Shown one piece after another: positions 1-64,000 of a DNA stretch of 64,000 bases. Position 1 is the stretch's first letter, and each line of letters starts with the position of its first letter. A program made the position numbers and the translations under genes. Source of the DNA: Hysterangium stoloniferum (lineage: Eukaryota; Basidiomycota; Agaricomycetes; Hysterangiales; Hysterangiaceae); NCBI GenBank assembly GCA_015178975.1, contig WHVD01000217.1, positions 1-64,000 on the forward strand, given 5' to 3'. The notes beneath the pieces were generated by a model. The model saw only the letters and a program-made list of their open reading frames with translations. It ran no database searches and was not told the DNA's origin.

Positions 1-299
1 GCACGTCGTGACGTTGCCGTCACATGATGTCACATGATCGCGCGATAATAATGTGCATATATGTAGTAATATAATATAATAAAAACCCGGCCTCTCGAAA
101 TTAGATAACCCGGCTTTATTATATTTATATTTTGACCGCTCTAGGCTTCAATTACATAATGTGATGTCATTCAAAGCTTTCAGTATTCGAAGTTAAAAGG
201 AAACAGCCTAATTCTTGGAATAATAAATAAAATAAAATAAATGGAAATAAATTGAAATAAATTCGGGAAAATTACGGGAAAATTGTGAAAATCAACTGG
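1..299. other. AT-rich non-coding lead-in
   Basis: No gene is visible. The stretch is AT-rich with short TATAAT-like runs and a few CpG-containing words near the left edge. It runs straight into the CT-rich minisatellite. Confidence 0.5.
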
Positions 300-1540
300 A
301 TACATCACACACTCCCATTCACAGCACACCCTCTCTCTTTCCTCCAGGTGATGCATGGACTCTTTCCTTCTCCCTCCGTCCTGCGCTAATCCACCTCCTC
401 TCTCTTTCCTCCAGTGAGTGTGTGTACTGTTTCCTTCTCTCTCTGTCCTCCTCTGATTGACCTCTTCTCTCTTTCGTCCAGCTGGTGCGTATACCATTTC
501 CTCTTTCTTTGTCCTCTGATCATCCTCCTCTCTTTCCTCCAGGTGCGTTTACCATTTCCTTCTCTCTCCGTCCTCCTCTTATCGGGACCCTCTCTCTTTC
601 CTCCAGCTGGTGCGTGTACTACACCTTCTCCCTTTGTCCTCCTCTCTCTTCCCTCCAGCCGGTGCATGTACTGCTCCTTCCCCCTCTGTCCTCCTCTCTC
701 TTTCCTCCAGCCAGTGCATGTACCGTTTCCTCCTCCCTTCGTCCTCCTCTCTCTTTCCTCCAGGAGGTGTGTGTACCGTTTCCTTCTCTCTTCGTCCCCC
801 TCTAATTGGCCTCCTCTCTTTCCTCCAGCTGGTGTGTGTACTGTTTCTTTCTCCCTTTGTACTCCTGTGATTGGCCTCCTCTCTTTCCTCCAGCCGGTGG
901 GTGTACCATTTCTTTCTCCCTTTGTCCTCCTCTGATCGGCCTCTCTTTCCTCCAGGAGGTGTGTGTACCATGTCCTTCTCTCTTCATCCTCCTCTAATTG
1001 GCCTCCTCTCTCTTTCCTCCAGCCGGTGCATATACCGTTTCCTTCTCCCTTCATCCTCTCTCTTTCCTCCAGGAGGTGTGTGTGCCATTTCCTTCTCTCT
1101 TTGTCCTCTGATCGGCCTCCTCTCTCTTTCCTCCAGCCACTGCGTGTACCGTTTCCTTCTCCTTGTGTCCTCCTCTCTCTTTTCTCCAGGAGGTGTGTGT
1201 CCCCTTTCCTCCTCCCTCCATCCTCTGATTGGCCTCCTCTCTCTTTCCTCCAGCAAGTGCATGTACTATTTCCTTCTCTCTCCATCCTGCTCTGATCGGC
1301 CCTCTCTCTTCCCTCCAGGTGGTTTGTGTACCCTTTCCTTCTCTCTTCATCCTGCCCTGATTGTCCTCCATCCTCTTTCCTCCAGCCAGTGCGTGTTCCT
1401 CTGATTGGCCTACTCTCTCTTTCCTACAGCATGTCTACCATTTTTTCAGTGAGTGTGTGTACTGTTTCCTTCTCTCTTTGTCCAGCTGCTGTGTGTACTG
1501 TTTCCTTCTTCCTCCGTCCCCATCTGATTGGCCTCAATAA
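300..1540. repeat. CT-rich minisatellite, round 1
   Basis: About 18 degenerate copies of a 50-69 bp unit, each containing a pyrimidine tract ending in TTTCCTCCAG followed by a GGTGYGTGTACC-like word and a TTCCTTCTCTC tract. The unit repeats at about 347, 413, 482, 541, 606, 657, 709, 764, 829 and on to 1385. Both strands are open over long stretches because the pyrimidine strand has few stop triplets. The predicted peptides are low-complexity and shift frame between units, so I do not call genes here. Confidence 0.9.
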
Positions 1541-1680
1541 AATCAGAATAATTCAAATAAAATATAATAAGTGAATATAAAATGTTTTAAAATAAAATAA
1601 ATTGAAATGAAAAACAATAAAATAAAATAAAATTCAATAAATCAAAATAAAATGCTAAATCAAAATAAATAAATTGAGTG
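1541..1680. repeat. AATAAAAT-rich tract, round 1
   Basis: Simple AT-rich tract of AATAAAAT/CAATAAATC words. The same tract follows the CT minisatellite at 4900-5065 and 9370-9540, so it is a fixed part of the higher-order unit. Confidence 0.8.
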
Positions 1681-1694
1681 ACCACAGTAATTAC

Positions 1695-1940
1695 TTGCAG
1701 TTGAGAGTCAATTTAACCACTCTTTCAATTTGTAACCATTGTTTCCATTTGTAACCTGTGTCTCCTTTTGTAACCATTGTGTCCTTTTGTGGCTGTGGCT
1801 TCCATTTGTGACTGATGTTTGCTTTTCTATTGTTTTCCATTTTTGGAACACTTTCCGTTCTTGGAACACTTTCCATTCTTAGAACACTTTCCACTCTTAG
1901 AACACTTTCCGTTCTTAGAACACTTTCCATTCTTTAAATG
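1695..1940. repeat. Short TTTGTAACC and ACTTTCC arrays, round 1
   Basis: Starts with a conserved lead containing GAGAGTCAATTTAACCACTC, which reappears at about 9565. It continues as degenerate TTTGTAACCATTG repeats to about 1830 and then 18-bp ACTTTCCRTTCTTAGAAC repeats. Confidence 0.8.
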
Positions 1941-1979
1941 GCTTTAGTTCTAAAACAGCAAAGCCCCAGATATACTTAG

Positions 1980-2395
1980 AAGTTATGTAATGGTTGTTCC
2001 CTTTTGTAACGGTTGATTCCTTTGTAACCGTTGATTCCTTTGTAACCGTTGATTTCTTTGTAACCGTTGATTTCTTTTGTAACCGTTGTAACCATTGATT
2101 CCTTTGTAACTGTTGATTCCTTTGTAACTGTTGATTCCTTTGTAACTGTTGATTCCTTTGTAACCGTTGATTCCTTTGTAACCGTTGATTCCTTTGTAAC
2201 CGTTGATTCCTTTGTAACCGTTGATTCCTTTGTAACCGTTGATTCCTTTGTAACCGTTGATTTCTTTTGTAACCGTTGATTTCTTTTGTAACCTTTGATT
2301 TCTTTTGTAACCTTTGATTTCTTTTGTAACCGTTGATTTCTTTGTAACCTTTGTATCCTTCCTTTGTAACTACTGTTTTCTATGTTACTGTTGTT
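1980..2395. repeat. 18-bp TTTGTAACCGTTGATTCC minisatellite
   Basis: About 20 tandem copies of a 17-18 bp unit (TTTGTAACCGTTGATTCC with a few substitutions). Apparent ORFs on both strands encode only the repeat period and are not genes. Confidence 0.95.
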
Positions 2396-2399
2396 TCCT

Positions 2400-2900
2400 T
2401 TATAACACTTTCCATTCCCTGAACACTTTCTGTCTAACATGACTTTCCATTCTAATGTGACTTTCTGTTCTAATGCAACTTTCCTTTCTAATGCGACTTT
2501 CCATTCTAATGCGACTTTCCATTCTAACATGACTTTCCATTCTAAATGACTTTCCGTTCTAATGCAACTTTCCTTTCTAAATGACTTTCCGTTCTAATGC
2601 AACTTTCCTTTCTAAAGTGACTTTCTGCTCTAACACGAAAAGTGACTTTCCATTCTAAATGACTTTCCGTTCTAATGTGACTTTCTGTTCTAATGCAACT
2701 TTCCTTTCTAATGCGACTTTCCATTCTAAAGTGACTTTCCATTCTAAATGACTTTCCGTTCTAATGCAACTTTCCTTTCTAAAGTGACTTTCCGTTCTAA
2801 AGTGACTTTCCGTTCTAAAGTGACTTTCCGTTCTAAAGTGACTTTCCGTTCTAAAGTGACTTTCCGTTCTAAAGTGACTTTCCGTTCTAACAGCTTCCCT
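2400..2900. repeat. 18-bp ACTTTCCGTTCTAAAGTG minisatellite
   Basis: Tandem 17-18 bp units. The right part (2775-2890) is the most homogeneous, with perfect or near-perfect AAAGTGACTTTCCGTTCT copies; the left part is more diverged. The gradient suggests recent local expansion at the right side. Confidence 0.95.
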
Positions 2901-2914
2901 TTTAGAACAATGGG

Positions 2915-3055
2915 CCTCAGAAATACTTAAGAGTCATGGATGCGGGGGGGTTTGGGGGGCGAAGCCCCCCAACAAGCCGGAGCCCGCAGCGAAGTTGTGG
3001 GGCAGGTCACGAAGTGACCGCCCCGCAGCGTAGCAAGGGTTCCCAGGCTTGTCCA
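2915..3055. repeat. GC-rich mini-hairpin junction, copy 1
   Basis: A compact run of short perfect stems closed by a CGAA-type loop: GGGGGGCGAAGCCCCCC, then GGTCACGAAGTGACC, with CCGCAGCGAAGTTGTGG between them. The same block recurs at 6565-6700 and 6705-6830, with a relic at 10370-10445. It separates the AT-rich minisatellites from the next segment. It has no coding potential. Confidence 0.85.
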
Positions 3056-3184
3056 TATAATGAATTTTGCTTGGTGGGTTGTGGGTCCACCTTGCCTTTT
3101 TTAGTAATTAAGGCGCCCAGATTATGTCATCACCCAGGCTTTTGGATTCCTGTCACACATGTCCCGTCACCCGCGTTCCTGTCA

Positions 3185-3735
3185 CGGATGGCCATCGTCG
3201 TTTACCAACGCGCGCACTCAGTCCCATCCACCGCGCACCACTCCCATCCACGGCTGACCCGCACCCATCCACCGCGCACCCATCCATGGCGCACCCATCC
3301 ACCCGCACCCATCCACCCGCACCCATCCACCGCGCACCCATCCACCGCGCACCCATCCACCCGCTCCCATCCACCCGCTCCCATCCGCCGCGCACCCATC
3401 CACCGCGCACCCATCCACCGCGCACCCATCCACCGCGCACCCATCCACCGCGCACCCATCCACCGCGCACCCAACCACCCGCACCCATCCAGCCGCACCC
3501 ATCCACCGCGAACCCAACCACCCGCACCCATCCAGCCGCACCCATCCACCCGTACCCATCCACCCGTACCCATCCACCGCGCACCCACCCACGGCGCACC
3601 CATCCACCCGCTCCCATCCGCCGCGCACCCATTCACCGCGCACCCATCCGCCGCCCACCCATCCACCGCGTACCCATCCATCACGCACCCACTCCCATCC
3701 ACGGCGCACACACTCCCATCCATGGGCACATGCCT
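3185..3735. repeat. 15-bp CCATCCACCGCGCAC minisatellite
   Basis: About 35 tandem copies of a 15-bp unit (CGCACCCATCCACCG with CCCGC variants), far more GC-rich than its neighbours. The 15-bp period keeps one frame open on each strand, which explains the proline/histidine-rich and glycine/tryptophan-rich ORFs. No gene is called. Confidence 0.95.
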
Positions 3736-3850
3736 GCCCGCCCACTCGGGCACAAACCGGCAAAGCGCGTTCCGTTTGCCAACGCGCGCACGCGCCACGC
3801 CTGTTCGCAACGCGCTGTGCCCATTTGTGCCCAATTGGGCGTGCACCCTG
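3736..3850. repeat. GC-rich spacer related to 8330-8560
   Basis: Contains GGGCACATGCCTGCC, AACGCGCGCACGCG and GTGCCCAATTGGGCGTGCAC words. A diverged copy lies at about 8340-8555, where it again leads into the CT-rich array with the same CCCTGCTCTGATYGGCCCC joint. Confidence 0.75.
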
Positions 3851-4895
3851 CTCTGATTGGCCCCTCCAGTTGGTGCGTGTCCCCTTTCCTTCTCTCTTCA
3901 TCCTCCTCTGATCGTCCTCACCTCTTTCCTCCAGGATGTGTGTCCCCTTTCCTTCTCTCTTTGTCTGTCTGTCTTTCCTCCAGTTGGTGCGTGTCCCCTT
4001 TTCTTCTCTCTTCGTCCTCCTCTGATTGCCTCCTCTCTCTTTCCTCCAGGATGTGTGTGTACCCTTTCTTTCTCTCTTCGTCCTCCACTCATGGGCCTCC
4101 TCTCTTTCCTCCAGGAAGTGCATGTACCCTTTCCTTCTCTCTTCGTCCTCCTCTGATGGCCTCCTCTCTTTCCTCCAGCAAGTGCGTGTCCCCTTTCCTC
4201 CTCTCTTTGTTCTCCTCTGATCGTCCTCCTCTCCCTTTCCTCCAGCGAGTGCGTGTACCCTTTCCTTCTCTCTTTGCCCTCCTCTGATTGTCCTCCTCTC
4301 CCTTTCCTCCAGTGAGTGTGTACCCTTCCCCTCTCCCTTTTTTCTCCAGGAGGTGCGTGTACCCTGTCTTTCTCTCTTTGTCTTCTTCTAATCGTCCTCC
4401 TCTCTCTTTCCTCCAGGAGTTGCATGTAGCCTGTCTTTCTCCCTTTGTCCTCCTCTCTTTCCTCCAGGCGGTGGGTGTACAGTTTCCTTCTCTCTTCATC
4501 CTCCTCTGATTGTCCTCCTCTCTTTCCTCCAGCCAGTGTGTGTACCATTTCCTTCACTCTCCGTCCTGCTCTGGATGGGCCCCTCTCTCTTTCCTCCAGA
4601 TGGTGTGTGTACCATTTCTTTCTCTCTCCATCCTGCTCTGATTGGCCTCTCTTGCCTCCAGGTGGTGCATGTACCATTTCCTTCTTCCTCCATCCTGCTC
4701 TGATCAGCCCCATCTCTCTTTCTTCCAGGGTGCCTGTGCTGTTTCCTTCTCTCTTTGTCCTCTGATTGACCTCCTCTCTCTTTCCTCCAATGAGTGTGTG
4801 TACTGTTTCCTTCTCTCTTCCTCCCCATCTGATTGGCCTCCTGTCTGTCCTCCCGGAGGTGCGTGTCCCCTTTCCTTCTCTTTTTGTCCTCTGAT
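3850..4895. repeat. CT-rich minisatellite, round 2
   Basis: Same family as 300-1540: repeated TTTCCTCCAG-ending pyrimidine tracts at about 50-69 bp spacing. Overlapping ORFs on both strands are low-complexity artefacts. Confidence 0.9.
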
Positions 4896-4899
4896 CACA

Positions 4900-5065
4900 G
4901 CAATCCTAAAATAAAAATAATATACATTAAATAAAAATACAATGGAATAAATTAAAATAAAATGCAGTAAATTAAAGTGAAATTCAATAAATTAGAATAA
5001 AATACAATAAATCAAAATAAAATACATGAATCATGATGAACTAAGTAAATCAAAATAAATAAATC
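4900..5065. repeat. AATAAAAT-rich tract, round 2
   Basis: Simple AT-rich tract equivalent to 1541-1680, ending in a lead related to the one before the first TTTGTAACC array. Confidence 0.8.
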
Positions 5066-5099
5066 AGCTACCCACATTAATTAGTTGACTGACTGTCAA

Positions 5100-5530
5100 T
5101 TCAACCATTGGAACCATTCTTCCGTTGGTAACCATTGTTCCATTTGTGACCATTGTTCCTTTGGTAACCATTGTTCCATTTGTGACCATTGTTCCTTTGG
5201 TAACCATTTTTCCTTTTGTAATGATTCATCCTTTTATACATTGTTCCCTTTGTAACTGTTTGTTCTTTTATAAGTGTTGTTTACTTTGTACCATTGTTTC
5301 CTTTGTAACCATTGATCCTTTTGTAACCATTGATCCATTTGTAACCATTGTTCCTTTTGTAACCATTGTTCCTTTTGTAACCATTGTTCCTTTTGTAACC
5401 ATTGTTCCTTTTGTAACCATTGTTCCTTTTGTAACCATTGTTCCTTTTGTAACCATTGTTCCTTTTGTAACCATTGTTCCTTTTGTAACCATTGTTCCTT
5501 TTGTAACCATTGTTCCTTTTGTAACTGTTA
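5100..5530. repeat. 18-bp TTCCTTTTGTAACCATTG minisatellite, round 2
   Basis: Tandem 18-bp units. About eleven nearly identical copies lie between 5335 and 5525, with diverged ones to the left. Confidence 0.95.
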
Positions 5531-6560
5531 TTTCCATTCTCTAAACACTTTCTGTTCTTTACACAGTTTCCGTTCTTTACACAGTTTCCGTTCTTTACAC
5601 AGTTTCCATTCTTTACACAGTTTCCGTTCTTTACACAGTTTCCACAATTTTTGTTCTCTAAACACTTTCCCTTCTTTGCATGGTTTCCACAATTTCTGTC
5701 TCTGTTCTACAAATACTTTCCATTCTACAAACACTTTCCGTTCTACAAATACTTTCCATTCTACAAATACTTTCCTTTCTACAAACACTTTCCGTTCTAC
5801 AAATACTTTCCATTCTACAAATACTTTCCTTTCTACAAACACTTTCCGTTCTACAAATACTTTCCATTCTACAAATACTTTCCATTCTACAAACACTTTC
5901 CGTTCTACAAACACTTTCCATTCTACAAATACTTTCCATTCTACAAATACTTTCCATTCTACAAATACTTTCCGTTCTACAAACACTTTCCATTCTACAA
6001 ATACTTTCCATTCTACAAATACTTTCCATTCTACAAATACTTTCCTTTCTACAAACACTTTCCGTTCTACAAATACTTTCCATTCTACAAATACTTTCCA
6101 TTCTACAAACACTTTCCGTTCTACAAACACTTTCCATTCTACAAATACTTTCCATTCTACAAATACTTTCCATTCTACAAATACTTTCCGTTCTACAAAC
6201 ACTTTCCATTCTACAAATACTTTCCATTCTACAAATACTTTCCATTCTACAAATACTTTCCGTTCTACAAACACTTTCCATTCTACAAACACTTTCCGTT
6301 CTACAAACACTTTCCATTCTACAAACACTTTCCGTTCTACAAACACTTTCCGTTCTACAAACACTTTCCGTTCTACAAACACTTTCCGTTCTACAAACAC
6401 TTCTGTTCTACAAACACTTCTGTTCTACAAACATTTCCGTTCTCGGAACACTTTCCGTTCTCTGAACACTTTCCGTTCTCTGAACACTTTCCGTTCTCTG
6501 AACACTTTCCGTTCTCTGAACACTTTCCGTTCTCTGAACACTTTCCGTTCAAACAATAAG
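5530..6560. repeat. 18-bp ACTTTCCRTTCTACAAA minisatellite, round 2
   Basis: First TTTCCGTTCTTTACACAG units (5545-5645), then about 40 copies of TTCTACAAAYACTTTCCR (5700-6400), then six TTCCGTTCTCTGAACACT units (6430-6550). Variant units (ATT versus GTT, AAT versus CAC) recur in blocks of several units, the mark of unequal exchange of multi-unit segments. The ORFs of about 290-340 aa on both strands are simply the 18-bp period. Confidence 0.95.
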
Positions 6561-6564
6561 TCTC

Positions 6565-6835
6565 AGAAATACTTAAGAGTTGTCGACGCGGGGGGGTTTG
6601 GGGGGCGAAGCCCCCCAACAAGCTGGAGCCCGCAGCGAAGTTGTGGGGCCGGTCGCAAAGCGACCGCCCCGCAGCGTAGCAAGGGTTCCTAAGCTTGTAA
6701 ATCCTTAAAAGTTGTTGACATGGGGGGGTTTGGGCGGCGAAGCCCCCTAACAAGCTGGAGCCTGCAGCGAAGTTGTGGGGGGGTTCGTGACCACCCCGCA
6801 GTGTAGCAAGGGTTCCTAAGCTTGTCTAATAAGTT
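6565..6835. repeat. GC-rich mini-hairpin junction, copies 2 and 3
   Basis: Two further copies of the 2915-3055 block in tandem (6565-6700 and about 6705-6830), again with GGGGGCGAAGCCCCC, GCAGCGAAGTTGTGG and, in copy 2, GGTCGCAAAGCGACC. In GGTCRCRAAGYGACC both stem sides change together relative to copy 1 (GGTCACGAAGTGACC), a compensatory pattern. Confidence 0.85.
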
Positions 6836-6899
6836 AATTCATGTCAGTGGGTCCATGGGAACTGCTCAGTCACTAATTGGTCAGCATTAGGTCAGCATC

Positions 6900-7010
6900 T
6901 GCAAGTGAAGCAAGTAGCCTGTTTCCCAAGGTATTTGCGAGCGAAGTGAGCCTTAGGTTTCCCATGGTCTGTATTTGCGAGCGAAGTGAGCGCTAGGTTT
7001 TGCATGGTGT
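6900..7010. repeat. Tandem GCGAGCGAAGTGAGC motif pair
   Basis: Two close copies of TATTTGCGAGCGAAGTGAGC, each followed by a CTTAGGTTTYCCATGG-like or CGCTAGGTTTTGCATGG-like tail. Same CGAA-loop style as the GC junctions, but in AT-richer DNA. Confidence 0.6.
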
Positions 7011-7059
7011 TACAGTCACACACATGTTGTGCCTGTCACCGCTTGGTTTCGCAATCCAC

Positions 7060-8230
7060 CTCCTCTCTTTCATACCGTTCCTTCTTCCACCGTCCTCCTC
7101 TGACCATCCTCCTCTCTCTTCCTCCAGCATGTGTGTCCAGCCAGTGTGTGTACCCTCGCCTTCTTCCACCCTCCTCCTCTGACTCTCTTTCATCCAGCAT
7201 CAGCGTCAGTGTGTGCATGTACCATCACCTTCTTCCACCATCCTCCTCTGATCGGCCTCCTCTTTCCTCCAGGATGTGCGTGTACCCATTCCTCCTCTTT
7301 TTCCCCTTCTGATCAGTCTCCTCTCTCTCTTTCCTCCAGGATGTGCATGTAGCCTTTCCTGCCACCTCATTCACATCATGCTGCCTCACCCATGTCATGC
7401 CACCTCACTCATGTTGCACCGCCTCACTCACATCACGCCGCCTCACCCACGTCGCACCGCCTCAGTCATGTCATGCCGCCTTACCCACATCATGCCACCT
7501 CACTCACATCGCGCTGCCTCACTCACATTGTGCCACCTCACTCATGTCACGCCACCTCACGCCTGTACCATTTCCTTCTCCCTTCATCCTCCTCTGATCG
7601 GCCTCCTCTCTTTCCTCCAATCGGTGCGTGTACCCTGTCTTTCTCTCTTCATCCTCCTCTCTCTTTTCTGCAGCCGGTGCATGTACCATCTCCTACTCTG
7701 TTCGTCCTTCTCTGATTGGCCTCCATTCTCTTTCCTCCAGTTGGTGCGTGTACCATTTCCTTCTCTTTTCATCCTCTGATCATCCTCCTCTCTCTTTCCT
7801 TCAGGCAGTGCGTGTACCCTTTCTTCTGTCTCTGTCCTCTGATCGTCCTCTCTCTCTTTCCTCTAGCCAGTGCATGTACTGTTTCCTTCTCTCTTTGCCC
7901 TCCTCTTCTCTTTCCTGTAGCCGGTGCATGTACCATTTCCTTCTCTCTCCATCCTCCTCTGATTGATCTCTTCTCTTTCATCCAGCTGGTGTGTGTATCA
8001 TTTCCTCTTTTTTCATCCTCCTCTGATCATGCTCCTCTCTTTCCTCCAGGTTGTGCATTGTCCCCTTTCTTTCTCTCTTCGTCCTCCTCTGAGGGTCCTC
8101 CTCTCTTTCCTCCAGCCGGTCCGTGTACTGTTTCCTTCTCTCTCTGTCCTCCTCTAATCAGCCTCCTCAGTTTTCCTCCAGGAGGTGCGTGTACCCTGTC
8201 CTTCTCTCTTCTTCCTCCTCTGATCAGCTT
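7060..8230. repeat. CT-rich minisatellite, round 3, with internal 19-bp array
   Basis: CT-rich 50-69 bp units as in rounds 1 and 2. They are interrupted at about 7360-7565 by roughly ten copies of a ~19-bp unit built on GCCRCCTCACTCAYRTCA. No gene is supported. Confidence 0.9.
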
Positions 8231-8560
8231 CCTCAACAGCACGCACACCCACTCAGGCCAAATGGGCACAGCCCTTCGCGTGTAAGTGTGAACAGGCACA
8301 GTGCACCCACTCTCATCCACAGTGCACCCACTCCCATCCACAGGCACATGCCTGCCTGCCAACCTGGGCAGAAACGGGCACGCCACATCATTTGCCAACA
8401 CATGCACAACCACTCGAGCACAAACAGGCACAGCGCCTTGTGTTTGCCAACATGTGCACACGCTGTGCCCTATTGGGCATGCGTTGCATTTGACAATGCA
8501 TGCACGCGCTGCACCTGTTCCCAGTGTGCTGTGCCCGATTGGGCATGCACCCTGCTCTGA
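8230..8560. repeat. GC-rich spacer inside round 3
   Basis: Diverged relative of 3700-3850 (CCACTCCCATCCACAGGCAC, GGCACATGCCTGCC, CCCGATTGGGCATGCACCC). Many CG sites of the round-2 copy appear here as TG or CA, so this copy looks deaminated. Confidence 0.7.
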
Positions 8561-9370
8561 TCGGCCCCTCCAGTTGGTGCGTGTCCCCTTTCCTTCTCTC
8601 TTTGTCCTCCTCTGATCGACCTCTTCTCTTTCCTCCAGGATTTGTGTCCCCATTCCTTCTCTCTTCACCCCTCTGTCTTTCCTCCTGATGGTACATATAC
8701 CTTTCCTTCTCTCTTCATCCTGCCCTGATTGGGCCCCTCTCTCTTTCATCCAGCCACTACGTCTACTGTTGTGGGGGTGTGCAGGTGTTGTCTCTTTGTC
8801 CTCTGACCAGCCTCCCCTCTTTCCTCCAGCTGGTGCATGTACTGCTCCTTCTCTCTTCACCCCTCTCTCTTTCTTCCAGCCGGTGCATGTACTGCTCCTT
8901 CTCTCTTCGCCCCTCTCTCTTTCCTCCAGTCGGTGTGTGTACTGTTTCCTCCTCCCTTCATCCTCCTCTAATTGGCCTCCTCTTTCCTCCAGCCTGTGCG
9001 TGTACCCTTTCCCTCTCCCTTCATCCCCCTCTCTCTTTCCTCCAAGATTGTGCATCGACCATTTCCTTCTCTCTTCGTCCTCCTCTCATGGGCCTCCTCT
9101 CTCTTTCCTCCAGCCGGTGCATGTACCGTTTCCTTCTCCCTTTGTCCTCCTCTCTCTTTTCTCCAGGAGGTGTGTGTACCTCCCTCTGTCCTGCTCTGAT
9201 CGGCCCTCTCTCTCTTCCCTCCAGGTGGTTTTTGTACCCTTTCCTTCGCTCTTCTTCCTGCCCTGATTGGCCTCTGCTCTCCTCCAGCCAGTGTATGTGA
9301 TTCTCTCTTTCGTTCAGGAGGTGCGTGTACCATTTCCTTCTTCCTCTGTCCCCCTCTTATGGGCCTCAAT
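8560..9370. repeat. CT-rich minisatellite, round 3 continued
   Basis: Further TTTCCTCCAG-containing units, ending at the same joint (TGGGCCTCAATTAAATCAGA) as round 1 (about 1530-1550). Confidence 0.9.
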
Positions 9371-9615
9371 TAAATCAGAAGAATTCAAATAAAGTATAAT
9401 AAATGAACATAAAATATTTAAAAATAAAATAAAATAAAATAAATCGAAATGAAAAACAATACAATAAAATAAAATTCAATAAATCAAAATAAAATACAGT
9501 AAATCAAAATAAAGTACATTAAATCCAAATAAATAAGTTGAGTGACCACAGTATTTACTGCAGTTGAGAGTCAATTTAACCACTCTTTCCATTTGTAACC
9601 ATTGTTTCCTTTTGA
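9370..9615. repeat. AT-rich tract and truncated TTTGTAACC start, round 3
   Basis: AATAAAAT tract, then the conserved GAGAGTCAATTTAACCACTC lead, then a single TTTGTAACCATTG unit before homology stops. The third round is broken here. Confidence 0.8.
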
Positions 9616-10369
9616 AATCCAATCATGCAAATAAAATCATGGCAATAATCCATCCATGCTTAAAGAATGCTTATCAATTTTCTATCAATCAATGTCTTTC
9701 TCTACTGTCATTGCTCTTCTGACCTGGGATACTTTTTGGGCCTGTGATTACTTTTGTGAGCTATCATTGCTTTTCTGGCCTATCATTACTTTGCTGAGAT
9801 AGAGTGGCTGGAAAAGGAAATCATTAAGTGGGTGTGTTATTGGGTATCACAATCCCAGAGGACAGTATACATATATAGGTTGAAAATACACATAGGGGCC
9901 TGAACAATGTGGTTCTTAATCCAAAGGTTCTAAATCAATGTTTGAACTGGAGATTAGTAGAATACAAGACAATAATTTATACTAAAAGATTCAATGACAG
10001 ACATGAGTGGAATGGAAGGAAAGTGGGGTATGAAGAGAAACAAATTGAGGAAGAATGAAAACATTATTCCAAGCCAAATATGTAGTATTTAAGAATGTTA
10101 TTATTGATCCATGAGTAAGTATTCAGCAAGGTTCCAAAAGGAGACTGACTTACATTTTTTAGGTTCATTGAATTTACAAAAGTATTCTGAATAATGTAAA
10201 CATTAATCACTTTAAAATAAGTCTCTGAATGAGAATAAATGGAAAGCTGGAATGTACAGAAGTGGTCACAGAAGGTAATACAAAGGTTATGTGATCAAGT
10301 ATTTGAAAATGCTATTCCAAGACAGATATAACTGTTGATGTAGTGTTTAAAGACATTATTATTGATTGA
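9616..10369. other. Non-coding, no recognisable element
   Basis: AT-rich single-copy-looking DNA. I see no ORF of note, splice-consistent gene or repeat border. Confidence 0.5.
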
Positions 10370-10445
10370 CCAGGTCGTGAAGTGACCGAGTAAAGTTGTG
10401 GGGTGGGAGCATGGTGGGGGCTTGCCCCCCACGGGTCACAGCCTT
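10370..10445. repeat. Relic of the GC mini-hairpin block
   Basis: Contains AGGTCGTGAAGTGACC, AAGTTGTGGGG and a GGGGGCTTGCCCCC hairpin. It is a shortened and diverged relative of 2915-3055. Confidence 0.6.
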
Positions 10446-10719
10446 GTTACATTAGGTGACAGCATCTACATGCTTTGTAACACATTTGCATTGTTCACAT
10501 CACATTGATTTGGTCACACCATCAAATAAAATTTATTTTCACCAGATGACTCAGATCTTCTGTGATGAGGAAAAATATGACCTGGGGATACAGGAATATA
10601 CTTCACCAGCCATTCCCTTGCAAGTACAGTCCAAAGTGCACTGAAGATTGGCCTTATTGTACTGTAATGTTCTGCTATGTGACAATGTTAAAGTGGGTGC
10701 AGTCAACAAGTAAGTAGTC

Positions 10720-10864
10720 ATCTTCTGTGTTGGATTTCATTATTACTAGATTTGGTATGACATACATTCCACAGTCTATATAGTCTGGCAGATGTTGTAC
10801 ATACAATCCAGTCAGAAAATCAGCTTAGATTCCCCCCAGTAATCTCAGTACATTTTCTGCTCTT
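10720..10864 (+). mobile_element. LTR remnant, gypsy-type family
   Basis: Contains TCTATATAGTCTGGCAGATG and CAGTCAGAAAATCAGCTTAG, also seen inside the LTRs at about 27030-27080 and 41570-41630. It breaks off at TTTTCTGCTC exactly where repeat unit 1 begins. Confidence 0.6.
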
Positions 10865-13140
10865 TTCAAAAACATTGGTGAAATGAATTGGTTTTAGAAA
10901 AGGGACGCAGAGAAGCAAAGCAACACACATGAGACTCTAAGAAGACACTCTGTTAACAAAGTGATGCCTCCAGTTCACGTAACACCCTTCAAAATGTTCA
11001 CAAGTTAATGGCGAATTTCCCAATCATTTGTCACTTCAAAATTCAGATTCGACAAAAACACGTGTTGAATGGAAAAATAATGTTCTCTGTGAGTTGGTGA
11101 CCACGCGGAGGGGTATCGTGAACGTCGAAAAACCGGAAAATATGACACTTCTGTTAAACTCAGCTATGATTGTTGTCAAGAAACCTGCAAATTCAGAGAG
11201 GCTGGAGTGATAAGCAACATATGGACCGTTCTCCTTATCGGAATTCTGACATACGCTATTAGGGCCCAGTTTCAGGCATCAACTTGTCACTGGGGGTGGA
11301 CGCTACCACGAAGTGGGGCCCCATAATACCTGCCTACCAATAGGGTCTACCCACAGTTGTGGGTATTTGCATTTGCTGTGCAGTAACTCGGATCAGAAGA
11401 ACCAAATTGTACGAATAATAAGTCGTTTCCAGCCGTGTCAGGAAAACATCAATTATGTCATAAACCTTCCGCTTTTACTTATTATTACAGTGATATGTGT
11501 GTAACGGGCAACCGAGAAAAATTAGTGCACATATTCACACATATTTTTTCATCCAAATGTTAGAAATCAAGACTCCGACAATAATCTCGCTATGAGCTCA
11601 GTCGACACACAAAGGTGAAGCGACTATTAATACCTGTAAATAACTAGTACGATAAGCTACCTAGTAGTCAGTCGGCACAATAGGTGAAGCGCCTGAGGTA
11701 TGCGGAGTATTGATCGGAAATATAAGTGAGTGAAGTGATAAGGATAAGTGTGAGACCTGTTATTGACACACGAATTGGAGATGGTTGATTGACTTGTGCT
11801 TGTCGAGAGGCTGTCGGTGTGAGTAAGCTGCTGTACGACCCGTGAGTACTCAAGAGGCCACTTCAACGATCTCAGTCTGGTATATCTGTATGACGGATTC
11901 TATAAAGTACCTACCAATAATCTACAGTGTCCATGAGTATGCTATAAAAGGGTATAGTAAGAATAAAGGGCTCATCGTAACAGGCTGATCAGGCGTGACT
12001 TGGTAGAGCAGGGGCTGACCAGGGACCCGGCTTCTGACTCATGCTTGAATGTCTTTTTGCTGGCAATCAGCATGACGTGCTCATGCGCAGGCGATCAGCA
12101 TGACGTGCCATGCACAGGCGATCAGCATGACGTACTCATGCACACAAGCGATCAGTATGACATACCCTATCCAGGGGTTGGACAGGCTGCGTCAGTTCGT
12201 TATGGTCTCCAACGGACTCCATTCCGTGTAGATTAGTTATAGTACATGTAATTTGGGCGCACAGGCGGGATACATGATCATCACTTGTATAGTAAAGGAG
12301 CTTGGTGGATTTGTGGGCGCTTTTAGCGCCATCATTGTGAGGTTGTTATTCAGCTTAGTGTCGCAAAATCAGTGAGCGTGTATAGCAAGGAAGTATTTTT
12401 GGTACAGCGGAAGCAATGCCGGCGGGAGCAATTTCACCTCCATTTAAAAAGCTCGGGAGCATTTTTGCTGGCAGCGCAGACGCACGTTGTAGGGCGCGGA
12501 AGGATTTGTGAACGCGGGGAGGCAGCGCGAGCATTGTAGGAGCATGGGAGCATTTTTCCCACTTCAAGATCATTTTTTCTGTCACGCTTACGGCTTTTGA
12601 GCTCAACTACAACATCCATGACAGTGAGGAAACTTTGTTACCCATGCGAACAGAAGCAATTTTGCAAGTGCGGGAATATTTTGGCATCCAGTTCCCGGAA
12701 GTTGAATCCGGTTTCCCAGATAGGGTTGGCAAAATCCCTAGAATAGTCTACAAAAAAATCCGCGAAGATAACAAAAAAAATCTGGAAAAAATAAATATAA
12801 AATACAATAAATATAAATAAAATTTTAGAAAATGAAACAATGCTGTTCCATTCTGTCTTTCTCCACTGTCACTCTGTTCCTGACCTTCATACCTTTTGTG
12901 AGCATTGCTCCTTTTCCCTTGCTATGGGAATTCCTTTGGCAACCATTTGACAGTCAATTAAACTGTTTCACAGTCAATTCAATGAAATGACACTAAATCA
13001 GTAAGCCAATCAAATCCAGTAAATTACCATTAATTTCCAGTAAGTTCCAATTAAATTCAATCAAATATAGTAAATCCAATCAAATTCCAGTAAATTCCAA
13101 CCAATTGCAGTGAATTATATTTATATGACATATAAACTCC
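10865..13140 (+). repeat. Undescribed repeat unit 1 (body)
   Basis: First of four copies of a non-coding repeat. 10865-12444 is nearly identical to the reverse complement of 31614-33193. Diverged copies are unit 2 (13322 to 25770, split by insertions) and unit 4 (about 51690-55150, minus). Here the body ends in an AATT-rich zone (12830-13135) that leads into a tRNA-derived SINE-like segment. Short ORFs of 60-83 aa inside are conserved between copies only because the DNA is. I recognise no protein. Confidence 0.8.
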
Positions 13141-13331
13141 CAGGGCTTAATGGTTAAACATTATTAAGATCGTTCTGTAGTTGTGGGTTCGACTCACGGG
13201 TACACTATCTCTCTTTAAGGTCTACCTCAAACCTTATTCAAGTTAAATTCGGACTAATTTAATGAGGTCCCATGTGTCCCCTCTGCGTGTGGGGAGATGA
13301 CTAGAATATGGAGGTCCCCAGACACACATTG
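13141..13331 (+). repeat. tRNA-derived SINE-like segment, copy 1
   Basis: Head GGGCTTAATGGTTAAAC resembles a tRNA A box. About 35 nt later GTGGGTTCGACTCACGG resembles a B box (GGTTCGANNCC type). The body continues as a conserved ~130-bp segment ending in GGTCCCCAGACACACATTG. Five other copies lie at 25494, 31612 (minus), 33739, 51690 (minus) and 55605. Confidence 0.7.
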
Positions 13332-13549
13332 CCCAGTTTCAGGTATGTCACTGGGTGTCGATGCTACCACAACGTGGGCCCCCTTAATACTGCCTAACAC
13401 CAGGATCTACCCACAGTGTGGGGCTATTTAACGTTTGCTGTGCAGCAACTCGGATCAAAAGAACCAAATTATGGGAATAATAAGTCGTCATACATTTCAT
13501 GTCATTCCAGGATCACGTGACCTGTCCAGTGACATAAACGTGTCGGGAA
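13322..13549 (+). repeat. Repeat unit 2, left fragment
   Basis: Matches unit 1 from about 11271 (CCCAGTTTCAGG, then the CTACCCACAGT region). Interrupted at 13550 by copia element 1. Its last five bases GGGAA are the target duplication. Confidence 0.8.
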
Positions 13550-13815
13550 TGTTGGGATAACACCATAAAACCTTATCATCACATGTTAGGCACATACACG
13601 GTCATCGTTCCCCGTGTGGTATTTAAACTGTGTAGTTACAACATTTACACCTCAGTCTGTTATACACTAATACGAGACTGAGGTGAGTGTTGCTCTGTGT
13701 AATATTTCTTTTACCCTTATATTAATTGTATATATCAGATACATATAGGTATATACAATACAGTCCATTATACACTAATACGAGACTGAGATACATATAG
13801 AGTTACCTTTCTAGA
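13550..13815 (+). repeat. 5' LTR of copia element 1
   Basis: Begins TGTTGGGATAAC. Contains two copies of a TACGAGACTGAG word (about 13671 and 13780), bracketing what may be the R/U5 part. Immediately followed by GGTTATGGGCC, a likely primer-binding site also present after the LTR of copia element 2. Confidence 0.9.
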
Positions 13816-13888
13816 GGTTATGGGCCCCGACTCATCTATATAGACTACTTATACACTTGTGATGAGTTAGACCGTAACTCTTTTTTTT

Positions 13889-15064
13889 ATGGCCACCCCT
13901 GCGACAGCCTCTGTGGATGAGCTTGCGCCCTCAATTACCGCACTTCACACCAATCTCACTTACTCTGGCCCTAAACTAGATAAACTTCAATCTAACTATC
14001 AAGCATGGCTTCGTGCCGCCACTCTATTCTTAACCTTAACTGGTTTCTACAGCTATGCCAAGGGCACAATCACTCAACCTGGTCCTGAGCACCCCCGGGC
14101 CCAAGCCAACTGGGACAGCAATAACTCTCTCACAGCTGCTCTCATTGCCTCCACCATCGAATCGACTGAATGGGAATATATTGACTTGGACCTTGGCGCA
14201 AAATCCTGCTGGGATACCCTTCTAACCCACCACAAAAGCGAGGGACCCATTCGTCAGGTTCAACTGCTCCAAACAGCCCTTCTCAGCCAATTCTCCCGTG
14301 GTACTCCATTGCCTACAACAGCCGAAGCAATCTGTGCCTCCGTTGACCGTGTGTACAACATGGGTGATATCTCATGGGACCTCTTCAAATGTATCGCCTT
14401 ACTCAACACCTTGGGCACTGATTTTCAACACCTGCATTCTATCATTACCCGTGACATATCCCAGTCCACTACAACAAAAACCTTCACTTCCGTACAACTC
14501 CGTTCTTACTTGGACAGTGAACAGGCATTGATGACCTCCGATACCACTAAGCATTCCACCACTGCTAACTCCATCGCTTTGACCGCATCCAAGTCTGACA
14601 GTCCACCTGTCTGCTCTAATTGTAAGAGACACCGCCACACTGTCAACTATTGTGTGGCACCTGGTGGTGGAATGGCTGGCAAAAGCATTGAGGAAACCAA
14701 ACTCGCCAGGCTCCGCGATCGTGGGGTTGCACAGTTAAAACCTTCCCCCTCCACTCCTAACCCCGTCCCCGTCTCAAAAATTCCTGTCCATGTGAAGGGC
14801 GCTGATGGTCACACATACATTGCACAAATGAATCCTTCCGACTTATCCATTTTGCATACTACTGCCCTGGATTTCGCTGGGATCATTGCCCCTCCATTGC
14901 ACACTATCCCCTTGCCCCCACTTACACTGGATACTGTTGAGTACGATGGCTGGATTGTCCTTGAGGAGGAGCTGCAAACTACCGTGGATTGGAACAAGCA
15001 CAGTCAACCATCTCCCACCATCCTGAGTGCCTCTACTGTCCAACCATTATCACAAACAAACTGA
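13889..15064 (+). CDS. copia element 1 Gag with CCHC zinc knuckle
   Basis: 391-codon reading frame starting with an ATG 73 bp after the 5' LTR. The N-terminal two thirds is a copia-type capsid domain. A zinc knuckle CSNCKRHRHTVNYC (C-x2-C-x4-H-x4-C) lies near residues 249-262, followed by a proline/serine-rich linker. The protein would form the virus-like particle and bind element RNA. The frame is closed by a TGA at 15062-15064, but the same frame carries on into the protease, so this stop probably arose by C-to-T change in a once continuous Gag-Pol ORF. Confidence 0.85.
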   Translation: MATPATASVDELAPSITALHTNLTYSGPKLDKLQSNYQAWLRAATLFLTLTGFYSYAKGTITQPGPEHPRAQANWDSNNSLTAALIASTIESTEWEYIDLDLGAKSCWDTLLTHHKSEGPIRQVQLLQTALLSQFSRGTPLPTTAEAICASVDRVYNMGDISWDLFKCIALLNTLGTDFQHLHSIITRDISQSTTTKTFTSVQLRSYLDSEQALMTSDTTKHSTTANSIALTASKSDSPPVCSNCKRHRHTVNYCVAPGGGMAGKSIEETKLARLRDRGVAQLKPSPSTPNPVPVSKIPVHVKGADGHTYIAQMNPSDLSILHTTALDFAGIIAPPLHTIPLPPLTLDTVEYDGWIVLEEELQTTVDWNKHSQPSPTILSASTVQPLSQTN

Positions 15065-18000
15065 ACTCCATTATCTACGGAGTCTCACCCCTTTTGGTTG
15101 GATAGCGGTGCAACTATACACATATCACCTGATCAAACTGACTTCATCACCTTAAGAGCCATCACCCCTCGTTCTGTAAGAGGTTTAGGAGGATCATCTA
15201 TATGGGCCATTGGAATAGGCGATATCAAAATATGTCTAGGCTGAGGATCCCACATCCTTCTTCGGGACGTGCTATACATCCCTGAAGCAGTCGTATGCCT
15301 AATCTCGGTTCGATGCCTAACTCGTGACTCCAATGTTATCGCACATTTCGATCATGACTCTTGTTGGCTCAGCACCAAGTCATCTAACTCCATAATTGCC
15401 CGTGGCTCCTTACTCCCACACAAAAACCTTTACTCATTGATGCTACAATCTGCACAAGTGGAACATGCTCTCATCACGCAAAATCTACCCACTCTCGAGA
15501 CTTGGCACTGCCGCCTTGGGCATGCTAACTACAAATCCATCACTGTCATGCTCAACAATGGCCTGATCAAAGGTGTGCGACCAGCCTCAACTACTGCCCC
15601 TCCCAAATGCGACTCATGTATCATTGGAAAACAGACGAAGTCTCCTGTTCCAAAAATACGTGAGGAGGGGTTAGGGCATAGGGGGACCAGGAAGCTTGAA
15701 AAAGTCTGGATAGATCTGTCTGGACCACACGCTGTAACATCACGAACTGGAAATAATTATATTATGAATATAGTTGATGATTTTACAAGCTATGTATGGA
15801 CCATCCCTTTGAAACACAAAAGCGACGCCTTCCCTAACCTTCAAACATGGGAATGGGCTCAGGAAGTTGCGACAGGTCTCAAGGTTGGGATATACCGCAC
15901 TGATAATGGAGAACTCAAGAGTCATTAAATGTCAAACTGGTTAGCATTAAGGGGAACAGAACAGCAGTTTACTGCACCCTATACATCGGCGCACATCGGG
16001 CGTGTTTGTCAGGAATCGGAAAACCCGCCAGCCTCCGGGCCCCCGGACCCCATCCTACATGCTCCCGACCCTCTATATTGTATAGTAACAACCGGAGTTC
16101 CCACGGGACCCTGTACATCAACTCGTTTATGCCTGACTCTCTGTACGCATCCCACCTGTCTGCACCTAACCCTCCATGTCTCATACACCAGTCCTCGGAC
16201 TCCACCGGACTCCAGACTCCACTCTATGTACACCCGACACTCTGTGTCTTATGTCCCAGTCACTGGACTCCGACCGGACTCCTGGAACCCCTCTAACAGA
16301 GCATAGAACCCCACTCCTGTTATCTGTCTCTGTGTCTCACACACCAGTCATCAGAAAACCCACTGGACTCCACCGGACCTCCTGCACATCAAGCCTATCT
16401 ATACCCGACACTATCCTGTGCACCAAGTCACCGGACTCCAACCGGACTTCTGGAACCCCTCTAACTGAGCCCCGCTCCAGTTATGGTTAAATGACCTGTC
16501 ATGATTCGTTCTCTGCTCCCGTTCCGTTCCGTCCCTATTCCCAGTTTAGTATTTACTTGTTTCATTTTATGTTTAATAGTTCTGCCTCTCATTAATACCG
16601 GATTTGGTATTATTACATTTCACAGTCTATATAAGTCTGCTATATTCATGTACTTAGAATCCAGTTTCAATCTCGAACTAGTTTTCCCCCGAACAAGTTT
16701 GATCCTTGAACAGTCCCTAGTCCTCTTGTCTGTCTGCACACTCGATTCCCGGAACTCCCACAGGAACTCCGGAATCTATACCTTCCTGTATGCATTCTGT
16801 CAGCTCGAAATATGGACACCCGAATGAGTGTACGAGGGCGCAGCCTATAAGCTGAAGCCAAGTCCATCTCAGTCGTTCACCATATCTTTCTGGTAATTAT
16901 TCTGATATCACTGTTCCTTGTACTAATAATCCCTGGAACTTTCCCAGGACCTATTGCCCGGGGACTCCGTGGGACTATTTCCTGGAAGCAAGTGTGTGTT
17001 CGGAATAGTTACCAGAAACCTCCGTGGGACTATCCGTGGAGCTTTGTTCAGGAACTTAACAGTGTTGAGCGAATGCATCGGACACTTATGGGGAAAGCAA
17101 GATCAATGCGTATCTATGCTAGTCTACCTGCTTACTTATGGGATGAATTATACCTCACTGCAGCCCATCTTCACGTGAAAACTACCACTACTACCCTTCA
17201 AAACAAGACCCCATGGGAACTTTGGTACGGACGTCCCCCTGACTACTCTTATATGAAAGAGATCGGATGTCGTGCTTTCGTCCTGATTCAAAACAAAACA
17301 AACCCAAAAATATTTGAATGCTCTATCGAATGCACACTAGTTGGGTATGATGCGAAATCAAAATCTTATCGATGTTATGATACAGTAACCCACCAAATCT
17401 ACAGTTCTTATCACGTTTGTTTCCTAGAAAGTCATGATGGCCACCCTAAATCACCTTCATCTAGGACTGACGCTCCCCTTACCACGTCTCCATTGCCACT
17501 ATCTTCTGGGTCCACTGCTGTCAGCTCTTCCATTGATGCCTATGATGAACCCCCACCACTCCCTATCATTTCGGAAGTGCCAGATGCATTACCTCCCCCC
17601 AATGAGCAACCTCTTCGCCGCTCCACTCATACAACGGCTGGTATTCCTCCAGGGTCCAATAGACTCCAACAATCCATTCAGGCATCGAAGGATAGTGCTG
17701 AATGCCTGCACTTTGAAAAATTAGCGTGTTCGCAAGCTATCATTAACTTGCCTGAACTATCCTCATCTCCTGACCTGGAGCAAATACAAGATGCTCTTTT
17801 GTCCCTAAACTCAGGATACAACTCCCCTAACTTCGATCTCGCTTTAGCAGCCATCTCTGATGGCATTGGGATCGATCCACTAACTTGCAATGATGCGCCT
17901 AAAACTTGGGAGGAGGCATTATGCTCAGGGGACGCAGAGCGGTGGTGGGCTGGTTTCCAAGATGAACTTGATTCCCTCAAAGCGATGGGAGTCTATAAAT

Positions 18001-19420
18001 TAGTCCCCAGGTCAGAAGTCCCTCAAGGGTGCAAATAAAAAGGGATGAACATGGCAATGCTGTCTGCTGGAAAGTCAGGCTTGTCTTTTAAGGGTTTCGA
18101 GCAAATATATGGAAAGGATTATCATCAAACTACCTCACCTACTGCATGCATGGAGTCCTGGCACATACTCCTCCACATCGCTGCCACTCTTGGATGGGAT
18201 GCCCAACAAATTGACATTAAGACTGCTTTCCTTTACAGTCTACTCCCCGATGACGAGATTCAGTTTATGGAACAACCTGAAGGTTTTTCTGTGCCTGGGA
18301 AACATGCTTATGTCTGGATGATCTTACGTGGTCTATATGGCATGAAGCAGAGTGGACATATCTGGAATCAAACTATGAATGAGCAAATGCTCACCTGGGG
18401 CTTTACTTGGCTTCCATGTGAACCTTGTCTCTATTATCGCCAAACGCCGACTGGCATTATTATTGTAGCCATCCATGTCGACGACTTCTTGTCCATTGCC
18501 AGCAACGCTGCTGAGAACAAATCTTTCAAGACTCAGATGCATGCCGTTTGGACTATCTCCGAGTTGGGTTCTGTCCGTTTTGTCGTTGGTATAGCTGTTG
18601 AATTAGACTGACACAACCATCTCGCCCTTCTTTCCCAATCAGCTCTGATCGACAAAATCATTTGCCAATTCAGTCAGACCCATGCTTCAATCGTCTCCAC
18701 CCTGATGGACCACAACCTCAAGCTTCGTCAGACCGATGGCACATCCCTCTCCCAACCTAGCTTGGACGCCATCCTTAAACTACCCTACCGGTCCCTTGTT
18801 GGCTGCTTACTCTACCTTGCCATTTCCACACACCCCGACATTTCATATGCCGTTCAACAGCTGTCTCAATACCTTGACAGCTACTCGATTCCCCACTGGA
18901 CTGCCGCCATTTGAGTTGTTCATTACTTAAAAGGCACTCGTGATCTCCGACTATGCCTCGGGGGGTCAAACACCCTTTCTTTGATTGGGTATACTGACTC
19001 TGATTGGGCCAATTGTTTGGATACCCGTCACAGCCTTCACCCTTGGCTCTGGTATTATTTCTTGGACATCAAAAAAGCAAAAAACTGTTGCTGCGTCATC
19101 ATGTGAAGCTGAATATGTAGCTGCCTTTGAGTCTGTCAAGGAAGGCACCTGGCTCCGTAGCCTTTTCTGCAGTATTTCCATGCTTCCCCCCTCCCAAACC
19201 ACCATATTCTGTGACAATAATGCTGCCACTGCCCTCTCCGAGGATCCCCTCCTTCACTCCCCATATTGACATTAAGTTCCATTTCCTCCGGGAACGTGTC
19301 CAGGCTGGGGATTTTTGTCTTCGCTACATCCCTACGAAGGAAAATTTAGCTGATATCTTCACAAAGGCATTAGAACCGTCTCAGTTTATCAAACTACGAG
19401 GTTTTCTGGGTCTCAAGTAG
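15065..19420 (+). pseudogene. copia element 1 Pol (PR-IN-RT-RH), broken
   Basis: Protease motif DSGA at 15101-15112. Integrase zinc-binding residues are seen at about 15504-15620 (WHCRLGH ... CDSC) and the catalytic core in WIDLSGP and YRTDNGE. The core is split at 16006 by a nested LTR and resumes at 17062 with ERMHRTLMGKARS. Reverse transcriptase spans about 17890-18610 with IHVDDFLSIAS at 18468-18500. RNase H follows (VAASSCEAEYVA at about 19090, ENLADIFTKAL at about 19340). Breaks: TGA at 15242, TAA at 15926, a one-base shift near 18035, TGA near 18609 and 18912, and a shift near 19265. Comparison with copia element 2 suggests most stops derive from CGA or CAA codons. Confidence 0.9.
16007..17061 (+). 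mobile_element. Nested solo LTR inside copia 1 integrase
   Basis: 1,055-bp insertion starting TGTCAGG and ending CTTAACA, flanked by GTGTT on both sides (16002-16006 and 17062-17066). It interrupts the integrase between HIGRV and ERMH. It contains the conserved promoter-like word GCAGCCTATAAGCTGAAGCC at about 16839-16858, shared by the gypsy-type LTRs in this window. ORFs in it are non-coding artefacts. Confidence 0.9.
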
Positions 19421-19462
19421 TTGGACTTCCATGCAAGGAGGAGTTTTAACGGTGAGGAGGAG

Positions 19463-19728
19463 TGTTGGGATAACACCGTAACACCTTATCATCACATGTT
19501 AGGCACATACATGGTCATTGTTCCCCGTGTGGTATTTAAACTGCGTAGTTACAACATTTACACCTCAGTCCGTTATACACTAATACGAGACTGAGGTGAG
19601 TGTTGCTCTGCGTAATATTTCTTTTACCCTTATATTAATTGTATATATCAGATACATATAGGTATATACAATACAGTCCATTACACACTAATACGAGACT
19701 GAGATACATATAGAGTTACCTTTCTACA
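19463..19728 (+). repeat. 3' LTR of copia element 1
   Basis: 266 bp, TGTTGGGATAAC to TTTCTACA. Preceded by a purine-rich tract (GGAGGAGTTTTAACGGTGAG) that could be the polypurine tract. Same internal pair of TACGAGACTGAG words as the 5' LTR. Confidence 0.9.
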
Positions 19729-19733
19729 GGGAA

Positions 19734-20143
19734 AACATTGATTAGGCCAGAAGCCCTCTCCTTTTACTTGTTATCGCAGTCATATGAAGTGTAGCGGGAA
19801 ACTACAAAAAATACTGCACATATTCATGCATATTCTTTTATCCAAATGTTAGAAATCCAGACTCCGACAATAATCTCGCTATGAGCTCAGTCGACACAGT
19901 GAGGTGAAGCGACTATTAACACCTGTAAATCACTCCAGTAAGATAGGCTAACTAGTGGTCAATTGGCACATTGCGTGAAGCACCGTAGGTATGGGTAGTG
20001 TTGATCAGAAATATAAGTGAGTGAAGTGATAAGGATAAGTGTGAGACATGTTACTGACAAATGGACTGGAGATGGTTGGTTGACTTGTGCTTGTTGTGAT
20101 GTCGGTCTGAGTAAGCCGCTGTATGACTCGTGAGTATACTCAA
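19734..20143 (+). repeat. Repeat unit 2, middle fragment
   Basis: Continues the unit 1 match (about 11447-11850) on the far side of copia 1 and is cut at 20143 by the LTR of copia 2. Its last five bases are CTCAA. Confidence 0.8.
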
Positions 20144-20491
20144 TGTTGAAGACAAAAGGCACTGCATATATGTGGCAGGGTCAACATATTTGGGGACTGT
20201 CTGAATAACGGTGATACCGGTGTGGTAACAACATGACCGGTCATCATGATCAGGCTCCATTCATCCACACGTCTCACATATGAGCACATGGTCCTTTTGT
20301 TTATGTAGAATATATAAAGGGATAACCTACATAGCTTAACCTCAGTCCGTTATACTTATACGAGACTGAGGTGAGCACAGAACGATCTTTTTTTTTTCTT
20401 TTAGTACAATAGTTCATCTTAGGTACACATTATAATAGTCCATTATACTTATACGAGACTGAGTTCATCTTAGGGACTATATATTTTAACA
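20144..20491 (+). repeat. 5' LTR of copia element 2
   Basis: 348 bp, TGTTGAAGAC to ATTTTAACA. Carries two copies of TATACGAGACTGAG (about 20357 and 20450), the same arrangement as in the LTR of element 1. Confidence 0.85.
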
Positions 20492-20544
20492 GGTTATGGG
20501 CCTTTGTCCCTACTGAGACACTTACCCAATTTTCTTCCGCCGCC

Positions 20545-21566
20545 ATGTCTATGCCGGCCTCTACCCCGTCCATCCCTCTATTACGCACATCTGTTGTTTA
20601 TGCAGATGCTAAGCTCGATAAGGATTTGGGAAACTACTCTGAATGGTACTGCAGTGCTCGGCACTACCTCACGGTCACTGGCCTCATTTCCTATGCCCTT
20701 GGCACTGTCCCCTCCCCAGTATCTTCCGATCCTCTTGCTACGCAGAACTGGGCTGCGAATGATGGCCTCGCCCATGCCTTGATCCTCTCGACCCTGTCCA
20801 GGGCTGAGTGGGACTTCGCCGAGCCCATTCAGGGTGTGAAGGCCTGTTGGGACGCCCTTCTGCTTCACCATCGGAACGAGGGGCCCATTCGCCAGGTGCA
20901 ACTGATCCAGGAGACCCTCACTCTCCAGTGTTCCAAGTCGATCTCTCTCTCTACTACCACCTCCCAAATATGCCATGCCATCTCCCATGCGTTCGAGATG
21001 GGCCAGCTCACTGAGGACCTTTTTAAGTGCATCGCCTTATTGAACTCCCTTGGGGATTTTCCCCATTTATGCTCCTTGATCACATGAGACCTTTCTGAGT
21101 CCTCTGCATCTACCCCTTACACTTCCGCTCACATTATCCTCTTGCTCGAGAATGAGCAGCACCTTCTTGTGTCTGATACCCAGCGTACTGCGCCTGTGGA
21201 AGCCATCGCCCTTTCAACACAGTCCACTTCCCCGAAATGTCCTGTCATTACCTGTAGCAACCCAAATTGCTGCAAACAGGGACACACGATCGCATACTGC
21301 GTTTCAGCTGGGGGGGGGGGGGATGGCTGGCAAAAGCATCGAAGAAGGAAAAGCTGCCCAGTGCAGGGATCTGGAAGCTAATAAATCCAGACATTCTACA
21401 CCTGCACCTGCAGGTAAGTTCCCCATCAGCATCACGGGTGCAAACGGTCAAGTCTTTACTGCATATATGGACACGCCCCTACCCACTGATGCAGCTTTCG
21501 CTAGTGCTGTGATTGAGGAGCCTGCCATGGTTATGATGCCTTCTGATCAGGCTGAATATGCTAGAT
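20545..21566 (+). pseudogene. copia element 2 Gag, frameshifted
   Basis: Capsid-like region starting at the ATG at 20545, co-linear with Gag of element 1 (shared CWDALLLHHRNEGPIRQVQL-type segment). A TGA at 21085-21087 sits where element 1 has a CGT arginine codon, suggesting a CGN origin. A zinc knuckle CSNPNCCKQGHTIAYC lies at about 21256-21300. A run of about 14 G at 21310-21323 shifts the frame directly after the knuckle. Confidence 0.8.
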
Positions 21567-24297
21567 AGATAGCCACTGATGATAACCCACATGTCACCGT
21601 AAATTGGAACTTACATAGTTTTCCAGTAGGCACATCGGCGCTGGCCACATCAGTACTGGCCACATCAGTCCCTCCCCTTCTCGGCTCACCTCCCATTCCA
21701 CGCCCCTTCTGGCTTGATACAGGTGCCAGTATACACGTATCACCAGACCATACCGACTTTATCTCCTTACACACTATATCCCCATGCCCTGTCACAGGCC
21801 TGGGGGGGTCATCGGTCATGGCTATCGGATTGGGCGATGTTCGCCTTCGCATTGAGAATGGGACCCACATTATTCTCCATGATGTTCTTTACATCCCTAC
21901 TGCATCTGTTTGACTTATCTCTGTCAGGTGTATCACTAGAGATTCCAATGTGACTGCTCATTTCAGTCATTCCTTATGCTGGCTCACGAGTTCTTCTGGT
22001 GCAACCATTGCACAAGGCTCACTACTTCCCCATAGGAACTTATATTCCCTAACATTACAGTCTACTGCCCCTGACCAGGTTTTCTTCTCCCATGGTCATC
22101 CTGATCTTGCCACATGGCACTGCCGCTTGGGTCATGCGAATTATCAATCCATCCTGGATATGGTCAAAAATGGTCTCATCAAAGGTGTGCCACTCTCCAC
22201 TCACCAGCATCCACCCAAGTGTGATTTTTGCATCCTCGGAAAGCAGACCAAAAATTCTGTACCCAAGGTGAGGGCACAGGGGGATGGGCATAAGGCTACA
22301 AGGCGCTTGGAAAAGATCTGGGTGGATTTGGCAGGTCCTAATGATATATTATTGATGATTACTCACATTACCCCTGGTCAATCCTGCTAACCCATAAAAG
22401 TGATGCTTTTCCAGCGCTCCAGACCTGGGAATGGGCACGGGAGGTGGAGACTGGCCTGAAAGTCGGAGTGTACAGGACAGACAATGGCAAATTAAAAAGT
22501 AATCAAATGCAACAGTGGCTCGAGTCTCATGGGACCCAGCACGAATACACAGCACCTTATACATCTGTGCATATAGGCCGTGTCGAGCACATACACCGTA
22601 CTTTAATGGGAAAGGCATGTACTATGCGTATATATGCTGGCTTACCTGCCCAATTTTGGGAGGAATTTTACCTTACTGCGACTCATGTACATGCAAAAAC
22701 TACTACAGTTCAACTTCAGAAACGATTACCTTGGGAACTTTGGCACGGCTGGTCACCGGATGTACTTATTTACGGGAGGTGGGGTGTCGGGCATTCGTCC
22801 TCATCCTCAGCAAACATAACCACAAAGTATACAAGCGATCAATCGAATGTATTCTTCTAGGATATTAACCCAACATGAAGGTGTATCAATGCTACGACCC
22901 AAAGGCAAATTTGATTTACATCTCTTACCATGTGCGATTCCTTGAAAGTCATGAAGGCCACATTAGGCCAAGCCTGGGCTCTAATGGTAGAGTACCACCA
23001 CCACACATCCCATTAACTCATGTTATGAACACCTCACCACCGCCATTGGATGACTCTGAGCCGATCATCCCTACATCTAGTACCTCCAATGTACCACCAG
23101 CTCCCCCTATCCCAGGTACCGATTCGATACCCCCTGTCCCTCCTGTCCCAGCACTCCCTTTGCCCACTGACATTGACATCCGTCAGTCCAATCGCATAGC
23201 CATGCACATTGCAGATCGCCCCTCCCGGGTAGCTACTGCTGTCCAGGCTTCCATTGACAGTGCAGCCCATGTGCGTGCACAGAAAGAACAGCGTCGCCTT
23301 GCTCTTCAGCAATTGCATGCAGACATTGCTGACATTCCCGATCACACAGAGGAGCCGGGGGGGCTGGCCAAGTCCCATGAGGACATATTGGCTGCGATCT
23401 CTAGTGATTCAGTGCCCTATGAGACGGACCCACTCACCTGGGAGGAGGCCAGGGATTTACCTCATGGTGATGCTTAGCATCTCAGCTACCAGGAGGAACT
23501 TGCGTCTCTGAAAAGTATGGGAGTATACAGGTTAGTTCCACCATCTGATGTCCCCTCAGGCACCAAGATCCATAAGGGAAAGCCTGTTTTTCATGTCAAA
23601 TGGAATGCCCTAGGTGAGGTGACCCGGCACAAGACTAGGCTGGTGTTTCGGGGGTATGAGCAGGTTCATGGCCAGGATTACACTAAAACAACCTCACCTA
23701 CAGCTCAGATGGAGTCGTGGTGACTTCTCCTGCATATCACAGCACATTTTGGTTGGGACGCACAACAGATCCATGTCAAGACCGCTTTCCTATATGGCCT
23801 ACTCCCTGATGATGAGACTCAATACATGTATCAACTGGCAGGCTTTGAAGAAGCAGGGAAGGAGTCTTGGGTTTGGCATCTTATCCGGGGTTTGTATGGC
23901 ATGAAACAAGCTGGCTGTATCTGGAATCAGACCATGCATGACAAGATGGTGGAATGGGGGTTCACACAATTGTCCAGTGAGTCATGTATATATTACCGCC
24001 ACACCTCGCAGGGCACAATAATTGCTGCTGTCCATGTGGACGACTATTTGTCCATTGCATCCTCCCAGGCCGAGAATGAATGGTTCAAAGCACAGATGCG
24101 AGAAGCTTGGACCATTTCTGACCTTGGGGAAGTCAGTTTCATCGTCGGTATTGCAGTTGAATGGGACCGGTCCAATCACACCGTTAAACTCTGCCAGACT
24201 GCACTTATCGATCAGATTATTTCCCAGTTTGGCCAGTCTGACTCTTCTCCTCTCTCCATCCCCATGGTCCCTGGCCTGAAATTGCGGCGCATCCAGT
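21567..24297 (+). pseudogene. copia element 2 Pol, truncated and broken
   Basis: Protease DTGA at about 21717 (FWLDTGASIHVS). Integrase HHCC (TWHCRLGH ... CDFC) at about 22112-22235. Catalytic pieces WVDLAGP and YRTDNGKLKS lie at about 22320-22500. Reverse transcriptase spans about 23400-24297 with VHVDDYLSIAS at about 24033. Stops at 21566, 21912, 22388, 23477 and 23720 interrupt it; the one at 23720 (TGG TGA CTT) is a candidate CGA-to-TGA change. RNase H is missing. Confidence 0.85.
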
Positions 24298-24298
24298 G

Positions 24299-24475
24299 AA
24301 AATTACCAATTCATGAATCTGAGACCATCCCTATAAAATCCAATTAATTGTCAATCAATTCCAGTCAATTCCAATAAATTTAAAATGATTGCAGTAAATT
24401 TACATTTAATTTTTCCATTCTATTCTGTGCTGTTCCATTCTGTCTCTCTCCACTGTCACTCTGTATCAAGACCTG
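24299..24475 (+). repeat. Repeat unit 2, right fragment (AATT-rich zone)
   Basis: Matches the reverse complement of about 51800-51970 in unit 4 (ATTACCAATTCATGAATYTG, GAGACCATCC). This shows that copia 2 and its flanks lie within one repeat unit. Confidence 0.7.
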
Positions 24476-25345
24476 TTCCCGGGAACTCCACGGAGTATCC
24501 TTTGGATATTATATTAGGTTCTGAACCATCTTCTGGACCACTATCAAGATCCAGAATCCACTGGAACCTGACCCTCATCCGTCAAGTACCCTTTGACTCA
24601 CATCCCATTCTGTCAGTCTGCCCCCTGACTAGGCACCTTCTGTTATGACCCAGAAAACCCACTGGACTCTGGACTCCACCCTATATACGCCCGAACACTC
24701 TGTATATCATGGACCAGTCACCAGACTCTGACTGGACTCCTGGAACCCCTCTAACAGAGCATAGAACCCTGCTCCCATTATGGTCCCATGACCTGTCATG
24801 ATTTGTCTGTGTCTCATGCACCAGTCCTCAGACTCTGCTGGACCTGCAAATCAACCTGTTTATACCTGATTCTCTGTGCCTGTCACCGGACTCTGACCAG
24901 ACTCCCGGAACCCCTCTACCAGAGCATAGAACCCTGCTCCCATTATGGTCTAATGACCTATCATGTTTTGGACCCCACTCCCATTCCATTCCATCCCTAA
25001 TGCCTAGTTTGGTATTTACTTGTTTCATTTTATGTTGAATAGTTCTGCCCCTCATAAATACTGGATTTAATATTATTACATTTCACAGTCTATATGAGTC
25101 TCCTATATTCATGTACTTAGAATCCAGTTTGAATCTTGAACAAGTTTGAATCTTGAACAAGTTTGGTGACAGGGGAGTGAATGGGATGGAGATGGAATGG
25201 AAAGCTAAAAGGTTAACTCTTATAATGAATCAAGTGTCAGAGATGCTGCAAGCAGTGATACCTAGGTGGAGGTTCCAAAGTGAGTCGATGGAAGGTTTTG
25301 AGTCTAAAATGGGTTGTGGAGGTCTGAGATGATGGGATCCTAACA
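24476..25345. mobile_element. Two LTR remnants
   Basis: 24476-25140 resembles the nested LTR at 16007-17061 (CCCCTCTAACAGAGCATAGAAC, ATGACCTGTCATGATTTG). 25167-25345 is a truncated minus-strand copy of the LTR at 49599-50188, starting at TGTTAGGATCC on the minus strand. Confidence 0.7.
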
Positions 25346-25349
25346 ACCT

Positions 25350-25770
25350 CAACCTTTCTCATCCCATTGACAATTTCAATTTCTTAAATCTTTGAAAGTC
25401 CTAAACTATTAATGGTCTCTGCCAGCATATTCAAATCAAATTTAGTAAATTCCAATCATTTGCAGTGAATTCTAATGATTGGCCATATCAGCTCCCAGTA
25501 ATTAAGGGTTAAACATTATCAAGATTGTTCTGTAATTGTGGGTTTGACTCACAGGTACACTATTTATCTTTAAGTCTACCTCAAAACTTATTCAAGTTAA
25601 ATTTGGACTACTTTAATGAGGTCCCATGTGTTGCCTCTGTGTGTGAAGAGATACCTGGAATATGGAGGTCCCCAGACACACATTGCAACTTTGGGAGAAA
25701 GTGGGTGGTGCCTGAACCCTCAAAGAGTGTTATACTATACCTGGGTAGCTATCCCATACAATTGCTTACC
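25350..25770 (+). repeat. Unit 2 end plus SINE-like segment, copy 2
   Basis: AATT-rich zone, then from about 25494 the A-box-like AAGGGTTAAACATTATC and B-box-like GTGGGTTTGACTCACAGG, with the conserved body to GGTCCCCAGACACACATTG at 25683. A longer tail (GGGAGAAAGTGGGTGGTGCC ...) is shared with copy 3. Confidence 0.7.
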
Positions 25771-26566
25771 CTCCTGCTTTGCAACCACTTTTGGATAACT
25801 TGGATGGCCTTCTAAAATGCCTTGAATCTCTGAATGTTGCTGAAAAAGACTATGCTATAGCCCATGCCTGCTTATATACTGCCTATCTGCTTGTTGCAAA
25901 ATTTATCCCTGTTCCAGAATCAGCTTCATTGCCTCCCCATGTCCATGCTGGTCATTTGATTAGCGACTCTGTTTTTTTTTTTTCAAGGATCACACTGATA
26001 TCCATAACATGTGGCAATGTCCTGTGAGATGGGAATACCACCAGGGAAGCAAAGTCACATGATCTGTTGAAGGCTACTGGCCAGGTCTCACTGGTGAATG
26101 GCTGCCCAACCATCCTCAGGGCTTGAAGTATGTTGTTGATCAGGGACCCACTCAAACTCCATGGTCTGCCTTATTCTTTGAGGTTTCCCCTGCTGAGCTG
26201 CCCCCCTCTGCAGGGAACAGTTACATCAAAGAAATCCCTAACATTTACACTCCAGTTCAGGAAGCTTAGTTGGGAGCTGGGTCATAAAGCCCTACCTCTG
26301 TAAATGTATGATGAATCTGAACATCTAACTCCATGATTGGCACTGAATGTAGTGGGCTTGCCTGTGCCAGCACAGAGGAGGCAGAGCCAGGTGGAGCTGC
26401 ACAAGATGCTGCTGAAAAGACTAGAATGCAGTTGACTGTACAACCATCTATGAAGAGCTTCCTAACTTCAGGTGATAGTGCAAAGAGTTTGCCATGTGGA
26501 ACCATTGAAGGGGAGTCCATCACTTTGCCAAGGTGTTTTTTTGTGAAACTTATGATATTTTATCCC
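25771..26566 (+). other. Possible decayed coding fragment
   Basis: An 82-codon stretch at 25779-26027 and a second open stretch at about 26090-26265 have ordinary amino-acid composition, but no motif I recognise and no splice-consistent join. It may be the remains of an element ORF or a host gene fragment. I see nothing firmer. Confidence 0.25.
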
Positions 26567-27392
26567 TGTTACGACCGGACAATCCCACCAGACTCCGGGC
26601 ACTAACCCGTACGCCCCCACGTGCTACAAGCACCAATAATCTGTTTATAGGATTTCCCGCCCAGACTCCGTTACGTCAAGACTCGTTACGTTCGACCTCA
26701 TTATGACACATATCAGTCACCGGACTTCCCCCGGACTCCGTCTCTGTCTATGTCTGTCTTCATCCCACGCATCAGTCACCGGATCCCGCTCAGAATCCCG
26801 TCACTGCTCTAATCGAGCCCCGTTCCCATTTTAGTCAAATGACCTGTCACGATTTAGGACTCTGCTCCCGCTCCATTTCCCGTTATGGGTTATGCTTTGT
26901 CATGATTCGGACTCCACTCCGTTCTGTCCTGTTCCTAACACCAAACTTGGTGTTTACATTTCCCATTTTATGTTTTGCTCATTTCATCTCATTATTACTG
27001 GATTCGGTATGTCATGCATTCCACGGTCTATATAAACTGGCAGATGTTGTACATACAATCCAGTCAGAAAATCGGCTTAGATTCCCCCCAGTAATCTAAT
27101 ACATTTTCTGCTCTAAACTCCTACTTGAATCACACCACTCACATTAGTCGGAGCGAACAGGCTCTGGCACATCTATCTCTCTCAGTTATCTCGACTCACG
27201 ACCTCTTGACCCATGACCTCTGACCTACGACCCCTCAAACCATGAACCCTGCCTGGACTCCCCAGGATTCCCATCCGCCTGTCTGAAATTGGACAACCCA
27301 ATCTCATGAGGGCGCAGCCTATAAGCTGAAGCCAAGTCCTACTGGATATTCTGTGGGTCTCTCTGGAGACCCACTGTGTACGTACCCTAACA
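26567..27392 (+). mobile_element. Gypsy-type LTR (about 826 bp)
   Basis: Begins TGTTACGACCGGAC and ends ACCCTAACA. Contains GGCGCAGCCTATAAGCTGAA at about 27311. CG sites are unusually well kept, so this copy is younger or less deaminated than those at 36-51 kb. No matching 5-bp target duplication is visible, so its far flank may be internal element sequence. Confidence 0.75.
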
Positions 27393-28658
27393 CAATACAT
27401 TGTTGTGTTGTACCTTAACGGTCAATATTCTTCATATATAGAATGGGTAGAACTTCCACCACTCTTCACACAGAGTAAAGTACACAGGTAGCAAAGGGGA
27501 AGGGGGGTGGAGGTGGGAGGGCCAGTGTCAGTGCCAACTCTGGCAATCCCATTTCCATGTGGAGTGGTGTGCTGGGAGTGGGGTATCATTGTTGTATGAC
27601 CTCCTTCTTGCCAAGTTGCATTCTCAATGTGTGGAAATCCAAATACATGGTTGCTGATCAGATGGATAATGTGATCTTCGTGTATGGAGTGTCATGGGAT
27701 CAGAGTGTGGAAAATTCAGACTAATGTGTACTGCCTCCCCCCCCTAGCCCCACCTATTATGAAGGTCAAACATTAATGAGGGAAAATATTGACAATGCCT
27801 CACATCATTCTGACTATGCGGCAAGGTGGTGATGTGGTGAGTTCTCATGTTGGGTGAGATACATATGGCAAAGAAGGACCTAGAGGATATCAAGCAAGAA
27901 ATTCTGGCAGTGGTGGAAAGGGTGCAGGGTGAAAGTGGGGGCATTCAAATATTAACTGGAATCGGGGAAGGACAAACTAACAAGATTGTGTGAGATGGAG
28001 GAGGAGTGATCAATGGGTGAGCCTCACAATCATGGGTGACACAACTTCTTGCCATCATTTGCTCACTCTGGTCATCCTTATGTGCCACCTGCATTGTAGT
28101 TGTGTGTGGTTCACCCCCAAATGTACCCACATGTACTTACCATAGTGGAATCTACATGTTGTAAATCTACGAGTCAGAGTCAGACTTTGGTCACTCCTGG
28201 TTACTTCTGTGTCTTTCTATCTTCTATTCTCACACTGTGCTGTGTATGACTATCCATGGTCAAACATACTGTGTAGGTCAAGAATGTATCGGCTGATACA
28301 CATCATGAGCGGAAAATGTCCTTGATTCCTTAATTCACCCCTATACTGGAGCTGGTTTCAATGTTTATTGTGCAGGAAATACAAAAACTGTCTAATACGG
28401 CATTTTATTACGTATCCAGTGCCTATTGAATCATATATCTGTATATATGTTTCGAAACAGGATGAGGCTTATTTTAAATCAAGCCTAGAAGCTCGGAATG
28501 GAATAAAATAGAAGATATTATAGATGCCGTTTGGCCTCTGTGGCTTAATCTGTCTTTTGGAACTTATCAAGTGCTATTTTCTTGGTTTTGTAGAGCAAAT
28601 AAATTCAATATTTGTCTGAGTGAAGAATCTGTACAGTGATACAAAAGACGGTTAGTTA
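27393..28658. other. Non-coding, partly element-derived
   Basis: 27400-27480 (CAATATTCTTCATATATAGA) is related to about 62040-62115, so it is probably internal retroelement sequence. The rest, including the likely 3' UTR of the P450 (28440-28658), holds no ORF or repeat border that I can support. Confidence 0.5.
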
Positions 28659-30778
28659 CTAGAGTTGATTTAGTAGGGCTTCCGCGGCTATCGAACGAGG
28701 GGTAAAGCTACATTCGAAAGATGCAGGACGTCTATCGATATTCAGTCTTCGGGTTTTACGACATTTAGTCACAATACTAACGAAAAAATTCCTGGCGTGA
28801 AGGTATTACGATTGAGCGGAGGTGAACCGGGAGGGAGAGCGATATTGAAGACGTGCAAAATTGATGCTATGGTAATAAACAAAGCATTCTCGGCCAGAGG
28901 GCGGCCAGGGCATACCCTATCGTCTTCGATTAGTGGCGTACATTTACCCCAACTCCTTCTTACCGTCTTCCGAAACCAAAGGCAGCTGCCGGGTCCTTCA
29001 TGGCCGGGGAGTCTAAAAACCGTTCAGGCTTGAACGCCATTGGATCCGGGCCATACATGGCACCTGAGTGAAGTATGCCCCTTTAATCCCATGAGATCAA
29101 ATGGGCTTCATAGTGGCATACAACAAACCATGAATTTCCTATGACTATGGTACCAGCAGGTATAAAGTATTGACCAACGATGTCATCTTGCATAAGACGG
29201 TGTGGAAGTGAGCCGGGTAGGAGGGGATGCCAACGTAATACCTCTTTGCATAGCGCTTTAACATATGGCAGACTGCTACGATCTTCTAATGATGGCAAGC
29301 GGGTTGCTCCTATAACTTTATCGAGTTCCTTTTGGGCAGTAAACTGAGCTTCGGGATAAAGAACCATAGCGAAGATGAATATTTGCAAGGTGGATGTTGT
29401 CTGAAAGTGCAAAATTACTGAGCATGGCCGAAGCCAGAAAGCGAGATGTTTATCATACTGTGTCAGAACCTCCTGCATATACAACGCCTGCTATATTGCT
29501 AATGAGTTCTTCTTCGCTTTCGGGGATCTTCTGATCACGGGCGTTCGCATACGCGTTCTCCAGTAATGTCGCGGTTAGTGACGGTTTCGCAGTTCCAGCC
29601 CCCTAAACATTTATCTGATTTTTAATCATTAACGAATGAGGCAAGGAAGCGTACGAGTTCTTTCTTAACAAATTTGAAAGGTATAGTAGGCATATCTGTC
29701 ACCGTCTTCCTCCAAATTCTAGCCGTCTTCTTAAAGCCGGCGCCAGGGAACCATTCAGGAACGTGTCTTACTATAATATTAATAAGACAAAGCGGTGAAA
29801 AAATAGGGAACTATGGTCACATAGGGGTATCGCGTTGACCAAATATGATCCTGGAGCGCCAACAGTGCCCGCTAATCCAATTGCAAATTCAGCCGTCGCA
29901 ATGTATGGGTCGTTTTCTGGGAGTATATCTATCCCATATGTGATCTGTATCCCAGATCGAAAGAAATTAGTTCAGTGCAATGTGTTTAACTGTGTCCATA
30001 TGACCTCCATAATAACTGCACCTATCGAGTGTCGGATATGTGATTGCCAGTCACTGGCATTGAGGGATTTATGAAGTTTCTGCAACAGGTTTCTACCAAT
30101 AGTTTCCGTTCAAACCTTCCAATTTATACGATACCACGAGGTGACTTACCGTGCATGCTTGACTTGGACTGGAGTGTACTGTGTCAGCACCGTGCTATTC
30201 AATTTCTGATGAAAACCATGTCGATGCTGTCGCCATCGTTCGCCGTAGGGCATCAGGCCGATTGCCCAATTCCATCCTACTCTGGAAAATGGGTATAAGA
30301 CGTTTTTACAGATTAAATTATAGCAAAAGAGAACATACAAATCAAGCATAGGAAGTATGGCACGATCAGAATAGATCCCCCCTCTTTTGTCAAACAGTTC
30401 ATAGGCCATTTCGGCGGAATGAACATATAACAAAGAGGTGCCTAAGACATTGAGATATACAAGGTCACCTAAGCGAGAATTAGAAATGCATTGGCCTCAT
30501 TCAGAGAGGACAATCACCATATCTCTTATTCCATTTAGAAAGTGTTTCCCATTCATTTCGAGTTGGTATATCTCTTAGATTCCCTATCAAAAAATCGCCA
30601 CGAGGACCTGGGGGTAGCTTTAATCCTGTTGGAAGGGAGAGGAGTCAACACCCGATAAGAATCGTATATTAAGTGCATCAAACACACCTTTGGGAACACG
30701 TGTCCGAAATAGTAACTGCAAGGTCAAGATAAGTACACCAATGGCAGTGAACATGCCTACTGCATTGAGTGGTAGCAT
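28659..30778 (-). CDS. Cytochrome P450 monooxygenase, 12 exons, intact
   Basis: Joining exons with GT-AG borders gives an uninterrupted 509-aa P450. On the minus strand the exons are 30778-30688, 30625-30518, 30468-30339, 30281-30150, 30092-30005, 29944-29821, 29770-29655, 29602-29459, 29400-29129, 29080-28964, 28916-28782 and 28731-28659. Visible: N-terminal membrane anchor (residues about 4-25), hinge LPPGPR (34-39), I-helix AGGSDTT (306-312), ExxR at 364-367, PERF (420-423), and the haem loop FGFGRRVCPG (436-445) with Cys443. Length is normal for the family. It would be an ER-bound haem monooxygenase needing a P450 reductase. The substrate is not readable from sequence. It lies divergently about 3.4 kb from terpene synthase copy A, which fits oxidation of a sesquiterpene (inference). 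Donors are variable (for example GTCATA, GTTTGT), so some borders could be off by a few bases. Confidence 0.9.
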
Positions 30779-31346
30779 CGTGGAGAGTGCCAGATGAGCT
30801 GCTATATTTCATTCTTCAATCTGTCCCCTTTGTACATTTTAGTAGGGCACACCACACCTGAGTGTGAGATGGTTCTCTTGTATTAATAACATCAGACTGT
30901 CTCAGGCTGTCTGATGCTTACGTGCTTTTGATTCAGAGGTGACGACGCAAGGAATATGGCGATACGGTTGCCATCATAAAATCATGATGAACTTCGAAGC
31001 GACGAACTCGAATCGTCAAGACGAATGATGTCAGCGACATGGCGGCAGCCCTTCGCTGGTGCGTAAGGTTGCCGAAGTTCGGTCCTGAAGCTAGGTTCGG
31101 ATTGTGAGCCGCAGAACCAAACCACAGGTTTAGGTCCTGTTCGGTCACAGTCCAACTCTCAGATACTTGGTTCCGTTCAAAGTTCAGAGCAGTTGATGAT
31201 TTTAAGAACAAGGTTCGAGTCGCGAACCGTACTATATATATACTTACATATTTGTCAGGTTATTGCTACCGGTAGATTATAATCAATGCGGCAATGCTGG
31301 ACCACATGGCTTGGGACATCACAATGTAATCCTTCACCTAAAAATA
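30779..31346. other. P450 upstream region; duplicated from 30970
   Basis: Shared 5' flank of the minus-strand P450. From 30970 (GCCATCAT) it is colinear with 51030-51375. CG dinucleotides here (for example GAAGCGACGAACTCG) appear as TG/CA in the other copy (GAAGTGACAAACTCA). Confidence 0.8.
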
Positions 31347-31612
31347 TCAAAAATACCTCGCACCTAAATATTTTCCACCGCGGTTTAAGGGGTATACAGT
31401 AGATACAGAGTAGTGGAGATGGCTACCCAGGTATAGGATGGGGCTCTTCGATGGTTCAGGCGCCTCCCACTTTCTCCCAAAGTCGCAATGTGTGTCTAGG
31501 GACCTCCATATTCTAGTCATCTCTTCACACGCAGAGGGGACACACGGGACCTCATTAAAGTAGTCCACATTTAACTTGAATAAGGTTTGAGGTAGACCTT
31601 AAAGAGAGATAG
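31347..31612 (-). repeat. SINE-like segment, copy 3 (head deleted)
   Basis: Body and tail of the SINE-like segment on the minus strand. Homology stops at ACTATCTCTCTTTAAGG, so both pol III boxes are missing. It is fused directly to truncated repeat unit 3 at about 31613. Confidence 0.7.
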
Positions 31613-31613
31613 T

Positions 31614-33193
31614 GGAGGCGAAATTGCTCCCGCTGGCATTGCTTCCGCTGTACCAAAAATACTTCCTTGCTATACGCGCTCACTGATTTTGCGACGCTAA
31701 GCTGAATAACAACCTCACAATGATGGCGCTAAAAGCGCCCACGAATCCACCAAGCTCCTTTACTATACAAGTGATGATCATGTATCCCGCCTGTGCGCCC
31801 AAATTACATGTACTATAACTAATCTACACGGAATGTAGTCCGTTGGAGACCATAACGAACTGACGCAGCCTGTCCAACCCCTGGATAGGGTACGTCATAC
31901 TGATCGCTTGTGTGCATGAGCACGTCATGCTGATCGCCTGTGCATGGCACGTCATGCTGATCGCCTGCGCATGAGCACGTCATGCTGATTGCCAGCAAAA
32001 AGACATTCAAGCATGAGTCAGAAGCCGGGTCCCTGGTCAGCCCCTGCTCTACCAAGTCACGCCTGATCAGCCTGTTACGATGAGCCCTTTATTCTTACTA
32101 TACCCTTTTATAGCATACTCATGGACACTGTAGATTATTGGTAGGTACTTTATAGAATCCGTCATACAGATATACCAGACTGAGATCGTTGAAGTGGCCT
32201 CTTGAGTACTCACGGGTCGTACAGCAGCTTACTCACACCGACAGCCTCTCGACAAGCACAAGTCAATCAACCATCTCCAATTCGTGTGTCAATAACAGGT
32301 CTCACACTTATCCTTATCACTTCACTCACTTATATTTCCGATCAATACTCCGCATACCTCAGGCGCTTCACCTATTGTGCCGACTGACTACTAGGTAGCT
32401 TATCGTACTAGTTATTTACAGGTATTAATAGTCGCTTCACCTTTGTGTGTCGACTGAGCTCATAGCGAGATTATTGTCGGAGTCTTGATTTCTAACATTT
32501 GGATGAAAAAATATGTGTGAATATGTGCACTAATTTTTCTCGGTTGCCCGTTACACACATATCACTGTAATAATAAGTAAAAGCGGAAGGTTTATGACAT
32601 AATTGATGTTTTCCTGACACGGCTGGAAACGACTTATTATTCGTACAATTTGGTTCTTCTGATCCGAGTTACTGCACAGCAAACGCAAATACCCACAACT
32701 GTGGGTAGACCCTATTGGTAGGCAGGTATTATGGGGCCCCACTTCGTGGTAGCGTCCACCCCCAGTGACATGTTGATGCCTGAAACTGGGCCCTAATAGC
32801 GTATGTCAGAATTCCGATAAGGAGAACGGTCCATATGTTGCTTATCACTCCAGCCTCTCTGAATTTGCAGGTTTCTTGACAACAATCATAGCTGAGTTTA
32901 ACAGAAGTGTCATATTTTCCGGTTTTTCGACGTTCACGATACCCCTCCGCGTGGTCACCAACTCACAGAGAACATTATTTTTCCATTCAACACGTGTTTT
33001 TGTCGAATCTGAATTTTGAAGTGACAAATGATTGGGAAATTCGCCATTAACTTGTGAACATTTTGAAGGGTGTTACGTGAACTGGAGGCATCACTTTGTT
33101 AACAGAGTGTCTTCTTAGAGTCCCACGTGTGTTGCTTTGCTTCTCTGCTTCCCTTTTCTAAAACCAATTTATTTCACCAATGTTTTTGAAAAA
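31614..33193 (-). repeat. Undescribed repeat unit 3
   Basis: Near-identical reverse complement of 10865-12444; only scattered single-base differences are seen by eye over about 1.58 kb. With unit 1 it forms a long inverted repeat that encloses both copia elements and the P450. Confidence 0.85.
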
Positions 33194-33735
33194 TTACGTT
33201 TTACAATTGCCATCAGAATGGCTTCGTCCGACCTTAGGCCAAATACAGACAGTTAATTTCTCACGCCATGGGAATGTCATTCATCTCCTTTCAGAGCAGT
33301 GGAATTCTTGAAGAAGGTCAAATTGACGGGAAATAATTTCCGAAGTAAGCAAAAGTATAGCTCTCAAGTGAGTTTTTATCTTGTGTTGGTGAATCATTTG
33401 TCACTTCAAAATTCAGATTCCACCAAACTGGGTGTTGAATGGAAGGAGAATGTTCTCTGTGAGTTCGTGACCACGCGGAGGGGTATCGTGAATGTAGTAA
33501 AACCGGAAAATATAACACTTCTGTCAAACTCGTCTATGGTTTGAAGATTGTTGCCAATAAACCTGTGAATGATAAGCAACATATGGACTGTTCTCCTTAT
33601 CCGAATTCTGACGCACGCTGTCAGGCCTAGTTTCAGGCATCAGCGGGTCACTAGGTTTCGTTCTACCGAGAAGACGTCCTTGAAACCGAGTCAACACGAT
33701 AGTGGGAACCGATGAAAGACAACGTACATTTAAGG
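33194..33735 (+). repeat. Repeat-unit segment in opposite orientation (palindrome arm)
   Basis: 33396-33653 (CATTTGTCACTTCAAAATTC to GGGTCACTAGG) is a plus-strand copy of the sequence found on the minus strand at about 32775-33033, giving two facing arms of about 250 bp separated by about 360 bp. The part just left of it (about 33225-33350) matches about 54870-54985 of unit 4. Confidence 0.75.
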
Positions 33736-33738
33736 GTC

Positions 33739-34060
33739 CCAAGGCGATATAAGCCCCGAGGGCTAGAGGGTTAAACTTTATCAAGATCGTTCGATGGTTC
33801 GACCCGCGGGTACATTATTTCCTCATTCAATTCAATTCGGACACTTTACTGATGTCTCCTGTGTTGCCTCCGCGTGTGAAGGTGTTGCGTGGAATATAGA
33901 GGTCCCCGGACAAATGTTGCCCCGGAGAAAGCGGGAATGCCTCCAATGCCTGAGGCCTGGCCGTCAAAGAAGCTGTTGGTTGACTTTCTGTGGTTCCCAG
34001 CTATTCAGTACCCAATACCACTTATTGATATTACTGGACGTAAAAGTGTATCCCATGGAT
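33739..34060 (+). repeat. SINE-like segment, copy 5, upstream of terpene synthase A
   Basis: AGGGCTAGAGGGTTAAAC (A-box-like) and ATGGTTCGACCCGCGG (a good B-box match) with the conserved body. It ends about 45 bp before the TATA-like box of the synthase. Confidence 0.7.
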
Positions 34061-34102
34061 AATATTTATCAGTAAAACAACAATTTTAAGTTCCATTAAG
34101 AG

Positions 34103-34110
34103 TATATAAA
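34103..34110 (+). promoter_or_regulatory. TATA-like box of terpene synthase copy A
   Basis: TATATAAA 73 bp upstream of the ATG, in a stretch (GAGTATATAAARACCARTGG) conserved at the same distance in copy B. Confidence 0.6.
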
Positions 34111-34182
34111 AACCAGTGGATGTATTCGCTTCTCCTCCCCAACATCAGCATTACTTCCTGCCTTCCTCTTTCGACCCATAAG

Positions 34183-35403
34183 ATGACTACCTCTATCACC
34201 AATTCCACTTCGATGGTCCCATCCAGACCAAAAAGTAAGGACCTTCATCGTTTCTAATTTAACTGAATTAATCGTTAGTATTGATATTTGGTAGTGGAAA
34301 TGATCTCAATCATGCAGAGTTTTGTTTCCACGTTTACGCCCTCAGGCATGGATTACACAAATGTCGAATTGGAAGCGTTCATGAGATCTGAAATGGAATC
34401 CCGTAACATTCAATGCATGGAGCTTGAAAAAACGCTCCACTACTGCGCCTCTTTCACCGAGGTAAGAACATGTGCTTACCTTATGTATACGTTTTAATAC
34501 CTACCGCATCACATACACCAGGGAAACTATCGTGACATCAACCTGGCAGAAAAGAAGAACTTCGCTCTGTATAACTGGTAGCTCCCTATCCTTCCAACCT
34601 TGAGGTATTTCTGACATATATCTAATTAGGTATTTGGTTTATATTGATGATACAGCATCTACTTGCACGGTCGCCATCCAGGAATTCGAGCAACGCTTTT
34701 TCCGTGGCCAACCCCAACTACACCCCGTCCTTATCGCACTCGTTGAAGTCCTTACGAATATATGGGATTTGTACGATCCAATACTGGCCAACTATATTAT
34801 GACGTCGACTTTCGACTTCATATCGTGGTGCTGCATTGAGCACAAGATCCCAACCATGCCGCTTATAAATGGCGTCGAGCGATTCCCCTGGTTTATACGG
34901 GAGAAGTCTGGCGTCGCAGCAGCCTATGCGCTTCACGTGTTTCCCAAGTCGAAAAATTTCACAATGTCGGATGTTTTGCAGGCCATTCCAGACATGTGTT
35001 ACTGGATCAATTTAACCAACGACCTTCTATCGTGAGTATTTCCCACCGTGCTGTTCATTACCATGTTATACCCGAATTAATCACCCCAGATTTTACAAGG
35101 AGGAATTAGCAGGCGAAACGGACAACTACGTTCATCTCCGCGCAAACGCAGAGAATTTATCTACCTAGAAGTGTTGGCCATTATTGCCGACGAACTGCAG
35201 ATCTCGCGTAAAACGATTCATGCAACATTGATGGCGAATCCGTCTGCTCTGAACGCCTGGAAAGTGTTTAAGGAAGGATTTCTGTTAGTGGATGTCATAG
35301 TGTTCCAATGAGACAATGTCACTCACCCCCTCTGTTTTTCTTTTTTTCTAGCGAATGGCACGTGACGTCCACCCGATACAGACTTAGTGAATTGGGCTTG
35401 TGA
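34183..35403 (+). pseudogene. TRI5-type sesquiterpene synthase, copy A (frameshifted)
   Basis: Six exons recognisable by alignment to copy B: 34183-34234, 34295-34461, 34522-34577, 34630-35031, 35090-35283 and 35352-35403, all with GT-AG borders. The active-site motifs are present: YIDDTAS (metal-binding aspartates), NDLLSFYKEE (NSE motif, spanning the exon 4/5 joint), and a C-terminal TRYRL. In exon 5 at about 35160-35168 copy A is one base shorter than copy B, which brings a TAG into frame straight after the NSE helix. The rest of exon 5 and exon 6 stay alignable in the shifted frame. Unless this is a sequencing error, the product would lack the last quarter, including the RY pair, so I call a recent pseudogene. 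Confidence 0.85.
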
Positions 35404-35852
35404 AGCGTACCTATTCAAATGTGTTTACTTATCAGTAACCTTTGTCACAGAGTACACTAATCAGAACGAATGTGATTGTGTCAGCTAGTAGAGCAGGATA
35501 TAACGGCAGTAAAGACATGTAAGCTCCTTGCACAGTCAAATTTCAGTGTTAGGTGAAAAGCCTATATCTCAACCCTGGGGTTACGGTAACCACCAACTAG
35601 GCTACTGTACTTGTACTATTACTATTACACCTTCTGCCGTTTTTTGGCGTGATTGGCTCAGGTGTACAGGGAAATACTCGCCGAATCTGATGTTCCTTTC
35701 AACTGTATTATTCACCTGTTACTCCTTCAAAAATAACTCTCTCATCACTGTGCTGTTGCTTGTGGCATTTGTCAGACCAGTCCATTAAATCAAATTAAAT
35801 AACTTCCTCTTGTGACGTTGTGATTGTGGTAATTTGGCAGGAAAGGGTAGTG
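35404..35852 (+). other. 3' flank of terpene synthase A, duplicated
   Basis: Colinear with 57327-57780 (TTGCACAGTCAAATTTCAGTG, AGCCTATATCTCAACCC). Probably includes the 3' UTR. The apparent 86-aa ORF is not convincing. Confidence 0.7.
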
Positions 35853-35855
35853 CAA

Positions 35856-36129
35856 TGTATTAAAAATAGTATGAGTTGACTCTATTGCAATACACAATAT
35901 ACAAGGGTTTAATAAGCTTGTAATAAAAGTACTTTGTGTCTCAATATCTTGTGTCAGTTAGTGTAGCACCTCCTGACAATATAGGTTGGATGCTCTGGGA
36001 GGTGTATAGTGGTTCTGACACACATTAACCTCCAAATGCATGGTCCACAATTAGCATCTTCATATGAAAAGTTGCAATAATTGGTGGACTCCCCCTATAA
36101 AAAGGTGTGTTTCATCATCAAATTTAACA
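35856..36129. mobile_element. 274-bp interspersed element, copy 1 (3-bp TSD)
   Basis: TGTATTAAAAATAG to AAATTTAACA, flanked by CAA/CAA. It interrupts the 3' flank of synthase A exactly where the copy-B flank is continuous (GAAAGGGCAGCGCGATG). A second copy is at 52783-53047 with AAA/AAA flanks. Termini are only weakly inverted. Non-coding. Confidence 0.7.
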
Positions 36130-36775
36130 CAATGACGCGCGACCGTAATAGATGTATGGGTGTTTACCTCATTAACAGACATTTCCGACCATTCAGAAGT
36201 CTCTCAGACCAGTCAGAGTCCATGTATTCATGGAAGCTCATGTCGAGAGATCCATCAGCTCCAAAATATCTGAGCTATCATACCAGTTCATTCGAGCAGT
36301 GTATGTATACAAGGCCATGACCGGGGTCAAGCCCACCACTCCACCACCTTGTACCATATGATATGCCACCTCAGAGTATTTATCTTTTTTCTGTTGTCTC
36401 ATTCCTTTTCTTGTTCTCCTGTTCCATTAATTGTCTTTGTACCATTAATACCAAAGCTCCATTTTCAGCCATCTGTCCTTCTGTTTACATTAGGATAAAA
36501 CCCCATCTTGTACACTACTACCCTTCAGTTTGAATAATGACTCAGAATACCCATGTAGAATCATATGTAATAATACCTTCATTTATTTTGAAGTAATTTT
36601 TCATCCTGGTTAATCCTTTTACTAGTGTCTTGCCAGCCCAAGACTTATTACCTTTGTAACCTCAGCCTCTGGACCCCCTGTTTATAGCTAAGTGCCATTA
36701 TACATCCTGCTACATGGTTTCTTCCCTGTTTTCACAGCACTTGAGTATCTGACAGTTTTGTGCAAGGGTGCTATA
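36130..36775. other. End of duplicated block, then non-coding
   Basis: Homology to the copy-B flank continues to about 36210 (ATTAACAGACATTTCCGACC) and then stops. The remainder to 36770 shows no gene. Confidence 0.6.
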
Positions 36776-37587
36776 TGTTATGACCATGTCGTAACCAGTG
36801 TCACAACCCAATGGTCTCCAAGAATACTACTGTCTATTGACATTCCAAGTTATTGATCAAGTCATCATTTCAGCAATCGTTGGAACACTGACGCTGATGT
36901 ACAGTATACCTTCATGGCAATCAAACCCCATTTACGCCCCTGTCAAAATATACTTGTACCATCTGGTTATGCTTTGATATATCCCCTTTCATTATGATCA
37001 TCCATTTTACTCTATGTTTCACATATGCCTGTATATACTTGTAGCCCATGGACTATTCCCTTTTCTCGTAATCCCACTCTTGGCTAAATCTCGGCTTCTG
37101 ATCTTATCGTAACCTTCCAGTTTCTAGTCAAGTCTATTTGTCAAATAGTGTTTCCGCTCTTCCCTTAGTTAGTAGTTTCTAGACACTGATAACTTGTATA
37201 TAAGATCCACTGTAATGTAACTACTAGACAATCAGAATATTGACTTAGATACCCCTCTAATTTCCGACTCCATTATCTATTCACGACCACCACATTCCGA
37301 CTCCATCTGATTTACAATTCAACCTACATTTACGACTTCAACCTCTAATCTCTGACTCTCAGTCTCCAACTCTCGGTCTCCAACCCCTCAGCCCAACCCT
37401 TGACTTATCCTTCGGTTTCCAATCAGTAGTTTATCAACAGGTTTACTTGACAGGACTAGTTTCTGCCCACCCAAAATTTAAGGACACCCAACGGTAACTT
37501 GAAAGGGCACAGCACATAAGCTGAAGTCAAGTCCTTCCAATTGGCCCCATCAGCCAACCGACATTAGTCAGTTTTCTGTTCTTAACA
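36776..37587 (+). mobile_element. Solo LTR, gypsy-type (812 bp)
   Basis: TGTTATGACC to TTCTTAACA with a perfect target duplication CTATA (36771-36775 and 37588-37592). Same family as 62470-63212 (shared CCCCTGTCAAAATATACTTG). Contains ACATAAGCTGAAGTCAAGTC. Confidence 0.9.
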
Positions 37588-37592
37588 CTATA

Positions 37593-38625
37593 CATACATA
37601 TGTCAAAGCCAAGTTCCACTTATCTTTCATGACACATTGCTCTTCTATTCCTTCTACATGAGCCTTTCTATGTGGTCACATGACATTGAGGGCTCCTGTA
37701 TATTCTAGACCTCTATTTAGTTTGTATACACATTCCATTTACATTGTTCTTATTCCACTCACCTCTTTGAAATTGATTTCTTTAGTATATGTGACTTATT
37801 GTTTTGTGAACCACTTGTCTTCAGTTTGAATATTGATGTAGAATTTCCCTTATTGCCCTTCAAGCTTGCAGGGTAAAATCTTTAGACCCCTGAAGTATTG
37901 TTTTGGACTGCTATAAATCTTCTCTCTTAGTATTCTGTAACTCTTAGGAGGATAGTCACAATTTATTGAATATACAAAATGTTTTGAAAAAGTCCTCATA
38001 TTTTCAAGTAAGACAATTTCTTCCAGATATGATAGCATATTCTATGAGTTTATATTTCATTACCCTCAAATTTTATCTTTCAGACTTGTATGCTCTTTGA
38101 ATATATGCACAAATGTCATGGTTAAACAAGATTGTTACCTAATCTTTGGGATAAAATGCATTCTCTGGTATCTGTGTGACTTATAAAATATCCACAAATG
38201 TCATGGTTAAACAAAATTATTTGGGTTAAAACTCAATCTTTGGGATAAGATACATAATCTTGCATATATGAAAACTTTCAAATATAGTTTATGTAATTTA
38301 AATTTATTTGATTTAGAAACTTAACCAGAACTATCTGGTCTACCAATCCATGTTGTGGAATTTATCCCCAAATTGTTTGACTATTTTTTAGCAGATTGCA
38401 AGATAAATATCAATATTTCCCCATTCTCCGAGTGTCACCTGATGGATTGAATTTGATGAAATATACATTCTACAGTAACAACATAAATATATATACATGA
38501 GTGGATAAATAACTTTTTATAAGTTTTTGGTTATCCTCCTTTGCACATATAAGTGTCACAACCCAGTGATGTCATGTGGACTGAATAGTTAACAGGTCCC
38601 TGGGTTCAACCATTTCATCAATATA
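37593..38625. other. AT-rich non-coding
   Basis: No ORF, splice-consistent gene or element border seen. A short imperfect direct repeat around CAAATGTCATGGTTAAACAA occurs at about 38110 and 38190. Confidence 0.5.
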
Positions 38626-38879
38626 CAGTGACCCAAAAAAGAGTCTGGATGGTTGGTGAAATTGGAAAGAGGGGTTCACAACTCCAGAAACAAAATAGAT
38701 AAAAATCAGAAAAAGTCAGAAGTAAGAGGCATACACCTGACCTATATGATAACATAAGCATGACATCATAGCTTTCCTTATTGGGGGAGTAAAAATGAAC
38801 AATGGACATAGTGCATCCAGATACTTTTTTCACTCTTGTAATTAACTACCAGTTTTTACTAGTTTCAGTATTTAGTTTA

Positions 38880-40590
38880 TCCCTCCTTGGCCTGTAGCAC
38901 TACAGCAACCCTTCTAGGAATGCTCTTAATCAATTCAAGGCATTTCCCCCTTGTAATACCGGCCCATTCCACCTCCATCCTCTCCAGAGCTCCAACATGC
39001 TCTTGGGTGCCTCAGGGTATGTTCCAAGCCTTCTCTTCAACTCCCACCATAAATGTTCTACTGGATTCAGGTCTGGAGACTTCAGGCCAGTCTAAAACCT
39101 CCACCTGATGGTCTTTGAACCAATCCTTGGCCAACTTCCAAGCATGTTTATGGTAATTGTCCTGCTGGAAGACAAACCTTTCCCTGTCATCCCATAATAC
39201 TCCATTGTTTTGAAGATATAGTCCTCCAATATGTCCCTGTACATCTTCCCATCAATCCTCCCATCTACCTTGCACATACATATACCCCACACCATGTGCT
39301 GTCCTGCATCCCCAAATCATCAGATTTTCCCCTCCAAATTTGATAGTTCCATTGATATGTTGCTGAGTGAGTGCAGAAGCTGGTCTTTTCCACACCCATA
39401 ACCTCCCATCTGAGCCCAAATGATTGAGTTTGGTCTCATCTGAGAAGATAACCATAAACCAGTCCTCCTCAGTCTGATGCCTGGTACTTGACAGCAAACT
39501 CATATTGAGCCTTGATGTGTCAAGAGCCAAGAAGGGTCTTAAGGAGCTTAATGGAAGGTTTCTGGAGAAACCAATGGATATTCTGGTAGGACTTGGCTTC
39601 AGCTTATGGGCTGTGCCCTTGCGAGATTGTAGTGTCCAATTTCAAACAAGTGGGTGGGAAACCTGGGGAGTCTGGGAGTCTGGGTGTAGTTGCTAGGTTG
39701 AAGCTTGATAGGTTGAAAGTTGATGTTGGAGAACCAGTCAGAAAGCCAGAGCATTGTGCTTAAGATGAGAGGTGGAGATAGAGTAGAATAGGTGCTAGGG
39801 TTACTGGGGAAACTTGGTTGATTTTCTGACCAGATTGTATGTACAAACATCAGCTAGACTATATAGACTGTGAAATGTATGCAATACTAAATCCAGTAAT
39901 AATGAAAGACTAAACAAGTAAACATAAATCAGGACAAATAAACACCAAACTAGGTGTTAGGGACAGAATGGAATGTGGGTGGAGTCTGAAACACGATAGG
40001 TCATTTGACCATAATGGGAGTGGAGCTCAGTTAGAGAGCTGATGGGCTGTCCAGGCAGAGTCCAGTGACTGGTGTATGGAATGGAGTTGGACATAAACTG
40101 GTTTGATGTGCATGGGTCCTGGTGGCTTGTCCAGTTGTGAACTTCAACTTGGTGGGCATAGAGTGGGGTGCATATAAGGCAGGTCCAGAGCCCAGCATGT
40201 TTTCCGGTCCTAACAAAGGGGTCTTTTGGCCTTCACCATGGCCTTCAAATTCTCTTTCTTCAATGCATTGTGAATTGTCTGTGTGCAGACATTGAGGGAG
40301 AGGTGGGACTTGGCCTGGGAGGCATTATCAACCTATTCAGAGGTGAGAGAATGAGCCACATAGTGATGATCCCTGGGGGAGAGCTTGGGAGGACAACCTC
40401 TGGAAGGTTCTGGAAGTGGACCAGGGAGTTGGGAGTGAATTTATGATACTGTAGAGTGCCCATTTAGAAGCAATTGTTCTGCAGGAGTGACCTTCCTGGA
40501 GAAGGGAAATGACAGAGAGTCTTGTTTCAGCAGAGTGCTTCTTCATATTGTGGTGGGAGTGTGAAATGAGGCAACAGTTCATATAAATGT
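38880..40590 (-). pseudogene. Tc1-type transposase, split and mutated
   Basis: The N-terminal helix-turn-helix part is at about 40590-40220 (ETRLSVISLLQEGHSCRTIA). The catalytic part is at 39530-38880: VIFSDETKLNHLGSDGR (second catalytic Asp), then GGENLMIWGC, GRIDGKMYRDILEDY and KSPDLNPVEHLWWELKRRL (the usual C-terminal DDE region). Stops and shifts break it near 39095 and in the C-terminal tail, and the nested LTR separates the two halves. Inactive. Confidence 0.85.
39537..40215 (-). mobile_element. Solo LTR nested in the Tc1 element
   Basis: 679 bp on the minus strand, starting TGTTAGGACCGG at 40215, flanked by AAGGG/AAGGG (39532-39536 and 40216-40220). Contains the GCTGAAGCCAAGTCC core at about 39590 on the minus strand. 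Confidence 0.85.
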
Positions 40591-40905
40591 GTTATTTTAA
40601 ACATGTAGTCACATGACCTTGTTGAACCTAACCAGGAATTCCCAGTCATATGATCATATGAACCTTAGTTGAGTTTCATGTATCAGTTAACAGAGCAAAA
40701 AAGGTGTCTTGATGCACCATGTCCATTGTTCATTTTTTGATCTCCTGATAAGGAAAGCTATGATGTCATGCTTATATCATCATATAGGTCAGATGTATAC
40801 CTCTTACTTCTGATTTCTTCTGATTTTTGTCTATTTTATTTCTGGAGCTGTGAACCCCTCTTTCCAATTTCACCAAACATCCAGACTCTTTTTTGGGTCA
40901 CTGTA

Positions 40906-41308
40906 TATTCTACTAATTTCTAGTTTGAATATTGATCCTTCCTGTTAGGAACCATGTCATTCAGGCCCTTATATGTATTTTCATCCTATACTGTCCTCTG
41001 ACATCCTGACATTGGAGTTCTTGATAGCAGCATCTCTGATGACAGAGTACTGACAACACACCCACATAATGACTTTGTTTTCTAGCCACTCCATCCCATT
41101 TTCCTTCATTTGCTACTTCAGAGTACATATTTATCTTGTTTCTGTTATGGAGGATAACCCAAAACTTTAAAAGTTATTTATCTACTAAAGTATATATATT
41201 TATATTGTTTACTGTAGAATTAAGATTTAATAAAATTCAGTCTATCAGATGACATTCTGGAGAATAAGGAAATATTAATATTAATTTTGTGTCAAACCCA
41301 TCATCCCT
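40906..41308. other. AT-rich non-coding
   Basis: Nothing recognisable beyond AT-rich sequence related to the stretch before 38625. Confidence 0.4.
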
Positions 41309-41721
41309 CTAACTGAGCCCCATTCCCGTTTTAGTCAAATGACCTGTCACGATTTGGACTCCATTCCCACTCCATTTCCCATTATGGTCTATGACTTGCA
41401 ATTCGGACTCTGCTGCTGCTCCATTTCCCATTATGGTTTATGACTTGTCATGATTCAGACTCCACTCCATCCTGTTCTGTTCCTAACACCAAATTTGGTG
41501 TCAACTTATCCCATTTTATGTTTTGCTAGTTTTGTTTCATTATTACTGGATTTGGTATGTTATTCATTCCACAGTCTATATAGTCTGGCAGATGTTGTAC
41601 ATACAATCCAGTCAGAAAATCAGCTTAGATTCTCCCAGTAATCTAGTGCCTTTTCCGCTCTAAACTCCTCTTTGAATTACACTGCTCTCACTAGTCAGAG
41701 CCCACGGGCTCCAACACATCT
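41309..41721 (+). mobile_element. Gypsy-type LTR remnant
   Basis: Matches the inner part of the LTR at 26567-27392 (TGACCTGTCACGATTTGGAC, CAGTCTATATAGTCTGGCAG, CAGTCAGAAAATCAGCTTAG), but CG sites are largely lost. Confidence 0.7.
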
Positions 41722-43379
41722 TGTTACGACCAGAAATCCCGCTGGACTCTGGGCACTAACTTATACGCACCCGCACCCTATGTATATGCACCCATTGTCA
41801 GTTTACTGGAATTCCCACCAGACTCTGTACATCAGACTTGTCTACATTCAACTATGTTACTGTAATGTATTCAGGGGATTCTCTTAGATAGCTCAATATA
41901 TGCTATAGTGTCACAGAGCTTCAACAATAAAATAAGCAAAGGTCCGGTAATTTCAATACTGATAGATTAATGAGCTGCACTATTAAGCTTAAACAACTCA
42001 AATCAATGCTTATTTTGATTATTGAAAGGTTCAAGAGAACAATATATGACTCTTTTAGCAAATAAAAGAACTATTCCTTGAGAATAGGGGCTAGAAGCTG
42101 AATATATGCCCAGTAACTTAGCAGAGACTTGATATAAAGCTTCGGATTCTTGTATTCCTATTTGTAACTATTAATAGTTATTTAACAAGGTGTTAAATAA
42201 TTTATTAATAGAGAAAATAATTTGTATTGGATTATCTGAGTGCTTGTACTTGATTAATTCAATAAACTTAGGGGTGGGCCTTGAATAATCTAGTATTGGC
42301 AGGGAATTTCAGTAAGGATACTTAGATACTTATTAGGTTTATTATGTAATTAATAAGCCTAAAGGGTAGCTGTGAGGCTGGGGGAACTTAGATGATTAGC
42401 TAAGTTCAAGAGTTGCTGACAAAGATTCAAAATTCTGCAAGTGTAGGTGCTTGCAGTTAGTGTATCAGACTAAGGCTATTATTGTCCTTAGGATGATTAG
42501 ATAAGCTTCTGAGCTGTTCAGTAAAATATGTGTGTGATAAGATGATTTTATTGGAAACTTGGCCCTCCTTATTATATACATTTTGATAACTAAATATTTA
42601 ATCATTTATTTACTTTATGAGGTCATTATTTACGTCATAATGACCTCATATTCTACTTATTTTTTACCCTTTATTTACCATGTGATTCCCCTCTCTGAGA
42701 CAAGGGTTCCAACCTTTGGCTTGAACATGAAGGTTCAAGGCTGCAGTCCCGGGACGGAAGCAAACGATGAGTCGGCAGAATCAATTAATGACTCGAGTAA
42801 GTTGTTACAGTCATGAATGTGACTTGTGTGATATCCCAACACCGGAGGCTTATCTAATAAGTTACGTGATATCTCTGTGACACATTTACCTGGACCAGAA
42901 AATCCAGGAATATGTTAAGTGCCGTGTCAGGAACTATCAGATAGGGTCAGGACGTTGGCTTCGGCTTATGTGCTGCGCCTCTATACAAATGCTCAAAGTC
43001 CTTAATTTCAGAGTTCTGAAGAGTTCTGAATATCGAGCGTACAGAAAGATGGGAGAAGGAATAAGAAACTAAGTTAATATCAGATCTAAGGTAAAGTACA
43101 AATTCGTGGAAACTAATATAAGTCCCTTGTTATTGTACTACAAACTGAGACCATACTAAGATGGAAATGGAAGTATTCTTAAAACGGGAATACAATAAGA
43201 CATATCGGGGAGACAATATTCCGAAACAGAAATATAATAAACAAACGAGTGAATACTTGTCAACGGACAAATTACCAAATGCGGAACAAGGGAAGAATGC
43301 CGAAGATATGGTAACTATGATGTTCCATAGTCAGAGATCAGAAGTCAGATATTGAAACATCTGGGAACGGGTCGTAACA
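41722..43379. mobile_element. Compound LTR region, borders uncertain
   Basis: A plus-strand LTR start TGTTACGACC at 41722 and a minus-strand LTR start (TGTTACGACCCG) at 43379, with the promoter-like core on the minus strand at about 42950-42985. AT-rich DNA in between has no coding content. I cannot place the inner borders. Confidence 0.45.
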
Positions 43380-45573
43380 GAATACCAACAACTAATTGTA
43401 GTGACCCCATTTTTGGATGTTGCTGAAATACTTTGTGGAGCTGAGATCTTTCATTGGCAAGAAGATGGAGTCTATGAGTGGGTTGATGGTGAATGTGTCC
43501 CACTATGGAGGTTGTCCTTAATCATTATAATATCAAATGTTTAGTAATAAAAGCAAAATTGCTACAAAACTCCATCTTTAAATAGCAGTATCTATTCTGA
43601 GACTATTATATTGTTAGCCACCAACCATAAGAAAAAATTCTCCATATTACATCCTAAATAATTCAGAATCAATTAATAGAACCTGTTGTATATATTTTTC
43701 CAATTTATGTAAATACTTGCTAATACTTTTGTTGTTAATTTTCTTTTAAAAAACTAAACTGTAGTTATTTCCTAGTAAAATATGTGAAATGTCATTGGAG
43801 AATTTTTCATCCTATCGCCTTCTTTAATAAGTGAAACCACCTATATATTCTAGGTATGTTAAATCAAGTAGAAATCTCTTCAGATTGATAGATCCATTCC
43901 AAAGTAATACATATGTATTTAGAGGTGCCAATGATATACATATACATGGAATGGACTATCTAAAGGTATCTATTTTTTAAAAGTATTAGTGTTTCAAACT
44001 ACTAATTTTTTTTATTGTCTACTCATGTCCGGAAAGATTCTTTAGTTTGTAATGTATGAGAGTTTAAAACTTTTTGAAAGTTCTAAAAACCAAATTATGT
44101 TTGAATCACATCCCAGATGTTTAAATGACTTTTAGAGTATATTAGAATTTGGTATACTTAATAATTTTCAGATATTCTCCTATTGTGATACATAATCCCA
44201 TTCTTATAGTGAATAATTGTGGACAATACATTGCATATCACATGTTGTAAATTCCATCTACAGTCACAACTGCGGTTTAATTGTTTTTGAATACCAATAT
44301 CCCTGGTCTAAGGCCAAATGACAATATCACAGTCAGGATTTACAACTGCATCACCACTCTTTACATCTTGACAGTAAACAAGGACTTTGCACTGAAACAG
44401 TCAAAGTTTGGTTGCTACTACAACTCATCTCCAAGGTTAAGACTTCATGCAATAGAATACATATTTCAAACCTATTCCATTCCTGTCTCATAGTAGTGAC
44501 ACTATTTTGCTTGCACATTGAGTGGTAATTTACTCAACTCTTCACAGTCAGGATCAGATAATGTGTTTCTTCCTTCCACTCTTGGTGAAAACCATACAGG
44601 AAACAATATAGTTAAATCCTTCACTGAATATACTGGACTGGAGCTTCACAATTGTGGCAAGGTTGGTGGAATCTCATTTCTTCCCATTCTAAAACTAAGG
44701 ATTCTCACCATCAAGTTCCTAGCAATTCTTCAATGATACATCAATGATATCCAGAGGAAAGATCTGTAAGATCACCTAAACTCAGTACAATGCTCATGGT
44801 CTAGTGTGCTCCACCATATCTTAGCATTGCCAGTGAGTCATCTGGGCAGAGTGACCCCTATAGTGAGATCAATTCAGATATTACAGAGAGACTCATGATA
44901 TCTAAAATACATGTATTCCAACACTTTATAATGACTCCCATAATACTCAGGAGGTCAGAGCATTTGATCTTGATGTCATTGGTATTAAGAGTAAGCACCT
45001 TGTCATTAGGTAATTCATTGCCTTTGGTGTTAAACTGAGGAAGAGTCAGAAGTCATTGGTATTAAGAGTACGCACCTTGTCCTTAGGTAATTCATTGCCT
45101 TTGGTGTTAAACTGAGGAAGAGTCAGAAGTCTGAGAGTTTCCGGGTTTCACCACCCACATCCCTAGTCCCTGCTACTCTTGAAGTTGTGAGAGCTTTCAG
45201 ATGAGTCACTAGATTCTGCTCTTGACAGGAGAAATGGATTCATTCTTATAGGCAAGGGACCATGAGTTTCATCTGGATTCAGTGATGCTTGACCTGAAAC
45301 TTGACCTGCTATTCCTTCAACAAACACTGTTGAAAAAGATGGTCAAACTTTGTTGACAATTGGTCTGTCTTGAGTCAAGAGTGAATCATTGAAAGGATTA
45401 GGGGTGACAGGGTAGCTCCAAATGTTACTTGGGAATGAGGGGCCTCTAGGCTGGGAACTACCTGACGTTCCATCAGGTTTTTTTTTTTTTGTTCAGCCAT
45501 GCTGAAAAGGTGATGCAGTTGCAGCTGGTGGAAGGAAGCAATAATCAGAATGTCCTTTACTGTAGACATTCTG
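43380..45573. other. AT-rich non-coding, with a 77-bp tandem duplication
   Basis: No gene supported; ORFs of 64-72 codons (for example 44281-44493 and 44518-44736) have no recognisable motif. At about 44978-45131 a 77-bp segment (CATTGGTATTAAGAGTAMGC to GAGTCAGAAGT) is present twice in tandem with two or three differences. A T12 run is at about 45479-45490. Confidence 0.5.
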
Positions 45574-46380
45574 TGTTAAGTTTGTGTACATGGAGGGCTT
45601 CCAGAGAAACCCATGGGAAAGCTGGTAGGACTTGGCGTCAGCTTATAGGCTGCACCCTCACGAGATCGTCTTGTCCAATTTCAAATGGGCGGATGGGAAT
45701 CCCGGGGAGTCCGGGCAGAGTTCGTGGGTTGAGAGGTCAGGGAGTCGAGATAGATAAGTTGGAGGTTGAGTGATAGATGGGTCAGAGCCCATAGGCTCCG
45801 ACAACTAAAAGCGGTGTGTTTCAAAGAGGAATTTAGAGCAGAAAATATACTAAGATTACTGGGGAGAATCTAAGCTGATTTTCTGACTGGATTGTATGTA
45901 CAACTTCTTCCAGACTATATAGACTGTGGAATGAATAACATACCAAATCCAGTAATAATGAAAACTAAACTAGCAAACATAAAACAAGATAAATAAACAC
46001 CAAACTTGGTGTTAGGAATGGGATGGAATGGAGCGGAGTCCAAATGTGACAGGTCATAAAACCATAACAGGAACAGGGTGGGACCAGAGTCAAATCATGA
46101 CAGGTCATTTAACCATAACAGGAATGGGGCTCAGTTAGAGAGCTGTGGGGTTTTCCGAGTGGGGTCTGGTGACTGGTGCATGGGACAGGGTTGGAGATAT
46201 ACAGGGATGAAGTCCAGCGGGTATTCCAGTGACTGATTCATGAAGTAATGAAGGTCGAGTGTGGACAGGTCTGACGTACAGAGTCCAGCAGGTATTCCAG
46301 TAAACTGATAATTGGTGCATGTAGGGTGTGGGTGCATATAAGTTAGTGCCCAGAGTCCGGCAGGAATTCCAGTTGTAACA
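45574..46380 (-). mobile_element. LTR of gypsy element 1 (probable 3' LTR)
   Basis: 807 bp on the minus strand, TGTTACAACTGG at 46380 to CTTAACA at 45574. Contains GGACTTGGCGTCAGCTTATA (the core, minus strand) at about 45630. Flanks do not match, as expected for the LTR of a rearranged element rather than a solo LTR. Confidence 0.75.
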
Positions 46381-46586
46381 GTACCCTCCCTGGATGCTGA
46401 AGTCCCAAAGAGGCTCTAGAACTTGATAAGGTTTTGTCGGCTATGTGCATGTGTCAGAAGTCATGTTGGTTACATGTATGTGTCATAGAGTCACATGATC
46501 TGGAAGGTAAGGTTCAAACACGATGAGCCTATATAAAAAAATGAAAAAATGAAATTTTCTTCTTCCTTATTACCCCCATCATCAAC

Positions 46587-46999
46587 ATGGGTCCCAAGCC
46601 AATGCTGTGCAAACCAGTACCAGCTGCTGGGCCCTCCACGGGCACTCCAAATCGGGCACCACTCACCACTGCCCAAATCTTGGTGCAGTGGGAGGAACAA
46701 TGCCGTCAACGAGAGGAGGTGGAGAGGGAGGCCAAGGAGGCTGAGGAGCAGCTGGACAGAGAGTACCAGGTGGCACTGGCTGCAGAGGAAGAGGCTGAGA
46801 GGCAGAGGAAAAGGGATGAGGAGGAGGCTGTGTGGGTTGCCATGGAGAAAGCCAAGGCAGCTGCAGACAGGGCCATGGTTGCCATGGGAAAAGTAAGTCC
46901 CATTGATCCACCATGTTGACTTGACTGACTTGGCATTTTCAGTGCAAAGTGGCAGAGGTCGAGTCTGAGTCTGAGGGGGAGCCAGAGAGCCCCCAAAAG
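46587..46999 (+). pseudogene. Fragment of a spliced gene with a charged coiled-coil region
   Basis: Exon 46587-46892 and exon 46943-46999 are joined by a GTAAGT...TTTCAG intron of 50 nt, and a second GTAAGT donor follows at 47000. The 121 codons start with a proline/serine-rich segment, then a Glu/Gln/Arg/Ala-rich helix (QWEEQCRQREEVEREAKEAE) that is probably a coiled coil, then an acidic tail. The next exon is missing: gypsy integrase sequence on the other strand begins at about 47060. The family is not recognised. The kept splice signals suggest a host or element gene fragment caught between the LTR and the integrase. Confidence 0.6.
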
Positions 47000-47059
47000 G
47001 TAAGTCTCGGGTCCATGGATATTCCAGGAAACTAACCACCAAACAAGAAGGCAAAGAAA

Positions 47060-47670
47060 ATGGCTCCAGTCCACCTTTGAAGTTATGTGGGATGGAACTC
47101 CATGCTTGGAAAATACATTGATAATAAAACGTTCCACTAACTGCATGGACATAATGGTATCATGTGTAGGAATGAATATACCTTGTTTTGAGAATCTGTT
47201 AACAACAACTAGAATGGCAGAAAGGCCTTCAGAGTCCGGTAGGTGTTCAATGAAATCCATAGAGATGGAATTCCATGGGTATTCCGGTACCAGGAGTTGT
47301 TTCAAAAGGCCGTATGGCTTGTGTCGCTGTGATTTAGAGTGTGGACAAGTAGTGCAAGATTTACAATAGTGCTTAATGAATCCTCGGAGTCCGGGCCAAG
47401 TATATTCTCTTCTTATTAATGATAGAGTTTTGTTGAACCTGAAATTTCCCGAGAGTGGATGGTCATGTTTGTACTGAAGGATCCTGAGGCAGAGGCCATT
47501 GGAGTCCAGTACATATATACAATTGTCAAGTCTAATGAAACCATGCTGGTCAAGAGACCACCAGGGTTGACTGGGGTCCCAACCTGTGCAGAGTCTGTGG
47601 GGTTGCTTACTCTTTTTGAGTCGGAAGCCAGTTTGTCCTTTGACGGGGATTCCATGGAGGAAGTCTTGGC
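47060..47670 (-). pseudogene. Ty3/gypsy element 1 integrase, truncated
   Basis: Minus-strand frame with the HHCC zinc-binding region (HDHPLSGNFRFNKTLSLIRR ... CKSCTTC) and the start of the catalytic core (SISMDFIEHLPDSEGLSAIL, then FSKHGVPSHITS). It stops just before the second catalytic aspartate and the glutamate, so no active enzyme is possible. Upstream it joins the Gag knuckle region with no protease, RT or RNase H, so about 2 kb or more of pol has been deleted. Confidence 0.85.
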
Positions 47671-47857
47671 TGTTCAACCTTTTGCAGAGTTTGCTTTTGC
47701 CAGCGGACATTCTGGAACTCGATGACCAGGTTTTCTGCACAAGAGACAAAGGTTATTGTCCATACAATGTTGTCTTTCTTGTAGGGTCAATTTGCCATTG
47801 GGTCCAAGCTTGCCTGTGAGGTCGGGTTTTCCGGTTTGCTTGCTGGACTGTTCATCT

Positions 47858-47913
<56 letters not shown>

Positions 47914-48430
47914 AGAAGACTTTTTATCGTTCTTCTTGTCAGATTGTGTGGAGTTTTGGTTGCTGGTTGACAAGTTGCTGTTGTTGGTTTTATTGGCCGT
48001 GGACTTGTTGACTTTGTCTGCAGAGGTCTCATGGGCAACTTCTGCATGATGTTCCCAATAGTGTGCATCCGTGTTTTGAACCTTAAGGCACATATGGGAC
48101 AGGGTTTTTGGCTTGCCATCTTCTCCTTTCGAGACTTCGTCTTTAAGGCAGGATGGCAGACTGGCATAGAATTGATAGTGAAGAGCAGGATCGCCCCACT
48201 GACAATGAGCTGCAAGATTGTTGAATTAGACAATATAGTCCGTGATGCACTGGGTCTCCTTCATACGAAGATTAGTGAGACTATTCTCGGCTTCTCCAGT
48301 TGGGTCATACAGGTCAAAGTTGGTTTCTAGCTCCTCAACAAAAGCATCCCAATCTTCAAGCCAAAGTGGCTCTTCCTCGGAAAGTCTGCTAAAAGCCAGT
48401 TCAAACCATTTCAACATGGATCCCAAGAGG
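47671..48430 (-). pseudogene. Ty3/gypsy element 1 Gag with CCHC knuckle and poly-Asn tract
   Basis: Capsid part at about 48430-48226 (WLEDWDAFVEELETNFDLYD) and C-terminal part 48093-47674 with zinc knuckle CLLCRKPGHRVPEC (C-x2-C-x4-H-x4-C). The two lie in different frames. An uninterrupted (GTT)n microsatellite at about 47858-47914 encodes a run of asparagines between them. Confidence 0.8.
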
Positions 48431-48474
48431 TATGAAAGTGCATAGTTGACTTTTCAGGAGTCCATGGAGAATGC

Positions 48475-48716
48475 TAGAGAGCTGATGGGTTTTCCGAGTG
48501 GGGTCTGGTGACTGCGTGGGACAGGGTCGGAGGTAGACAGGGATGGAGTCCAGCAGGTATTCTGGTGACTGATACATGAAGTAACAAAGGTCGCGCGTGG
48601 ACAGGTCTGACATATGGAGTCCAGTGGGTATTCTGGTAAATTGATAATTGGCACATGTAGGGTGTGGATGCATATAAGTTAGTGCCTGGAATCTGGCAGG
48701 AATTCCAGTTGTAACA
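48475..48716 (-). mobile_element. Partial 5' LTR of gypsy element 1
   Basis: Minus-strand TGTTACAACTGG at 48716, closely matching the first ~240 bp of the LTR at 45574-46380 (GGTCTGGTGACTG, GGACAGGTCTGACRTA). The rest of the LTR is missing and Gag follows directly. Confidence 0.7.
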
Positions 48717-48800
48717 TGTATGTACATCCTGAAGTATTTATACTAAAGAAAGAACTAAATAAAGTTTAGACTTAATATTTTGACACATGTGTAAACTAAA

Positions 48801-49110
48801 CTAAAATAAAATAAGTAAACACAAATTTAAACAGAGATAAAAAATATAACAAGAATATTCAGAGCCCTGACAGTGCCTGTTCTTTTTTGTGGCTTTGTTG
48901 AGTCCTCTAAAATCTACACTGTGGTGTAATGAACCATCCTTCTTTAAAATAAAGAATTGGAGCACCATGTGATGATGTGGAGGGCCATATAAAGCCAATA
49001 TGAAGGTGTTCATCTATAAATTCTCTAAGAGAAACCAGTTCAGATTGCAAGAGAGTATATGTGCACAAGAGGAGGGTCCATACTGTCCTCAAAGTCAATC
49101 TTGAGATCAT
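48801..49110 (-). pseudogene. Ty3/gypsy element 2 reverse transcriptase, N-terminal part
   Basis: Minus-strand pieces LVSLREFIDEHLHIGFI, STSSHGAPIL and KKDGSLHHSVDFRGLNKATK, the fingers/palm start of a gypsy RT, in two frames. It is cut at about 48800, before the catalytic YxDD. Confidence 0.8.
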
Positions 49111-49141
49111 AGGTTCTATGGGGAGCTAAAGTGTCATCATA

Positions 49142-49590
49142 TTATTTACTGGAAATATCCACAAAGTCATGACACTTCCCTGGGATGCTGTCAAGGTCAA
49201 CAGTGGCTTCTGAAAGGGCAGTTGCACACATGGAGGCACCAAGCTGAGCAACAGTTAAAGAAAATGTCTGGGATCTATCCATCTTACTGGCACATAAAAA
49301 TGCATCAACATTAACTAAAGAGATTAATGGGAGGTCCATCATGGAGGGGTTGGCCAGCAGAGCCACTGCTGCCCTGGCTGAGACTGAAGAAGCTGGAATT
49401 TGGCCATCAGGCACCCAGAAAGTAAGGATGGCCCAATACCCAGTCAATCAACATATTGTAGCAAGTGAGCCAGTTGTATCCAAGGATGACTGTACAACTA
49501 GAATCCAACTGTGTCACATAAAATGTGAGCTGCTGGAGAATTCCACATGGAAAAATGACTGCAAGGTCACAAACTTGAGTTATGACACTA
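49142..49590 (-). pseudogene. Ty3/gypsy element 2 protease C-terminal part and linker
   Basis: Minus-strand [17 protein letters not shown], typical of fungal gypsy proteases, followed by the linker ending IPGKCHDFVDISSK just before the RT. The protease N-terminus lies beyond the nested LTR at 50189-50394. Confidence 0.8.
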
Positions 49591-49598
49591 TTGCTAGT

Positions 49599-50188
49599 TG
49601 TTAGGATCCCTGTCATTTCGGACCTCCACAACCTGTTTTGGACTCAATACCCTTCATTGTCTCACTGTTGGAACTAGTATCACCACTTGCAGTGCCCCTG
49701 ACACTTGTTTCATTATAGTTTTGACCCTTTAGCCTTCCAATCCATCTCCATCCCATTCACTCCCCCATCACTGTTCTCCTTGTATATGTCTCACTTGCCA
49801 CCTCAGACCTTTTAGTATTGTTTAGCACTTTACATTAGTCTTCCCACCTTGTCATTGAGTTTAAGGTTTAGGGTTTAAACCCTAAGATGTTCTTTGGCAA
49901 GCCATGAACTCTCACCTTACAACTCTTAGTATTTCAGCCCACCACTCAATTGAGCTAAAGTGTTGATCTTTGGTTTTATTGTACTATCCAATCTGTTTGA
50001 AACACTGGAGCACCCTAACAGTTCATGCAAGGGTGCAACACATAAGTTGAAGCCAAGCTCCACTATGTTTATAGAGTCAGACCTCCCAACTAGTACAATC
50101 TCTATTGTTGGCCCCCTGATTAGCTCATTTCATATTTTCAGCCCCCTGACATAGAGCCTTCCTCTCCCATTCTACTTAGATCTTAACA
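49599..50188 (+). mobile_element. Solo LTR nested in the gypsy 2 protease
   Basis: 590 bp, TGTTAGGATCC to ATCTTAACA, flanks CTAGT and CTATT (one mismatch). It is the same family as, and opposite in orientation to, the LTR of the element it interrupts (50436-51029). Confidence 0.8.
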
Positions 50189-50394
50189 CTATTGCCATCA
50201 AAGAGTTGGAGGGGGACAAGATTGACCAATTGAGTTTTGATTCTGTGAATGGTGAGGAAATTGGTATCAATGAAGCAATGGGTTGACCTGGAGTCCACCA
50301 AAGCTCTAAACCTTGAAGGGATATGTGCTGAGGTTAAGGAAATGAAGAGAAAATTGGGATTTGAAAGAGTGGACACATTGAGCTGGAAGGCCAT
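50189..50394 (-). pseudogene. Ty3/gypsy element 2 protease N-terminal part
   Basis: Contains ALVDSRSTHCFIDTNF. The expected active-site triad DSG is DSR here, so the protease would be inactive even if joined. Ends at the nested LTR. Confidence 0.8.
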
Positions 50395-50435
50395 AGTTAG
50401 AAAATAACAGTTTACAAGCTTGGGTTCTAATATAC

Positions 50436-51029
50436 TGATAAGATTGAAACAAGGGTTAAGAGGGGACTTTATGTTGGAGGGCCAATGATAGAGATCATAC
50501 TAGTTGAGAGGTCCAACTCTATAAAACAGGTGGAGCTTGGCTTCAACTTATATGTTGTACCCTCAGATGAACTGCTAAGGGGCTCCAGTATTTCAAACAG
50601 AGTGGATAGTATGATAAGAATTAAAGACAACACTTCACTCAATTGACCAGAGAGCTGATATACTAAGAGTCATAGGATAAAGAGTCACAGCTTGCCAATG
50701 ATGCCTTAGAGGGTATTAGGGAGGGAGGAGGATGGATGAAGACTAAATGGGGATAATCTAAGTCAATATTAGAACTGAGGAGTAGTAGCATACATGGTAG
50801 GAACTTTATACAAAGGTGTAACAGATGAGCAGAGGTCTGATCAAGGAAGCATGACAGGTCAAAGTAAGCATGGGAAGGGGTAGGGATCAGACTACAACTA
50901 AATACAATGTAGTAAAGGTATTCTAGAGGGTATGAGGTGGAAAACAACATTTACATGTAGAATAAGTGACAGAGAGTATTAGGAGAGTAAGATGAGGTTG
51001 GGGGAGGCTAAATGATTGGGACCCTAACA
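50436..51029 (-). mobile_element. 5' LTR of gypsy element 2
   Basis: 594 bp on the minus strand, TGTTAGGGTCCC at 51029. Contains GGAGCTTGGCTTCAACTTAT (core, minus strand) at about 50531. Gag is missing between this LTR and the protease. Confidence 0.75.
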
Positions 51030-51374
51030 GCCATCATGATCATGATGAACTTCGAAGTGACAAACTCAAATGGTCAACATGAATGATGTCAGAAACATGG
51101 TTGTAGCCCTTCGCCAGTTTATGAAGTTGCCAAAGTTTGGTCCTGAACCTATGTTTGAATTGTGAGCCACAGAACCAAACCCCAGGTTCAGGTCCTGTTC
51201 AGTCACAGTCCAGCTCCTAGGCATTTGGTTCAGTTCAAAGTTCAGAGCAATTGATGATTTTGAGAACCAGGTTCAAGCCATGAACCAGACTATAGATATA
51301 ATCATATGCTTGTCAGATTATTGCTACTGGTTGATTATGGTTTATGTGGCAATACTGGACCACATGGCTTGGGA
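51030..51374. other. Duplicate of the P450 upstream region
   Basis: Colinear with 30970-31346 and strongly diverged, largely through CG to TG/CA changes. No P450 exon follows on its left; gypsy element 2 is there instead. Confidence 0.8.
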
Positions 51375-51690
51375 CATCACAATGTAATCCTCCACCTAAA
51401 AATACCTCTCACCTAAATATTCTCCAGCAACATTCAAGGGGTATACATACATTAGATATACAGTAGTGGTGATAGCTACTCAGGAATAGTATGTACAATG
51501 TGTGTCTGGGGACCTCTATATTCCAGGCATCTCTTTCATGTGGAGGCAATGAATAGGAGTTCATTAAAGTTGTCTAAATTTAAATAAGGTTTCAGGTAGA
51601 CCTTAAATAGAGATAGCATACCTGTGAGTCAAACCCACAACTCCAGAATGATCTTGATAAGGTTTCCCCCTTAAACCCTTGACTGGATTT
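51375..51690 (-). repeat. SINE-like segment, copy 4
   Basis: Minus strand, with a complete head (GGGTTTAAGGGGGAAACC; GTTGTGGGTTTGACTCACAG) and tail. Box B has TTTGA for TTCGA, a CG loss. Confidence 0.7.
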
Positions 51691-52782
51691 ACCAGATTTA
51701 TTGGAAATCAATTTGATTTAATTGGCATTTCATTGAATTTACTGTCAAACAGTTACCAAAGGAATCATCATTATGAAGAGAAAAGAAGCAATGCTCACAA
51801 AAGGAATGCAGGTCAGGGAAGGAGTGACAGTAGAGCAAGACAGTAAAACAGCATGGAATAGAATGGAACAATTGAATTTAAATTTACTGGAATTCATTGA
51901 TAATTGATAGGCTTTTATATGGATGGTCTCAAATTCATGAATTGGTAATTTTCTCTGATTTTATTTGCATTTTTGAATATCCTGGAATGTTTGTAAGCTT
52001 ATTTGATTTTCTAAATTTATTTATTTATTTTATGTATTTAATTTAAACTATTTACAGAGTCAGAGTTTATTGTTACCTTCCCAGAATTTTCTGTAGACTA
52101 CTCCAGGGATTTTGTGAACCATATCTGGGAAAGGTGTTGTAATTTCCAGGAACTGGATGCCAAAATGCTCCCACACTTGCAAAACTGCTTCTGTGGTAGT
52201 AACAAGCTTCTACACTGTCATAGACATCATAGTTGTGCTCCCAAGCTGTAAGTGTGCAAGCAAAAAATGTGGCCATGCTGTCAGAAATGCTTCCACACTT
52301 ATATACACATTTCATAGTGCTAAGCTGAATCACAACCCCCCCCCCTTCCTCCCCCCATGGACCCACAATAATAATTTACTATGGCATCTAAAAGCACACA
52401 TGGAACCACCAAGCTCCTTTACTATAGAGGTGATGAGCCTTAGAATCCTTGTTACAGCAGTGTGGGGCAGTTGCTTCATGATCTGCCCTGCTGCCAAACA
52501 ACTTTCATCACATCAACAACTCCAAGTATTTGTGGGGCTTGTTGTTAAAAAATACCTTTACAACCAAACCCATTTATAGAGGGGATGATCATGTATCCCA
52601 CCTGTGCACCTAAATTACATATACTATAACTCATCTACATGTGGGAATGTAGTCCATTTGAGACCATAACCAGCTGATGTGGCCTGTCCATGCCTGGACA
52701 GGGTACATCGTGCTGATTGCCTGTGTGCATGAGCACATCATATTGATTGCTTGCACACAGACAATCAAGCATGAGTCAGAAA

Positions 52783-53047
52783 TGTATTAAAAATAGTATG
52801 AGTTGACTCTATTGCAATACACAATATACAAGGTTTAATAAGCTTGTAATAAAAGTATTTGTTTCTCAATATCTTGTGTCAGTTAGTGTAGCACCTCCTG
52901 ACAATATAGTTGGATGCTCTGGGAGTGTATAGTGGTTCTGACACACATTAACCTCCAAAAGCATGGTCCACAATTAGCATCTTCATATGAAAAGTTGCAA
53001 TAATTGGTGACTCCCTATAAAAAGTGTGTTTCATCATCAAATTAACA
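52783..53047. mobile_element. 265-bp interspersed element, copy 2
   Basis: Same element as 35856-36129, flanked by AAA/AAA. It inserted precisely between the AGAAA target site and the first base of the solo LTR at 53051. Confidence 0.7.
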
Positions 53048-53050
53048 AAA

Positions 53051-53401
53051 TGTTAGATAATACCACAAAAACTCCATTACTATATTTGGACAAACAAGGT
53101 TTGAAATAACAAAAGGGACCATGTGGCCATAACTCATTATTTCCTTTTGTTATATGCTCCCCTTATTTCATATTTCCTTTTTTTTGTACCACTCATTGTT
53201 ATTTTTTAGTATATATATGGTAGATATACATAGTGCTCTTATCCCTCAGTCTGTTATACATACTACTATACGAGACTGAGGTGCGCCATTCGTTCCTGCT
53301 ATTTTCTTTACGATATACTCATATGTACGTTATTATTAGGTACTTAAAATAGTCTGTTATCTATATGAGAATGAGTTATTATTAGGTCTTACTTTCTAAC
53401 A
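53051..53401 (+). mobile_element. Solo copia-type LTR (351 bp)
   Basis: TGTTAGATAA to TTTCTAACA, target duplication AGAAA (52778-52782 and 53402-53406). Contains TATACGAGACTGAG and, about 95 bp on, a degenerate second copy, as in the LTRs of copia elements 1 and 2. Confidence 0.85.
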
Positions 53402-53652
53402 AGAAACCGGCTCCCTGGTCAGCGCCTGCTACCAAATCACCCCTGATCAGCCGTTCGGCCACCGTGAGCATCTGATAACTCTGTTACGGTGAGTTGCTTT
53501 GTTCTTACTATCCCCTTTTATAGCATACTCTTGCACACTGTAGATTATTGTTAGGTACTTTATAAAATCCGTTATACACATAGACGAGACTGAGATTGTT
53601 GAAGTGGACTCTTGAGTACTCACGAGTCGTATAGCGGCTTACTCAGACCGAC

Positions 53653-54036
53653 TGAAAGGTTGTTTAATCAACCTCACTCGGTGGTAGCAGACAGGATAAG
53701 GTTATCTTGTTTTAAAATGGTAGAATGTAAGATATACAGGATAGGGTAGATGTTCGGCGTGAGTGGGAATAACTACATACTACTCTTATGACGCTTGATA
53801 CCTAAATATATATATACCTCTGGTAGACGCAAGGGAAACGGTCGGATAATGGATAAGGAACAAGGGGATTATGACTTCTGATCAGGGCAGTGAAACAAAG
53901 GGAATAGATCTCGATTGGGGGTATCGAGGGAAGATGGATTGATGGTACCCAAGGAGAGGTCATAGTAAGATCTCGATTGGGGGTATCTAGGGGATATGGA
54001 CAAGGAGAAAGTTGTAGTAAGAGAGCCAGGATTACA
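53653..54036 (+). mobile_element. 384-bp LTR-like insertion
   Basis: TGAAAGGTTG to GGATTACA, flanked by CCGAC/CCGAC (53648-53652 and 54037-54041), inside repeat unit 4. Carries an internal direct repeat AGATCTCGATTGGGGGTATC at about 53907 and 53969. Family not recognised. Confidence 0.75.
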
Positions 54037-55150
54037 CCGACGGTCTCACCACAAACACAAATGAATCAACCATCTCCAGTTCACATGTCAATACTATGTC
54101 TCACACTTATTACTTCGTTCACTTATATTTATGATCAGTACTCCCCATACGTCAGTCGTTTCACCTATCTATACCGACTGAGTTACTTTACACGTTAACA
54201 TACTACTAGTTAGCTTATCATATTGTAGTTTTTTACAGGTATTAATAGTCGCTTCACCTCTCTGTTTCGACTGAGCTTATACAGAGATCATTGTCAGTGC
54301 CTTGATTTCTAACATGTAGATAAACAAATATTTGTGAATATGTGCACTATGTTTTCTGGTTTCCCGTTACACTGCATATGACTGTGATAACAAGTAAAAT
54401 AGGGGGCAGAGGGCTTATGACATAATTGATGTTTTCCTGACACCTTTATTTATAACGTGAATGGTCACGGGCTTCTGGAATGACTTGAAAAGTATGGAAA
54501 CGACTTATCATTCGCATAAATTGGGTCCTTTGATCAGAGCTACTCCACAGGAAACGGTTAAGTAGGCCCAGACTGTGGGTAGACCCTGTTGTTAGGCAGG
54601 TAATATGGGGGGCCCACTTCGTGGTAGCGTCGACCACCAGTGACATGCTGATGCCTGAAACTATGCCTAACAGCGTGCGTCAGAAGTCAGATAAGGAGAA
54701 CGGTCCATCTGTTGCTTATCACTCCAGCCGCTCTGAATTTACCGGTTTTTCAGCGTTCACGATGCCCCTCCGCGTGGTCACAAACTCACAGAGAACTTGT
54801 TCCTTCCATTCAACACGTGGTTTAGCGGAAGTTGAATTTTGAAGTAACAAATAACTCGTCAGCACAGGATAAAAACTCACTTGAAATATACTTTCGCTTA
54901 CTTCTCTGAAAGGAGATGAATGACATGCCCAAATGGCCTGAATACTTTACTGTCTGTGTTTAGCTTGTGGTCGGGCGAAGCCATTCTGATGACAATTGTA
55001 AAAACTAATTTTCCAAAAACATTGGTGAAAGGAATTTGTTTTAGACTAAATGGGCAGCAGAGAAGCAAAGCAACTCATGTGAGACTCGAAGAAGACACTC
55101 TGTCAACAAAGTGATGCATCCAGTCATGTAACAGCCTTCAAAATGTTCAC

Positions 55151-55604
55151 AAATTAATTGCGAATTTCTCATGCGTGAAAAAGTTTGCATAATAGGTGCA
55201 CATTTGGAAGGAGCGCACGATGCGCCGCGGCCATGAAGTTCACCCAACTACATGGGAATTTCTAAGAAGAGTCGAGGTGGTCAGTTAAGGACTCGAGACA
55301 CCCCACATTACGGTATTTATACTATGGGCGACAAACCACTTTGCTTTAAAAAGACTCGGACGACACTAAGGATATATAAAAGATTCATTGGAAATATACC
55401 TCAATTACGCATATATATCTCGTCGATATTACAAGGCAATAAAATTGTGTTATTGACAAATTTGTAGATACATACCACAACCCATCTTTTACTGAATATA
55501 GCTTTGCAAATCCAATGAACAATTTTTCAACCGAGAAAATGTCCTTGAAAACGAATCAACACTCAGTGCGAACCGATGAACGACAACATACATTTAAGAA
55601 TTCC
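55151..55604. other. Non-coding between repeat unit 4 and SINE
   Basis: No ORF of note. The right part (AACGATGAACGACAACATAC) matches the sequence before the SINE at copy A (about 33705-33735). Confidence 0.5.
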
Positions 55605-55970
55605 GAGGCGATATAATCCCCGAGGACTTAAGGGTTAAACGTTATCCAGGTCGTTCGATAGCTCGACTCGCGGGTACATTATTTCCTTTTTCTCTTTGAG
55701 GTCTACCTAAAACCTCATTCAGGTTAAATTCGGACACTTTAATGAGGTCTCCTTTGTTGCCTCCGCGTGTGAAAGAGTTGCGTGGAATATAGAGGTCCCC
55801 GGACGAATGTTGCCCCGGACAAATGTTGCCCCGGATAAATGTTGCCCCGGAGAAAGCGGAGTGCCTGTAGTGGTGCCTGAGGACCCTCAAAGAAGCTGGA
55901 GGTAGACTCCCAGCTGCTCAGCGCCAACACCCCTGTAACGATGTTGCTGCAGGTAAAAGAGTATCCCATG
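55605..55970 (+). repeat. SINE-like segment, copy 6, upstream of terpene synthase B
   Basis: GGACTTAAGGGTTAAAC and AGCTCGACTCGCGG boxes with the conserved body. Three near copies of a 16-bp CCCGGAYAAATGTTGC word at about 55798-55850 look like a local triplication compared with copy 5. Ends about 45 bp before the synthase TATA-like box. Confidence 0.7.
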
Positions 55971-56014
55971 GATAATCTTTATCAGCAAAACACAATTTTC
56001 AGTTCCATTCAGAG

Positions 56015-56022
56015 TATATAAA
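56015..56022 (+). promoter_or_regulatory. TATA-like box of terpene synthase copy B
   Basis: TATATAAA 74 bp upstream of the ATG. The whole stretch from here to the ATG is conserved with copy A. Confidence 0.6.
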
Positions 56023-56095
56023 GACCAATGGATGTATTCGCTTCTTCTCCCCAATATCAGCATTAACCTTGCTCCCTTCTCTTTCGATCCATAAG

Positions 56096-57326
56096 ATGAC
56101 TACCTCTACCACCAATTCCATTTCGATGGTCCCGTCCAAACCAAAAAGTAAGCACCTTCATCGTTTCCAATTTAATTCAAATTAATTTTTATAATTTATA
56201 TTTAATAGTGGAAGAAGTGATCTCAATGATCCAACGTTATCTCTCAGACTATCAGTTTACGCACTCAGGCCGTGACTACACGAATATCGAATTGGAGGCG
56301 TCGATGAGATCTGAAATGGAATCCCATAACATTCAATGCATCGAGCTTGAAAAATCGCTCCACTACTGTGCCACGTTCACCGAGGTAAGAACATATACTC
56401 ACCTTATATATACGTTTTAATACCTACCGTATAACATACACAGGGAAACTTTCGTGATTGCACCTTGGCAGAGAAGAAAAACTTCGCTCTGTATAGCTGG
56501 TAGTTCCATATTCCTTAAACCTTGAGAGATTTCTGACATATCTCTAATTAGGTATTTGATTTATATTGATGATATAGCACCTACTTTCACGGTCGCCATC
56601 CAGGAATTCCAGAAACGCTTTTTCCGTGGCCAACCCCAACTACACCCCGTCCTTACCGCACTCGTTCAGGTCTTTAATAATATATGGGAGTTGTACGATC
56701 CAGTCGTTGCCAACTATATTATGGCGTCGAGTTTCGACTTTATATCGTGGTGCTGCATTGAACACAAGATGCGAACCATGCCGCTTATAAAGGGCATCGA
56801 GCGATTGCCCTGGTTTATACGGGAGAAGTCCGGCGTCGCAGCAGGCTGGATACTTCACGCGTTTCCCAAGTCCAGAAATTTCACGATGACGGATGTTTTG
56901 CAGGCTCTTCCAGACATGTGTTACTGGGTCAATTTATCCAACGACCTTCTATCGTGAGTATTTCCCACCGTGCTGTTCATACCGTGTTATACTCGAATTA
57001 ATCACTCTTGCATAGATTTTACAAGGAGGAATTAGCAGGGGAAAAGGACAATTACGTTCACCTCCGCGCAGACGCAGAGAATTTATCTCCCCTAGAAGTG
57101 TTGGCAACTATTGTCGAAGAAATGCGGATCGCGCGTAATACTATCCATGCAACATTGATGGTCTGTCCGCCTGCTCTTGACGCCTGGAAAGTTTATGAGC
57201 AAGGATATCTGTTAGTGGATGTCATGGTGTTACAATGAGACAATGTCACTCACGCTGTTTTTCTTTTTCTCTAGCGAATGGCATCTAACGTCCGCCCGAT
57301 ACAGACTTACTGAATTAGTCTTGTGA
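56096..57326 (+). CDS. TRI5-type sesquiterpene synthase, copy B (intact)
   Basis: Six exons with GT-AG introns of about 52-64 nt: 56096-56147, 56209-56384, 56444-56499, 56552-56953, 57016-57210 and 57275-57326, giving 310 aa, the usual size of single-domain fungal class I cyclases. Visible: YIDD with D101-D102, NDLLSFYKEE with N225, S229 and E233 (the same spacing as the NSE triad of trichodiene synthase), and C-terminal RY at about 302-303. Known role of the family: Mg-dependent ionisation and cyclisation of farnesyl diphosphate in the cytosol. Trichodiene as the product cannot be inferred; basidiomycetes hold many TRI5-like enzymes with other products. The first motif lacks a third acidic residue (DDIAP), which is unusual against DDxxD. 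The last donor GTTAGT was chosen because it restores EWHLTSARYRL. A SINE-like repeat lies directly upstream. The paralogue at 34183 is broken. Confidence 0.9.
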
Positions 57327-57886
57327 AGCGTACCTATTCAAATATGTTGACTTATTAGTAACCTCTGTCACAGAGTACACGAATATGATTATGTCAGCTA
57401 GTAGAGGCAGTCTATAGCGGCAGTAAAGACATGTAAACTCCTTGCACAGTCAAATTTCAGTGTTAGGTAAAGAGCCTATATCTCAACCCCGGGGGTCCGG
57501 TAAAGATCAACTAGGCTACTGTACTTGTGGTATTACTGTTACATCTTCGGCCGGTTTTTGGCGTGATAGGCCCAGGCCTGGGTGTACAGGAAAAACTCAC
57601 CGAATCTGGTGTTCCTCTCAACTATATTTTAACCTGTCGTTCCTTCAAAAAGAACTCTCTCATCACTGTGCGGTTGTTTGTGGCATTGTCAGATGTGATC
57701 CAACCAGTCCGTTAAATCAAATTAAATAATTGTTTCTTGTGACGTTGTAATTGTGGTGGTTTGACACGAAAGGGCAGCGCGATGGCGCGTAGGGAGCGTG
57801 ACCGTAATAGATGTAGTTAACGTGATGTCCAATGGTTGTTTAGCTCATTAACAGACATTTTTGACCATTAAGAAGTCTCTCACATC
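57327..57886 (+). other. 3' flank of terpene synthase B, duplicated
   Basis: Colinear with 35404-36210 of the copy A block without the 274-bp element. Ends about 57886 (TTTGACCATTAAGAAGTCTC). No gene. Confidence 0.7.
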
Positions 57887-57889
57887 CCG

Positions 57890-58060
57890 ACGTCCGATCC
57901 ATCGAATTTGAGTGTCACGTCCATTATCCCCTTTAAATACCGCAACGCACGCTTCGCAGCCTCCCAATGGAATTTTTTGGGTTTACGCATAGCGTCCGAG
58001 TGGCTGGATTATATGAGATTCCCACACCCCCTACTCAACGTGCGACGTGGAAACTTTGCC
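57890..58060 (-). pseudogene. copia RT/RNase H fragment
   Basis: The minus strand reads HWEAAKRALRYLKGIMDVTLKFD, the conserved segment between copia RT and RNase H. No other domain is visible next to it. It is probably a broken-off piece of another copia copy. Confidence 0.6.
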
Positions 58061-58639
58061 TGGGTAGGCGCTGCGTGCGCATCTTACGATTTGGTATATA
58101 CTCAATATTTCTCAGTACCGCGTGTTGCCAAGATATAGATTCCCAAAAATAAATATGCAGGACCCGCAATCTGATCTCGGTAAGGGTCAAGCGCCATCAG
58201 CTTGATGTGCCTCGGCCGAACATATATTAGTCTGTTGGAGACTACTGCAAAAAACAACGCATGGGAAGGTTACATAGTGCCGTGTGGCTGTCGAGATAAT
58301 TGTGATCCACTCAGTCGTGGCGTCTTACCGAGATCGTATCGCGTATCTAGGGATTTAAGACTACTCTTGGTGGCGCGATGAGACGCATGCTAGGTTGTCT
58401 ATATTGATCCAAATGGAACTGTGTATAGACGTAATAATTTATGTTTCTAGAGCCCTTCCACGTGCTTGGTGACAAAAGTTACGGTGGGGCTATGAAAAGC
58501 GACTCAAGCAACTACTGAAAAATTTCGGCGTTTATATACATATATGGGTGAAAGCTATACTCGCAACATGAGGCGACGCGTAATTCCCCAAGCTCCCAAT
58601 ACTCCGACGCAAGCTTGAAAACTCCAGCATCAAGGCCTC
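58061..58639. other. Non-coding
   Basis: No gene or repeat border recognised. CG content is normal, unlike 36-51 kb. Confidence 0.45.
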
Positions 58640-58659
58640 ATCTTTTAGCATCGTTGATT

Positions 58660-59600
58660 TCCATCACTCCAACTCGAGTGAACTCCAGTTCTGTCGTGGC
58701 TTGTAGGTAGCAAAGTACTCGCTTTGCTGCCTCTCAATGACATCTCTTCCGTGCTGCACTGGCATGGCTTAAAAGCGCAACTGAGTAAGCCAGGTCAGGT
58801 CGGGTTCCGAGCATCGCATACATGAGGGATCCAACTACTGTCAGGTAAGAAACTTGCTTTCCATCAATTTTCATTTCTCGTATGATGGGATCATTGCCTT
58901 CAGAATCAGGAATTTCGGAGGTGAGTGTTAGATTGTGTGCTAGTGGATTCCAGACAGGCTTGCAATCCTTCATCCCGGTGCAGTCAAGAATTGTGCAGAC
59001 ATACTGGGTCTCGGATAGAGATATCATCCGCATTTTTCTATCTCACCAAAGTTCTACCCCGAGGATGAATCTTGCTTCGCTGAGATATTTCATATTGAAA
59101 GTTGATGAAATAGTTTCCTTGACTGAATTCATGAAGGTCCGAGAGCCCGCAGCTAGGAGTAAATCATCAATGTACACCACTAAAAAACACACCTGGTTTT
59201 CTGTTGGGTAAATGTAGAGGCACATCTCGGCTTCTAGTCTGGTGAAACCAAGTTCTCCGAGCTTTTGGTCTAACGTCTTGTTCCAGGTTTGACCAGCTTG
59301 TTTTAGTCCATACAGTGAATGCTTTAACCACCAAACAGCCCCTGGGTTGGATCAGGACTCGTTCTGGTGGTAGCATGTATAATTCCTCTTCTAGTTCCCC
59401 ATTTAGGTAAGCATTATTATGTCCATTCTCCATTTGGTCCAACTCCAAGTTATACTTTGCCACTAATGCTATACTTATCCTGATAGATTCCAAGTTTTCC
59501 ACAGGAGCAAAAACCTCTCGGTAGTCTACTCCTTCTCATTGTGTAAAACCTTGAGCTACGATACAGACCTTGTATCATTCAACTTTCCCATTTCTGTTGA
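58660..59600 (-). pseudogene. copia element 3 reverse transcriptase
   Basis: Catalytic VVYIDDLLLAAGS at about 59177, then FNMKYLSEARFILGVEL and TRPDLAYSVALLSHASA, and EAAKRVLCYLQAT preceded by a TGA where tryptophan is expected. Several frames are needed to read it. Inactive. Confidence 0.8.
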
Positions 59601-60545
59601 ATTTAAGTCAAAACACGAGTTTTAATGTGATCGGGGTTACTCCTTCTGGAATTGGTATGGTTTCACACACATTATTTGAGTTTAGAGACAAGAGTTCTTC
59701 TTCTAAAGCAGATTTCCAGCAATCAGCATCTGGGCATGCCACCTTTAATGTGCTTGGTAGGCCATCATTTGATAAGTTGGAATTTGGAATTCCTGCGAAA
59801 AAAAATTCATTGTCCAGCACTTCTCCTCTGAGGAAATCTGCATTTGGAGGGATGTGATTATCCTGGTTTCCAGGTGCCTGAGCTTTTTGTGTGGCTTCTT
59901 CATCAAGTGTACATCGATACTCTCGATTTATATCCGCTGGTTTTCTTTGTCGCCCACTCCATTGAACTTCTTGTATGAAGGGTACTGGTTGAAGAGGTGG
60001 TGAGGCAGTCTGTTGTCTAAGAGCTTCTTCCAGGGCTGGAGGTTCCTGAATGGGGAGTGGCAGGTCTGATGTTTCAGAATGCTGCAGTTCTGGTGCTTGT
60101 TCTCCCACTGGTTCTGGAATGGGTTTCACCACCTGTTCAGCCTCATCCTCTTCACTTTCAGGGGTGTTTCTTGGCTGCATAACAGCCTCCCTAGTGAAGC
60201 CCTCCCACTGAGCCCTGACTGTGTTGGAACCCCAAGGTATGACATCAGATTCTGAGAAGGTCCCATTTTCATCAAATCTGACATGTCTGCTAGAGAATAT
60301 TTTCATTGTTTACCAAGCATAATACATTTTCTTGTATGTGATTGGAATTTCCCTCCATGTTGATCCTTCAGGATATAAGCAGATGCTGGACATCTGAATG
60401 GTTGAAAAAATGCAGCATCCACTCTTCGATTAAAGCATGTTTCATATGGAGTGTAATCTCCAAGTGCAGACACTGGACTCTGACCCATGACATAGGCTGC
60501 AGTGATCATGGAATCAGCCCAGAAGTATTTGGAAAGTTTTGACTC

Positions 60546-60797
60546 TGTTAAAGGTATAGAAAAAAATTGACCCAGCCTGGGATTGAACCAAGGGCCTTTA
60601 GCAATATATAAACAGTGCTCTAACCACTGAGCTACTGGACCTATTGGTCTAGTGTGATATAATGGATTATATATACATATTCTATAGGTCCTTCTGATGC
60701 CACACTGGGACTCATACAGTCACATCTGGACTGATGCCTACTTGGGACTTATAACAGCTTGAACATTCTAATAGATATTGTATTTCCAAATCTAACA
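60546..60797 (-). mobile_element. 252-bp LTR-like element carrying a tRNA-like sequence
   Basis: Starts TGTTA and ends TAACA, flanked by a perfect 5-bp duplication GACTC (60541-60545 and 60798-60802), inside the integrase of copia element 3. On the minus strand it reads as a ~150-bp AT-rich leader with TATATATAATCC, then a 73-nt tRNA-like segment, then a T7 run, and ends. No internal protein-coding region. Either a solo LTR of an unknown family or a very small TRIM-type element. Confidence 0.8.
60569..60641 (-). other. tRNA-like sequence (pol III boxes, degenerate anticodon arm)
   Basis: Minus strand. Acceptor GGTCCAG pairs with CTGGGTC (two G-T wobbles). D arm GCTC-AGTGGTTA-GAGC is perfect. 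T arm CTTGG-TTCAATC-CCAGG is fully paired. A box TAGCTCAGTGGTTAGAGC and B box GGTTCAATCC are near consensus, and a T7 terminator follows directly. The anticodon stem does not pair and position 33 is not T, so it is not a functional tRNA gene. Confidence 0.75.
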
Positions 60798-61400
60798 GAC
60801 TCCTCCACCGATGGTGTTCACAAGTGTTGATAAGGTTTGGTTCATTCTTTCTCCAAGTCCATTTTGTTCCGGGGTGTCAGGGCTAGACTTTTCATGAAAA
60901 ATGCCATCCACTCAAAGTTTATCTTCAAATGCTTTGCTTGTATACTCACCTCCATTGTCACTTCTAAAATCACTGGTACAAAGTGGTGTGAAGATTTCAC
61001 TTTCAATTTCCATCCAAAGGAAGGTCTGAATGTCTGTTTTCCACTGATGGTAGACTTGGAGGCTGTCACTTTTCTGCTTCATAAAATATATCCATGGAAA
61101 ATGGGTGAAATCATCCACTATTAACACCCAGTATTTGAAACCTTCATGGGAGGATGGTGTAATTGGACCTCCAACATCAGAATGGACAATCTGCAGTGGT
61201 TTTGGTGAGAGCATCAATACCCTGGAGCTGACCTTGATTACCATATGTCTTAAGTGATTGGTTGGGATGTGATGTTTACAGCATTTGTCATCATCTGACT
61301 TCATGGTCCTGGCTTTCAAAGCAGTTTCAGAACAGCCTGTGGAGCAGAGCTGTGAATACTCTGACATGACTCAGAGCTTCACAGCATCAAATGTAAGCTT

Positions 61401-62469
61401 GTTTTGTTCAACAGTATTGAAGAAGTACATAAATGTGGTCCACTCTGGAGTGTGAGGGGTACCTCTCTCTGGAAAATACAACCATTTCATCATATTATAT
61501 TTCTTAGATTTTTCTCTGATTTTCTACTATTTTCTAACTAAAGTATTCTTTGTTTATATTTGTTTGTGTTAGTTTGAAGAATCTATGTACACCTGTGGGT
61601 ACATAGACTCTTATAGGTGCATATATACCATAGTCTCGTGTACACTAGTGGGTGTAACTTGGAACTCAGACACTTTTACCCCATAACCAGGACTTGCCCA
61701 AGACTCCCCTTTGAAGTGTCCTGCAAGCTGTGATTGGGGTATCATCTCAGTCATCTCAAAATGGCCACAAGTTAAGACTCCACACATCACTCTTAGCTTC
61801 ATACTTTGCAGTCAAAGCCCAAATCTTATTACTTGAATGTGCTCATCACAACCAGTATCTCCTTACACACTTCTATTCCTTCTATGAACCATTCTTATCT
61901 TTGTCCCACTTCATTGGACCTATTCCATTCAGGATTGTACTGTAAAGGTCAATCCTATTTCTGTCTTAGTTGCCTCCAGTTCCCTCACAGTTACTTACAG
62001 TGACCAATCCCTTTTACACCTGCATTGTACTTTGATAGTCAATACAGCAATATTGTACCTAGAGGGTTGATATTCTTCATATATCAAATGAGTAGAATTT
62101 CTACAACTCTTCACAGTGGTGATCTGGGCTGGACTGTTTTTTTCTTAGGAAGAAAATGTCTACTACTTAGTATTTACCTCTACTCACCTACAATGACTAT
62201 GGGCAAGGAACAGACTGCAAAACCTTAAAACTATGCCAAGCAACTCTCTTCTATGTATGACAAAGAACCACTGGCTTTGAACCATCCAACAGAGGAAATC
62301 TTTGTTGACCTCCCAAAAGCCAGCTTCCATCTCAGATTGAAGTTAAACCATCAACTAACACTTCTCCTGGTCCACCAGAATGACACTCACCATTACAATG
62401 GTTGAGCAACTCTGGAGTTAGCACACCATTCACCCAGTACAACCCTGCTATCTTGGAATTCCCACCATG
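61401..62469. other. Non-coding, partly retroelement-derived
   Basis: About 62040-62115 resembles 27400-27480. The rest shows no gene. The ORFs (71 aa or less) lack motifs. Confidence 0.45.
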
Positions 62470-63212
62470 TGTTACAACTGTGTCGCAACCCGACGGTCCC
62501 CAAGGTTATTGCCACCTATCGACATTTCAAGTTATCATTCAAGTCATCGCATCAGAAACCGTCGGTCTCCCGATGCTGACATATGCTTTCATGGCGATCA
62601 AACTCTGTTTATGCCCCCGTCAAAATATACTTGTACTATCTGGTTATACTCTGATACGTCCCCTTTTTATTATGATGATCCGTTCTACTCTATGTTTCAC
62701 AGATGTCTATATATACTTGTAACCCTCAGACTATTTCCTTTTCTTGTAATCCTGCTCTCGGTTATTTCATGGCCTCTGAACTAATCGTAACCTTCCCGTT
62801 CCTAGTCAAGCTTATTTGTCAATAATGTTTTCCGCTCTTCTCCTAGTTAGTATTTTCTAGACACCAAATATTTGTATATGAACCTGTTGTAGTTGTAGTT
62901 ACTAGGCAATCAGAATATTGTCTCAGAATACCCTCATACATCTCTAGAACCCTCATACTAAGTATTCCACCCTCCGTCTTCATGTGCGCTTGCCCACTCT
63001 CAGTCCCCGATCCCTGGGCCCAACACTCGACTTATCCTTCGGTCCCGATCAGTAACTCACTGAGAGGTACTCGTCAGGACTAGTCTTCACCTGTCTGAAA
63101 TTTAAGGACACCTGATGGATATTTGTGAGGGTGCAGCACATAAGCTGAAGCCAAGTCCTTCCGATCGGTCCCTGTCAGCCTACCAACATTAATCAGTTTT
63201 CAGTTCTTAACG
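62470..63212 (+). mobile_element. Solo LTR, gypsy-type (743 bp)
   Basis: TGTTACAACTG to TTCTTAACG (terminal A mutated to G), target duplication CCATG (62465-62469 and 63213-63217). Same family as 36776-37587 but with CG sites better kept. Core CACATAAGCTGAAGCCAAGT at about 63134. Confidence 0.85.
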
Positions 63213-63905
63213 CCATGCCAGGTAATGCTTCAGCACATGCATCAGGGACAATTGGTTTATGATAAACCCATTAATGATAGATGGGATATGTACTGCTTAT
63301 CCTGAATCATTAAGGAAGAAGTTATGACCATTGCACAAGACTACATGGTGAGATATCCAACCATGCCCACACCAATAGTGGCTGGGTTGGGTAGGGATCA
63401 TGGTATTCAATCAGGAACCTGGATGACCTCACTAAATCAATCCCTAAATGGTCCAAGGAGCTTATGATCCTTCTGGAAAAGGAAGAAGAGTGATTAAAAG
63501 AGACTTGTTCATTTAACTAGTTGATTTGTTGAGTGTATATGATGACATGCTGCAGATCTTGCACATGTTGATTGGAGAATTGTACTGTTTCCAAAGTTCA
63601 TTATTGCTACCTGTATATCTGAACATCAGAGTGTTCCCTCTTATGAAAAGTTGCCCAACATACCCTTTGCATATTTCAGCCTAAGGTCCAGACTCATGTG
63701 CAACCAAGAGAAATGTGAAAAGATGATGATGGAATTACTCCATGCCTACAACAAGATGACATAGGGACATTCATCTCTGGCCTCAACAACTGAGTCTTTT
63801 TTTCAAGGGCTCAGAGGGTCCTCTGATACCTGTTCTCTCCACTCACTTAATCACCTGTTAATCTTGGAGAACTTTCTGCTGGATATGAGAATCAAAGTGA
63901 CAGAA
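63213..63905. other. Non-coding or unrecognised
   Basis: Short open stretches, but no motif and no splice-consistent model. Confidence 0.4.
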
Positions 63906-64000
63906 TGTTACGACCGGAATTCCTGCCAGACTCTGGGCACTAACTTATATGCACCCACACCCTACACACACCAATTATCAGTTTACCAGAATACCCACTG
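63906..64000 (+). mobile_element. Start of a gypsy-type LTR running off the window
   Basis: TGTTACGACCGGAATTCC and CTCTGGGCACTAACTTATAT match the beginnings of the LTRs at 26567, 41722 and 46380 (minus). Confidence 0.75.

What the first reader, a model, noticed from the sequence alone, without database searches (positions are those of the whole stretch)
60546..60797. Tiny LTR-like element with a tRNA-like cargo: a possible fungal counterpart of Cassandra
Seen: 252 bp, TGTTA...TAACA termini, perfect 5-bp target duplication, and inside it a 73-nt tRNA-like fold with near-consensus A and B boxes and a T7 terminator. Known: 5-bp duplications with TG...CA ends mark LTR-retrotransposon integration; plant Cassandra TRIMs carry 5S rRNA sequences in their LTRs. 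Inference: this is an LTR or TRIM that captured a tRNA and could be transcribed by pol III. SINEs normally give variable-length duplications and A-rich tails, which are absent here.
Basis: partly seen in the sequence, partly recalled or inferred. Interest (0 to 1): 0.85.

Follow-up and report, generated by a model that had tools for sequence, protein, structure and literature searches.

The report
Helenus solo LTR, Copia-swapped relatives
The 252-base element is a leftover end of a very small retrotransposon that carries a tRNA-like promoter, a kind already named Helenus in 2024, and its relatives in the same genome point to the larger retrotransposon that copied it, because the two have swapped ends during copying.

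Summary
Window 60546-60797 is a solo LTR (sense strand minus) with a GACTC target duplication and a 74-nt tRNA-like sequence (Rfam tRNA, 40.7 bits). The same unnamed 111-Mb genome holds many relatives: 34 of 37 intact-ended solo LTRs have 5-bp duplications, and 16 of 30 internal regions examined sit in complete TRIMs of about 566-580 bp with duplications, 7 of them with identical LTRs. The 66-bp internal part has a PBS complementary to the anticodon arm of a tRNA-Met of this genome and a polypurine tract. This is Helenus (Kojima 2024), the tRNA counterpart of Cassandra, so the kind is known.

The new part is evidence of the helper. An intact 5.1-kb Copia shares the PBS. At least 10 of 74 Helenus internal regions are preceded by the Copia LTR, and 6 Helenus LTRs are followed by Copia internal sequence. 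Simple hybrids keep one 5-bp duplication in 6 of 7 cases. The opposite junction (polypurine tract to foreign LTR) was not found. This fits plus-strand transfer between two cDNAs at the shared PBS, hence co-packaging. Pol III transcription is likely but not shown; the T7 terminator is private to this copy (family: T4).

The parts
60546..60797 (-). Helenus solo LTR, group A; sense strand is minus (TGTTAGATTTGG...CCTTTAACA)
   Evidence: orientation from PBS and PPT of complete relatives
60541..60545 (.). target site duplication GACTC, low-coordinate copy
   Evidence: probable empty site in the C110 relative
60798..60802 (.). target site duplication GACTC, high-coordinate copy
60568..60641 (-). 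tRNA-like sequence (74 nt), disturbed anticodon loop
   Evidence: ARAGORN; Rfam RF00005 40.7 bits
60624..60634 (-). A box TAGCTCAGTGG
   Evidence: read; no fixed difference between groups A and C
60580..60589 (-). B box GGTTCAATCC
   Evidence: read; no fixed difference between groups A and C
60560..60566 (-). T7 run after the tRNA-like part, private to this copy (family: TTCTTTTCT)
60667..60675 (-). TATATATAA, in the longest conserved stretch upstream of the tRNA-like part (33 bases upstream in the reference copy of group C)
60912..61370 (-). flanking host sequence of the insertion: stop-to-stop frame with a retroelement integrase (rve) match, not part of the LTR

Best explanation
The window feature is a solo LTR of a Helenus-type TRIM: a ~570-bp non-coding element LTR(about 250-257)-PBS-66-bp internal-PPT-LTR whose LTR carries a tRNA-derived sequence. 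Shown: family structure, 5-bp target duplications, PBS complementary to the anticodon arm of a host tRNA-Met, conservation of the tRNA arms and boxes but not the anticodon arm, and PBS-junction hybrids with an intact Copia. Inferred: (1) RNA starts near the tRNA-like 5' end from the TATA at -33 and boxes A/B, most likely by pol III, leaks through the weak T4 signal of the 5' LTR and ends at the same signal in the 3' LTR, so the tRNA-like part is about the R region; (2) this RNA is packaged in particles of the Copia with the 348-bp LTR ('LTRx'), primed by a 5' fragment of tRNA-iMet; (3) plus-strand strong-stop DNA (LTR+PBS) is sometimes transferred to the minus strand of another molecule at the shared PBS, giving hybrids and, when repeated, (LTR-internal)n arrays; (4) LTR-LTR recombination later leaves solo LTRs like this one.
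For: Complete elements with TSD: 16 of 30 internal regions given to (15 flagged; L038 CAACA read by eye), LTR pairs 97.6-100% identical, 7 of 16 at 100%. Solo LTRs: 34 of 37 with TSD. PBS GGTTATGGGCCCCG is the reverse complement of 14 nt of the genome's tRNA-Met. PPT TTTCAGGGGAAG abuts the 3' LTR. Copia L093: intact 1377-aa ORF; gag, Pol_BBD, gag_pre-integrs, rve (32.1 bits, cut-off 32.6), SH3 and RVT_2 found in separate pieces; TSD CTGTA; same PBS. Junctions: LTRx to Helenus internal 7 of 55 matches plus 3 in composites, all 10 among the 74 PPT-LTR_C junctions; LTR_C to Copia internal 6 of 26 matches; PPT to foreign LTR 0 in both directions at up to 3 mismatches. TSD in 6 of 7 simple hybrids. 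Fixed differences between groups A and C: 43/154 upstream, 5/75 in the tRNA-like part, all in the anticodon/variable region; Fisher p 1.2e-4.
Against: No transcript data. A pol III genomic RNA must read through the T4 signal in the 5' LTR; that T4 is leaky in fungi is recalled, not tested. The acceptor stem and the tail are as conserved as the boxes, so promoter function is not the only reading. TATA at -33 also fits pol II. Of 6 reciprocal junctions only 3 have a matching duplication, two of these of simple sequence (AGAGA, TTTTT); 2 (C14, C256) have none and 1 (C35:1081401) has no 3' end found; hybrid L088 has none. Identical LTR pairs show recent, not present, activity. That LTRx is the helper rather than a fellow passenger is inferred from its intact ORF. 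The 5' side of all 74 internal regions was not read, and Copia's own PPT-LTRx junctions were not counted as a denominator.
Confidence: 0.88

Rival explanations
1. Same element, but transcribed by pol II from the U3 TATA; the tRNA-like part is a relic of a SINE/tRNA insertion kept because it lies in R-U5, needed for strand transfer, packaging or integration.
For: TATATATAA at -33 of the tRNA-like part lies in the longest conserved upstream run, 19 bp. Conservation covers acceptor stem and tail as well as boxes A and B. A T4 run lies downstream of the boxes inside the 5' LTR.
Against: Within the tRNA-like part the anticodon/variable region changed (5 fixed differences in 23 positions) while both boxes had none, the pattern of an internal promoter. 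Kojima 2024 reports box conservation in Helenus families.
Confidence: 0.3
2. The tRNA-like fold works as a processing or packaging signal (RNase P/Z cut sites at RNA ends), not as a promoter.
For: Acceptor stem and T arm have no fixed difference between groups A and C; Rfam hits at 33.9-48.6 bits in 9 of the 12 Helenus loci given.
Against: 3 of those 12 loci (L058, L061, L066) gave no hit at the gathering score, and ARAGORN called a tRNA in 5 of 9 Helenus loci, so the fold is not always kept. No direct evidence.
Confidence: 0.12
3. Hybrids and arrays arose by recombination of integrated copies rather than during reverse transcription.
For: Pure arrays (L072, L107) could form by unequal exchange or by a circular copy recombining into a resident LTR; both keep the outer TSD.
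Against: By reading, LTRx and the Helenus LTR share only about 21 bp at the junction; ectopic exchange would not leave one TSD around hybrids, yet 6 of 7 have one. L107 mixes internal regions 98.5% and 89.6% identical to the reference.
Confidence: 0.07
4. SINE or ordinary tRNA gene.
For: Boxes A and B; ARAGORN calls some copies tRNA.
Against: LTR pairs, PBS, PPT and constant 5-bp TSDs; odd anticodon loops (Tyr-ata, Ile-tat, undefined).
Confidence: 0.01

Closest known systems
Helenus (Kojima 2024, PMC10886601), fungal type
   Different: Helper evidence there is shared PBS and one Copia-9_PGr/LTR-1_PTrit internal similarity across two species. Here an intact Copia in the same genome is joined to Helenus at PBS junctions, with a single duplication around most simple hybrids.
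Cassandra (Kalendar 2008 recalled; Kalendar 2020, PMC7215508, passages)
   Same: TRIM with a pol III-type small-RNA sequence in its LTR; tandem arrays
   Different: 5S rRNA, in plants; autonomous partners called unknown in the 2020 passages
Template-switching complexes in Triticeae, rice and maize (Sabot & Schulman 2007, PMC1950507, abstract and passages)
   Same: Multi-LTR insertions with one flanking 5-bp duplication, ascribed to reverse transcription
   Different: There 4 cases in the passages seen, with closely similar outer LTRs; here two unrelated LTRs joined at the PBS, in both directions, between a TRIM and a coding Copia
LTR swapping in soybean (Du 2010; not held, title seen in a reference list only)
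   Same: By its title, exchange of LTRs between autonomous and non-autonomous partners
   Different: Not compared; paper not read
Drosophila Copia and yeast Ty5 priming (as stated in PMC10886601)
   Same: Priming at the anticodon region of a tRNA
   Different: Those are coding elements

Membership tests
Helenus (Kojima 2024) | Two LTRs around a short non-coding internal part; screened there at under 1000 bp | tested here: met
   Complete relatives about 566-580 bp, 66-bp internal; the window copy itself is a solo LTR
Helenus (Kojima 2024) | tRNA-derived sequence in the LTR with TRGCY/YGG (box A) and GGTTC (box B) | tested here: met
   TAGCTCAGTGG and GGTTCAATCC; Rfam RF00005
Helenus (Kojima 2024) | PBS and PPT between the LTRs; fungal PBS mostly against the anticodon loop of a tRNA, iMet dominant | tested here: met
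   GGTTATGGGCCCCG against the genome's own tRNA-Met (ARAGORN anticodon cat; 'initiator' from recalled hallmarks); PPT TTTCAGGGGAAG
Helenus (Kojima 2024) | 5-bp target site duplication (fungal and plant type) | tested here: met
   34 of 37 solo LTRs; 16 of 30 internal regions in complete elements with TSD
Helenus (Kojima 2024) | tRNA-like part in most families not a functional tRNA | tested here: inconclusive
   Odd or undefined anticodons in ARAGORN; tRNAscan-SE isotype test not available
Helenus (Kojima 2024) | Host among listed groups (Pucciniales, some Agaricomycetes, animals, Selaginella) | not testable with these tools
   Genome unnamed
Helenus (Kojima 2024) | Pol III transcription (expected, not validated by its author either) | not testable with these tools
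   No RNA data
Cassandra | 5S rRNA sequence in the LTR | tested here: not met
   Rfam at gathering score on the window finds one match, tRNA
tRNA-derived SINE | No LTRs, A-rich tail, variable-length duplications | tested here: not met
   LTR pairs, PBS, PPT, constant 5-bp duplications

The most novel reading that the evidence does not exclude
In this Copia/Helenus system second-strand (plus-strand) transfer is regularly intermolecular. Any LTR can be joined to any internal module at the shared half-tRNA PBS, while the PPT-LTR link stays cognate. PBS identity alone, without LTR similarity, would then be what binds a pol III-driven TRIM to its helper, and the same slip would build TRIM tandem arrays.
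Probability: 0.6. Interest if true: 0.6.

Novelty: new member of a known kind. Interest (0 to 1): 0.45.

Why it matters
[quoted passage not shown] Hybrid insertions that share one target duplication record that two elements met during one reverse transcription, so helpers can be identified from genome sequence alone. The same junction test can be run on Cassandra, other Helenus families and other TRIMs. Such elements also yield spurious tRNA predictions.

Tried and rejected
SINE and functional tRNA gene: rejected on LTR/PBS/PPT/TSD anatomy and odd anticodons. Cassandra itself: no 5S match in the window. T7 terminator as a family feature: rejected (1 of 113). Genomic recombination as source of hybrids: rejected for simple hybrids on TSDs, left open for pure arrays. 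LTRy element of L089 (LTRy-PBS-Helenus internal-LTR_A-PBS-3.2 kb-LTRy, TSD GAATA): three ORFs scanned, no Pfam match, so not shown to be autonomous. L012/L060 (another LTR before a Helenus A internal): TSD not established. C35:1081401: 3' end not found in L110. L104 (C256) held none of the searched parts. Host identity: not resolved. Paper search found 0 papers and 56 one unrelated; 51, 52, 77 and 78 gave background only.

Full report
What is there. Window 60546-60797 begins and ends with the inverted termini TGTTA/TAACA and is flanked by GACTC on both sides. ARAGORN and Rfam both mark a tRNA-like sequence on the minus strand at 60641-60568. The flank looks like a decayed retroelement pol region: an integrase (rve) match at 60912-61370 minus, and a weak SH3 match (25.4 bits, cut-off 27) in a frame that overlaps the LTR. 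A relative of the flank on C110, about 69% identical, reads GACTCCTCCA without interruption, which suggests an empty site with GACTC once; it diverges after CTCCA and has an unidentified stretch of its own further on, so this is modest evidence.

Family. The 252 bases match 45 listed places in the genome, with only 40 of 312 candidates scored. 38 of the 45, the window copy included, span the whole query; the full-length others are 91-96% identical; 42 of 45 span the tRNA-like part. Three related LTR groups were seen: A (TGTTAGATTTGG, the window copy), B (TGTTAGAATTGG) and C (TGTTAGAAATGGG). One search took 113 LTR instances from the fetched loci (A 50, B 2, C 61; overlapping loci left out; several instances are the two LTRs of one element). 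44 of them have no internal region on either side; 7 of these were dropped for altered ends, and 34 of the remaining 37 have a 5-bp duplication (L011, L014 and L027 do not). Pairing flanks of different copies gives 2 of 1332; L020 and L033 share one duplicated locus. Of 30 internal regions examined, 16 lie in a complete LTR-internal-LTR element with a 5-bp duplication (15 flagged by the script, L038 read by eye). Seven of the 16 have identical LTRs; the lowest is 97.6%. The other 14 are hybrids or composites (L012, L024, L069, L073, L082, L086, L088), one truncated copy (L039), one array (L072, which has its own duplication), and five without a matching duplication around the pair (L070 second, L075 first, L076, L081, L084 first).

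Anatomy. The sense strand is the minus strand of the window. The internal part is 66 bp: GGTTATGGGCCCCG at its start and TTTCAGGGGAAG at its end. Two tRNA-Met genes of this genome (L113, L114; ARAGORN anticodon cat; Rfam 58.9 bits) give GGTTATGGGCCCCG as the exact reverse complement of anticodon stem and loop; that they are the initiator type rests on recalled hallmarks. This is the copia-type primer: an internal stretch of tRNA, not its 3' end.

What the tRNA-like part does. Between groups A and C, columns with different majority letters number 43 of 154 upstream of the tRNA-like part and 5 of 75 inside it; all 5 lie in the anticodon/variable region (23 positions), none in box A, box B or the acceptor stem (Fisher p 1.2e-4 for tRNA-like part against upstream). 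Copies are related, so p is indicative. The longest upstream run without such a difference, 19 bp, holds TATATATAA 33 bases before the tRNA-like part. After it comes TTCTTTTCT: the longest T run in the last 32 bases is 4 in 100 of 113 LTRs, 2 or 3 in 11, 6 in one, and 7 only in the window copy. My inference is a pol III transcript of about 400 nt starting at the tRNA-like part of the 5' LTR and ending at the T run of the 3' LTR, with the tRNA-like part as R. It requires leaky reading of T4 in the 5' LTR; that T4 is weak in yeasts, and that fission yeast tRNA genes use an upstream TATA, is recalled. The promoter reading is not proven, because acceptor stem and tail are conserved too, and Rfam found no tRNA at the gathering score in 3 of 12 Helenus loci.

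Helper. The 5' neighbour of some group C internal regions is a different 348-bp LTR, LTRx. By my reading, six pairs of LTRx lie 4,800-4,819 bp apart. One such element, L093, has TSD CTGTA, the same PBS and an uninterrupted 1377-aa ORF; pieces scanned apart match copia-type gag, Pol_BBD, gag_pre-integrs, rve (32.1 bits, cut-off 32.6), SH3 and RVT_2; the last piece matched nothing. It is a plausible autonomous Copia. Other copies were not read.

Hybrids. Pattern search for LTRx joined to the Helenus C internal start gave 55 matches: 7 hybrids, 46 with the Copia internal start and 2 one-letter variants counted as Copia. Six of the 7 have a 5-bp duplication around the whole hybrid: L069 GATTT, L073 GGTTG (LTRx shortened to about 47 bp), L082 TTACA, L086 CCTGG, L105 ACGCG, L106 ATCCA; L088 has none (for L105 and L106 the flank was read one base outward, because the LTRx query began one base inside the LTR). 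The reciprocal junction, Helenus LTR to Copia internal start, occurs in 6 of 26 matches, the other 20 being Helenus-type: C35:906606 ends in LTRx with AGAGA (in a GA run); C2 is LTR_C-Copia-LTRx-internal-LTR_C with TTTTT (simple sequence); C259 is LTRx-internal-LTR_C-Copia-LTRx with ATCAC; C14 and C256 have no duplication; C35:1081401 has no 3' end found. Only the ends of these long elements were read. Counting the composites, at least 10 of the 74 Helenus internal regions that end in PPT-LTR_C are preceded by LTRx; the 5' side of all 74 was not read. At the other end, PPT joined to the foreign LTR, there were 0 matches at up to 3 mismatches in either direction.

Reading of the hybrids. In LTR-element replication both LTRs normally come from one round of copying. 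Two unrelated LTRs joined exactly at the PBS, with everything downstream from the other element, is what arises if plus-strand strong-stop DNA (LTR plus PBS) is transferred to the minus strand of another molecule. First-strand transfer needs shared R sequence, which these LTRs seem to lack, so hybrids are not expected at the PPT side. Ectopic recombination of integrated copies would not leave one duplication around the hybrid. Repeating the transfer adds LTR-internal units and would give the arrays: L072 has 5 LTRs with TSD TCTAG; L107 has 4 LTRs with TSD GGTTG and alternating internal types, 98.5% and 89.6% identical to the reference. By my reading of the list, 11 neighbouring PPT-LTR junctions lie 317-319 bp apart. 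Pure arrays could also form by recombination. Group A has a similar composite with another LTR pair (L089, TSD GAATA).

Comparison with print. Kojima 2024 (PMC10886601; parts 1-4 of 6, the figure legends and tables, and passages seen; supplements not) describes Helenus: TRIMs with a tRNA-derived sequence in the LTR, 113 families in rust fungi, 5-bp duplications in fungi, mostly iMet anticodon-loop PBS, and mobilisation by Copia inferred from PBS and from one internal similarity across species. The four structural features tested here were met; the functional-tRNA test was inconclusive; host and transcription could not be tested. That paper has 0 occurrences of 'template switch' and 2 of 'tandem', one in its reference list. 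A search for Helenus with retrotransposon and tRNA returned that paper only, and searches showed no report of Helenus-Copia hybrids in the titles and abstract openings listed; most subscription journals are not held. Sabot and Schulman 2007 (PMC1950507; abstract and passages) reported multi-LTR complexes with flanking duplications and proposed template switching, so the mechanism class is known. Kalendar 2020 (PMC7215508; passages) discusses tandem Cassandra arrays. The einkorn Cereba/Quinta paper (PMC11302176) and the Onsen paper (PMC5668417) were seen as passages only and concern other element pairs. That retroviral plus-strand transfer is mostly intramolecular is recalled.

Verdict. The finding is real and correctly interpreted in outline, but the kind of element is known. 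The added result, which merits the moderate score, is in-genome evidence that points to the helper and shows where the two elements exchange ends.

Noticed in passing
L020 and L033: Two group A solo LTRs have identical flanks on contigs C46 and C290, so that locus was probably itself duplicated after the insertion.
   Followed up: no
C543:266621, 272035 and 277449 (L075, L076): Helenus C internal regions 5,414 bp apart, with LTRx at the same spacing; 3,898 bp compared between the first two are 99.97% identical, so a block seems repeated in tandem.
   Followed up: partly
L084, around 1747-2316: A Helenus copy with TSD AGAGC appears inserted inside the tRNA-like part of another Helenus LTR.
   Followed up: partly
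window 13889-18038 plus strand: Three separate ORFs with Copia-type matches (gag, gag_pre-integrs, SH3), apart from the finding.
   Followed up: no
window 46706-47749 minus strand: ORF with an Integrase_H2C2 match, another retroelement remnant.
   Followed up: no
window 5676-6692 plus strand: ORF matching the Plasmodium histidine-rich protein family, probably only low-complexity sequence; long ORFs overlap on both strands here.
   Followed up: no
L115, L116 (C1:2552296, C545:192724; same pattern match at C36 and C209): A repeated sequence containing GGGGCCCATAACC that ARAGORN does not call a tRNA.
   Followed up: no
L117 (C110:45700-46720): The relative of the window's flank carries an unidentified stretch of roughly 560 bp just downstream of the site, without a clear match to the LTRs compared.
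   Followed up: partly
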